A DNA stretch of 36,885 nt, taken from IMG/VR virus record IMGVR_UViG_3300047667_000778, positions 1 through 36,885 of that record; one strand, 5' to 3'. Made by a program: the position numbers and the translations under genes. The notes beneath the pieces are model-generated. The model saw only the letters and a program-made list of their open reading frames with translations. It was not told the DNA's origin and made no database searches. The DNA is from a virus. Below are positions 1 to 36,885 of the stretch, one piece after another; the stretch's first letter is position 1; each line of letters begins with the position of its first letter.

Positions 1-37
1 TTTTAGAGATGCGCTTAATGATTCCTGTTATTTCCAT
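1..37 (-). CDS. DUF3127 ssDNA-binding-like protein, N-terminal fragment cut by window edge
   Basis: The first 12 codons (MEITGIIKRISK) of the gene that is complete at 33688-34047 are present here and then cut by the left edge of the window. The sequence is the same as in the complete copy. It is a partial copy because of the edge, not a pseudogene. Confidence 0.8.
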   Translation of the reverse strand, partial: MEITGIIKRISK

Positions 38-42
38 GTTTG

Positions 43-186
43 TTATTTAATTGTTTGTTTTTTTGACATATTTTGACCCCATAAGGCGAGGAATATAACT
101 AACGATAATTTCCAACCAAACCAAAGGCAACCCAGAGCCATTGATGTTAGTCCTATTACCATCCCTAAATAGTGTAATGCTTTCAT
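43..186 (-). CDS. Small membrane protein, 47 aa (left copy)
   Basis: A 47-codon gene with ATG at 186 and TAA at 43. The protein (MKALHYLGMVIGL...) is largely hydrophobic from about residue 5 to 37 and ends in a short basic tail (MSKKQTIK). It probably spans the membrane once or twice. It sits directly downstream of the 71-aa membrane gene and upstream of the DUF3127 start. The right copy at 34053-34196 differs by one residue (T14 here, A there), which supports it as a translated gene. Function unknown. Confidence 0.65.
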   Translation of the reverse strand: MKALHYLGMVIGLTSMALGCLWFGWKLSLVIFLALWGQNMSKKQTIK

Positions 187-189
187 AAT

Positions 190-405
190 TTATTTGTTAA
201 ATTGTTTAATCGGTGCAATAATCAAAGATAAGGCAACGGCCCCAAACCCCGCAGCTAATCCCAATAATAAACAGACCCCGTAAATAATAAAGGCGTTTAC
301 TAATGGGTTGACTTTCCCGCTTTCGATTGCGATAAAGTACGCGGCAAGGAATGAGAGCAAGGTACAGGTCGTTATCATTATCGCGGTTTTCGTTTGCTGT
401 TTCAT
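190..405 (-). CDS. Small two-helix membrane protein, 71 aa (left copy)
   Basis: Begins MKQQTKTAIMITTC and has two hydrophobic segments (about residues 8-28 and 36-64) separated by a short polar turn, with a basic C-terminus. The ATG at 405 lies one base after the stop of the DnaA-C-like gene. The right copy (34525-34740) is near-identical, with conservative changes (A/S, V/I) and a swapped final pair. A small inner-membrane protein is the safest call. Holin-like topology is possible, but the gene sits with recombination genes, not with the lysis genes at 3450-4398. Confidence 0.75.
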   Translation of the reverse strand: MKQQTKTAIMITTCTLLSFLAAYFIAIESGKVNPLVNAFIIYGVCLLLGLAAGFGAVALSLIIAPIKQFNK

Positions 406-406
406 C

Positions 407-703
407 TTACTTTAATTTTCGGTTAATAGCTAATCTCAATCTCTGCTTAAGTACGTCGTCCGCGTTCATTATAAACTTAGTCCGGTACGTACTCGCGTTC
501 CCTTTGTTTAGGGCTATGTACTTAGAAGCAACCACTCCGGAGATACCAATCTCTGAGCTTATAAACATGTAAGCGCCACGGGCCTTAGTTATGTCATCGT
601 TCCCGCCTCGCCCCGCGTCTTGCTTTGCGGTCATGTCATCGCGGCTTACCTTGTACGATTTGCAAACCACGGTTAGAACGTGGTCTAGTATTGTGTTGTT
701 CAT
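407..703 (-). CDS. DnaA domain IV-like DNA-binding protein, 98 aa (left copy)
   Basis: Residues about 6-85 resemble the C-terminal DNA-binding domain of DnaA: a first helix (ILDHVLTVVCKSYKVSRDDM), then a basic stretch with an ITKARGAYMFISSEI helix, then a helix-turn-helix with SKYIALNKGNASTYRTKF, comparable to the DnaA signature around the DHST motif. No AAA+ ATPase part is present. It may bind a phage origin or regulate transcription (inference). Its ATG overlaps the stop of the 67-aa gene (TAATG). The right copy at 35415-35711 differs by one residue (I/L). Confidence 0.7.
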   Translation of the reverse strand: MNNTILDHVLTVVCKSYKVSRDDMTAKQDAGRGGNDDITKARGAYMFISSEIGISGVVASKYIALNKGNASTYRTKFIMNADDVLKQRLRLAINRKLK

Positions 704-906
704 TATTTTGTTTCTAATGTGTCTATAAAATCACTCCAGTATTCATACCCTTCAGGTGAGGAAATCCATGAAAAAGCACTGTATAAGCTTAATACTAAAG
801 AATCTCGATTAGTTTTAAGTTTATGAGTACTAGTATTAGCTATTGCTTTCGCTCTGATTTTTGGGTCTTCGATCGTTTCAAACCACTTTTTTGTTGTCTG
901 TCTCAT
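703..906 (-). CDS. Conserved small phage protein, 67 aa (left allele)
   Basis: A small acidic protein with KKWFETIEDP near the N-terminus and an aromatic C-terminal part (SAFSWISSPEGYEYW). Such short proteins with an F-W...EG.EYW pattern recur in early regions of phages; the function is not known to me. It overlaps both neighbours by one base. Against the right allele (35712-35915) only about 39 of 67 residues are identical, while flanking genes are at least 97% identical, so the gene has been exchanged or is under diversifying selection. Confidence 0.7.
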   Translation of the reverse strand: MRQTTKKWFETIEDPKIRAKAIANTSTHKLKTNRDSLVLSLYSAFSWISSPEGYEYWSDFIDTLETK

Positions 907-1766
907 TACTTGTTATTTAATTGTTTGTTAAGTTCCTTCACTGCCATCTCTACGCGAGAGGTTAATAGTTCCTTGTCTGTTTGCGGAATGTCAAAAGTCC
1001 AGGAGGTTAAATCCTTATATTCTGATGCGTCCACTAAGTAGGGAAAACTAGGCTCTTGCCCGTCCGTAAGAAAGCCGACTATTTGATTATAGATCCATTC
1101 GCATAAGAAAGGCGTTAACCCCTCGGCCTCTGGTACAAAGTCTTGACTAATCCAATCTCTAATGTCTGGCAGTTCACTAGCGTAAGGCACGTAAATAATA
1201 CTCTCGCCTTGGTCAAACTCAATATCTAGTTTGCTCTCAAGTAGGCAAGCGTTGCTAACTAACTGCCAATAGTTCTCTGCCTTATCTACTTTGTAAACAT
1301 CAAGCCCCGCCTTTATCGCTTCGACTGTATCACAGTAAGCAGTTAAGCTCCACGGGCATTTGATATCTCCTACTATGTTATTATCTATCGTAGCCCGTAA
1401 AGCGTCAGGGATGCCGTTCCATCGTGCTATGGTTTTATGTTCCACTCGGCCTTGTTGGTTGCCGTCGCGATAATTCATATCTAACTTGCGCTCGAAGACA
1501 TAACGCTCCATGACCTTACCCCATGTTAAAGGTCTTGCGTGACTTTCACTTTCTAAGGATCTCATTAGTTTCTCCTCTCTTACCTTTTCCTTGATATAGG
1601 ATAGGGTAGTCGTGCCTAATATCTTAGGATCTTCAATTTGCTTTACTGAACTACCAACTCCCTTCTTAGGTCTCGCGGCTAGTTCGTCCTTTGTCATTGA
1701 TCGCTTACCCACACCTATTAATCTATGTGCGCTTGAGCTGCTAAAGTTGGCTACTCTAGTAATCAT
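906..1766 (-). CDS. YqaJ-type (lambda exonuclease-like) recombinase nuclease, 286 aa (left copy)
   Basis: A PD-(D/E)xK nuclease of the YqaJ/lambda Exo family, expected to resect double-stranded DNA ends 5' to 3' for single-strand-annealing recombination. Visible core: W82-G83 with E87 (TWGKVMERY), G118-I-P-D121, D134-I-K136 (GDIKCPW) and YWQL at 167-169, in the order expected of the family. The length is usual. It overlaps its partner at 1763-2260 by four bases (ATGA), and a DUF3127 protein follows nearby, so this is a recombination module. The right copy at 35915-36775 differs at about eight residues. Confidence 0.88.
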   Translation of the reverse strand: MITRVANFSSSSAHRLIGVGKRSMTKDELAARPKKGVGSSVKQIEDPKILGTTTLSYIKEKVREEKLMRSLESESHARPLTWGKVMERYVFERKLDMNYRDGNQQGRVEHKTIARWNGIPDALRATIDNNIVGDIKCPWSLTAYCDTVEAIKAGLDVYKVDKAENYWQLVSNACLLESKLDIEFDQGESIIYVPYASELPDIRDWISQDFVPEAEGLTPFLCEWIYNQIVGFLTDGQEPSFPYLVDASEYKDLTSWTFDIPQTDKELLTSRVEMAVKELNKQLNNK

Positions 1767-2260
1767 TTAAGGGCCTGTAAGTACTTAATGGTCTTAGCAT
1801 ATGAGCTTACCTCTTGATTGATTACAATGTCATTTAACCGCTCTTCTAAGCTTTCTGGCATAAGCTTAAACTTCTCATCCCTTAGCGCTATTAATACCTC
1901 AAGTGTGTAAACAGGAATAGGTTTAACCCGAACAACATCCATGCTTTCCTTTGTTTTTCGATCAGTCCATTCACCAATGTATAAGCAAATTTGAACCCCT
2001 TTAGAGTCTTCCATAAACTTTACGCCGCCATACTTTACAATATCTATTGCGTTACCTGCGTTACAAATCCAAGGCTTAACACCTTCTTCCTGAAACTTTA
2101 CTATTCGTTTAGAATCTACTTTATTGCTTACGGGATCAGTAACCGCTTCCCATTGTGCTGACTCAATAGTCAGTATCAGCTCACCGCTTTCTGGTAAGTC
2201 CCAGTGTCCGAGGTAGTTTTTATTTGGTGATTGCATCCAGTGTGTTTTCTCGTTGCTCAT
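1763..2260 (-). CDS. Probable recombination partner/ssDNA-binding-like protein, 165 aa
   Basis: Begins MSNEKTHWMQSPNKNYLGHW and contains GELILTIES, then KPWICNAGNAIDIVKYGG and a beta-rich centre (GVQICLYIGEW). This resembles a protein common in phages of Bacteroidetes that has an HW...NPNYLG opening and lies directly upstream of YqaJ exonucleases. Role in recombination is inferred from that fixed neighbourhood; a single-strand-binding or annealing function is plausible but unproven. The 32 nt just upstream of the ATG are a copy of the 3' end of the gene at 2528-2740. Its C-terminal end is repeated at 36772-36885. Confidence 0.65.
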   Translation of the reverse strand: MSNEKTHWMQSPNKNYLGHWDLPESGELILTIESAQWEAVTDPVSNKVDSKRIVKFQEEGVKPWICNAGNAIDIVKYGGVKFMEDSKGVQICLYIGEWTDRKTKESMDVVRVKPIPVYTLEVLIALRDEKFKLMPESLEERLNDIVINQEVSSYAKTIKYLQALK

Positions 2261-2292
2261 GTTTATTTATATTTAGGTGGATTGTTTAATTT
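2261..2292. repeat. 32-nt direct repeat, copy 1
   Basis: Matches 2526-2557 at 31 of 32 positions, same orientation. Copy 2 encodes the end of the 70-aa protein (NNPPKYK and stop); copy 1 is the untranslated leader of the 165-aa gene. The 66-aa gene at 2299-2499 lies between the copies, so it looks like an insertion bounded by a duplicated junction. Confidence 0.9.
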
Positions 2293-2298
2293 AACTAG

Positions 2299-2499
2299 TT
2301 AAAATTCACTAATATTTTTTATTGAATAACCATCATCTTCACTAGGTAGATTTTCACTTACACAATAGTTTCTAAAATAACTCTCATCAAACTCTAATAA
2401 AATACTGGCAATTTGATTATTTGAACAATTATTAATTTTACTTAATATAACCGCTATTGCCGTTTGTCTTTCAATGTCATATGTTGTTTTTATACTCAT
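2299..2499 (-). CDS. Hypothetical protein, 66 aa, inserted between direct repeats
   Basis: MSIKTTYDIERQ... is a small mixed helical protein with no recognised domain, rich in Asn and Ser, with an acidic C-terminus. ATG at 2499. Its leader (AAAGACCTATCAAGGCAATTT before AATTATG) resembles that of the 59-aa gene at 3095-3274 (AAAGACCTATTGCTAGGCAT). The gene is flanked by the 32-nt direct repeats at 2261-2292 and 2526-2557 and is probably a recent acquisition. Codon use is visibly richer in A/T than that of the neighbouring exonuclease. Confidence 0.6.
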   Translation of the reverse strand: MSIKTTYDIERQTAIAVILSKINNCSNNQIASILLEFDESYFRNYCVSENLPSEDDGYSIKNISEF

Positions 2500-2525
2500 A
2501 ATTGAAATTGCCTTGATAGGTCTTT

Positions 2526-2557
2526 GTTTATTTGTATTTAGGTGGATTGTTTAATTT
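2526..2557. repeat. 32-nt direct repeat, copy 2
   Basis: This copy is at the 3' end of the 70-aa gene and includes its stop codon at 2528-2530. It is likely the original of the pair because it is coding; copy 1 at 2261-2292 differs by one base (A for G). Confidence 0.9.
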
Positions 2558-2740
2558 GAATTTTAACAGGTGGCTAACCTCGTGCAAGATGCCTATCTCA
2601 AGTTCTAGCCGTGCATGTTCAACGGGTAACCGCTGGCAGATGCTGATCTGCTCCTGAAACATTACGCGGACTTTTTCGGTGTCGGATTGCCACGCGATAA
2701 CGAGGTGGTTAAATGCTTTCGCTTTCTCTGTGAATGTCAT
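2528..2740 (-). CDS. Hypothetical helical protein, 70 aa
   Basis: Predicted almost entirely helical (EKAKAFNHLVIAWQ, KVRVMFQEQISICQ, ARLELEIGILHEVSHLLKF), with a Pro-rich tail. It is the first gene after the promoter at 2760-2790 and so opens the transcript that continues through the 66-aa gene into the recombination genes. No family recognised. Confidence 0.65.
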   Translation of the reverse strand: MTFTEKAKAFNHLVIAWQSDTEKVRVMFQEQISICQRLPVEHARLELEIGILHEVSHLLKFKLNNPPKYK

Positions 2741-2759
2741 AGTGTTGTTTTTAGTTAGG

Positions 2760-2790
2760 CAAATGTAATACTATTATTTTACATATACAA
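2760..2790 (-). promoter_or_regulatory. Bacteroidetes-type promoter for the recombination operon
   Basis: On the minus strand: TTG (2788-2790), a 20-nt spacer and TACATTTG (2760-2767), an exact match to the TAnnTTTG -7 element. The start of transcription would fall about 10 nt before the ATG-proximal leader of the gene at 2740. The TTG lies only 3 nt after the T-run of the terminator at 2794-2823. The spacer contains AATAATAGTAT, shared with promoters at 32220 and 32816. Confidence 0.75.
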
Positions 2791-2793
2791 CAT

Positions 2794-2823
2794 AAAAAAG
2801 CCCAACTAATTAAAGTCGGGCTT
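2794..2823 (-). terminator. Rho-independent terminator, minus strand
   Basis: A 10-bp stem (AAGCCCGACT paired with AGTTGGGCTT, one G-U pair) with a 6-nt loop, followed by TTTTTT at 2799-2794. It ends the short operon of the 59-aa and 44-aa genes (3274-2879) immediately before the next promoter. Confidence 0.85.
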
Positions 2824-2878
2824 ATTAATATACTAGGTCGTATTCTGCATGGGGAGTTGTTAGAGGTGTGTATGGTTG

Positions 2879-3013
2879 TTAGCTACCATAAAGAAACTTA
2901 TTGCACCTTTTAATTTCTTGCCTCCAATAAGCGTGATGTTTTTCGGGTACTGTTTTTAATTTCTCTTGGCATGATTTTAAATGTTCTCTTGTTTCTTCTT
3001 TTCTTGTTTTCAT
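2879..3013 (-). CDS. Hypothetical basic helical protein, 44 aa
   Basis: ATG at 3013 gives MKTRKEETREHLKSCQEKLK..., a Lys/Glu-rich helical protein ending CNKFLYGS. An in-frame TTG at 3088 would extend it, but the extension would read through the inverted repeat at 3033-3084, so I prefer the ATG. Second gene of the small operon that starts at the promoter 3322-3352 and ends at the terminator 2794-2823. No family recognised. Confidence 0.5.
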   Translation of the reverse strand: MKTRKEETREHLKSCQEKLKTVPEKHHAYWRQEIKRCNKFLYGS

Positions 3014-3032
3014 ATTTATAATTTTTACTTTA

Positions 3033-3084
3033 GCTAACGCTAAATAAACCCCATTAAAACGAGGGTTTATTCTTAACGTTAGGC
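3033..3084. repeat. Imperfect inverted repeat / hairpin between two small genes
   Basis: The arms 3034-3051 (CTAACGCTAAATAAACCC) and 3063-3082 pair over about 17 bases with two bulged bases (3072 and 3074), one mismatch and an 11-nt loop. No T-run follows, so it is not a simple terminator. One end reads GCCTAAC on the minus strand, which fits the R box (RYYYAAC) of integron attC sites, but the other end (GTTAGCT) deviates. It may be an RNA processing or attenuation hairpin, or a relic of a mobile element. Confidence 0.6.
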
Positions 3085-3094
3085 ACAATTAGAA

Positions 3095-3274
3095 TCATTC
3101 ATCGAATATCACCAGCCTTTTTACGTCGTGCTCATATTGTCTAAAACCATCTTTTTTTAATTTAGCAGAGTTCTTAACTACATCTATCACAGTTGACACA
3201 TCTCCAACTTTCATGCTCCCATGTTCGGAGTGTATTCGTTTTACAATCATCCCTTTTTTAATTTTATTTTTCAT
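3095..3274 (-). CDS. Hypothetical protein, 59 aa
   Basis: ATG at 3274, TGA at 3095. The sequence MKNKIKKGMIVKRIHSEHGS continues with MKVGDVSTVIDVV and ends DVKRLVIFDE. The K-G-M-I-V-K start and KVGD motif suggest a small beta-barrel (SH3/KOW-like) fold seen in many short phage proteins, but this is only an impression. First gene after the promoter at 3322-3352. Confidence 0.6.
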   Translation of the reverse strand: MKNKIKKGMIVKRIHSEHGSMKVGDVSTVIDVVKNSAKLKKDGFRQYEHDVKRLVIFDE

Positions 3275-3321
3275 AATTAAAAATGCCTAGCAATAGGTCT
3301 TTTTGTTGTTATTTGATAGGT

Positions 3322-3352
3322 GCAATATAATACTAATATATTAATTACACAA
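3322..3352 (-). promoter_or_regulatory. Promoter of the 59-aa/44-aa operon
   Basis: Minus strand: TTG at 3350-3352, 20-nt spacer with TATTAGTAT, then TATATTGC at 3322-3329 (TAnnTTG, one T short of the full consensus), followed by the GCACCTATCAAATA leader shared with the promoters at 25939, 32220 and 32816. It sits directly behind the terminator at 3355-3383. Confidence 0.65.
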
Positions 3353-3354
3353 CA

Positions 3355-3383
3355 TAAAAAAGCCCCGAATTTCTCCGAGGCTT
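3355..3383 (-). terminator. Rho-independent terminator after the lysis genes, minus strand
   Basis: Stem AAGCCTCG / CGGGGCTT (8 bp, one G-U), 8-nt loop, then a seven-T run at 3361-3355 on the minus strand, partly overlapping the stem end. It closes the late operon about 65 nt after the holin stop. The hairpin and T-run (GGGCTTTTTTATG) resemble the terminator at 2794-2823, suggesting a duplicated terminator-promoter cassette. Confidence 0.85.
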
Positions 3384-3449
3384 ACAACCAAATTTAAACA
3401 TGCACTATGAAAACATCTAAAAACAATCCGTTATTGAATGGCTAATATA

Positions 3450-3812
3450 CTACTTTTTCTTGACAATCCCCTTTTCAAATGATCTCCCACCAAAATAGGC
3501 CGTTATCATTACCGTCCAAGTGATAGTAAATAGGTCAAGATACTGCTGGCTAATTTTAAAGCCCTCTAAGCTCGCATCTAAAGCCCCGAATACAAATATA
3601 ACTACGGTTGTAAATATAACCAGAAACGGCCTAGTAAGTCGTGTAATCGGTGCCTCACTGTCCGCCTGCCATCTCTTGGTAACTTCGTTCTCCCATTTCG
3701 CTTGGTCTTCTGCTTTCTCCTCTCCGCTATAAACGAATTTATCTATACCATCAGCAACTTGATCGACTATCCCCTTATCACTTTTCCCGACTAACCAACT
3801 AATCCAACTCAT
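3450..3812 (-). CDS. Holin of the 3TM (GTA_holin_3TM-like) type, 120 aa
   Basis: An N-terminal amphipathic part (SWISWLVGK) and a charged middle lead to two clear membrane segments at about 62-79 (PFLVIFTTVVIFVFGALD) and 91-108, then GGRSFEKGIVKKK, a basic C-terminus. The order RPF...-membrane-GGRSFEK is typical of the phage 3TM holin family. It overlaps the next upstream gene by four bases, after the endolysin, making a lysis cassette. Expected to permeabilise the inner membrane at the end of infection. Confidence 0.75.
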   Translation of the reverse strand: MSWISWLVGKSDKGIVDQVADGIDKFVYSGEEKAEDQAKWENEVTKRWQADSEAPITRLTRPFLVIFTTVVIFVFGALDASLEGFKISQQYLDLFTITWTVMITAYFGGRSFEKGIVKKK

Positions 3813-3985
3813 TTTGATTTCTTTTTATTCTCTTGGTGCAGTATCACTAGCTTGTATATCGTATAAATTGCCGCTGCAATTGCTCCGACTGCACTAGCTA
3901 TCTCACCAAGCGCCTCTGTTAATGTTAGTAATCCCCCGCCTATGGACATGAGCCAAACTTTGATTGTATCTAAATGCTCCTTCAT
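3809..3985 (-). CDS. Small holin-like membrane protein, 58 aa
   Basis: The ATG at 3985 overlaps the endolysin stop (ATGA), so I start there and not at the TTG at 3994. MKEHLDTIKVW is followed by a long Ala/Gly/Ile-rich membrane region (about residues 12-47) and a charged tail (HQENKKKSK). The topology and its place between endolysin and 3TM holin suggest a second holin, an antiholin or a pinholin; which one cannot be told from sequence. Confidence 0.6.
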   Translation of the reverse strand: MKEHLDTIKVWLMSIGGGLLTLTEALGEIASAVGAIAAAIYTIYKLVILHQENKKKSK

Positions 3986-4398
3986 CCTACCCAACGTGCT
4001 GCCGTTCCTCTTATATCGTAATGGGTAAAGGTCTTGTATCTACCTACTCCTCCCTCTGTCATCTTGCCCGCTTTAATTAGCGCCTCAATTTCGTTTGCAA
4101 CATCTCCAGGAGTCCAACCGATTACCGAAATGTCAGCCGCTTTTAGTGGTACGTGCTGACTCTTGCCCGTGCGCCCTCTGCTTAGTTCGTACCACTTAGG
4201 TCTGTAACTAATATTGATATCAATACGCGCCTCTAGATGGTCTCTAAGCGTTTGTAAGTTATCTACTAAGGTGATTAGGTTTGGTTCTAATTCGAATTTA
4301 TTTTCTTCGTAGCTTTCTTGTGCTCGTTTCTTTTCAGCTTCATTAAAAAAGCGTGAATCTATAAATTCAAGTAAGCTAAAGTTTTCGGTTAATTTCAT
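3982..4398 (-). CDS. Peptidase M15 family endolysin, 138 aa
   Basis: A zinc D,D-peptidase-like enzyme of the M15_3 type that should cleave peptide stems of peptidoglycan. The family motif S-x-H-x(6)-D is seen as SQHVPLKAAD (H82, D89), the third ligand is H126 in FTHYDIRG, and SYRP at 64-67 precedes the motif as usual. Length is normal for a single-domain phage enzyme. No signal peptide, so holins at 3450-3985 would be needed for export. Overlaps both neighbours by four bases. Confidence 0.88.
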   Translation of the reverse strand: MKLTENFSLLEFIDSRFFNEAEKKRAQESYEENKFELEPNLITLVDNLQTLRDHLEARIDINISYRPKWYELSRGRTGKSQHVPLKAADISVIGWTPGDVANEIEALIKAGKMTEGGVGRYKTFTHYDIRGTAARWVG

Positions 4399-4763
4399 TT
4401 TATTTTAGTAAAGGATTTAAGTAAGCCCGCTAAGGCTTGGCCAAGGTAAGCAACTAAAACCAATTCACAACCGCTTAATATTAAGACCATAGCCAAGACG
4501 CATAGCAAACTTAAGAACTGAAAGAAGTGTTCCGCATCCGTAAGCCAAACAAGCACTTTTCTAAAAATGAACTGCCCGATATTATTTGGTAAAAAGGGAA
4601 GGTATTTCTTATTCCAGATGTATTTATTCCTGTGGATTAATGGCGTATTCCACCAATCAGGAAAACCGATAAAGCCGCCCTCTTTACCGTGTTCCGATAA
4701 CTCACGGCACGCGGCAAAGAGAAAAGCAAATAGGAATATTAATAAAAATGTTTGCGTAATCAT
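4395..4763 (-). CDS. Membrane protein of the lysis region, 122 aa
   Basis: One hydrophobic segment at the very N-terminus (FLLIFLFAFLFAAC, residues 6-19), a polar aromatic centre (PDWWNTPLIHRNKYIWNKKY) and a second hydrophobic stretch at about 83-113 with SGCELVLVAYLG. It overlaps the endolysin by four bases. A spanin-like or other lysis accessory role is conceivable but no spanin motif is evident; C19 might also suggest a lipobox, though the context LFAAC is followed by R. Confidence 0.55.
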   Translation of the reverse strand: MITQTFLLIFLFAFLFAACRELSEHGKEGGFIGFPDWWNTPLIHRNKYIWNKKYLPFLPNNIGQFIFRKVLVWLTDAEHFFQFLSLLCVLAMVLILSGCELVLVAYLGQALAGLLKSFTKIK

Positions 4764-4969
4764 TCGCCAAAAGTAAACCAGTCAGTTGTTAACTCTTGCG
4801 GTTCTCTACTTGAGAACACTAACTTAGGACTAGCAAGCACCGCCCACTTCTTTTGGGTCGGGTGCTTAACTGGTGTTGCCCAATTGCTAGTCGTCTTGAA
4901 GTTATGCAATGCGGTTACGTCCTTATCGTATTTCTTTGCCGCTGATATTGTGTTGAATATGTAGTGCAT
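4760..4969 (-). CDS. Hypothetical protein, 69 aa
   Basis: A small soluble protein, MHYIFNTISAAKKYDKDVTA, with several aromatic residues and no membrane segment. Overlaps the membrane protein at 4395-4763 by four bases and follows the tail-fibre genes, so it is translated with the late operon. No family recognised. Confidence 0.6.
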   Translation of the reverse strand: MHYIFNTISAAKKYDKDVTALHNFKTTSNWATPVKHPTQKKWAVLASPKLVFSSREPQELTTDWFTFGE

Positions 4970-4974
4970 GTCTT

Positions 4975-5409
4975 CTAGGTTCCAGCTATTTTGTAGTAAG
5001 TATCATCGCTATCATCGTAGACATAAGTTGCACTAAATCCCGCCACAGGTGCGCCCGCAAAACTTGGGTTTACTGAGAAAGTCCCACCCGTGCCAACTAT
5101 CAAGGTCACTGTATTGGTCAAGGTTGTAAACTCTACAATTTGCCCCTCAAGTGGAGCAGTAGGGAATTGAACCGTAACTGTTAAACCTGGATCAGATACT
5201 ACTAAAACGTTAATCGTCGCGGTAGTGCTAAGGTTTAATGTTTGAGTAGTTGCAACTGTTGTTATTACGTGGTCGGCCCTTCTGATAGTTTCTATTGAAA
5301 AGTTGGAGGCTGTGACCTGACTAGTCACCCCGCTTTGAACAATTGGGATTAGTGCCGCTGTATTTACCGCAGTAACTACTGGGAGTGCTGAAATTTTAGA
5401 GTCTGCCAT
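4975..5409 (-). CDS. Tail fibre-associated structural protein, 144 aa
   Basis: Starts MADSKISALP and continues AALIPIVQSGVTSQVTASNF, the opening typical of phage structural proteins attached to fibres. The rest is Thr/Val-rich and beta-structured (TLNLSTTATINVLVVSDPG), ending YVYDDSDDTYYKIAGT, a common fibre-tip or trimer end. It follows the lectin-like fibre gene, so both probably form the host-contact part of the tail. Confidence 0.65.
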   Translation of the reverse strand: MADSKISALPVVTAVNTAALIPIVQSGVTSQVTASNFSIETIRRADHVITTVATTQTLNLSTTATINVLVVSDPGLTVTVQFPTAPLEGQIVEFTTLTNTVTLIVGTGGTFSVNPSFAGAPVAGFSATYVYDDSDDTYYKIAGT

Positions 5410-5423
5410 TTTATATTATTTTT

Positions 5424-6275
5424 TTAAAGTATTATTTTCGATCCGTTTTCTTGTAATAAAAAGCCACCACCTTCTTCTAATAGTAATCTAGGTGTCATCC
5501 AGTAAGCACTTGAATTTGCTTCCTTGCCCGCGTTGTCTGTGTTGTTTTCGTAGACAAGTACCTCTTGGGTGTCAATCATAGAAAAAGATACGTTATTGTA
5601 GCCTATGTTTAATGAAGTAGTACCAAAATTAAAAGATAATTCAACAACAACTAAAAACTGATTAAGCAAATCGCTATATAGCCCTCCTCTAGTTGTAACT
5701 CCCCATGATGCGGCATTTAATCTTTGACTTGTAATTGTTGGGTTACCGTTTATCGATGTACTAGTAGATCCTTCTGAGGCCATATATGTCCTGTCGGCTC
5801 CATTATTTCCCAATAAAACAAAATCATGCCCCGCGTTTCTCCCAACATAAAAGAAGCTCCTTGCAACTGCATCATTAACATTATAGTTTATTAACATTTC
5901 TCCCGAAGCACCATTACGCCTCATAATCGGCAGACCGTTTTCCGTTTGCAAAACTCCGTTAACCACTAATAAAGGTTGATTGCTTGCCGTTGCTTGCTGC
6001 GCGGTAATAGAATTACCTTGCGAGTACATAGTTCTTACAAGTCCATTATTCCCAGCACCAACCCAAGTCAATAGTGTACCGTCTGTGATCTCGGAAACTT
6101 TAAAGGATAACTCCGCATCATCACTGTCACGCCTTACCAATGCAATAACTGGATCAGTACCGAGCAAGTCACGGAAACTTAAACCAACTGCGGGCTGTCC
6201 GTATTGCGCGATGAATGAAGCTACGGTTGACGCCCGCCTATTAAACTGAAGCCCTAAGCCTAAGCCAAGCATCAT
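5424..6275 (-). CDS. Tail fibre with ArabFuran-catal/concanavalin-like N-terminal domain, 283 aa
   Basis: Residues about 23-130 follow the pattern seen in Bacteroidetes phage and surface proteins: YGQPAVGLSFRDLLGTD, ALVRRDSDDAELSF, LTWVGAGNNGLVRTMY, ATASNQPLLVVNGVL and ENGLPIMRRNG. These match the arabinofuranosidase B catalytic-like/lectin fold. The remainder (FFYVGRN...) is a second beta-sandwich. Likely binds host surface glycan; enzymatic activity cannot be judged. Double Met start at 6275/6272; it overlaps the upstream stop by one base. Confidence 0.65.
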   Translation of the reverse strand: MMLGLGLGLQFNRRASTVASFIAQYGQPAVGLSFRDLLGTDPVIALVRRDSDDAELSFKVSEITDGTLLTWVGAGNNGLVRTMYSQGNSITAQQATASNQPLLVVNGVLQTENGLPIMRRNGASGEMLINYNVNDAVARSFFYVGRNAGHDFVLLGNNGADRTYMASEGSTSTSINGNPTITSQRLNAASWGVTTRGGLYSDLLNQFLVVVELSFNFGTTSLNIGYNNVSFSMIDTQEVLVYENNTDNAGKEANSSAYWMTPRLLLEEGGGFLLQENGSKIIL

Positions 6276-6529
6276 TACTTAGGTGGCTTTGTATCAATAT
6301 AAGCGCGGATAGTTCCAGCGGTGCAATTGATAGACGTAAACGGCCCGAACTCAAACTCACTAGCTAATAGTTCAAGAGTGTAAGAAGCGGGAGCAGGAAG
6401 CGCCATTATTACCGTGGCGTCTGCATCTGCTCTCTGTGCTGCTTTGATAGCATAAAAGAAACCAGTTACTGTAGTGCCTGAAGCGACATCTACCCAGCCC
6501 TTCTCGGCTAATTGCATGTATTGATTCAT
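6275..6529 (-). CDS. Small tail/neck-associated protein, 84 aa
   Basis: MNQYMQLAEKGWVDVASGTT, then ATVIMALPAPASYTLELLAS and a C-terminal TAGTIRAYIDTKPPK. Beta-rich and without a membrane segment. It overlaps the adaptor-like gene by four bases and the fibre gene by one, so it is part of the structural operon. No family recognised. Confidence 0.6.
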   Translation of the reverse strand: MNQYMQLAEKGWVDVASGTTVTGFFYAIKAAQRADADATVIMALPAPASYTLELLASEFEFGPFTSINCTAGTIRAYIDTKPPK

Positions 6530-7071
6530 AATCTAAATTTATTGTTTCTTACTATCTCGGCATTTACGCTACCGATTGCGTTAAATATTGGCGCACTTTT
6601 TACGGTGCTGTATTTCTCTTGATTAATTTCGTATGTAACCCCGTCAAAGATACCGTTTACCGAGTCGAAATAAAACATTAAACGGGTTAAATAATCCTCT
6701 CTTAGGCTAGTGTATTGTCTAACTAACATTCCTCTGCTTACCTCTGATACGGGCGCGCTTGTGTTGTCTCGGTCTGTAAATGAAACCACACCTGTAGCCG
6801 ATAAAATAAATCCATGAGTCGCGCACATATCTGTGAAGATACGCAGCACTACATAAGGGCGTACATAAGTATTCCAGAATTGATACATGGCTGTAGCAGA
6901 GTCAGCCCCGTCGTCACGTGTGAATGATAGTATTTTAGTTACTGCTGCATCTGATATCTTAGCGCCTAAACTATCGCTTATTCTAGTTATATATGGGTCT
7001 AACAATGAACTAGCCGTAGAACTCGCGTAAGGTGTCCAGATGTTCATATCTGAATTAATAATGATCTTCAT
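6526..7071 (-). CDS. Probable head-tail adaptor/connector (DUF6712-like), 181 aa
   Basis: MKIIINSDMNIWTPYASSTA is followed by helical segments (LDPYITRISDSLGAKISDAA, MYQFWNTYVRPYVVLRIFTD). Genes opening with KIIINS and lying next to the portal are frequent in Bacteroidetes phages and are thought to be head-tail connectors (from memory of the family, not verified). The four-base overlap with the portal gene supports a connector role. Alternative: another head completion protein. Confidence 0.5.
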   Translation of the reverse strand: MKIIINSDMNIWTPYASSTASSLLDPYITRISDSLGAKISDAAVTKILSFTRDDGADSATAMYQFWNTYVRPYVVLRIFTDMCATHGFILSATGVVSFTDRDNTSAPVSEVSRGMLVRQYTSLREDYLTRLMFYFDSVNGIFDGVTYEINQEKYSTVKSAPIFNAIGSVNAEIVRNNKFRL

Positions 7072-8498
7072 TCTACTGGCGTGTTCAATGGTTCTGGTTC
7101 TATTCCTAGATAGGCATTAGCTTCGTCTTCTGTAAACCCAAACCCGCTAGTTAATTGCATTACTGCTTGTGTTGGGTTTAATTGATCTTTTCCAAACTTG
7201 CGTACTATGCGATCTAGTTGCTGTTGCTGCTTACCTGATAAAGTTTTGAGATGCTCGTTTACCTCAACCGCTTGCCTTGGTGCTACTGGCCCCTCTAATC
7301 CTTGAGCATCAACTGTGGGCAAATCAAAAGCTTGGTTAATTTGTTCATCGGTCATTCTATCAAGAACTCTATCTGGTAAGAAGCTAAATAAATCTAGCGG
7401 CTTAGTCTCAAAGTTCTCGATTGGGATATTTGGGAACAGTGCTTTATACATTCGCGTTTTTAGATCCCACTTCTTTTTAAGAGTAAGATTAAATAGCTTC
7501 ATATAATTTACTAGTTCTTGATTATCTCCCAATTTTCCCGCTGTAGAGAATCCCGCAATAGAAGGAGGTACACCAAACAACCGGCAAACCTTGCGACCTA
7601 TTCTGTCGGTAGCTTTCTCTGTGGCATCCATTTGGTGCTGAATGTTTAGCGGTGTTACGCTTGCACTAGCCTCACCGTTTAAGGTTTCAATATGTAGGAT
7701 AGGAGAACCATCTGGAGAGCAAAACCTTTCGGACTCTGCTTTAAAATAGTCGTACTCCGTAAATCCTGCCTCATCTTTAATCTCTTTGTTTAGCGGTCTA
7801 GTCTGTATGATTACGCCCGCTTTAAAGCTATTTGATACTTGGCTTTCTTCGTGCAAAGATAAAGCGGCATCTGCATTAATATCGTTTAGACCTGCCGACC
7901 ATTTAGGAACAGGATAGTATTGATAATTCAAACCAACTCCAGGAGTATAGATGTAAAGCAGCTCTCCAATTTGACGGCCGTATCTTGCCATCTGTTTAGC
8001 GATCATCTTGCGAATCTCGTCTGGTGTCTTGTGCGTTCCGTAAGCTGGTATAATTTCGCGATCTCTATTTGAGAACATTCTGTAACCGGTTGGATCTCCT
8101 AAGCTATCACCATAAACAAAATTACCATCAAAGCGACGACGTATGTTCTGAATAGGTACAAGGTAATGACGGGCGGGAAGTCCTGCCGCGTTGTATATTA
8201 CTCGAATAGGTATGCCGTCAAAGTATGAAACCTCGCGATTAATTGCCGCATCTAGCTCGCCCCATGTTTGGTTGGGGTTCGCTTGCGTTTCCATAAAAGC
8301 CTTGTCTTGAATACCACCACCCGCGATAAAAGTCTCAAGTTTATCTACACACTCTCTCGCGGTTCCTGAGTCGTTTACACTATCAATGATAATGTTTGGG
8401 AAATCGTCCTGTGTACCCCAATAGTAGTACCGCCCGTCTTGGGTGATCCTATCTTTAATTGAGGCAAGTAGATTCTTTAATGATAAACTTTGAGGCAT
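7068..8498 (-). CDS. Portal protein, 476 aa
   Basis: The dodecameric DNA channel of the capsid. Supported by the length, the opening with WGTQDDFPNIIIDSVNDSGT and ECVDKLETFIAGGG, the clip/stem region with IRRRFDGNF, and the RKVCRLFGVPPSIAG and GDNQELVNYMKLFN segments, where G-V-P-P-S follows a long helix as in HK97-like portals. The C-terminus is polar and acidic. Its place downstream of the capsid gene is unusual: most siphophages encode portal before protease and capsid. Confidence 0.85.
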   Translation of the reverse strand: MPQSLSLKNLLASIKDRITQDGRYYYWGTQDDFPNIIIDSVNDSGTARECVDKLETFIAGGGIQDKAFMETQANPNQTWGELDAAINREVSYFDGIPIRVIYNAAGLPARHYLVPIQNIRRRFDGNFVYGDSLGDPTGYRMFSNRDREIIPAYGTHKTPDEIRKMIAKQMARYGRQIGELLYIYTPGVGLNYQYYPVPKWSAGLNDINADAALSLHEESQVSNSFKAGVIIQTRPLNKEIKDEAGFTEYDYFKAESERFCSPDGSPILHIETLNGEASASVTPLNIQHQMDATEKATDRIGRKVCRLFGVPPSIAGFSTAGKLGDNQELVNYMKLFNLTLKKKWDLKTRMYKALFPNIPIENFETKPLDLFSFLPDRVLDRMTDEQINQAFDLPTVDAQGLEGPVAPRQAVEVNEHLKTLSGKQQQQLDRIVRKFGKDQLNPTQAVMQLTSGFGFTEDEANAYLGIEPEPLNTPVE

Positions 8499-8529
8499 TC
8501 CGTTTTGAGTATAAGAAAAAGCACGCTAA

Positions 8530-8757
8530 TTACTTAGCGGCTTTTGCTTTGGTTATTTTTACCGGCTTAACTTTCTCTTGCTTAATAGGCTCAGGCGCTT
8601 CGATTTCAAAGTACTTGCTCATTAGCTCAGCATTGTCTTCGATAAGATCCTTAGCATTGCTGTAGCGCCCGTGAAAGTCTTTATCAATAGTGTAAGACCT
8701 TTCTTTAATTACTACAGCAACTGTCTTCCCGTAGTACTCTTTTCTAAGCGCCAACAT
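8530..8757 (-). CDS. Small head-region protein, 75 aa
   Basis: MLALRKEYYGKTVAVVIKER has an N-terminal beta hairpin, a helix (NAKDLIEDNAELMSKYFEIE) and a Pro/Lys-rich basic tail (EKVKPVKITKAKAAK). It overlaps the upstream gene by one base (TAATG). The basic tail could contact DNA or the capsid interior; it might also be a head completion protein. No family assigned. Confidence 0.55.
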   Translation of the reverse strand: MLALRKEYYGKTVAVVIKERSYTIDKDFHGRYSNAKDLIEDNAELMSKYFEIEAPEPIKQEKVKPVKITKAKAAK

Positions 8758-9344
8758 TAAGCGGCTGGTGTTAAGTAGGCTTCAATAGCTGTAATGTTCT
8801 GAGCGTAGGTCTGTGCCTCATTCCAGATAATAGCCTTGTGAAGCATGTTTCCAGCAAAGGTGCAAGTCTGAGCATTCATATCATTTAACTCTAAACCTAC
8901 TGCGTCATCTCCTTCAGCTAGTTTCATTCCAAAATCTTGAATAGTCTCGGTGTCGTTTGATAGTCCGTAAACTAAAATCTGGCCGCTTCTCATTGGAATT
9001 AAAAATACTGCTTGGTCTAAAGCAAATAACTGCTCGATCGCTACTCTGTCGGCTTGTGTAGAGTGAAATAATACAGGCTGTACAGTGTGAGCGAATATAT
9101 TTACATTCCCTTCGCCCTCGGCAGTGATTGGCTCGCTTGCTGTGTTCTTAGCTACGCGACCGGTAAAAGAAACCAACTGCTTTGTAGATGCAAAAGTTAA
9201 AGCTGATACAGTACCATCAGACTCAAAAGTCACACCTGTAATGTCTTTAACGCTAAAAGCGTAAATCTTTTTATTTACTCCGCCTGCTTTTTTGACAGCG
9301 GCACACAATCCAGCTAAGGACGTGCTTAGTGATGTTACACACAT
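8757..9344 (-). CDS. Putative major tail tube protein, 195 aa
   Basis: A beta-rich protein without membrane segment: KKIYAFSVKDITGVTFES, VNIFAHTVQPVLFHSTQADR, FLIPMRSGQILVYGLSNDTE and a final ...NAQTCTFAGNML repeat of the strand pattern. The G-x-I-x-V-Y-G followed by TCTFAG arrangement resembles tube proteins. It lies right behind the terminator that follows the capsid gene, so its level could be set separately. A head decoration protein is the main alternative. Confidence 0.45.
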   Translation of the reverse strand: MCVTSLSTSLAGLCAAVKKAGGVNKKIYAFSVKDITGVTFESDGTVSALTFASTKQLVSFTGRVAKNTASEPITAEGEGNVNIFAHTVQPVLFHSTQADRVAIEQLFALDQAVFLIPMRSGQILVYGLSNDTETIQDFGMKLAEGDDAVGLELNDMNAQTCTFAGNMLHKAIIWNEAQTYAQNITAIEAYLTPAA

Positions 9345-9364
9345 AATGAAATATTTTTAAGGTG

Positions 9365-9390
9365 AAAAAAAGGGCGGCATGACACCGCCC
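9365..9390 (-). terminator. Rho-independent terminator directly after the capsid gene, minus strand
   Basis: Stem GGGCGG / CCGCCC (6 GC pairs; 9372-9377 with 9385-9390), 7-nt loop, then seven Ts on the minus strand (9371-9365). It lies 8 nt past the capsid stop. Because structural genes continue downstream without an evident new promoter, it probably acts as a partial terminator that makes the capsid transcript more abundant than the portal and fibre transcripts. Confidence 0.85.
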
Positions 9391-9397
9391 CTATTAA

Positions 9398-10597
9398 TTA
9401 TGCGTCTGGTGTAGACAGTGTAATTTCGTTCTGAAATTTCTTAGTAATAGCAACACCGGTCTTCATTTTACCTAATACGCGGTAAACTTTATCTCCAGTG
9501 GTATCACCTTGCCACAATACCTGAACATTGCTGTAATCATCAGATAAATCGTATCCGTAAAACACGCGGCTTGCATCCCAAGATCCCATTGTATTCGCAG
9601 GAGCGTTATCAAGCACTATTAATTGAACCTCATTAAGATTCAACCCGTAAGAACGTTGGTAGTAAGCGCCTCCGTTTTGTTGTACCTCAGAGTTTGCGAA
9701 TTGCCATTCCATCTCAAGGTGAGCAGGTATAGCGATTCTCACACCATTACGACGTACTTGCACAGGCAAAGAGCGAACGTGAGCAACTACTTTCTTGATA
9801 ATGTTCAGAGCGTTGATAAACTGAATAGAAGCAGAAGTACCGGTATAGTCTCCACTTGTTAAAGCACTTGTGTCTAAGGCAATGGTAATTGTAGTAGCAG
9901 TAATTGCGACAACAGCAAAGTCACCGTTGATCGCAGACCAGCCAGTACCAGCGGCACCGCGAATAGACATGATGTTGTTTACAGCTAGGCTGTCGTTTGC
10001 ATCACTAGCAACGTTTAAAACGGTAGTAGTACCTTTTACAACTGTTGCAATGTTAATGCTGTCAGCTGCAATGCTTACTTTGTTCAAAGCACTTGAGGCA
10101 TTGAATAAAGAGTACAAACCGTTATAGGTAGCAGAGAAGCTATAAGAACCTACAGTAGAATCTAAACCAGTCTTGCCATTGATAACTAGGTTATCTTGTG
10201 CTTGCTTTAATTTAGGCACATAGATGTTGTTGATATACATATCTACTAACTCGTCGTAGGTGTAATCATTTAAAGATCCAGCGGCTAATTTAGAGCTGTA
10301 CCAACTTTGGCGGATCTCGTTTAAGCTGATAGTCTTGTTAAAGTCATAAGCTACTAGGTCAAGGTTCACCTCGTCGATGTTAGCCGTAGAACTTTGGCTA
10401 GTGTAATCTGGAGAAGCGTCTTGAAGCTCTACCGTGTCATCTCCTTCATAGATTGTCTCTTTGAATTTGGAACGGTCGATAGCTGTTGCTAGACCAGCAT
10501 CTTCTAATCCTGCTGGGTCTAATACTACGGGGCCAAATAATTCATCGAAGAATTCACCTGCGTAGGTTTTATTTGAGAAAGTTGGATTTGCTGCCAT
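9398..10597 (-). CDS. Major capsid protein with beta-domain insertion, 399 aa
   Basis: Identified by position and architecture: N-terminal arm (AANPTFSNKTYAGEFFDELF), a conserved core with KTISLNEIRQSWY and ELVDMYINNIYVPKLKQAQDN, and a C-terminal part with LEMEWQFANSEVQQNGGAYYQR and the VQLIVLDNAP strand. Between about residues 175 and 260 lies a Thr/Ala-rich beta domain (INGDFAVVAITATTITIALD, SGDYTGTSA) resembling the FCCH-like domains of phage structural proteins, which would project from the capsomer. It follows the protease-scaffold gene and is followed by a strong terminator. Confidence 0.8.
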   Translation of the reverse strand: MAANPTFSNKTYAGEFFDELFGPVVLDPAGLEDAGLATAIDRSKFKETIYEGDDTVELQDASPDYTSQSSTANIDEVNLDLVAYDFNKTISLNEIRQSWYSSKLAAGSLNDYTYDELVDMYINNIYVPKLKQAQDNLVINGKTGLDSTVGSYSFSATYNGLYSLFNASSALNKVSIAADSINIATVVKGTTTVLNVASDANDSLAVNNIMSIRGAAGTGWSAINGDFAVVAITATTITIALDTSALTSGDYTGTSASIQFINALNIIKKVVAHVRSLPVQVRRNGVRIAIPAHLEMEWQFANSEVQQNGGAYYQRSYGLNLNEVQLIVLDNAPANTMGSWDASRVFYGYDLSDDYSNVQVLWQGDTTGDKVYRVLGKMKTGVAITKKFQNEITLSTPDA

Positions 10598-10609
10598 ATC
10601 TTTTTTAGG

Positions 10610-12247
10610 TTATTTTGTTTGTTTACGTGATGCGATTGTCATTGCTAGGCGTCTTTCGCTTGGCTTCATTTTCGCAAACTCTTCTTTGTTTGTCTTAAAG
10701 TTCTTAACTGTTCTTGTTGCTAGGTCATCATCATCACCCGGTACAACTTGTTTAAGGTTGCCAATCTCAGCGGTTAAAGCTTTTAAGGATAGAGCGGTTT
10801 CGTTTTTGAATTTATCAAGCTCAGTTTTAGCCGCGCTTAATGCCATCTTCATTTCTTCCTTCTCCATGTTAACAGCTTCTAAGTCTGCGGCCATCTTATC
10901 CTTTTCCATTTCCATTGCAGCTAGTGCATCGGTTGGGGACTCGGATACTGACTCGATAACACCACCTTCACCTACTGTGATTTCTCTGCCGTCTCTAAGC
11001 TTGTGAGGGCCAGCGGGTGCAGGTGTTTCAGTTGGTTGACCACCTTCAGCGATTACGGCTCGTTTACCTTCTATCTCCCCATCTTCGGAAAATATAAATA
11101 GTTCACCGTCTCCTTCGAGGGGTAAGGTCATGTTCTTGGAACTGCCTGTGACGCGCGCAAGTAATGCGTTCAACGTCTTTTTGATTGCGCTTACTTCGTC
11201 GCTCATCGTTTCTGATTTTAAAATTAAGTCTTCGTATCTCGCTAGGCTGTCCATAATTATAGGCAGCGTTTTAATTTGCTCTAAGTCGTAAAAATCAATT
11301 ACCTCGACTTCGCGCGCACTAGGATTAAGTTCACCCTCTACGCTCGCGGAGTAGTAGTAGCTAGTGGTTCCGTCGGTGTTCTTGATAGCCTCTAAGAAGC
11401 TTATGTTTGTTGCGGTTAGCCCTGTCTCCTCATTAAACTCACGTCTTGCAGAGTCAATCGGTTCTTCTCCTTCTTCAATCTTACCACCGGGAAAAGCGTA
11501 CTTGCCGCCCTCAAAATCATCGGTTAAGGATCTTTGTATCATTAATATCTTGCCATCCTTTACCGCTATTACATCTGCGTAATCTTTCGAGGCTAAACCC
11601 TTAAGCGCTTTTAATGCTTTCGGGTTATAGCTTACGGCAGCGTTCTGAAACTTCATCGCTTGTATTGGTGCAATAATCTCAGTGGCAAAATTGTACTCTA
11701 GTAGTTGCTGATCGGTTAACTGCGTTTCGTTGCGCATTAGGTCCTGAAGGATTCGCATATTATCGCGGCCTGCTATCCGTGTGTACTCGGTAAGCATTGC
11801 AAAATCTGCTTCTTCATTGCTGTCTGCTATCTCGCGCAGTACCTCCGCATTCAATGGCGTATCTCCTAACTGTGAAGGGTGAAGCCACGCGGTGTGAATA
11901 AGTGGATTAGATCCTTTCACAGATCTACGCTTTGTGCCTGCTAAGAACAGCAAGAAGCCAATAGAATCGTACGCTATGCCGTCCATAATTACCTCACGGC
12001 CTTTTGCTTTCTCAGCTTGCAACATGTCATACATCTCAAACCCCTGCATAACGTCGCCGCCAATGGTGTTTAAGATAATATGTATTTCGTCGGTGGTGGA
12101 TTCGGCTAGATACGCGCGCATCATATCAGCTGTGAAGTTTTCGCCTATGTTGTTTTCCGCAAGGATAGACTCTAATTCAGGCTCTCTGTTACCAATAAGC
12201 CCTGTAATTTTCAATGGTTCCACGCGCGCAATTAATTTAATTGACAC
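10610..12247 (-). CDS. Prohead protease (ClpP-like) fused to a Nudix domain and a scaffold-like tail, 545 aa
   Basis: Three parts are visible. Residues 1-200: ClpP-type serine protease with NTIGGDVMQGFEMYD at 60-74, S95 in AYDSIGFLLFLAG and H118 in LIHTAW as probable catalytic pair. Residues 224-340: Nudix hydrolase with a complete box (G255-x5-E261-x7-R269-E270-F-N-E273-E274-T-G276-L). Residues 370-545: a linker with LRDGREITVGEGGVI, a Met/Glu/Lys coiled coil (about 440-500) and basic end, as in scaffolds. No separate scaffold gene is seen. Start codon is GTG at 12247; no upstream ATG in frame is apparent. Confidence 0.85.
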   Translation of the reverse strand: MSIKLIARVEPLKITGLIGNREPELESILAENNIGENFTADMMRAYLAESTTDEIHIILNTIGGDVMQGFEMYDMLQAEKAKGREVIMDGIAYDSIGFLLFLAGTKRRSVKGSNPLIHTAWLHPSQLGDTPLNAEVLREIADSNEEADFAMLTEYTRIAGRDNMRILQDLMRNETQLTDQQLLEYNFATEIIAPIQAMKFQNAAVSYNPKALKALKGLASKDYADVIAVKDGKILMIQRSLTDDFEGGKYAFPGGKIEEGEEPIDSARREFNEETGLTATNISFLEAIKNTDGTTSYYYSASVEGELNPSAREVEVIDFYDLEQIKTLPIIMDSLARYEDLILKSETMSDEVSAIKKTLNALLARVTGSSKNMTLPLEGDGELFIFSEDGEIEGKRAVIAEGGQPTETPAPAGPHKLRDGREITVGEGGVIESVSESPTDALAAMEMEKDKMAADLEAVNMEKEEMKMALSAAKTELDKFKNETALSLKALTAEIGNLKQVVPGDDDDLATRTVKNFKTNKEEFAKMKPSERRLAMTIASRKQTK

Positions 12248-12297
12248 AAAAAAAACACTATTTTGCGTGCTTTCAATATGAATATAGGCAAGTGGTA

Positions 12298-12325
12298 TTT
12301 GCTTAATATTTTATGTATATCTTTG
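12298..12325 (+). promoter_or_regulatory. Promoter of the plus-strand island
   Basis: TTTG at 12298-12301, a 16-nt spacer and TATCTTTG at 12318-12325, an exact TAnnTTTG element. The expected start of transcription is at or within a few bases of the ATG at 12331, so the mRNA would be leaderless or nearly so. Confidence 0.7.
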
Positions 12326-12330
12326 CTTAT

Positions 12331-12462
12331 ATGAATAAATTACTTTTAGACTTAGGGCCGCTTAAAGATCGGCTCGCGAAGGCAGCATCAAAACGCGGGC
12401 AATCAATGTCAAGCGTTATACGGGAATTAGTTTATAACTTTTTAAAAACAAACGATGAGTAA
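12331..12462 (+). CDS. Ribbon-helix-helix DNA-binding protein, 43 aa
   Basis: MNKLLLDLGPLKDRLAKAAS continues KRGQSMSSVIRELVYNFLKT. This is an Arc/CopG-type ribbon-helix-helix: a short N-terminal strand, helix A (LKDRLAKAASKRG), the turn with SMSS and helix B (VIRELVYNFLK). Such proteins bind DNA as dimers and often repress their own promoter. It is the first gene of the only plus-strand block and overlaps the next gene by eight bases (ATGAGTAA). It may autoregulate the island or control the divergent protease-capsid genes (inference). Confidence 0.8.
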   Translation: MNKLLLDLGPLKDRLAKAASKRGQSMSSVIRELVYNFLKTNDE

Positions 12463-12679
12463 GGAAACACTTAAAGCCCGTCACGATAACGCGGGAACGA
12501 TCCTAGACGCTTTCCTATCCATTAACGAGTACATGGCTAAGGCACTGAAAGAAATCAAGTCAGGAGATAAGGAAAAGGGCTATACTGAGTTGACCGTGTT
12601 AAGCGAGAAACGAAACAAAGCGAAACAGAACTATCTACTGTACGTGAATAAAACTATTGAAATTATAAAAGGGATATGA
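12455..12679 (+). CDS. Helical protein paralogous in its N-terminus to the gene at 24921, 74 aa
   Basis: MSKETLKARHDNAGTILDAF is all-helical and charged, ending KTIEIIKGI. The N-terminus (LKARHDNAGTILDAF) matches the opening of the 167-aa protein at 24921-25424 (LQARHEKGERILDMI), so the two share a domain of unknown function. Translated from the RHH transcript and overlapping the next gene by four bases. Could be a partner of the RHH protein, but no toxin or antitoxin motif is visible. Confidence 0.7.
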   Translation: MSKETLKARHDNAGTILDAFLSINEYMAKALKEIKSGDKEKGYTELTVLSEKRNKAKQNYLLYVNKTIEIIKGI

Positions 12680-13059
12680 AACGAATTACAACCACTTTAC
12701 TATTGCTTGCCTCATTACTTGGGGCGGCTCAAGAACTTACCTTTATACAGTCCATGCCAAACGAGGCAATATCTATAAGGCTGACTAAGAACTACGGCAA
12801 TTGGCAGCATAGAATTATCGAGGTAAGCAATAGGGGCGGGTTAATGCTTGGCGGTGTTGGCTATCAGTTCAACAGCATTGTGCAATTTACTAATGCCGTG
12901 GATCTAGTTGTACTTAACAACGGGGCCGATATACGATTTGAGGCTATGGCATCCAGGCAGCTTGATTGTGTCGCTGTTAATGTATTCGCTCAAAAGTATA
13001 TCGGCCAAGAAGGTTTGCAGTATGGGTTTGGATTAACTGTGTCTATTCCACAATATTAG
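12676..13059 (+). CDS. Secreted or periplasmic protein, 127 aa
   Basis: A typical signal peptide opens the protein (KR, then TTTLLLLASLLGAAQ, with cleavage likely after AAQ or GAA). The mature part is beta-rich (YGNWQHRIIEVSNRGG, FGLTVSIPQY). Last gene of the plus-strand island; its 3' end overlaps the convergent tape-measure gene by 17 nt. An exported product from a leaderless single promoter inside the late region suggests a host-altering gene such as superinfection exclusion, but nothing specific is recognised. Confidence 0.75.
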   Translation: MKRITTTLLLLASLLGAAQELTFIQSMPNEAISIRLTKNYGNWQHRIIEVSNRGGLMLGGVGYQFNSIVQFTNAVDLVVLNNGADIRFEAMASRQLDCVAVNVFAQKYIGQEGLQYGFGLTVSIPQY

Positions 13060-15211
13060 CGAACTGTCTCGCGTCTTCTAGTTGCGTCTGCTTCTCTTGG
13101 AACTCTGTTACGCTTACAAATATCTTAGCTTGATTCATTAGATTTACCGCTTGAGTTTCGGCCCTTGTTTCTGCACGGGTCGAACTTATAGCCGGTAAAT
13201 TTCCCGCTCCAATAATTCCGTTTGCAAAGTTCCTTTTTCCTAGTTGGAAGTTAGGGCGGTTGCCTACGTTTGATTCCATCTGAGCCAATACAGGAGCGTA
13301 TGCGGTAGTTGCTGCGGCTGTAATCACAGACTCGCCCCTACTTAAATTTGCAGGTATGCTATCGCTTGTTGCTGTTCCTGGCCCGCTTAAACCAATCACA
13401 CCATCGGCAAAGTTTTGAGGCGTCGCGTTAATCTTTGCGATTTGTATAACTCCACTTGCTGCGGCAAGCGCTGCGAAAACAGGCCCTAATATTGGGCCTC
13501 CTTCAGCTAGTGATTTAGATACTGCTTGAGCTGTATTAATACCTACCGCTGCAACTCCTGCTATCTTTTGCAGACCTACATTTTCACCCGCTGCCTCTTT
13601 AGTAAATGCTACTAATTCGTTACCAACTTTTAAGCCAGTATCAAGCTCAGAGTTTTTTAAGCCTTTTACTGCATCTGAACTTTGACCTTCTACGCCTTGC
13701 ACCTTCTTAATATTGGCAATTTTATGATCTGCTATTTTGTTATCTATCTCGATAGTGTTCTGGCCTGCTATCACACGCGCGGCACGTTGCAATTCCATTA
13801 ACTGAAGTTCACGCTCGTAAAGTCTTTGGTCGTATTCGTCGCGGGTTATCTCCTCAGCTATTAAGCGTTCCTTTAAACCTAGAAGATAAAGGTCGTTATT
13901 GCGCTTAATTTGAGCAGCGGCTATTTGATTTTGACGGATCGCGTTTTCCTCGGCAATTCGGATTTCTTCGTCTGCGCGTTCTTGAGTAAACTTTAATCTT
14001 TCGTCCTCATTCTTTTTAGCGTCTGCTACTTTTTTGTTCTCTGCGGTATTTAGTAGGGTGTTTACTTGATTCTGAATCTCTAAGCTTTCCTTAATCCTAT
14101 TTGCTTCTAGTTGATCTTGCTGTCCTTTTAAATCAGCTAATGCTATTTGAGCCTCGTAGTCAGTATCATTTTGAGCTGCGGATAATTCGGCCTGCTTGAT
14201 TTGTTCCTTAAGTATGTTAGCCTCTAGGTCGGTTCTTTTGTTTAAAGACTTAATGGCTTCTTGTGCTGCCTTAGCTCTTTCTTCGTCGGACTTAGTAACA
14301 TCTTGCACTATTGCTTTTTGTTCTGCAAAGGCTCGGTTTAATTTACCTTGAGACTCCGCTAATGCTAATTGCGCTTGCTTAAGTGCTATCTGACTTTTAG
14401 CAAATGCAGCCCCGTCTTTTGCTCCTTCCTTAAGTGCGTCGCCTATTCCTAGCAATGAGTCTAGTGCCTTACCAAAATCAAGGTCAGCTAGTGCTGTTGC
14501 AACGTCTTGAAAGATACCGATCAATCTTTGAAATGCAAAAGATAAAGGCTGTAGTACTTTATTTAAAGCATCCATCCCGCGTTGAGTACTTAGGAAAGCT
14601 TTTACTAACCCAACAATTAGCAAAACAAACGCACCTACTCCTGTAGCTATTAAAGCTAATCTAAATAGTTTCAACCCTTTTACTGCTCCGCCTGTTGCTG
14701 CGGTTACTACGTTCTGCGCTGTAGCAAGTATCTGCTGTTGACGCGAAAATAATCCAGACTGAGTTATTGCGTCCTTCATTCCCTCGGAGTAGTTACCAAC
14801 GTTTCGCCTTGTGTCTCCTGTTGCTTTCTCTAAAGTCTTTAGTTGCTCTGTAAGGTCTTTCTTTTGCTTGGTCAGCTTCTTGCCTGCCTCGGTGTTTTCG
14901 CGTTCTCCTTTGGATAGTTTAGCCCACTGCACGGATGCTTGAGACAACTGTGCGCGCAATTGATCTAAGCTCCCTTCATTGGCTTCTTGTGCTTTTGTGT
15001 TAGCAGTCAGTACACGCTCATTTATACGTATCTCGGTATTTAGCTTTTTAACCTCTAAGGTGTTCTTTGTGTAAGCCTCAGAACTTTTATCAAGTCCTTT
15101 GTTTGCTGTCTTTAGGTTCTCTACCTGACCGCGCATTTTGCCAATTTCAGCAACTGCCTGTTGTATGTCTGATATCGGTATGCTTACATCTAATACTACT
15201 TGTTCTGCCAT
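13043..15211 (-). CDS. Tail tape measure protein, 722 aa
   Basis: A long coiled-coil protein (about residues 15-135, 260-520) with a membrane-like segment at 183-207 (FRLALIATGVGAFVLLIVGL) and a second Ala/Gly-rich hydrophobic region near 545-600, then the PQNFADGVIGLSGPGTATSD segment with GESVITA, which is characteristic of tape-measure C-termini. Longest gene in the window. Tape measures scale at about 0.15 nm per residue, so a tail near 100 nm is expected. Follows the tail-tip genes at 15213-18421. Confidence 0.88.
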   Translation of the reverse strand: MAEQVVLDVSIPISDIQQAVAEIGKMRGQVENLKTANKGLDKSSEAYTKNTLEVKKLNTEIRINERVLTANTKAQEANEGSLDQLRAQLSQASVQWAKLSKGERENTEAGKKLTKQKKDLTEQLKTLEKATGDTRRNVGNYSEGMKDAITQSGLFSRQQQILATAQNVVTAATGGAVKGLKLFRLALIATGVGAFVLLIVGLVKAFLSTQRGMDALNKVLQPLSFAFQRLIGIFQDVATALADLDFGKALDSLLGIGDALKEGAKDGAAFAKSQIALKQAQLALAESQGKLNRAFAEQKAIVQDVTKSDEERAKAAQEAIKSLNKRTDLEANILKEQIKQAELSAAQNDTDYEAQIALADLKGQQDQLEANRIKESLEIQNQVNTLLNTAENKKVADAKKNEDERLKFTQERADEEIRIAEENAIRQNQIAAAQIKRNNDLYLLGLKERLIAEEITRDEYDQRLYERELQLMELQRAARVIAGQNTIEIDNKIADHKIANIKKVQGVEGQSSDAVKGLKNSELDTGLKVGNELVAFTKEAAGENVGLQKIAGVAAVGINTAQAVSKSLAEGGPILGPVFAALAAASGVIQIAKINATPQNFADGVIGLSGPGTATSDSIPANLSRGESVITAAATTAYAPVLAQMESNVGNRPNFQLGKRNFANGIIGAGNLPAISSTRAETRAETQAVNLMNQAKIFVSVTEFQEKQTQLEDARQFANIVE

Positions 15212-15212
15212 T

Positions 15213-17075
15213 TTAGAAGATTCTTAAAAGTTTAAATATTGTGGGGCTTGGTCTGTTTACTTCGTACTCTTTTATCTCTAGAATATACCAGTAGGCATCT
15301 AGCAAGCTGATAGGCGTGTCAAAACTCAAGGCCGCCAGGTCATCGTTGTTTATGGTTATCGGTACTTCTATAATTTTGCACTTATCAAAAGCCGCTAGAA
15401 AGGCTTGATAGTTATCGGTGATGTCTTTACTAAATCCCTCAAAGGTTACGTTTGCCTGTGGTGATGGTAAAGCCTGAGCTGTTACTTGAATTAATAACGA
15501 TGTATCAATAGCGCAATCCACCGCCCTTATTTTTGGGTCAAGATCCGGCACGTTATAAGCTAAAGCATTGTCTGAATATCTAGGAATTAGCAACATTGGC
15601 AACTTAGTCTTAAAGCCCTCAAAGTTTCCTGACCTATAAAACGGGGCCTCATAAAGAATTTTATCTAAATCTAAATTAGTGTCTGCAATCGTAAAGGTTC
15701 CACGGCCTCGGCTTTCTGGTGTTGATGTTGGGTCTATGTCTGAGCCTACTACTTTATAGTCTAAATGATTTCTTTGCGCGTAATCATTGCGACGGTATAA
15801 TCTTTTGATGTCGTTAACGTTTGAAATCTTAGCAGTTAAATCAATTGCCTTGTAGAAGTTAGAGGCAATATCACTGAACCGAATAAAGCCAATTGTTTTA
15901 GCTACGTTATCTACAACTATAAGCGCGTTTTGCTGAATTGCTATGTACTTAAATAAAGTGACAATATCTACATCTGGTAATGTATCTTGTATCGCTATAT
16001 TAGTTCCTGACTGTATGCTTAATTCACCGCTAATCACCTCAAAGGTAGATCCTGCTTTTAAAGTAATTTCAGATGCGGAGCTTAAGTTTCTTAGTACTAT
16101 TGATTTTGTAGTAAAAACCGCAGCATTATCTATTGAGATAGTTATTGTTTGTGAGGCTGTAGTTAATGGTGGAACAGAAATTTCAGCTAAAACATTATTA
16201 TACGTTATGTCATAGAGTTGTAAAACTGCAATACCTAAGCCAGAACCTACGCCTGTTTGATAGCTTACAAATACTTCAATTTCTAAACTACCTTTGCCTA
16301 CAAAATCTAGTGTCGTATAGTCTGGCGTCGCTGCATTTTGCACAAACAAACCAAAGGCATTGCTAGTCTCTATTGAAAACTCCGCTTGATTGCTTGATCC
16401 TGTTAGCTCTTGGTCTACACTTGTTTCTACTTTGCCTTTTATACTTTCGTTATTGGTAAAGTCTTTCTTACTAAAAGGCAAAACCCTAGTCATGTTTGCA
16501 AGGGGTGTATAGACATAACCTAGTTCAGTTGCTATCTTATCAAAAAGGGTTTGAATGTAAACGGCCGGAAACCAGTCAGTGTGCGCTCTAGCTCCAAAAG
16601 TTACGTCTGTCCATCTGCCGTAATTGATATTTGGATAAACCACGCCTGTAGTAGTTTGTCTTCGCGTGTTCACATTTGGAGCCGTCCACGTATGGTTAAG
16701 GCTGCTTAAGTTTATCGTGTTAAGTTTACGGCCTTTTAACTGACTAAAGAATCCAGCACTACTTGAGAAGAACCGGATAGTGTAAAACTCATTGCTTTCT
16801 AGTATCTGAGCATTACCGCTAAACACTTTCAATGCGTCTACATACAAATCAGCGTTAAACAGTTTGTAAGCTTGCGGGGTGTCTGCGTTCACGTCATCCA
16901 ATAGACCTAATGTCTTTTGGTTGTTGCTGGTCTTAGCTATCTTGACTTGATTAGATAAAGATCCTCCACGCTGTACTATGTCATTAAACTTTGCCTCTGA
17001 TAAAGTCAAGCTTATAACCTCAGATGGATTAAATCCGTCTAGCTTGTACTGGCTGTCTAGTATCGCGTAGATCAT
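15213..17075 (-). CDS. Distal tail/tail-tip structural protein, 620 aa
   Basis: MIYAILDSQYKLDGFNPSEV, then LTLSEAKFNDIVQRGGSLSN and further NADTPQAYKLFNADLYVDAL: this is the opening of large tail proteins in Bacteroidetes phages that play the Dit/baseplate role. The centre is beta-rich with repeated galectin- or jelly-roll-like stretches, the end is ...EIKEYEVNRPSPTIFKLLRIF. It stops one base before the tape-measure start and overlaps the 449-aa gene by four bases. Confidence 0.6.
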   Translation of the reverse strand: MIYAILDSQYKLDGFNPSEVISLTLSEAKFNDIVQRGGSLSNQVKIAKTSNNQKTLGLLDDVNADTPQAYKLFNADLYVDALKVFSGNAQILESNEFYTIRFFSSSAGFFSQLKGRKLNTINLSSLNHTWTAPNVNTRRQTTTGVVYPNINYGRWTDVTFGARAHTDWFPAVYIQTLFDKIATELGYVYTPLANMTRVLPFSKKDFTNNESIKGKVETSVDQELTGSSNQAEFSIETSNAFGLFVQNAATPDYTTLDFVGKGSLEIEVFVSYQTGVGSGLGIAVLQLYDITYNNVLAEISVPPLTTASQTITISIDNAAVFTTKSIVLRNLSSASEITLKAGSTFEVISGELSIQSGTNIAIQDTLPDVDIVTLFKYIAIQQNALIVVDNVAKTIGFIRFSDIASNFYKAIDLTAKISNVNDIKRLYRRNDYAQRNHLDYKVVGSDIDPTSTPESRGRGTFTIADTNLDLDKILYEAPFYRSGNFEGFKTKLPMLLIPRYSDNALAYNVPDLDPKIRAVDCAIDTSLLIQVTAQALPSPQANVTFEGFSKDITDNYQAFLAAFDKCKIIEVPITINNDDLAALSFDTPISLLDAYWYILEIKEYEVNRPSPTIFKLLRIF

Positions 17076-18421
17076 TTACCCTCGTTTATACGTGTTAAAA
17101 TCTTACTCTTGATTAAGTCTATGGAGAACCTATTAGAAGTTGATAAGAACGGCTTAAGGTTCTTGTCATTAGATTGCCCGTTTGTTAAGTTGTACTGTGT
17201 GTAGGTCGTACTTACTACCTCAAAAATTTGCATGGTTAGAAATATCTGATTAAGATAATCAAATATGGTTTCACTTTCTGGAGGAGCTATTAATGATACA
17301 ACCTCTTGCTGATTGCTATAATTTATCGACCTTATCAAGTCATCCGATTGAGTGAAGGTAGGACTACCGCCATCCACACTGGTCACGCTTTGTAAGTTAA
17401 ACTCATAATAAACCCATCCGCCTTTAGGGTGCCAGAATAAGAACAGTCTACCATTGCAGCAAGTTCTAACTGATAGGCTCGCGGTAGCTGTTAAAGTAAT
17501 AGTATAATCAAAAGCAGATCCTCCGTCATCAAAAACAAATTCTAATTGATAGTCACCCGCTGCTTCGGGTGTAATCACTACCCCTGTAATAGTTTGCCCT
17601 GAGTCTTCAGTGATTAAGCTATACCAGCTACCAGCGGGCGTTGGCGTGATAGTAGTATCAGCATCAGTAATTGAGGTTTGGAAGTTTATAGTGTAACTCT
17701 TACCCTCGTATCCTGTCATTGCTAAAACAGCATCTTGATTAATAGTCTGAGTAAATACAGATTCTAGAGCGACTACATACTTTCCAGATACTATTGAGCT
17801 TATTAACTGCCTACACCCTTTGTAAGCTATTGTTAATTGTGGTGTAGTTCCCTCTGTATGTTTAAAAGCGTTAACAGGTGTTTTGCTCCCTACCGTATTT
17901 GGGTAGACTGAAACCTTTGTATTATTTGCAAATCCCGCGTTTATATCTGGATCGCTTAAGAAGTCAAGCCTACCAATTGCGGCTTGGTTTGCGTTTATCC
18001 GGTAAAGTCCGTTTAAGTCAGCGCGAAGATTTAAGCCGTAGGTCTTTATCGGTTGTGCTGTTTCTCCTGTGTAGCCTGTCTCAATCGAAAAAGCCACGTC
18101 CGAAACAATGCGAACATTTCCAGATGTTGGATAGCTTGCGGAGTACGGAACGTTTACAGTTACCAATCCACCGCCTGTGGTTGCTGTAACTACTGCCACG
18201 CTCGTTTCAATGTTATCTTGGTTGTCTAGTATGGATAGATAAACAAAACCCGCGTCATCGGCTTCTGCTGCACCCGTTGCCCCGATGTCAACCTGAAGAA
18301 GTCCACCGTTATTTGTTACTGCTCCAATGGCGTATTGGTTTGCTATCTCATAAAGTAAAGCGTCTTTTTCATACGCTGCTTCGTTTGCGCTTGGTTCGGT
18401 AATGTATAGATAAGTAGGCAT
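17072..18421 (-). CDS. Minor tail protein with Ig-like/FCCH-like beta domains, 449 aa
   Basis: Entirely beta-rich: LLQVDIGATGAAEADDAGFV and VVTATTGGGLVTVNVPYSAS near the N-terminus, TTITPTPAGSWYSLITEDSG and YQLEFVFDDGGSAFDYTITL in the middle, and a C-terminal domain with GRLFLFWHPKGGWVYYEFNL. The composition and position between the tail-completion gene and the tail-tip gene indicate a structural tail component. No catalytic motif seen. Overlaps both neighbours (one and four bases). Confidence 0.55.
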   Translation of the reverse strand: MPTYLYITEPSANEAAYEKDALLYEIANQYAIGAVTNNGGLLQVDIGATGAAEADDAGFVYLSILDNQDNIETSVAVVTATTGGGLVTVNVPYSASYPTSGNVRIVSDVAFSIETGYTGETAQPIKTYGLNLRADLNGLYRINANQAAIGRLDFLSDPDINAGFANNTKVSVYPNTVGSKTPVNAFKHTEGTTPQLTIAYKGCRQLISSIVSGKYVVALESVFTQTINQDAVLAMTGYEGKSYTINFQTSITDADTTITPTPAGSWYSLITEDSGQTITGVVITPEAAGDYQLEFVFDDGGSAFDYTITLTATASLSVRTCCNGRLFLFWHPKGGWVYYEFNLQSVTSVDGGSPTFTQSDDLIRSINYSNQQEVVSLIAPPESETIFDYLNQIFLTMQIFEVVSTTYTQYNLTNGQSNDKNLKPFLSTSNRFSIDLIKSKILTRINEGK

Positions 18422-18915
18422 TATATGTTTGCTAGTATTGCGTTAAAATATCTCTTTAAATCTGACTCCAATGGTTTAATAAAGTTCTCAAAAATCCATG
18501 CATCAGTTTGTACTTCGCTAATTATACCAGTATCACCCCCTTGTCTAAATACTAAGCTTCCCTCATTACCTATCTTTCTAGCTATTAAGTAAGCTAAGGA
18601 CTTTTGAGAAATGTCATCCGGATTAATTCCGCGCTGTTGTATCCATTTTAAAATAGGTTCTGTGGGTGGTGGTTTACCTGGGCCTCTACCATTTTCTAAA
18701 GTCATTAGGTAATTAAACGACCTGTTCGGCATGTCGGAATAGATCTGCACCCTATCCTCTGCTACCCATCTATACTTTAAAGATAATGCAGCCTCGCCCG
18801 TGTTATTCATAGGGCCGTAGCTAGTCGGTGCTTTGTCTCGGATATTACTTTGAAGCTGTGAGATTGTGTTTAACGCACCTTGCCTAAAAGCTAATTGATC
18901 TTTTAAACTGAACAT
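18421..18915 (-). CDS. HK97 gp10-like tail completion protein, 164 aa
   Basis: MFSLKDQLAFRQGALNTISQ, SNIRDKAPTSYGPMNNTGEA, then NYLMTLENGRGPGKPPPTEP and ILKWIQQRGI, a pattern typical of gp10-like neck/tail completion proteins where a surface loop with G-R-G-P-G precedes a helix. I start at the ATG at 18915 (13-nt overlap with the upstream gene); an ATG at 18948 would add 11 residues and a 46-nt overlap. It probably joins tail to connector. Confidence 0.6.
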   Translation of the reverse strand: MFSLKDQLAFRQGALNTISQLQSNIRDKAPTSYGPMNNTGEAALSLKYRWVAEDRVQIYSDMPNRSFNYLMTLENGRGPGKPPPTEPILKWIQQRGINPDDISQKSLAYLIARKIGNEGSLVFRQGGDTGIISEVQTDAWIFENFIKPLESDLKRYFNAILANI

Positions 18916-19343
18916 GGCACGACTACAGTTATGGAAGCCGTAACCCATACACCAGAGTTTGTATCTGCTCCGCGTTTATAAAGAGGTGTCTTCTTAATTC
19001 CGTTCATCCACATATTATTGCCCTCTACCGCGTTATAAAACTCAGCAAGTATTACATTGGCTATGTCATCGCAAGCGGCTGTAATGGCATTCTGTGCAGG
19101 TGCTACGCTATCAAATGTATCTAAGCGCCCAACATAGAAACCAAAGTTCTCAGTCGTCTCTGTGACTCCCTCGATTTCATTCGGTACTAGTGAATAGTTA
19201 GCATAAATAGCAAATATGTCCTGCCCTTGGTTAAGTTCTTGCTGCGCTACTTGGTCAGGTGTGCCGATAATTTGCAACATGGCTGGATATTGTGCCGTGA
19301 CTATTGTGGTTAACGCTGTATTAATTCGGCTAAAGCTGCTCAT
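18903..19343 (-). CDS. Probable tail terminator protein, 146 aa
   Basis: An alpha/beta protein: helix SFSRINTALTTIVTAQYPAM, strand FAIYANYSLVPNEI, FYVGRLDTFDSVAP, helix QNAITAACDDIANVILAEFY and a final strand pair ending VTASITVVVPCSV. This matches the layout of tail terminator proteins (gpU-like), which cap the tail tube. Assigned from fold pattern and the pairing with the gp10-like gene; sequence-level evidence is weak. Confidence 0.5.
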   Translation of the reverse strand: MSSFSRINTALTTIVTAQYPAMLQIIGTPDQVAQQELNQGQDIFAIYANYSLVPNEIEGVTETTENFGFYVGRLDTFDSVAPAQNAITAACDDIANVILAEFYNAVEGNNMWMNGIKKTPLYKRGADTNSGVWVTASITVVVPCSV

Positions 19344-19349
19344 CTTTTC

Positions 19350-20018
19350 TTATTTGGCTTGCAATTTACGCAAATTATCGCTATAACGGTTTCTTTCGTT
19401 TTGGTAAATGTATTCTTGCATTACCCATCCGACCGGCTCCTTCTCTATTTCACTAGGTAAACGCCCAAACTTTGCCGCTATGGTTTCAAGAATAGGATAA
19501 ACTCCGAATGCTTGAAGCCTATCAATGCCCGCTAGCTCTTCCATGTCGGTAGGCCCTTGTTTATCACCTTCTAAATCAAACATACTCCACTGCTCTAAGA
19601 ACAGTTTCATGCCGTCTAAAGCCTTAGCTCCTGCTTCTAGGTAGTGCTTATCAAGTTCTTTAATCTTAGCGATATGATACAGTACTATGCCGAGTTCGTC
19701 TAAGTGTTCAGCGGTGATTGCTCTGGCTGTTTCAAACTCAGCAAACGTCCAATCTTGCGAGATCCATTTAAGCGTATCAGTCACCTCTAATCGGTTCGGT
19801 ACTAGCTCAGGTATCTCCTCAATAAAGCTGCATATCTCGTAAATGGCTAAGTAAACCTCTGCCGATAGTTTAATCTCTGGAAGGTCGCACAGAATATGTA
19901 CGCGCTTTCGTATCTCGTTTGGTTTGGTAGCTGATAACTGGTCTAGCTTCTTAGGTGTTAAATCTTTCCATCGTTGTGGAACGTAAAATAAAAAGCCTCC
20001 TAATCTGATTCTTTGCAT
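19350..20018 (-). CDS. Conserved late protein, possibly tail assembly chaperone, 222 aa
   Basis: MQRIRLGGFLFYVPQRWKDL, then helical segments with DLPEIKLSAEVYLAIYEICS, HLDELGIVLYHIAKIKELDK and GVYPILETIAAKFGRLPSEI, ending in a charged helix (YIYQNERNRYSDNLRKLQAK). The A-x-K-F-G-x-x-P-S...EPV.WV pattern recalls tail assembly chaperones, but there is no overlapping frameshift product and the tape measure is four genes away. It directly follows the large terminase gene. Confidence 0.4.
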   Translation of the reverse strand: MQRIRLGGFLFYVPQRWKDLTPKKLDQLSATKPNEIRKRVHILCDLPEIKLSAEVYLAIYEICSFIEEIPELVPNRLEVTDTLKWISQDWTFAEFETARAITAEHLDELGIVLYHIAKIKELDKHYLEAGAKALDGMKLFLEQWSMFDLEGDKQGPTDMEELAGIDRLQAFGVYPILETIAAKFGRLPSEIEKEPVGWVMQEYIYQNERNRYSDNLRKLQAK

Positions 20019-20028
20019 ATCGTTATTT

Positions 20029-21282
20029 TTATAGTCTTCTGCTTTTGTGTCTTGGTATTATACCGCTTGAGCTTGTACCCTGGTTTGTGTTGCTCAGTAT
20101 TAAATCAGTCACGCCCCATACTAAAGCGTCTACTCTGTCGGGGCTGTATCTTGTGTTTAATGGGTTCCAGCTGTTCATCTGTTGTTCTAGTTTAGAATAG
20201 TAGCCAACGTGCTTAACCTTGCCCTGTTCGTACATAGAGTAAACAGGTTCTGCCCGAGCGTGCTTGCCTTTAGTTGCTCGCACTAACTTAACTCTCTGCA
20301 TTGGGTCAACGGTTTTAATATTGCTCGCTACCATGTCGCCCCCTTGGTTTGATTCCGCAATATAATAATCACATGAATACTCCTCAAATGCTTGCCTTGC
20401 TACTTGCGCCCACTCATTAGGTGTGTAGACTCCGCTGTAATCTGATAGCAGATAAACCACTTGCGATGAACTCATGCCTAATACTACAATGCCCGTTTCG
20501 TCACTGTTCTTAGTTGCTGTAATTGCGGGATCTATTGCTACTACTTTACGAATAAGCGCAGGCGGCATGTCTACCCTGTTTGCTTCAATTAGTGCAGCGT
20601 TCCATAATAGCCCTTCTTCAGTATCTATCCATGTACCCAAAAACAAATGCTCAAACCTTGCAATGTTTACCGCTTTAGTTCTATCTGCTTGCTCTATAAA
20701 ACTCTTGCTTAGGTTATCTAAGTTATGCAGGTAGGTTGTATGTATGTATGTCGTATCGCTTCGTGCGTTCTCAGGGCTGAACTTCTTAAATAACATATGC
20801 TCCCTATCGCTTGGGTTCATTATTACTATCACTCTGTTAGGCGTGTTCTTTGTTCTTACTGATAAATCGATCCTATCGAATACGTCCTCATCGTGCATCT
20901 CTTCGCCCTCATCAAGTACCCATGTTGTCACCCCTTGAATAGATTTTAGGTTTGCTGTAGCTGTCCCCTGCCCTGTCTTGATGCCTTTAAATACTATTCG
21001 GCTACCTGTGGTCTTGTGTATTATTTCGTTTTGCGTTATCTCGAAATGATCCATAATTCCGAGCAGTTCAAGCTTCTCTAAGAACTCAGGAATAATTGAA
21101 ATGTGAGCAGATACCATTGTCCAACGTGTGAACAGTATTACATGCCCTGCTTCATAAAGTAGGTTAACCAAAAAAAGAGCGACATGAAACGACTTAGCCG
21201 ATCCACGCCCTCCAGTAATGAAAAAGTATCTAGTTTTAGGCGGGTTGTTAAATAATGGTTTGTACTCCTTAATTAGTTTCAC
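20029..21282 (-). CDS. terL: Terminase large subunit, 417 aa
   Basis: The packaging motor. ATPase: Walker A GGRGSAKS at 24-31, Walker B WVLDEGEEM at 121-129, C-motif region IVIMNPSDR at 152-160. RNase H-like nuclease: D251 in VVAIDPAIT, E310 in IAESNQGGD, and D385 in SPDRVDALVWG. Length and motif order are normal. Overlaps terS by four bases. The PBSX/SPP1-like domain spacing fits headful packaging, which would agree with a circularly permuted genome; this last point is inference. Confidence 0.95.
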   Translation of the reverse strand: MKLIKEYKPLFNNPPKTRYFFITGGRGSAKSFHVALFLVNLLYEAGHVILFTRWTMVSAHISIIPEFLEKLELLGIMDHFEITQNEIIHKTTGSRIVFKGIKTGQGTATANLKSIQGVTTWVLDEGEEMHDEDVFDRIDLSVRTKNTPNRVIVIMNPSDREHMLFKKFSPENARSDTTYIHTTYLHNLDNLSKSFIEQADRTKAVNIARFEHLFLGTWIDTEEGLLWNAALIEANRVDMPPALIRKVVAIDPAITATKNSDETGIVVLGMSSSQVVYLLSDYSGVYTPNEWAQVARQAFEEYSCDYYIAESNQGGDMVASNIKTVDPMQRVKLVRATKGKHARAEPVYSMYEQGKVKHVGYYSKLEQQMNSWNPLNTRYSPDRVDALVWGVTDLILSNTNQGTSSSGIIPRHKSRRL

Positions 21283-21674
21283 TTAGTCCAATCTATCGGG
21301 GCCTTTAAAGATTCCCCATTAGTCGTTATGTCTACCGCTTTACTATCCCCAAACATCTTAGGGTAGTACTTTGCCGCTTTCCATTTCAAGGTCTGCATCA
21401 TTACATTAGCTACGTCTGGTTTTATTGTCCCATCGTGAACTTCCTTCATAATATTATCTATCTGTTCATCTACAGATTCGGCTTTATCCTGAATAGATCC
21501 TATGTACAGGGCCGATAATTCAATATGCTCTTGTTTCCATATCCTAAAAGTTGACCATACTGGGTACTTATCTTGAGAGGATAAAACGGCTTTAATGTTT
21601 TTTCCGTCTGCTACTTCATTGCAAATCTCTTTGCATATTTCAAAATCGTAAGTACTTGGTCTTCCTGCTGGCAT
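21279..21674 (-). CDS. terS: Terminase small subunit, 131 aa
   Basis: An N-terminal helix-turn-helix region (MPAGRPSTYDFEICKEICNE, KNIKAVLSSQDKYPVWSTFR), then a central helix (ELSALYIGSIQDKAESVDEQ) and DVANVMMQTLKWKAAKYYPK near the C-terminus, the latter typical of phage small terminases (KxxWxAxKxxPKxFGD). It recognises packaging sites and recruits TerL. It is the first late gene, next to the promoter at 21679-21709. Confidence 0.9.
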   Translation of the reverse strand: MPAGRPSTYDFEICKEICNEVADGKNIKAVLSSQDKYPVWSTFRIWKQEHIELSALYIGSIQDKAESVDEQIDNIMKEVHDGTIKPDVANVMMQTLKWKAAKYYPKMFGDSKAVDITTNGESLKAPIDWTK

Positions 21675-21678
21675 AAGG

Positions 21679-21709
21679 CAAATATACTGAATTATAGATT
21701 AATCAACAA
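21679..21709 (-). promoter_or_regulatory. Late promoter in front of terS, probably leaderless
   Basis: Minus strand: TTG at 21707-21709 (a second TTG at 21704-21706), spacer of 20 (or 17) nt, TATATTTG at 21679-21686, an exact TAnnTTTG match. With the usual distance of 4-7 nt to the start site, transcription would begin at about 21674-21672, i.e. at the terS ATG. It partly overlaps the end of the gene at 21699-21968. Its -7 (TATATTTGC) is identical to that of the small RNA at 29071-29078. Confidence 0.75.
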
Positions 21710-21968
21710 ACACATGCCATGCCCTTCCGTCGCTCATTACAACGCTGTCGAGGTGGCTTCCTTGATGTATGCCTGATTTATTTATTGGTTCACCCGCCCC
21801 AATTACGCTAATTCTATATGTATAGATGTTTGAGTCATTTAAATTCATTAAGAACCATACAAACAAATAACCATTTTGCTCTGCTACTTTTAGAAATCCA
21901 TTAAAGCCTTTTATTCTTAACGTTTGCTCATCGGTGATTTCTAATTTATGTTTGTCTATTGTTTTCAT
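21699..21968 (-). CDS. DUF7352-like phage protein, 89 aa
   Basis: MKTIDKHKLEITDEQTLRIK followed by GFLKVAEQNGYLFVWFLMNL, YRISVIGAGEPI, and a final GRAWHVFVD. The order 'K.L.ITDEQ ... V..QNG...W ... I.V.G.G.P ... WHVF' is that of a small phage family known as DUF7352, of unknown function. It is the last gene of the small-gene block, and its 3' end overlaps the late promoter. Confidence 0.7.
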   Translation of the reverse strand: MKTIDKHKLEITDEQTLRIKGFNGFLKVAEQNGYLFVWFLMNLNDSNIYTYRISVIGAGEPINKSGIHQGSHLDSVVMSDGRAWHVFVD

Positions 21969-22180
21969 TTTGTTATACGTTTAAAAGATAGTTGGTAAAC
22001 CTGCTTTGTTTTAAAGTCCATTACTTCACATTCGAAACCCGTCTCTAAACCTAGAGATTTAAACAAAGCAATACAATGAACACCTGTTAATTTAGTAAAT
22101 CCCGATATGACTTCGCTTTTCTCTTTTTCTGTCATACCCTGCATTGGTAATGTAGATATCTTAATTTTTTTATCTTTCAT
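21965..22180 (-). CDS. Hypothetical protein, 71 aa
   Basis: A Lys-rich N-terminus (MKDKKIKISTLPMQGM), a helix (TEKEKSEVISGFTKLTG) and strands ending VYQLSFKRITK. No recognised domain. Four-base overlap with the DUF7352-like gene. Confidence 0.6.
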   Translation of the reverse strand: MKDKKIKISTLPMQGMTEKEKSEVISGFTKLTGVHCIALFKSLGLETGFECEVMDFKTKQVYQLSFKRITK

Positions 22181-22183
22181 CTC

Positions 22184-22414
22184 TTATTCTTTTACAATTA
22201 AGCACCCCTTCACATCTACAAACGTGGTTACGGACTTCATGCCGTCTTTGTTCGTGTGCCTTACTACGTCCTTGATTAGTTCTTCGGACTCGCAAGGGCA
22301 TTCGTAGAGCGTTGGGGTGGGTTCTGGTGGTTGTCTTGATACCAAGTAGCCAACCATAGAAATTAAAAATATAGCAGGTATAAATATTAATAAACTTGGG
22401 TGTAGGTCTTTCAT
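22184..22414 (-). CDS. Single-pass membrane protein with Cys motif, 76 aa (tandem paralogue A)
   Basis: A membrane segment at about 8-25 (LLIFIPAIFLISMVGYLV), then PPEPTPTLYECPCESEELIK and a beta-rich tail ending DVKGCLIVKE. The outside part starts with the same PTLYECPC motif as the 59-aa neighbour at 22411-22590. Two or three cysteines (ECPC and GC) could form disulfides outside the cytoplasm or bind metal. ATGA overlap with its paralogue. Function unknown. Confidence 0.7.
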   Translation of the reverse strand: MKDLHPSLLIFIPAIFLISMVGYLVSRQPPEPTPTLYECPCESEELIKDVVRHTNKDGMKSVTTFVDVKGCLIVKE

Positions 22415-22590
22415 TTCGTTTCTGGTTTTGGTTTGTCCTTAACTATTTCTTCACACTCGCAAGGGCATTCGTAGAGGGTTGGGGTGGATGGTGGTGTAAC
22501 TATTAAAGGTGTTACAAGTATAACCATCCATACACTAACAAATAAAGCTATTGCTAGCGGTAATAAAATTTTGCTTATTGCTTCTCTCAT
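22411..22590 (-). CDS. Single-pass membrane protein with Cys motif, 59 aa (tandem paralogue B)
   Basis: ATG at 22590, TGA at 22411. MREAISKILLPLAIALFVSV begins a membrane segment (about 8-32), followed by PPSTPTLYECPCECEEIVKD and KPKPETK. The ECPCECEE motif parallels ECPCESEE in the adjacent 76-aa gene, and the DNA is repeated too (CGCAAGGGCATTCGTAGAG at 22291 and 22458). Its KPKPETK end also equals the end of the upstream 122-aa protein (EPKPETK). This shows a local tandem duplication. ATGA overlaps on both sides. Confidence 0.7.
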   Translation of the reverse strand: MREAISKILLPLAIALFVSVWMVILVTPLIVTPPSTPTLYECPCECEEIVKDKPKPETK

Positions 22591-22955
22591 TTCGTTTCTG
22601 GTTTTGGTTCGTACTCGAATACATCTAGTTTGAGGTGGGTAAGATTAGAGTATTGTTTACCTACTATCTTTAGTCGAAAATATTCTTCTTCTTCTTTATG
22701 ATGCTGTACACAAAAATTACCATACCTATCTAGATAATACTCTATCCATACTTTTACTTTTGGCACTATTTCGATTAGGTCGAGAGCAGCCTCTCTTGAG
22801 GCATATATCATACCATCTTCTCCCCAATTACATACTACCCAACCATTATCATTCAAAAATGCTCCGTGTATAGGAAAAAAACCATATCCATCAATAGAAT
22901 AAATCCTCACCTCTTGCCCTTGTCTTGTCTTGTACTGTTTGTCTTTTGAAATCAT
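22587..22955 (-). CDS. Conserved small phage protein, 122 aa
   Basis: MISKDKQYKTRQGQEVRIYS, then IDGYGFFPIHGAFLNDNGWV and CNWGEDGMIYASREAALDLI. Proteins with 'KTR.G..VRIY..DG....PIHGA....GW....W..DG' occur in many phages as short uncharacterised products. Beta-rich N-terminal half, charged C-terminus with KPETK. Overlaps the 59-aa gene by ATGA. Confidence 0.65.
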   Translation of the reverse strand: MISKDKQYKTRQGQEVRIYSIDGYGFFPIHGAFLNDNGWVVCNWGEDGMIYASREAALDLIEIVPKVKVWIEYYLDRYGNFCVQHHKEEEEYFRLKIVGKQYSNLTHLKLDVFEYEPKPETK

Positions 22956-22960
22956 AGTGT

Positions 22961-23269
22961 TTAATTTGTTTCTGCTAAGTTACTCATTTCTATCGCCCGA
23001 TCAACTATTTCCTCCAGTGAATTATCCCGAATCATTTCGATTGAGTTCTGGATTACTTGAAACGCTTCCTCGTCCTTATCGTAAAGCTTATTTACATACG
23101 GTCTAATGTCTAGCTCTAGTTGCTTCTCTAGGTTGTTGATCTTTGCTTTGAGGCTGTTCTTTACAAACGGGCTGTTCTTTATGTCGGTGCATAGTTCTAG
23201 GCTGATTTGTAAGGAGGCGTAAAGCTTTATGGCCTTGCGGAAATATTCTATTTGGTTCTCTTGTGTCAT
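22961..23269 (-). CDS. Hypothetical helical protein, 102 aa
   Basis: Predicted all-helical with heptad-like spacing (SLKAKINNLEKQLELD, EEAFQVIQNSIEMIRDNSLE). Soluble, acidic. No family recognised. It lies five bases upstream of the 122-aa gene start in the same transcript. Confidence 0.6.
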   Translation of the reverse strand: MTQENQIEYFRKAIKLYASLQISLELCTDIKNSPFVKNSLKAKINNLEKQLELDIRPYVNKLYDKDEEAFQVIQNSIEMIRDNSLEEIVDRAIEMSNLAETN

Positions 23270-23324
23270 TGTTCTTTTTTGGTGTTGTGCTTGTTTTATT
23301 GGTGGGGGTGGTTCTTAAGGTGCG

Positions 23325-23507
23325 CTAAAGAAGCTCTAAGCATCTTTTACAAGTTACCTCATCCATCAATCCCCTATGCTTCACGTCGGTTGTCCAGTAT
23401 CTACCGCAATATGTTTTAGCACTCCATATCCCATATGGTGCGTAGTGAGTTTTTAAACGTGGTAAAAGAATATCGGGTGTAGTTGAAATTTTATCTTTTG
23501 CTTTCAT
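23325..23507 (-). CDS. Small zinc-ribbon-like protein, 60 aa
   Basis: A basic N-terminal half with HYAPYGIWSAKTYCGRYWTT and a C-terminal VTCKRCLELL. The cysteines at positions about 34, 53 and 56 plus a nearby His could bind one zinc, as in the many short phage proteins ending in CKRCL. Overlaps its upstream neighbour by four bases. The 55 nt to the next gene (23270-23324) show nothing. Confidence 0.6.
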   Translation of the reverse strand: MKAKDKISTTPDILLPRLKTHYAPYGIWSAKTYCGRYWTTDVKHRGLMDEVTCKRCLELL

Positions 23508-23821
23508 ACCTCTAAAGTTTTAATAATTTGCGGCCCTACTTCCCTCTCTGCGTATTGCGTGAATGATTCAATTATTAACTCGCAGTTGCTGTAAAGGTCT
23601 TTCTCTTCGTCTGGTATATCCATATCAAAGGAGAAAGTAAAAGGGTCTGTAATGTAATGTCTATCCCAATGGTTTGGGTGCAGGTTCTCCAAGTTGGCGA
23701 AGTTTCTAACCTCGGTATGACCGATAATAGATGCAAGGTAGTTTATCGCTTCATCCTTGCCGGATGATAGGATAAAGAATGTCTTGCTGTCTATGGTTGT
23801 GGAGTATATTTTCTTAACCAT
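23504..23821 (-). CDS. Hypothetical protein, 105 aa
   Basis: I start at the ATG at 23821 (MVKKIYSTTIDSKTFFILSS); the in-frame TTG at 23836 would add five residues. It contains IIGHTEVRNFANLENLHPNH, then WDRHYITDPFTFSFDMDIPD, and is acidic at the end. No family recognised. Overlaps the 42-aa gene by eight bases and the zinc-ribbon gene by four. Confidence 0.6.
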   Translation of the reverse strand: MVKKIYSTTIDSKTFFILSSGKDEAINYLASIIGHTEVRNFANLENLHPNHWDRHYITDPFTFSFDMDIPDEEKDLYSNCELIIESFTQYAEREVGPQIIKTLEV

Positions 23822-23942
23822 TAGTAAAGCAGTCAACTAAAAAATACAGTATTACGGCAAAACATTGAATTCCTATCATAATTAATTCTTCATCTCTCCT
23901 CATTTCTTCTCTCATATCTCCGTCTTCTTTTTTGTTTTTCAT
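23814..23942 (-). CDS. Small single-pass membrane protein, 42 aa
   Basis: ATG at 23942, TAA at 23814. A highly charged N-terminus (MKNKKEDGDMREEMRRDEEL) followed by one hydrophobic segment (IMIGIQCFAVILYFLVDCF) and a short tail TNG. Overlaps the genes on both sides (4 and 8 bases), which fills the region without gaps and supports translation. Function unknown. Confidence 0.6.
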   Translation of the reverse strand: MKNKKEDGDMREEMRRDEELIMIGIQCFAVILYFLVDCFTNG

Positions 23943-24214
23943 TTTTTTATGTGTTGTGCTGTTTTGTGTATTATTACTTTTTTAATTTTTTTAGTATTAT
24001 CAGCATTTCTCCAATTAAACTGAAAAATAGGTATTCCATGATTAGGGCTAGTACCATGCTTATGATACCATTTAAAGATATAAAATCCAAATGATTTATT
24101 TTCCCATGTTGTTCTTTTTATATGAATTGTAAATTTTCCTAAATATGGTATAACCTTTAAAGGGATTATAATATACAAGAGTAATATTGTGTTTATAATA
24201 ATAAGTGCTTTCAT
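23939..24214 (-). CDS. Membrane-anchored or exported basic protein, 91 aa
   Basis: An N-terminal hydrophobic helix (ALIIINTILLLYIIIPLKVI) acts as signal anchor; the remainder is basic and aromatic (WENKSFGFYIFKWYHKHGTS, FQFNWRNADNTKKIKKV). Codon use is strongly A/T-rich compared with the late genes. First gene after the structured element at 24265-24360. No family recognised. Confidence 0.6.
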   Translation of the reverse strand: MKALIIINTILLLYIIIPLKVIPYLGKFTIHIKRTTWENKSFGFYIFKWYHKHGTSPNHGIPIFQFNWRNADNTKKIKKVIIHKTAQHIKK

Positions 24215-24264
24215 TTTTATTAAATTTTTTAGTTAAAAATTTGTATTACACAAAGTGACATATA

Positions 24265-24360
24265 AAAATAAATAGCTAGGAATAAGGCTTACGTGATTAA
24301 TTTCCTACCCATCTTCCGACCACACCGCCAACTGTCTTTTATCGGGTTGCTATTTATTTT
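24265..24360 (-). ncRNA. Candidate structured RNA: compact three-way junction
   Basis: Outer stem P1 is a perfect 12-bp pairing (24265-24276 with 24349-24360, GCTATTTATTTT on one side). P2 is TAGGAA/TTCCTA (24277-24282 with 24302-24307) and P3 is CCC/GGG (24308-24310 with 24344-24346), extended by inner pairings. The helices abut with only two unpaired bases at the junction. The interior is distinctly GC-richer than its surroundings and holds no gene. The gap 24215-24382 contains nothing else. A T-rich stretch follows P1 on the minus strand. A cruciform DNA site or a small mobile element with 12-bp inverted ends is the alternative. Confidence 0.6.
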
Positions 24361-24382
24361 ATATTTATTGTTCTATATCTTT

Positions 24383-24670
24383 TTACTCATTGGTAAAGTA
24401 ATGAGCTAAGATTAATATTATTACTCCATAGCAAATAGATAAGATTATAGTACACAGCTCTAGGCGCTTGATTTGCTTGTGCATTTCTTTTTGATTCTCG
24501 GTCATGTCAGTGGTTGTTTTACTTAGGTATGTATCTATTATTGTTTCTTTTGTTTTTTTGTCAGCAACATTGTCCTCATAGTGCCAATCTAAAAAAGATA
24601 GCAGCTCTTTGCGTGTATTAGCATGTTGTGTTGTTGTTTGCTTTTTCATTTCTTTTTGATTGTCGTTCAT
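24383..24670 (-). CDS. Tail-anchored membrane protein with internal repeat, 95 aa
   Basis: ATG at 24670 (MNDNQKEMKKQTTT); a longer start at 24709 would add a Gln-rich leader. The sequence M-x-x-NQKEM-x-KQ occurs twice, at the N-terminus and again about 55 residues later (MTENQKEMHKQ), and the DNA is repeated with it. The C-terminus is one membrane segment (LCTIILSICYGVIILILAHY). It may have arisen by duplication or fusion; translation of the last 40 residues from the internal ATG at 24505 is possible. Confidence 0.6.
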   Translation of the reverse strand: MNDNQKEMKKQTTTQHANTRKELLSFLDWHYEDNVADKKTKETIIDTYLSKTTTDMTENQKEMHKQIKRLELCTIILSICYGVIILILAHYFTNE

Positions 24671-24736
24671 GTTTTTGTGTTGTTGTTGTTGGTAATATTG
24701 GTTTAACATACTTTTATACCTTGACGGGTCTATTTA

Positions 24737-24901
24737 TTAAATAAACTTTTCGTCTATTAAAACATTTAATTTTACCCAGTCATTTTGATACTTTACCTCT
24801 AAGACGTTACTAATATCAATTGTTTCTGTGTATTCTCGCCATAGAAATTTTTTCTTTTTCTTAATCACTACTTTTCTAACTCTAATGTCTTTTATATTCA
24901 T
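24737..24901 (-). CDS. Hypothetical basic protein, 54 aa
   Basis: ATG at 24901, TAA at 24737. MNIKDIRVRKVVIKKKKKFL continues WREYTETIDISNVLEVKYQN and ends VLIDEKFI. Alternating strands suggest a small beta-barrel. No family recognised. It occupies what would otherwise be a 210-nt gap. Confidence 0.6.
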   Translation of the reverse strand: MNIKDIRVRKVVIKKKKKFLWREYTETIDISNVLEVKYQNDWVKLNVLIDEKFI

Positions 24902-24920
24902 GGTAAGTTATTTAAATTAA

Positions 24921-25424
24921 TTAACCCTTCCCCTTCCTAGTCAGCTCCTCCAATAGTAATAGCTTAAGACCGTCTATCTCCTCCGCGCTGTACTTTCTGC
25001 GGTTGTGGTAGAGTTCAAAAATCTGGACGCTTGAAACCTCCTCAAGTTTATTATCGAAAAAATGAGGTATAAACTCAAACTCTAAGCGGTACTCATCGCT
25101 TTCAAATGTCTCACCTTGTATAAAAGAATCTTCTCTATTAAATACTTCTATCCCCTTAGCTACTTCCTTAGCTATCTCCTCAATGCTTTCGGTTGGGACT
25201 ATCTCCATAGTGGAGTAGTAGTAGCTTCTTAATCGGGAAAGTGCGCGGGTGGTGATGTCGATGCGGTTTTCCATCTGTTCTATTATTGTATTGAATCCCG
25301 TGCAATCTTTTTTCCAATTTCTTAGCGTGTCCCCTTTAAAGTCTAGGCTATTTTCCGCCCCTTTAATCATGTCTAGTATTCTCTCGCCTTTTTCGTGTCG
25401 GGCTTGTAGTTGTTGTGTGGTCAT
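24921..25424 (-). CDS. Helical protein sharing an N-terminal domain with the gene at 12455, 167 aa
   Basis: MTTQQLQARHEKGERILDMI opens a helical region, followed by another coiled segment (QMENRIDITTRALSRLRSYY) and an acidic beta-containing part (YRLEFEFIPHFFDNKLEEVS). The LQARHEKGERILDM start parallels LKARHDNAGTILDA in the 74-aa plus-strand protein. Unknown function; the shared segment may be a protein-protein docking motif. Confidence 0.65.
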   Translation of the reverse strand: MTTQQLQARHEKGERILDMIKGAENSLDFKGDTLRNWKKDCTGFNTIIEQMENRIDITTRALSRLRSYYYSTMEIVPTESIEEIAKEVAKGIEVFNREDSFIQGETFESDEYRLEFEFIPHFFDNKLEEVSSVQIFELYHNRRKYSAEEIDGLKLLLLEELTRKGKG

Positions 25425-25426
25425 AG

Positions 25427-25633
25427 TTATCGTTTTAATAGTTCTAGTTTCTGCTTGTAGTTCTCCTCTCCTAATACTGTGGAGTAAACAGTCATTCCTG
25501 TAATTAATCCATGAAGCTTATCTTTTGGAATAGTCTCGGTTAAGGTGTGGCAATGCATATCTGTGATAAGCACCCGCGTCTCTGTGTCTAGCTTGTAGAG
25601 TTTGAACTGGTGTCTGGTTGCGTATAGTATCAT
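25427..25633 (-). CDS. Hypothetical protein, 68 aa
   Basis: MILYATRHQFKLYKLDTETR, then VLITDMHCHTLTETIPKDKL. Mixed alpha/beta, soluble. Lies two bases upstream of the 167-aa gene start in the same transcript. No family recognised. Confidence 0.55.
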   Translation of the reverse strand: MILYATRHQFKLYKLDTETRVLITDMHCHTLTETIPKDKLHGLITGMTVYSTVLGEENYKQKLELLKR

Positions 25634-25655
25634 AGTGCTTGCTGTTATTAAATAA

Positions 25656-25913
25656 TTAACCTCTAAAATTGCTTATTTTAATCATATCTGTATCGTCATC
25701 TAACACTATGTTTTCACGTACAATCAAGCTCATTTCATGTAAGTCAGTAAAATGACGTAATGTTTGAGACTTATTAAAGCCTAATACACGGCTCCAATCA
25801 CTAGGAGTTCCCGCAATAACATCTCCTTCTTGACTGAGCAGGTAGAATAATATTCCTTTCTGAGTTGGTGATAGGTTTGTGTTTTTAAACGTGTTGTTGT
25901 CGAATGTTTGCAT
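25656..25913 (-). CDS. Mini winged helix-turn-helix protein, 85 aa (paralogue 1)
   Basis: After a short leader comes NLSPTQKGILFYLLSQ, a recognition region (SDWSRVLGFNKSQTLRHFTDLHEM) and a wing with LIVRENIVLDDD, ending KISNFRG. It shares the 'LSPxQ..IL.YL ... L ... LH.M..(L)VREN ... I.(I)S.F' layout with three other genes at 29091, 31264 and 31585. Probably binds DNA as a transcription or replication factor. First gene after the promoter at 25939-25968 and thus head of the 25.9-21.7 kb block. Confidence 0.75.
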   Translation of the reverse strand: MQTFDNNTFKNTNLSPTQKGILFYLLSQEGDVIAGTPSDWSRVLGFNKSQTLRHFTDLHEMSLIVRENIVLDDDTDMIKISNFRG

Positions 25914-25938
25914 AATGTTTTGTTCTTATTTGATGACC

Positions 25939-25968
25939 GCAATATAAAACCAATATTTTACATAGCAA
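25939..25968 (-). promoter_or_regulatory. Promoter in front of the first winged-helix gene
   Basis: Minus strand: TTG at 25966-25968, 19-nt spacer, TATATTGC at 25939-25946, then GCGGTCATCAAATAAGAAC. The ATCAAATAA(C/G)AAC leader is shared with the promoters at 3322 and 32816. Spacing is as expected for Bacteroidetes. Confidence 0.65.
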
Positions 25969-25983
25969 TACTTTTTTACTTAT

Positions 25984-26196
25984 TTATTTCCATCCGTACC
26001 TTTTCGCTTTAACCTTGAGCAGATCGAAATACCCCTCCACTCTGTCACCCTCGAAACATTCAATGCACTGGCTCGCGTCTTGTATTGCAGCGTATTGGCC
26101 AACGGTTAAGGAGTAGATGCCGTACTCGGTAAACGCTACGCCAAGGGTTCGGAGTTCGTTAAAGTGGGTCTGCTGGGTTTCGTTGGGGTTGGTCAT
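25984..26196 (-). CDS. Hypothetical protein, 70 aa
   Basis: MTNPNETQQTHFNELRTLGV followed by SLTVGQYAAIQDASQCIECF and ending LLKVKAKRYGWK. Small mixed protein, two Cys close together (CIEC). Lies four bases after the methyltransferase stop region, at the end of the 28.7-26.0 kb transcript. No family recognised. Confidence 0.6.
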   Translation of the reverse strand: MTNPNETQQTHFNELRTLGVAFTEYGIYSLTVGQYAAIQDASQCIECFEGDRVEGYFDLLKVKAKRYGWK

Positions 26197-26200
26197 GGAG

Positions 26201-26971
26201 TTAAAACATTGTTAGTTGTGCTTGGTCGATCCTGTTCTTTGCGATCTCAAAATAAGCGTCATCCATTTCTATACCTGTGAAGTTTCGGTTTGTGTTTACG
26301 CAAGCTACGCCAGTGCTACCGCTTCCCATGGTAAAATCTAAAACCATTTCGTTTTTATTTGTATAGGTTTTAATTAGGTACTCCATTAAATCTAATGGTT
26401 TTTGTGTCGGGTGCTTTACTTTTTGTTTTTCAGTTCCGCTTACAGTTTTAAAAAATTGCACTGAAGACGGGCTTTTTCCTTCTTTCTTAACATAAAGCCT
26501 TTTTATGTCTTTAAATTTTCCGTAAACTTGATCTCCAGTATATTCCTTTAAATTTTCTCTATATTCTTTATTTTTAGGGATTCTTTTAATAGTGCTTTTA
26601 GCGTATTCCTCACCAATAGGATTAAAATTTATTTTATTGCCAAAAACACTAATTATTTCATGGTATTTCATAGGCATTATTTTGGCGTTAAGATGTCCAC
26701 TGCCTTGATTTTTATGCCAAATCCAATCATACTTATAATTCTTAATATTACTAATTCTTAGAGCAGAGCTAAAAGGCTCACTACCAAATAAAACTATTGC
26801 ACCATTCGGTTTTATAATCCTATTTAGCTGCTCCCACATTAATTTAAAATCTATAACGTTATCCCATTTGCATTGCGTAGTTCCATAGGGCGGGTCTGTG
26901 ATAATCGCATCAATACTATTATCTTCAAACGTCTTCATTACTTCTAAACAATCTCCTTTGTGTAAATTCAT
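26201..26971 (-). CDS. Orphan DNA methyltransferase (N6-adenine/N4-cytosine type), 256 aa
   Basis: Motif IV DPPYG at 26-30 comes early and motif I FTMGSGSTG near 218-226 comes late, with HPTQKP (motif X) before it: the beta-class order of N4/N6 amino-methyltransferases. Length is usual for a single-domain enzyme. No restriction enzyme gene is nearby, so it likely protects phage DNA or regulates. The centre (about residues 95-190) is very A/T-rich and Lys-rich, likely the target recognition region. Confidence 0.9.
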   Translation of the reverse strand: MNLHKGDCLEVMKTFEDNSIDAIITDPPYGTTQCKWDNVIDFKLMWEQLNRIIKPNGAIVLFGSEPFSSALRISNIKNYKYDWIWHKNQGSGHLNAKIMPMKYHEIISVFGNKINFNPIGEEYAKSTIKRIPKNKEYRENLKEYTGDQVYGKFKDIKRLYVKKEGKSPSSVQFFKTVSGTEKQKVKHPTQKPLDLMEYLIKTYTNKNEMVLDFTMGSGSTGVACVNTNRNFTGIEMDDAYFEIAKNRIDQAQLTMF

Positions 26972-26972
26972 G

Positions 26973-27134
26973 TTAAGTTGTTTTTAGTTCCTTAAGCTGT
27001 GTAATTAAAGTCTCTAGTTCTAATTCTATTTTAGCTTTTAATTTGTTTACGTGTTTAAGTTCTGCATTTAGGCTTTTCAACTTTGTTTCGTTCCAAGCAT
27101 TTCTGTACTCTTTATATTGTTCTTTTCTATTCAT
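26973..27134 (-). CDS. Small coiled-coil protein, 53 aa
   Basis: ATG at 27134, TAA at 26973, only one base before the methyltransferase ATG. MNRKEQYKEYRNAWNETKLK continues as an uninterrupted Leu/Lys/Glu helix (LNAELKHVNKLKAKIELELE), so a dimeric coiled coil is likely. Function unknown; tight spacing implies cotranslation with the methyltransferase. Confidence 0.6.
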   Translation of the reverse strand: MNRKEQYKEYRNAWNETKLKSLNAELKHVNKLKAKIELELETLITQLKELKTT

Positions 27135-27146
27135 GGTTATTTGTTT

Positions 27147-28034
27147 TTAGTTCGTTTCCATTAAATCAATCGGTGACATATCAATAGCCACACACTCCGC
27201 AAAATAATCCTTAACCGATAGAAGTTGAGCGCGGTTTTTAATTGCCTCTGATACCGTGTTAGACTTGCCTAACTCCACCCGCTTAACCTCCTCAATTTTC
27301 ACCTTAGCGGCCCCTTTTGTGATCGGGTTAATCATTGCCTCCTTAGCTTCGATCATTATTTCGTCTTTCGCTCTCTGAATGTATCGCCAAGCTGTGTCTT
27401 TTGTAATGTTCAGGATCTTGAGATCTACACAAAGCCGATAAATAAATGATCCCGCTAGTACTTGGCCGTTCTTGTAGGAGTCGAACGCGGTCATTATAGC
27501 CTCTTTCTTTTGTTCTGCTGGCATTTCTTTGGGGTTTGCTTGTCTTTCTACCTCTTCACTTCTTAAGGCTATTAGCGTGGCTCTTTTGAGTTCCTTAGTC
27601 GCTGCCGTTCTCGTTTGCGTTTCATAGCCTCTAAGCCATCCAATCATAGTTTGTGAGGTAAGATGTCGCGGAGTCTCTCCAAGTTCACCTAGCGCCCCCA
27701 TACGGAACGCAATCGATAACTCGCGGGTTGTCCAGTTGAAACACTTAGCCCGCAAATGTCGCATCACATCTTCTTGAATCAGATTCGCCCTTTGCTCGTC
27801 CAGGTTGTTTTGCCCTAATCGCTCAACGGCTTTGTAACATTCCATCGCGATAACTTTTTTCAGATCCTTGTCGAGTTCGTTCCGAAGTGTGTTCTGGAGT
27901 CGGGCAGATAAAACCTCCATTGCTTGCACGTCCTTGATGTTTAGCTTATCTAAATCCTCTTGAGTGCTTAGTTGTTTGCTAGGATTAAATAACGCAAGAG
28001 AGCTTTGATTTTTTAACTTTTCAATGTTTGCCAT
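27147..28034 (-). CDS. Conserved replication-region protein, 295 aa
   Basis: Mostly helical. The centre has FNWTTRELSIAFRMGALGEL, then HLTSQTMIGWLRGYETQTRT, a conserved block I associate with phage and prophage proteins next to DnaD-like replication genes. Basic C-terminal half with KDTAWRYIQRAKDEIM. It overlaps the DnaD-like gene by one base. A helicase loader or DNA-binding replication role is a guess; no Walker motif is present, so it is not itself an ATPase. Confidence 0.55.
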   Translation of the reverse strand: MANIEKLKNQSSLALFNPSKQLSTQEDLDKLNIKDVQAMEVLSARLQNTLRNELDKDLKKVIAMECYKAVERLGQNNLDEQRANLIQEDVMRHLRAKCFNWTTRELSIAFRMGALGELGETPRHLTSQTMIGWLRGYETQTRTAATKELKRATLIALRSEEVERQANPKEMPAEQKKEAIMTAFDSYKNGQVLAGSFIYRLCVDLKILNITKDTAWRYIQRAKDEIMIEAKEAMINPITKGAAKVKIEEVKRVELGKSNTVSEAIKNRAQLLSVKDYFAECVAIDMSPIDLMETN

Positions 28035-28723
28035 TATTCGTCTGTGTTATAAAAAGTTTCTAAAAATACATCTTTACCGGTTCTCTTTGCGACTGGTTTG
28101 CTATTAAAATTATTAGAGTCCCAATTTGCAAGCCGATGCGATAAGCTCCAAGTTTTTAGCAATTCCTGTTTAAATTTTGAATTGCTTTTATTTGGCTCAG
28201 TCCAATAAGAATAAAATTTGTTAATCATATCCTTGCCGTATTGCTCTAAAAAAGGTTCTAGGGTATGAGCAAATTTTAATTTGCGATCCTCTATATTCTT
28301 AACTTCTTTAGGTTCTTTATTTTCTTTCTCTTCTTTAGTTGTTGTTATCTGTCTGTTATCTGTCTGTTGTTTGCCTGTTGTTTGTCTGTTGCTTGGCCTG
28401 TTATCTAGTGCCTCTTTACTCTGCAAATCTTCCCATTTCACTAGAGTTACAAGCTGATTTCTGTTTGTTGCTTGGCGTGTTACTTCTCCACTGCTCTCAA
28501 GCTTTGCCATTGCTGTCCTTACTTGCTGTGCTGATAAGTGAACACTGGCCGCTAATGTATCCCAAGATAACACCATAGAACCAGCCTTTATTACTTGGCC
28601 TTTCCATTTCTTATCCTCGTAATTAACTGAAATTAATAAGTGAACTAATAACCTTGTGGCGTTGTGATCGTCGTACCACTCCCAATTAATTAATGATCTA
28701 TGAAGCTTTATCCATCCGATCAT
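28034..28723 (-). CDS. DnaD-like replication initiation protein, 229 aa
   Basis: An N-terminal winged helix (IGWIKLHRSLINWEWYDD, then TRLLVHLLISVNYEDKKW, SWDTLAASVHLSAQQVRTAM) typical of phage replication initiators; a Gln/Asn/Thr/Lys linker (about 105-145) made of slipped repeats; and a C-terminal segment (INKFYSYWTEPNKSNSKFKQ, then KTWSLSHRLANW) like those of Bacteroidetes phage initiators. It presumably binds an origin and recruits host helicase. Confidence 0.75.
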   Translation of the reverse strand: MIGWIKLHRSLINWEWYDDHNATRLLVHLLISVNYEDKKWKGQVIKAGSMVLSWDTLAASVHLSAQQVRTAMAKLESSGEVTRQATNRNQLVTLVKWEDLQSKEALDNRPSNRQTTGKQQTDNRQITTTKEEKENKEPKEVKNIEDRKLKFAHTLEPFLEQYGKDMINKFYSYWTEPNKSNSKFKQELLKTWSLSHRLANWDSNNFNSKPVAKRTGKDVFLETFYNTDE

Positions 28724-28935
28724 TACCCTTGGTTTTTTATAAGTCCTATTTGCTTTCTTAGTTCTTTGTCAAATCTAATTGCAGTGGATAAATCTAATTC
28801 AATAAATGCTTCATCCCTTCCTTCTCTATCTTCAATAGAAATAAAAATCGCATCCGAACCTGTAGCAAATACTTCGATTAATTGATAGTTGCTGATATCA
28901 GTATTACCGATAAACTTTAAAGCCATTTTAGCCAT
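28723..28935 (-). CDS. Hypothetical protein, 70 aa
   Basis: MAKMALKFIGNTDISNYQLI, then EVFATGSDAIFISIEDREGR and an acidic helix ending LIKNQG. Beta-rich N-terminal half. Either Met1 or Met4 (28926) could start it. Overlaps the DnaD-like gene by one base and is the first gene after the small RNA at 28974-29068, so it may be expressed by read-through of that terminator. Confidence 0.6.
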   Translation of the reverse strand: MAKMALKFIGNTDISNYQLIEVFATGSDAIFISIEDREGRDEAFIELDLSTAIRFDKELRKQIGLIKNQG

Positions 28936-28973
28936 ATTTCTAACTGCATTAAGGAGCAGATACCTGTTAAATG

Positions 28974-29068
28974 TAAAAAGCCTTATTAAGTCGGCAGGAT
29001 CTCACGTCTGCGTTCTTAATAAGGCTTAAATAATTTCGTGTAGCTTATACTGTGAGATCAGCTAACCC
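28974..29068 (-). ncRNA. Candidate small RNA with two kissing hairpins and its own terminator
   Basis: Hairpin 1: TAGCT/AGCTA (29060-29064 with 29041-29045) and a 14-nt loop holding GATCTCAC (29059-29052). Hairpin 2: 13 perfect pairs (29015-29027 with 28978-28990), an inner GCAG/CTGC, and an apical loop holding GTGAGATC (29005-28998). The two loop 8-mers are exactly complementary. TTTTT follows hairpin 2, so it is also a terminator. A TAnnTTTG promoter ends 3-5 nt before the 5' end. There is no open frame inside. Reads as a roughly 95-nt RNA, or an attenuating leader of the gene at 28723-28935. Confidence 0.75.
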
Positions 29069-29070
29069 TG

Positions 29071-29103
29071 CAAATATACTGCTTTATTCCTTACGTTTCC
29101 CAA
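29071..29103 (-). promoter_or_regulatory. Promoter of the candidate small RNA
   Basis: Minus strand: TATATTTG at 29071-29078 (exact TAnnTTTG), with TTG at 29101-29103 after a 22-nt spacer, within the accepted 17-23 range. It overlaps the 3' end of the winged-helix gene at 29091-29333. Same -7 octamer as the terS promoter. Confidence 0.65.
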
Positions 29104-29333
29104 TTACTTAAAATAATTCCAGCTCCGTAGATTTTATTAAACACTAAATATCCCGCGTCCTGGAGGTGGTAAATGTTTTGGTACAAAGTCGGTTTCGCAA
29201 TCCCTAACTCGTAGCTGAGTGCCTTTAGCGTTGTGTCTAGCTCCGTGACTTCTAAGCTGTTTAAGTAGCACAAGATTACTTTGTCGATTGGTGAGAGGTC
29301 TGGGTTGGTTGTGATGTTCTGGATTGATTCCAT
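29091..29333 (-). CDS. Mini winged helix-turn-helix protein, 80 aa (paralogue 2)
   Basis: NPDLSPIDKVILCYLNSLEV, then LKALSYELGIAKPTLYQNIY and HLQDAGYLVFNKIYGAGIIL, ending SNWET. A clear winged helix: helix 1 after LSP, recognition helix KPTLYQNIYHL, wing YLVFNK. The leader (AATTTTCAAACCACCACATG) is nearly the same as that of the next upstream gene (AATTTTTAAACAACCACATG), another local duplication. Related to the genes at 25656, 31264 and 31585. Confidence 0.75.
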   Translation of the reverse strand: MESIQNITTNPDLSPIDKVILCYLNSLEVTELDTTLKALSYELGIAKPTLYQNIYHLQDAGYLVFNKIYGAGIILSNWET

Positions 29334-29348
29334 GTGGTGGTTTGAAAA

Positions 29349-29603
29349 TTATACTTTAGGTTCTCTTGTAAATACTTGTAAATTACAATTAAAACATTTA
29401 CCATTAAAGTCAGTGCTATGTAATACGTTGCATAACCCTTCACCTTTATTTAACGTCTCGGTTTCTGCTAATTTATTAATTATAGTTTCCGCTACATTAT
29501 TAAAGTACATTTTCTTAACGCCTCTAATGTAGTCACCGTTTTTTAAGTTGTCACCAAATTCATACTCATTTAGAGTTTGAATAATTATTTTCTTTAAGTC
29601 CAT
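29349..29603 (-). CDS. Hypothetical protein with possible zinc knuckle, 84 aa
   Basis: MDLKKIIIQTLNEYEFGDNL, a helix with NNVAETIINKLAE, and a C-terminal part LCNVLHSTDFNGKCFNCNLQ. The Cys/His set (C, H, C, C) resembles the CxxC-type zinc sites at the end of short phage proteins. It shares its leader with the 80-aa winged-helix gene. Function unknown. Confidence 0.55.
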   Translation of the reverse strand: MDLKKIIIQTLNEYEFGDNLKNGDYIRGVKKMYFNNVAETIINKLAETETLNKGEGLCNVLHSTDFNGKCFNCNLQVFTREPKV

Positions 29604-29611
29604 GTGGTTGT

Positions 29612-30745
29612 TTAAAAATTGTGCGTATGTCTTGCTACTTGTCCCTTAGTCGGGTGGTGAATGAATGACTCGATTGCAATCTTAGCGCCTACAAATCCCT
29701 TATCCGCGTGCCATTGGTCTGCCTCGCTTGGGCTTCGTAGGTATTCGATTGTCATTCCGATAAAGTCCTTACCGCTGCGAAACTTAAATACTTCCTTGTG
29801 GTGAATGTGATGTAAAAAACAATATCGGTAAATTGTATCTGCCCACATTTGAGGTTCCTCGTGTGCTGCAAGATAAGGCACTTGATCAACTTTAGCCCCG
29901 TCACCGTGAGAAAATGCCAGTAAATTCTTACCGTACGTGGTGTATTTTCGGTGGCGGTTACTCGCATCAAAAGTTACGTTTTTATTAGCATGAAAGAAGC
30001 AGCTAATACTATCGGCTAACATAAACCCAGTCATATAGTCGTGGTTTGATGGGCAGTGTATTACGTGAACCGGTGCAATAGAAGTAAGGCGCTGGATAAT
30101 CTGAGCGTAAACCATCCTTGCGATCTTAAAATTATCGTACCACATCCCGTCTATATTTTGGCTAGTCCCTTTCGTAGTTGAGCCTGTGGTGTTATCCGTG
30201 TGCAGTACATCGTTGCCAATGATAAAGAAAACCTTGTCAATGTTGTAGGGCTTGGATGCGTTTATTAAGTCCTCAGACGCTTCTATCGCCCTCTCAATTG
30301 CTAAATCTACATTGTAAAAACTTCCCGTGCCGCCTACCGTTGCGAGCTTACCAAAGTGAGGATCTGCAATATCAAGCACTAAACAATGCGGGTCGGTAAT
30401 TGGCTTGCGCTTGTACTGCTTAACGACTGGCGAGAGTTGTTTCATCTCCTCAATCATATCAAGGCGCAGTGTGTCGTAGTCAATGGTTTCCTCTTTGTAG
30501 TCTGGATTCCTTACATAAACAGATACGTCATCTGTTTTTAACCAAGCAGTTTTCCAAGTGTTATCTTTTAGCCCGCCTTGCTGTACTGCTTCGTCTACTA
30601 CTGAGCCTCTATTTAGTTCTTTAATAGCCTCATAATCTTTCTCTTGCTCAGGCGTTAAGGTGTAGCGCCCGCATTTATTTTGTTCTATTCCTAGTTGCTT
30701 TGCTAAATAGTTGTTTAAACGATAGCGGTTCTCTCTTTTTGACAT
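29612..30745 (-). CDS. Calcineurin-like metallophosphoesterase, 377 aa
   Basis: The motif series of the family is present: D125/D128-P-H130 (DIADPHFG), GND at 177-179, NHD at 234-236 (CPSNHDYM), H280 (FSHGDG) and H313-H316 (HHIHH). An N-terminal extension of about 115 residues precedes the catalytic domain and contains a helix-turn-helix-like YEAIKELNRGSVVDEAVQQG. Such enzymes in phages may be nucleases or phosphatases (SbcD-like or single-domain DNA/cyclic nucleotide enzymes). Located in the early region. Confidence 0.85.
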   Translation of the reverse strand: MSKRENRYRLNNYLAKQLGIEQNKCGRYTLTPEQEKDYEAIKELNRGSVVDEAVQQGGLKDNTWKTAWLKTDDVSVYVRNPDYKEETIDYDTLRLDMIEEMKQLSPVVKQYKRKPITDPHCLVLDIADPHFGKLATVGGTGSFYNVDLAIERAIEASEDLINASKPYNIDKVFFIIGNDVLHTDNTTGSTTKGTSQNIDGMWYDNFKIARMVYAQIIQRLTSIAPVHVIHCPSNHDYMTGFMLADSISCFFHANKNVTFDASNRHRKYTTYGKNLLAFSHGDGAKVDQVPYLAAHEEPQMWADTIYRYCFLHHIHHKEVFKFRSGKDFIGMTIEYLRSPSEADQWHADKGFVGAKIAIESFIHHPTKGQVARHTHNF

Positions 30746-30830
30746 AAAAGGTGAAGATGAAAAAGGTTAATACAATCAGCTTATTGCCGATGAATACTAG
30801 GTTTAAGATGTTGACGTATATGATTCCCAA
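30675..30830 (-). CDS. Possible small membrane protein with TTG start, 51 aa
   Basis: In the other minus frame at the 5' end of the metallophosphoesterase gene: GIIYVNILNLVFIGNKLIVL continues TFFIFTFYVKKREPL, two hydrophobic segments split by GNK. No ATG is available; TTG at 30830 or other near-cognate codons upstream would be needed. It overlaps the metallophosphoesterase by 71 nt. The 151-nt gap (30746-30896) holds nothing else convincing. Weak call. Confidence 0.3.
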   Translation of the reverse strand: MGIIYVNILNLVFIGNKLIVLTFFIFTFYVKKREPLSFKQLFSKATRNRTK

Positions 30831-30896
30831 GATAATTAGTTCTCAGGTGCTAAGGTATTTTATTTAATTGAACTAATTACCAAGCAAGTAATTTAC

Positions 30897-31106
30897 TTAA
30901 TTAGGAATATTATTAAATTCCTTTATCATTCGAATAATGTATTCCTCAGCCTTTCTAAGGTCTTCTAATCCGTTCTTAGCCTTATACCTTACCACGTACT
31001 TAATAACGTTCCCTTGCAAGAAGTCCATCTTGTTAGCTTGGCAGAATGTAATCACGTCAATAGGGGATTGATAGTGATCGGGTTTGATGTTGTCTTTATT
31101 ACTCAT
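30897..31106 (-). CDS. DUF3310 protein, 69 aa
   Basis: Starting at the ATG at 31106 (MSNKDNIKPDHYQ; the longer start at 31148 lies inside the upstream gene). The DUF3310 pattern is clear: KPDHY, GNVIKYVVRYKAKNGLEDL, KAEEYIIRMI. DUF3310 proteins are common small phage products, sometimes annotated as nucleotide kinase-like. Overlaps the 48-aa gene by eight bases (ATGAGTAA). Confidence 0.85.
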   Translation of the reverse strand: MSNKDNIKPDHYQSPIDVITFCQANKMDFLQGNVIKYVVRYKAKNGLEDLRKAEEYIIRMIKEFNNIPN

Positions 31107-31245
31107 TGGTTTTCGCTTTCCAGTTTGCGATATCCGCGTCCGTGACATTGTTCTTATTCACTTCACTAATTCGGCTTTGTCTTTCTTCAGATAGCAAGTA
31201 AGCGCCAAAACTTACAAGGTCTGCTTCGTTGAAATAAGTTATCAT
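31099..31245 (-). CDS. Small phage protein, 48 aa
   Basis: ATG at 31245, TAA at 31099. MITYFNEADLVSFGAYLLSE continues ERQSRISEVNKNNVTDADIA and ends NWKAKTNE. The '(T/S)xxDIxNW' ending is frequent in short phage proteins near DUF3310. Helical; function unknown. Its eight-base overlap with the DUF3310 gene supports coupling. Confidence 0.65.
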   Translation of the reverse strand: MITYFNEADLVSFGAYLLSEERQSRISEVNKNNVTDADIANWKAKTNE

Positions 31246-31263
31246 TTTGTTTGTGTTTATTAT

Positions 31264-31530
31264 TTACGGTCTAAAATCGCTTAACCTAATCCCGTGCCTC
31301 TCTCCTGGCTTCCCGACGTTCTCGCGTACAAGGTAGCCCATATCATGCAGAGTTCGAGTCTGAGCCATTACCGCAGACTTACCGAGTCCTAACTTAATGC
31401 TTAAGTCGTTAAGCTTGCCCTCCAGAAAGTCATCCTCTAGAGTGTTAAGGTAGATCAAGATAATGCGCTGGATCGGGGTTAGCTTTCGGTTTTGAATTAT
31501 GGTTTGATAGGCTGTTGGGTCTTGGTTCAT
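31264..31530 (-). CDS. Mini winged helix-turn-helix protein, 88 aa (paralogue 3)
   Basis: RKLTPIQRIILIYLNTLEDD, then LNDLSIKLGLGKSAVMAQTR and TLHDMGYLVRENVGKPGERH, ending GIRLSDFRP. The recognition helix (KSAVMAQTRTL) is different from those of the other three paralogues while the framework is conserved, as expected if each binds its own site. Head-to-tail with paralogue 4 at 31585. Confidence 0.8.
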   Translation of the reverse strand: MNQDPTAYQTIIQNRKLTPIQRIILIYLNTLEDDFLEGKLNDLSIKLGLGKSAVMAQTRTLHDMGYLVRENVGKPGERHGIRLSDFRP

Positions 31531-31584
31531 CTTAGTATTTTTTCGTGTTAGGTATTGTTTTTCGGTGCTGTTGTGGTGTTTGTT

Positions 31585-31848
31585 CTACCCTCTAAACTCG
31601 CTTATCAAGATCCCCACCTTCGACAGGGTTTTCTTCTTCATGTACTTTAAGCGCACCAACTCGCGCACAGCTAACCGGATAGTGTACTCGTTTAGGTTTG
31701 TGTCCTCGCCTAGTATCGTGTAGTTAGTAATTATTTCGTCAAGGGGCTGCGCGTGTAAGTATATTAATAAAGCCGTTTGGGTTGGGCTTAGGTCTGGGTT
31801 CGCTAGGATGTTTAAGATCGTGGCGAGGGATTGTGTCGGGTTCTGCAT
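31585..31848 (-). CDS. Mini winged helix-turn-helix protein, 87 aa (paralogue 4)
   Basis: ATG at 31848 (MQNPTQSLATIL); a GTG at 31881 would add 11 residues. ANPDLSPTQTALLIYLHAQP, then TNLNEYTIRLAVRELVRLKY and MKKKTLSKVGILISEFRG. Same layout as the other three, with the ending I-S-E-F-R-G equal to I-S-N-F-R-G in paralogue 1. The wing is Lys-rich. Not essential to the same operon position; likely a diverged duplicate. Confidence 0.75.
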   Translation of the reverse strand: MQNPTQSLATILNILANPDLSPTQTALLIYLHAQPLDEIITNYTILGEDTNLNEYTIRLAVRELVRLKYMKKKTLSKVGILISEFRG

Positions 31849-31880
31849 GGGGGAGTTTTTAAGGGTGTTATAATTTAGCA

Positions 31881-32198
31881 CTAAAAAGGAACTACTTTTG
31901 AATTTTTAGCCCAATAATACAAATCTTTCCTTGTTTTTTCTTCTTCAAAATCAACGTAAAACCCTACGTGACCCCCAAACTCTTTTACTTCTTTTCTATC
32001 AAAACAATTGTAATACAACCCGTATTTCACCTGCCCAATTCTTCCAGTGTTTAAAGCGTCTTCAATAAAATCACTTTCATTTATTTTGTTTCCCTTACTG
32101 TCCCTTACTCCTGTATATCTACAAGAAAAAGCCGAAATTATAACACTTGGTATAGTGCATTGCTCGGTTTCTGTTTTTTTACTATCTGATTTATTCAT
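31881..32198 (-). CDS. YopX-like phage protein, 105 aa
   Basis: After a polar N-terminus: YTGVRDSKGNKINESDFIED, then GRIGQVKYGLYYNCFDRKEV and a C-terminal WAKNSKVV. This follows the YopX pattern (G..D..G..I.EGD.V...G.V......), although the usual EGD is ESD here. YopX proteins are common small phage products of unknown role. First gene after the promoter at 32220-32251. Confidence 0.65.
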   Translation of the reverse strand: MNKSDSKKTETEQCTIPSVIISAFSCRYTGVRDSKGNKINESDFIEDALNTGRIGQVKYGLYYNCFDRKEVKEFGGHVGFYVDFEEEKTRKDLYYWAKNSKVVPF

Positions 32199-32207
32199 GT
32201 TTGTTTC

Positions 32208-32303
32208 TATTTGATGGGTGCAATGTAATACTATTATTTTAATTACACCAACAATATTACTCTTTTAATTTCGCGGTGTACTTCTTTTTGATTTCGCTTA
32301 GTT
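32208..32303. repeat. 96-nt direct repeat, copy 1 (promoter plus remnant of the ninG 3' end)
   Basis: Matches 32804-32899 at 93 of 96 positions, same orientation. It contains the promoter at 32220-32251 and, upstream of it, a copy of the last 15 codons of the ninG gene (LSEIKKKYTAKLKE and stop) with no gene body attached. So this is the duplicate, and copy 2 the original. The two small genes 32442-32627 and 32633-32791 lie between. Confidence 0.92.
32220..32251 (-). promoter_or_regulatory. Promoter for the YopX-like/winged-helix operon
   Basis: Minus strand: TTG at 32249-32251, 21-nt spacer, TACATTGC at 32220-32227, followed by the GCACCCATCAAATA leader. Near-identical to the promoter at 32816-32845 because it lies in the 96-nt direct repeat; here the -33 TTG is intact. 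Confidence 0.7.
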
Positions 32304-32441
32304 TGGGTTTTACATGGGTGTGTTTCTAGTTGTTGTGTATAATATTATCCAAAATCTTTACACGTTTAAATTATATGTAAAGGAAAAGCACAAAAACTAT
32401 ACACAAAAATTATTTATCATCACTTTTTAATATCCTTTAAT
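32304..32441. other. Non-coding A/T-rich segment with inverted repeat
   Basis: No gene is seen on either strand. It holds a perfect 7-bp inverted repeat, CTTTACA (32356-32362) and TGTAAAG (32376-32382), with a 13-nt centre and no T-run, and a direct pair of AC(T)ATACACAA-like words. It may be an operator or part of an insertion boundary, since it lies just outside the duplicated repeat at 32208-32303. Confidence 0.5.
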
Positions 32442-32627
32442 TTAACTGTCATCTTCAATATTACTTATCCGTTGTATTAACTTCATTTTTTGTTGAGCCA
32501 AAATATCCCATTTACGAGATTTTTTAGCGTGTCTTTGAGTTTGCCATCCATCAATAAAAGAGCTAGTTCTACATTTGTCTAGCTCTTTTTCTATTTTTTC
32601 AAGTCTTTTTTTTAGTTTCTCAATCAT
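32442..32627 (-). CDS. Small coiled-coil protein, 61 aa
   Basis: MIEKLKKRLEKIEKELDKCR is a clear coiled coil, followed by a basic aromatic part (FIDGWQTQRHAKKSRKWDIL) and a second helix ending NIEDDS. ATG at 32627 follows the stop of the 52-aa gene by five bases. Part of the two-gene segment between the 96-nt repeats. Function unknown. Confidence 0.6.
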   Translation of the reverse strand: MIEKLKKRLEKIEKELDKCRTSSFIDGWQTQRHAKKSRKWDILAQQKMKLIQRISNIEDDS

Positions 32628-32632
32628 TAAAT

Positions 32633-32791
32633 TTATACTATTTCGATTGTGAAAGCTGAAATATATCTGGTAGCTTCTGTGAATTGCTCTTTTGTCATCC
32701 CCTTGTACTGGCCTGGGCTTTTTGTGTTAGCTATTATTTGCCCTTTTTGTCCTGATGTAGTTTCTGTAATTATTGCTTTGTAAGTTGTCAT
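32633..32791 (-). CDS. Small beta/alpha protein, 52 aa
   Basis: ATG at 32791, TAA at 32633. MTTYKAIITETTSGQKGQII continues ANTKSPGQYKGMTKEQFTEA and ends FTIEIV. Two strands then a helix. It is the first gene after the promoter at 32816-32845. No family recognised. Confidence 0.6.
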   Translation of the reverse strand: MTTYKAIITETTSGQKGQIIANTKSPGQYKGMTKEQFTEATRYISAFTIEIV

Positions 32792-32803
32792 AGTCGTTGT
32801 TGT

Positions 32804-32899
32804 TATTTGATGGGTGCAAAGTAATACTATTATTTTAATTACACCTATAATATTACTCTTTTAATTTCGCGGTGTACTTCTTTTTGATTTCGCTTAGTT
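32804..32899. repeat. 96-nt direct repeat, copy 2 (original; ninG 3' end plus promoter)
   Basis: This copy carries the true end of the ninG gene (stop at 32853) and the promoter at 32816. Differences from copy 1 (32208-32303) are one base in the -7 element and two bases in the -33 region. Confidence 0.92.
32816..32845 (-). promoter_or_regulatory. Promoter downstream of ninG (weak -33)
   Basis: Minus strand: TACTTTGC at 32816-32823, preceded by the AATAATAGTAT spacer and followed by GCACCCATCAAATAACAAC. The -33 position reads TATAGG where copy 1 has TTGG, so it may be weaker. Drives the 52-aa and 61-aa genes. Confidence 0.55.
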
Positions 32900-33395
32900 C
32901 GTCGTCGCTCCATTTGTAGACTCTAAGCGCGTCTTTAATGCTTTCGAGTTCTAGTACTGCCGCTTCTCCAATTCGTTTAACTAGGCCTATGCGATACTCT
33001 GCCTGCATGCCTCCACCGTATTGGTTGCATCGTTGGCATTGCTTATTACAATTAACCTCGTTTAAGATTAAGCCCGTGTAGAGTTCCGCTTTGAGATAAT
33101 GTCCAGCATCCCATTTAGTAGCTGTTTTGGTACCGCATGAAATACAAGGCTGATCTTTGTCTCTGTGCCTAATCCATCTTTGGAATACGGGCCGAACATC
33201 GTTTATCTTCTGCGTCCTGGTTTTCATTTTGTCAACCCTCCGCGCTTTCTCGACCTTCCACTCTTTAGCTTCCTTTTTCTTGGCCTTAGTTGCTGCGTCT
33301 TTAATTGCGCAAGCTGTGCTGCAGACTGATTGAGTAGTGCGGAAAGGTTTGAATCCCCCTCCGCACTCACTGCATTTTTTAGGCTTTACGATCAA
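32853..33395 (-). CDS. ninG: NinG-like recombination protein, 180 aa
   Basis: The zinc sites and core of the lambda NinG/Rap family are seen in order: CSECGGGFKPF with CSTACA at the N-terminus, a Lys/Glu-rich helix, VFQRWIRHRDKDQPCISCGT, then KWDAGHYLKAELYTG and LNEVNCNKQCQRCNQYGGGM, AEYRIGLVKRIG. NinG acts on branched DNA in recombination, which matches the exonuclease and ssDNA-binding genes nearby. Start is TTG at 33395; the first in-frame ATG is downstream of the first zinc cluster. The 3' end is duplicated at 32208-32303. Confidence 0.88.
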   Translation of the reverse strand: MIVKPKKCSECGGGFKPFRTTQSVCSTACAIKDAATKAKKKEAKEWKVEKARRVDKMKTRTQKINDVRPVFQRWIRHRDKDQPCISCGTKTATKWDAGHYLKAELYTGLILNEVNCNKQCQRCNQYGGGMQAEYRIGLVKRIGEAAVLELESIKDALRVYKWSDDELSEIKKKYTAKLKE

Positions 33396-33408
33396 AATGA
33401 TAAGTATA

Positions 33409-33666
33409 TCATGGTTGCTCTGCTAAGAAATGATTAATACTTTCCTCTATTGCGTCCGCGAAAAAATGATGCGTATAATGCTCCGCTACTATTTTAGTAT
33501 AAGCTTCTAGCATTTCTCTTTTACGTTCAGTACTATTAGATTTACTATAGCCCTCTATCCAACATTCTCTATATTGTTTGTTTTCATCCCATTGTTCACG
33601 GTTGTCACCTACTGTTACCCATTTCTCAGGGTAGGCTTCTAGTGCTAATTCCTCTATTTTACTCAT
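33409..33666 (-). CDS. Hypothetical protein, 85 aa
   Basis: MSKIEELALEAYPEKWVTVG is followed by QWDENKQYRECWIEGYSKSN and a His-rich helix (YTKIVAEHYTHHFFADAIEE). The 'R..WIEGY' segment is common among short phage proteins, otherwise unrecognised. Lies between the ninG and DUF3127 genes. Confidence 0.6.
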   Translation of the reverse strand: MSKIEELALEAYPEKWVTVGDNREQWDENKQYRECWIEGYSKSNSTERKREMLEAYTKIVAEHYTHHFFADAIEESINHFLAEQP

Positions 33667-33687
33667 GTTGTTTATTTAAAGTTAAAA

Positions 33688-34047
33688 TCACCAAGGAAGA
33701 TCATCATCTTCATCATTAGCAAGCGGAGCCATTGAAGGTGCTGGTGCTGCTGGTTGACTAGGTGCAGGCGCTTGACTTGATTTGTCAACTTTCCAACCGA
33801 CTATGGTATTAAAAAACTTAACCTCGCCTTGTGGGGATGTCCATTCTCTGCCTCTAATATTAATGCCGATCGTAACCTCCTGCCCTTTACTAAGCCCGTC
33901 TAACAGGCTTACTTTGTCCTGATGGCACTCTATGCTGATCTGCTGCGGGTACTGCTCCGCTGTGGTGATTACGACCTCGCGCTTCTTAAACTGGGCGCTT
34001 ACTTCCATCGTTTTAGAGATGCGCTTAATGATTCCTGTTATTTCCAT
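33688..34047 (-). CDS. DUF3127 single-strand-binding-like protein, 119 aa
   Basis: An OB-fold-like N-terminal domain (MEITGIIKRISKTMEVSAQF, REVVITTAEQYPQQISIECH, GQEVTIGINIRGREWTSPQG, FFNTIVGWKV; residues 1-88) is followed by a Pro/Ala/Gln linker and an acidic tip, NDEDDDLPW, which resembles the DDDIPF tip of bacterial SSB used to recruit partners. DUF3127 is a mainly Bacteroidetes family. Likely the phage SSB for recombination and replication. The first 12 codons recur at 1-37. Confidence 0.85.
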   Translation of the reverse strand: MEITGIIKRISKTMEVSAQFKKREVVITTAEQYPQQISIECHQDKVSLLDGLSKGQEVTIGINIRGREWTSPQGEVKFFNTIVGWKVDKSSQAPAPSQPAAPAPSMAPLANDEDDDLPW

Positions 34048-34052
34048 GTTTG

Positions 34053-34196
34053 TTATTTAATTGTTTGTTTTTTTGACATATTTTGACCCCATAAGGCGAG
34101 AAATATAACTAACGATAATTTCCAACCAAACCAAAGGCAACCCAAAGCCATTGATGCTAGTCCTATTACCATCCCTAAATAGTGTAATGCTTTCAT
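34053..34196 (-). CDS. Small membrane protein, 47 aa (right copy)
   Basis: ATG at 34196, TAA at 34053; same gene as 43-186, with Ala instead of Thr at position 14. Hydrophobic from about 5 to 37, basic end. In this copy its upstream neighbour is the 101-aa gene instead of the 71-aa gene. Confidence 0.65.
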   Translation of the reverse strand: MKALHYLGMVIGLASMALGCLWFGWKLSLVIFLALWGQNMSKKQTIK

Positions 34197-34213
34197 AATT
34201 TATTTGTTAAAAT

Positions 34214-34519
34214 TTATAATAGCTTGCTTCCGTTGCGCCCTTTCTTAAATTTATTGATTGCGCTTTTTTTATTTAACGCTGAAACGTAGGTGTAACCCTC
34301 TTCAGTAATTATCTCTTGATTATTTACAACGCCAAATTTATAGCTAGTGTTTGTAATTCGTGCCTCTTTTATTGATTTAGAAATATTGTCTATTTCCCAT
34401 AGAGTATGCCCTTGGTGAGGAATTATTGTACCTATTAACTCCTTTTCTATTCCCTTTCTTTTTTTAATAGAAAGCTCAGTTGTGTGCTTATGGTTTAATA
34501 AAGAGTCTATGTTGCTCAT
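34214..34519 (-). CDS. Hypothetical protein, 101 aa, present only in the right copy
   Basis: MSNIDSLLNHKHTTELSIKK, then RKGIEKELIGTIIPHQGHTL and a basic C-terminus (SAINKFKKGRNGSKLL). No recognised domain, soluble and basic. In the left copy the sequence jumps from TTTGTTAAA directly to ATTGTTTAATCGG, so this gene is an insertion/deletion between variants. Codon use is more A/T-rich than in its neighbours. Confidence 0.6.
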   Translation of the reverse strand: MSNIDSLLNHKHTTELSIKKRKGIEKELIGTIIPHQGHTLWEIDNISKSIKEARITNTSYKFGVVNNQEIITEEGYTYVSALNKKSAINKFKKGRNGSKLL

Positions 34520-34524
34520 TTGAT

Positions 34525-34740
34525 CTAGTTTTTAAATTGTTTAATCGGTGCAATAATCAAAGATAAAGCAACGGCCCCAAACCCCGCAGCTAATCCCAAT
34601 AATAAACACACCCCGTAAATAATAAAGGCGTTCACTAATGGGTTAATTTTCCCGCTCTCGATTGCGATAAAGTACGCGGAAAGGAATGATAACAGGGTGC
34701 AGGTGGTTATCATTATTGCGGTTTTTGTTTGCTGTTTCAT
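34525..34740 (-). CDS. Small two-helix membrane protein, 71 aa (right copy)
   Basis: Same protein as at 190-405 with a few conservative changes. I start at the ATG at 34740 because it overlaps the stop of the upstream gene (ATGA) and matches the left copy; a TTG at 34758 would add six residues absent from the other copy. Confidence 0.75.
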   Translation of the reverse strand: MKQQTKTAIMITTCTLLSFLSAYFIAIESGKINPLVNAFIIYGVCLLLGLAAGFGAVALSLIIAPIKQFKN

Positions 34741-34940
34741 GGTGTGTTGTTTTTCCAATCACCATCAGCGTCTAGGTGGCTAGGTGGCCATCCGTGCTTA
34801 CTTACCATTACCATTCTCATTAGCCTAGTCCATATTCTAAGCAATCCATTTACTAAGAAGTATGCAGCACCATTAAACAGTATTGCAAATCCTACAAATT
34901 CCCACAGGCCACTTAAGGCAAACTTTATTATTTCTATCAT
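34737..34940 (-). CDS. Small membrane protein, 67 aa, present only in the right copy
   Basis: MIEIIKFALSGLWEFVGFAI begins a hydrophobic stretch (about 5-37 with LFNGAAYFLVNGLLRIW), followed by a basic region and HGWPPSHLDADGDWKNNTP. Small phage membrane proteins with this start (IEIIKFAL.G.W.F.G) are common. ATGA overlap with the 71-aa gene. Part of the about 685-nt block missing on the left. Confidence 0.65.
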   Translation of the reverse strand: MIEIIKFALSGLWEFVGFAILFNGAAYFLVNGLLRIWTRLMRMVMVSKHGWPPSHLDADGDWKNNTP

Positions 34941-34977
34941 AATTTATCGTTTTAATGTTTACTAACACTTTTTAGAA

Positions 34978-35145
34978 TTAATTTTTTATCTTTGACTCTA
35001 ACTTTAATATGTATTTTCCTATTTTTGTATTTATAAATTCTTTATGCTCTTCGGCCCTTGTAGCCCATCCTCCGCTCACCACTAAGCCGCACAAATATTC
35101 AGTATGCCATTCGTATTTTAGGGGTGTTTCTTTTAATAGTTTCAT
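34978..35145 (-). CDS. Hypothetical protein, 55 aa, present only in the right copy
   Basis: ATG at 35145, TAA at 34978. MKLLKETPLKYEWHTEYLCG continues LVVSGGWATRAEEHKEFINT and ends LESKIKN. No family recognised. The bases upstream of its ATG (CGAAAATTAAAGTAAG) are the same as those upstream of the 71-aa gene in the left copy, so the left variant looks like a direct ATG-to-ATG replacement. Confidence 0.6.
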   Translation of the reverse strand: MKLLKETPLKYEWHTEYLCGLVVSGGWATRAEEHKEFINTKIGKYILKLESKIKN

Positions 35146-35162
35146 CTTACTTTAATTTTCGG

Positions 35163-35408
35163 TTAATCAATATCATTTCCTAGACATTTGTGCTTTTTGT
35201 AATCCCAATTTTCACACCATTCTTGTGCTTCTTTTTCTGTTGGAAAAACTATCTCTTCCCATAAAGAATTAAATCGAATATCCTTTTTACTGTGATTCAC
35301 TACACAATAGTAGTCTCCATTACCCGTAGTTGTGTATTCAAATATAAATCCTTTTGATCTACCTGTGTAGTCAATATCACCCCATGATGTTTTACTTGTA
35401 AATTTCAT
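35163..35408 (-). CDS. Hypothetical protein, 81 aa, present only in the right copy
   Basis: MKFTSKTSWGDIDYTGRSKG, then FIFEYTTTGNGDYYCVVNHS and EKEAQEWCENWDYKKHKCLG. Beta-rich with a C-terminal helix. No family recognised. Its end shares TTTTCGGTTAAT with the end of the DnaA-C-like gene, which may have guided recombination. Confidence 0.6.
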   Translation of the reverse strand: MKFTSKTSWGDIDYTGRSKGFIFEYTTTGNGDYYCVVNHSKKDIRFNSLWEEIVFPTEKEAQEWCENWDYKKHKCLGNDID

Positions 35409-35414
35409 AATCCG

Positions 35415-35711
35415 TTACTTCAATTTTCGGTTAATAGCTAATCTCAATCTTTGCTTAAGTACGTCGTCCGCGTTCAGTATAAACTTAGTCCGGTACGTAC
35501 TCGCGTTCCCTTTGTTTAGGGCTATGTACTTAGAAGCAACCACTCCGGATATACCAATCTCTGAGCTTATAAACATATAAGCACCCCTGGCCTTAGTTAT
35601 GTCATCGTTCCCGCCTCGGCCTGCGTCTTGCTTTGCGGTCATGTCATCGCGGCTTACCTTGTACGATTTGCAAACCACGGTTAGAACGTGGTCTAGTATT
35701 GTGTTGTTCAT
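35415..35711 (-). CDS. DnaA domain IV-like DNA-binding protein, 98 aa (right copy)
   Basis: Identical to the protein at 407-703 except Leu for Ile in KFILNADD. The same ITKARGAYMFISSEI and SKYIALNKGNASTYR segments are present. Here its stop is followed by the 81-aa gene rather than the 71-aa gene. It starts one base after the stop of the 67-aa allele. Confidence 0.7.
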   Translation of the reverse strand: MNNTILDHVLTVVCKSYKVSRDDMTAKQDAGRGGNDDITKARGAYMFISSEIGISGVVASKYIALNKGNASTYRTKFILNADDVLKQRLRLAINRKLK

Positions 35712-35915
35712 TTATTTGTTGTTTAGTGTAGCTGTAAAATCCTCCCAGTATTTGTGCTTTTCTAGCGACAAACCCCATGTAAAAGCATTATATAAGCTAC
35801 TTACTAATGAAGGGCTTAATAATTCAAGTCGATCACGACTAGTATTAGCTATTGCGTTCGCTCTGATTTCTGGGTCTTCGATTGTTTCGAACCACTCTTT
35901 AACTGTCTTTTCCAT
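35712..35915 (-). CDS. Conserved small phage protein, 67 aa (right allele)
   Basis: MEKTVKEWFETIEDPEIRAN, then a variable middle and AFTWGLSLEKHKYWEDFTAT. Same length and framework as 703-906 but only about 58% identical, with conserved WFETIEDP and YW residues. Divergence stops sharply at the flanking genes. Confidence 0.7.
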   Translation of the reverse strand: MEKTVKEWFETIEDPEIRANAIANTSRDRLELLSPSLVSSLYNAFTWGLSLEKHKYWEDFTATLNNK

Positions 35916-36775
35916 TACTTGTTATTTAATTGTTTGTTAAGTTCCTTCACTGCCATCTCTACGCGAGAGGTTAATAGTTCCTTGTCTGTTTGCGGGATAT
36001 CAAAAGTCCAGGAGGTTAAATTGGTATATTCTGATGCATCCATTAGGTAGGGAAAACTAGGCTCTTGACCGTCCGTAAGAAAGCCGACTATTTGATTATA
36101 GATCCACTCGCATAAGAAAGGCGTTAACCCCTCGGCTTCTGGTACAAAGTCCTGACTAATCCAATCTCTAATGTCTGGCAGTTCACTAGCATAAGGCACG
36201 TAAATAATGCTCTCGCCTTGGTCAAATTCAATATCTAGTTTGCTCTCAAGTAGGCAAGCGTTGCTAACTAACTGCCAGTAGTTCTCTGCCTTATCTACTT
36301 TGTAAACATCAAGCCCCGCGTTTTTTGCTTCGACTGTATCACAGTAAGCTGTTAAGCTCCACGGGCATTTAATATCTCCCACTATGTTATTATCTATCGT
36401 AGCCCGTAAAGCGTCTGGAATGCCGTTCCAGCGTGCTATGGTTTTATGTTCCACTCGGCCTTGTTGGTTGCCATCGCGGTAATTCATATCTAACTTGCGC
36501 TCGAAAACATAACGCTCTATGACCTTGCCCCAAGTTAAAGGTCTTGCGTGGCTTTCACTTTCTAAGGATCTCATTAGTTTTTCCTCTCTTACCTTCTCCT
36601 TGATATAAGATAGCGTAGTCGTGCCTAATATCTTAGGATCTTCAATTTGCTTGACTGAACTACCGACTCCCTTCTTAGGTCGCGCGGCTAGTTCGTCCTT
36701 TGTCATTGGTCGCTTACCTGCGCCTATTAATCTATGCGCGCTTGAGCTGCTGAAATTTGCTACTCTGGTAATCAT
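35915..36775 (-). CDS. YqaJ-type recombinase nuclease, 286 aa (right copy)
   Basis: Same enzyme as 906-1766, about 97% identical, with all motif residues kept (W82/G83/E87, D121, D134-K136, Q168). Differences cluster in variable positions (GVGKRS/GAGKRP, EAIKAG/EAKNAG, EYKDL/EYTNL), and most nucleotide changes are silent, so both copies are under purifying selection. Four-base overlap with the partner gene. Confidence 0.88.
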   Translation of the reverse strand: MITRVANFSSSSAHRLIGAGKRPMTKDELAARPKKGVGSSVKQIEDPKILGTTTLSYIKEKVREEKLMRSLESESHARPLTWGKVIERYVFERKLDMNYRDGNQQGRVEHKTIARWNGIPDALRATIDNNIVGDIKCPWSLTAYCDTVEAKNAGLDVYKVDKAENYWQLVSNACLLESKLDIEFDQGESIIYVPYASELPDIRDWISQDFVPEAEGLTPFLCEWIYNQIVGFLTDGQEPSFPYLMDASEYTNLTSWTFDIPQTDKELLTSRVEMAVKELNKQLNNK

Positions 36776-36885
36776 TTAAGGGCCTGTAAGTACTTATTGG
36801 TCTTAGCATATGAGCTTACCTCTTGATTGATTACAATGTCATTTAACCGCTCTTCTAAGCTTTCTGGCATAAGCTTAAACTTCTC
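36772..36885 (-). CDS. Recombination partner protein, C-terminal fragment cut by window edge
   Basis: The last 37 codons of the gene that is complete at 1763-2260; the rest lies beyond the window edge. One residue differs (KTNKYLQALK here, KTIKYLQALK there). Confidence 0.8.
   Translation of the reverse strand, partial: EKFKLMPESLEERLNDIVINQEVSSYAKTNKYLQALK

Follow-up and report, generated by a model that had tools for sequence, protein, structure and literature searches.

The window analysed here, a stretch of viral DNA of 36,885 nucleotides, carries upstream of a replication gene a short RNA element in which the apical loops of two hairpins are complementary. Comparison of relatives at the sequence level shows that this complementarity is maintained by selection. 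Judged by its homologues, the element is widespread in viruses of Bacteroidota bacteria, with a shape that is strictly conserved and letters that are not. It is considered fairly probable that the element is a leader attenuator which acts in cis on the replication operon and in which the loop-loop contact modulates termination. As such, it probably decides whether the replication gene is transcribed.

Organization of the element in the window

The promoter, two hairpins and T-run which the original prediction had placed within about 100 nt were all located on the minus strand (29078-28974), in the order promoter, hairpin 1, linker and hairpin 2. The features described below are likewise on the minus strand. 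The promoter has a Bacteroidota-type -7 box, TATATTTG (29071-29078), kept at the same place before the homologous RNAs. Hairpin 1 (29041-29064) is formed by the stem TAGCT (29064-29060)/AGCTA (29045-29041) and a 14-nt loop, GATCTCACAGTATA, within which lies the first kissing strand, GATCTCAC (29052-29059). An A/T-rich linker of 13 nt, CACGAAATTATTT (29028-29040), separates it from hairpin 2 (28978-29027). The latter consists of a 13-bp lower stem, AAGCCTTATTAAG (29027-29015)/CTTAATAAGGCTT (28990-28978), an inner stem of 4 bp, GCAG (29011-29008)/CTGC (28997-28994), an internal loop AAC/CGA between the two, and an apical loop with the second kissing strand, GTGAGATC (28998-29005). Hairpin 2 had been taken as separate from the terminator; because its lower stem leads into the T-run (28975-28979), it is itself the intrinsic terminator.

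The claimed loop-loop match is exact, with GATCTCAC and GTGAGATC complementary at 8 of 8 positions. Both 8-mers are unpaired in the centroid structure computed with RNAfold, and none of 200 shuffled sequences was equally stable (z = -3.35). No other copy of either 8-mer was seen anywhere in the 36.9-kb window. When the loops of the window RNA were shuffled 20,000 times, an 8-nt match arose 18 times; among 24,524 position pairs picked arbitrarily in the window, 79 matched over 8 nt. The match in the window alone is only moderately improbable, about 1 in 1000, and the case therefore rests on the relatives.

The gene upstream of the RNA (29091-29333) encodes 80 amino acids, ends just short of the promoter and has no PHROG match. 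By eye its product is probably a winged-helix protein, and its counterpart also precedes the RNA in the related loci L014-L017. Four small proteins encoded on the minus strand of the window (25656-25913, 29091-29333, 31264-31530 and 31585-31881) look alike by eye. They have an LSPxxKxILxYLxxLE-like motif and end in xSxFRG or LSNWET; possibly they are winged-helix regulators that are paralogous to one another. A 70-aa ORF (28723-28935) with its ATG 39 nt past the T-run separates the RNA from the replication gene. It has no PHROG match, and a direct search of viral contigs gave no relatives of it; small ORFs similar to it occupy the same spot in other phages. The putative controlled gene (28034-28723) encodes a DnaD-like helicase loader (phrog_2514, 1.3e-19; phrog_186, 3.6e-12). 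About 2 kb of genes recur, in the same order and at 92-97% identity, at both ends of the window (1-1876 and about 34011-36885). Either the genome is circular and its ends were assembled from two strain variants, or this is a true duplication with small insertions.

Relatives of the element

Contigs of close relatives were reached via the neighbouring phosphoesterase/exonuclease and helicase-loader genes; a scan of the genome collection with the phosphoesterase/exonuclease gave one contig, L163. The close relatives retain the upstream gene, the promoter and the two-hairpin plan, and differ in their loops, with the pairs GTGATGCT/AGCATCAC in L015, AGTCGAGA/TCTCGACT in L016 and GTCATGC/GCATGAC in L014. 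RNAfold places the complementary stretches of the relatives in both apical loops, and in L016 each is an 8-nt loop fully complementary to the other. In L014, another TATATTTG promoter, with a strong terminator behind it (AAAGGAGGTTAGTA/TACTAGCCTCTTTT) and no loop complementarity, lies just before the kissing RNA (L014:3487-3600).

A descriptor search (promoter, hairpin, terminator, and at least 7 complementary nt between the two loops) of the same loci revealed the same plan in unrelated contigs at other gene positions. Over all loci, it found at least 97 distinct RNAs versus 5 in the same sequences reversed. Among the matches listed, the numbers were 43 versus 2 at 8 nt, and 7 versus 0 at 9 nt. 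Most of these RNAs came from scans of viral contigs for TATATTTG, TACATTTG or TATCTTTG followed 66-94 nt on by RGGYTTTTTT, in which complementarity was not required; each of the three scans gave at least 120 matches. Hosts of the metagenomic contigs were predicted from the promoter type and from cultured relatives.

The RNAs fall into several subclasses. Class 1, which includes the window RNA, has a 14-nt hairpin 1 loop ending in ATA. Another subclass has a tight loop of 7-8 nt and an internal loop GAGTA/GAAA which, in its letters, resembles a bulged-G motif. Further subclasses have a long hairpin 1 and an extra small hairpin within the linker. The median linker length is 16 nt (interquartile range 13-18) in the 97 RNAs among the matches listed. 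In 84 of these 97, again among the matches listed, one strand of the kissing helix starts with (N)GU, that of hairpin 1 in 55 and that of hairpin 2 in 29. Two copies of the element with different codes are present in each of tooticki6-1 and L378.

Cultured phages were chosen by replication protein or by name. The element stands before the replication gene in phages 11b, phi18:3, phi13:2, phi19:3, elemoA_1-9A, tooticki6-1, lillamy9-1, stinky9-1, Harreka_1 and P12002L, with small ORFs intervening in some of them. Of these, phi18:3 is a phage of Cellulophaga baltica, P12002L of Polaribacter, Harreka_1 of Olleya and lillamy9-1 of Flavobacterium. Phages phi13:2 and phi19:3 have a 9-nt complementarity, yet their hairpin 1 is weak or missing. 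The element was not found in Nonlabens P12024L or Flavobacterium FCL-2, and Vibrio 1.182 and two Dulem viruses lack it at their replication loci. The records of the cultured phages that carry it annotate no RNA at the site.

Selection on the loop-loop pairing

Since the 97 RNAs had been selected for complementarity, class 1 was redefined on the backbone alone, as promoter, 5-bp stem, 14-nt loop ending in ATA, and terminator. A loop-loop match of 8-9 nt is present in 30 of the 31 loci so defined, while shuffled loops reach 7 nt in 0.9%. In the 31 class-1-type descriptor matches, 245 of 248 kissing positions are Watson-Crick pairs, as against 152 +/- 7.5 when partners were shuffled. All the positions that are not Watson-Crick (3/248) belong to one spurious locus, L167. 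The window RNA has the class 1 features, namely a 5-bp hairpin 1, a 14-nt loop, and a terminator hairpin with an inner stem.

Pair counts were carried out on 12 gap-free RNAs from an alignment of 17, with the structure named beforehand. Overall, 99.4% of cells pair and both-sided change is seen at 22 of 28 pairs; none of 500 shuffles reached the observed values, and slid controls came nowhere near. For the kissing helix, all 96 cells are paired and 6 of 8 pairs show both-sided change, with no one-sided change and no wobble. The 5-bp stem of hairpin 1 covaries at 5 of 5 pairs in the 12 relatives. A covariance model was built from the 12 RNAs with the kissing pairs and the window left out. It finds the window at 53.6 bits (E 5e-9) and also Cellulophaga phage phi18:3 (E 5e-5).

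The covariance check proposed with the original prediction thus gave compensatory changes in the hairpins and in the kissing helix, and homologous loci keep both the stems and the loop complementarity, the opposite of what had been named as counter-evidence. The view that the match is unlikely by chance does not carry far for a single window and stands for the relatives, with 30 of 31 class 1 RNAs and 12 of 12 aligned RNAs. A folded functional RNA with loop-loop pairing, as had been suggested, is well supported by these data.

Unpaired nucleotides are also conserved. In the 12-RNA alignment, AAG and TTATT in the linker, TGAA/GGAT in the internal loop and the ATA tail of the loop are invariant, and the AC/GT end of the kissing helix is invariant in 30 class 1 RNAs. 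Hypervariability of the loops was considered and dropped, since they vary only slightly faster than the backbone (mean identity 0.61 versus 0.74). For the same reason, selection for distinct loop identities is not claimed.

Genes downstream of the element

In 54 of 86 cases among the matches listed, 0-20 nt separate the T-run from the first ORF of at least 100 aa, and one of these ORFs overlaps it; in most of the remaining cases a small ORF lies in between. An ORF of at least 50 codons starts no more than 25 nt from the T-run in 75 of 97 RNAs, and a second TANNTTTG occurs in only 2 of those 75 (shuffled mean 4.5; both counts among the matches listed). Because the gap from T-run to ATG is mostly too short for a promoter of its own, the downstream gene must usually be read through the terminator.

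The expected position before replication genes was borne out, with the element on the coding strand directly before the replication gene. Going by family matches, most of the genes behind the element encode replication initiators or helicase loaders, and these are of unrelated kinds. The proteins match PHROG families of DnaD-like helicase loaders, replication initiation and primosomal proteins. Among the matches listed, 24 of 86 match Pfam DUF6291, 6 of 86 are NUMOD4/HNH homing endonucleases, and ERF, methylase, ParB and helicase genes account for one or two cases each. Replication is, on these assignments, the main but not the sole gene context of the element. It is not tied to the DnaD-like protein family as such, since the DnaD-like loci L006-L013 have no terminator of such build in the 600 nt before the matched stretch. 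Promoter-terminator pairs that lack the loop match have a nearby ORF less often (51/105, among the matches listed) and a more mixed downstream content; some of them are probably missed members.

HNH homing endonuclease-like genes lie directly behind the kissing RNA in L045, L075, L096, L100, L104 and L167:11590, as if a homing endonuclease were exploiting this junction. A variant of the element was seen before ERF recombinase genes (L030:1158, L032:1154, L033:1128 and L038:1128, plus strand). Its 5' stretch, CATAAAGGTYGCA, is conserved, and its terminator loop is TGCRAC; the Y/R position covaries, but the 5' partner is not in a clear hairpin.

A leader attenuator as the proposed mechanism

According to the reading favoured here, the transcript from TATATTTG would start with hairpin 1, and a kissing helix of 7-9 bp would form between the loop of hairpin 1 and that of the terminator, hairpin 2. 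The replication initiator or helicase-loader gene lies downstream on the same strand, and its expression would need read-through of hairpin 2. The kissing contact may set the level of this read-through. Hairpin 1 is made first and could catch the loop of hairpin 2 before the lower stem closes. With a linker of 13-18 nt, holding this grip while the lower stem zips up would be strained, and a nascent leader by itself would favour read-through. The released RNA of about 95 nt, which has both loops, could replace the internal contact in trans and so bring about termination. Once many copies have accumulated, termination would restrain replication in a dose-dependent manner. Much less confidence attaches to the sign of the effect and to the trans step than to the cis attenuator itself. 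The kissing could as well stabilize the terminator, in which case the contact would help termination.

The kissing duplex amounts to about -10 kcal/mol. By crude geometry, among the matches listed, 72% of linkers, when fully stretched, would be long enough for a straight stack made up of hairpin 1, the kissing helix and the complete hairpin 2, and in 28% of the RNAs the linker is too short for it; with the lower stem open, all RNAs can form the stack. This modelling suggests that the contact may compete with closure of the terminator. Scaling of linker length with stack length, expected if a full coaxial stack were spanned, was also looked for, and the correlation is negative.

A third copy of the loop code within 3 kb was seen in none of the 97 elements among the matches listed (2.3 expected), and opposite-strand TANNTTTG was not enriched in them (13 seen, 12.4 expected). 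On these counts a separate antisense RNA or a second target nearby is unlikely, and the only evident partner is thus the RNA itself. The attenuator or copy-control-like role raised in the original prediction is favoured by the location on the coding strand, by a gap from T-run to ATG that is usually too short for a promoter, and by the lack of a third code copy nearby.

It is possible, and put forward tentatively, that the element is a self-addressed copy-number or immunity RNA with its own 8-nt loop code in both partners. The terminated leader would then kiss the nascent leaders of all other genome copies sharing its code, thereby silencing the replication initiator. If this were true, neither a separate antisense gene nor a repressor protein would be needed.

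Other explanations of the element

The element is a complete unit with its own promoter and terminator, and its conserved TGAA/GGAT internal loop and ATA loop tail could be protein contacts. It might on these grounds be a stand-alone small RNA of about 95 nt with a compact, nuclease-resistant kissing fold, which acts in trans on phage or host RNA or protein and owes its position to operon order only. This is doubtful. The downstream ATG is usually within 25 nt of the T-run, so that the gene inevitably comes under the influence of the terminator. Further copies of the loop code are lacking both within 3 kb and in the rest of the window, and the association with replication genes holds for initiators of unrelated families. 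The suggested action of a small RNA on the host or on coinfecting phages found no positive support.

The invariant unpaired nucleotides of the 12-RNA alignment (AAG and TTATT in the linker, TGAA/GGAT, ATA) and the invariant AC/GT end in the 30 class 1 RNAs would agree with a protein-responsive leader. Here a phage or host protein, either an antiterminator or the initiator itself, would bind the kissing RNA and switch termination, with the loop pairing as a scaffold only. However, the downstream genes, the upstream genes and the RNA subclasses vary widely, so that no single phage-encoded partner is evident; a host factor is possible. On balance this explanation is improbable.

A constant place beside replication initiators would also suit an element of the replication origin, whose transcript serves as primer or origin activator beside the initiator gene and whose hairpins serve primer processing. 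A primer, however, needs no strong terminator directly before a gene, and similar elements stand before methylase, ParB and homing-endonuclease genes, which makes such a role very improbable. Chance or a repeat artefact, to which the roughly 1 in 1000 match of the single window might still point, is already refuted by the at least 97 matches versus 5 in reversed sequence, by both-sided change at 22 of 28 pairs with 0 of 500 shuffles at the observed values, and by the match of 8-9 nt in 30 of 31 class 1 loci defined without complementarity.

Comparison with known systems

Little is known of the control of replication onset in Bacteroidota phages. The presence of at least 97 distinct copies before replication genes of unrelated protein families suggests a shared RNA switch that annotation has missed. 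If confirmed, the leader attenuator would be a compact regulatory part in which the loop of a terminator serves as its address. The pairing code varies from phage to phage and is strictly Watson-Crick, so that two-sided mutants can test the pairing directly.

In line with the original prediction, which knew of no such family, none was matched in Rfam or in the open-access literature; yet the element proved to be a widespread family that extends beyond one phage. With Rfam 15 at the gathering score, the window and 16 loci bearing relatives gave no family at the element and only tRNA elsewhere. At permissive thresholds, 7 loci yielded six weak matches, all of them unrelated and well short of their gathering scores. 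The open-access literature searched held nothing on such an RNA.

The CI RNA of phage P4 pairs with sequences of the leader it belongs to, and the premature termination that this brings about stops expression of the P4 replication genes (PMC4825925). Like P4 CI RNA with seqA-seqC, the present element is part of a phage leader that precedes replication genes on their coding strand and has short complementary stretches in one transcript; its proposed output, transcription termination, is alike (PMC4825925). In the same account, CI RNA is released from the leader by processing, and the sites with which it pairs lie apart from it, one upstream and one downstream. The partners here are, in contrast, the apical loops of the 5' hairpin and of the terminator, with no third site within 3 kb. 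IsrK of the prophage Gifsy-1 is described as a terminated RNA acting on its own read-through transcript, and the short terminated RNA and read-through mRNA from one promoter are a feature in common (PMC4825925). IsrK acts, unlike the present element, on translation of an antirepressor, and the passages cited describe no terminator-loop kissing for it.

The pT181 system controls a replication gene. Its attenuator uses kissing hairpins and has internal loops in the stems, so that attenuators of this type share with the present element an intrinsic terminator in a replication-gene leader, kissing hairpins and internal loops (PMC4878617). Whereas pT181 uses an antisense RNA, the complementary loop is here in the same RNA, and TANNTTTG on the opposite strand is not enriched.

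The phage c4 RNA has short complementary stretches in the operon that encodes it and targets an antirepressor mRNA; the element is alike in the former and differs in the latter. This P1/P7 antisense RNA is Rfam family RF01695 (PMC2864571). The present element, unlike c4, matches no Rfam family at the gathering score in the loci scanned. The put RNA of phage HK022 changes termination and forms two hairpins where an early phage transcript begins. The element is similar in having two hairpins at the start of a phage transcript, and is set apart from put, for which we know of no terminator of its own and no loop-loop complementarity. The element would work like P4 CI RNA, IsrK and pT181 but is filed under none of them, because opposite-strand TANNTTTG is not enriched and no third site was seen within 3 kb.
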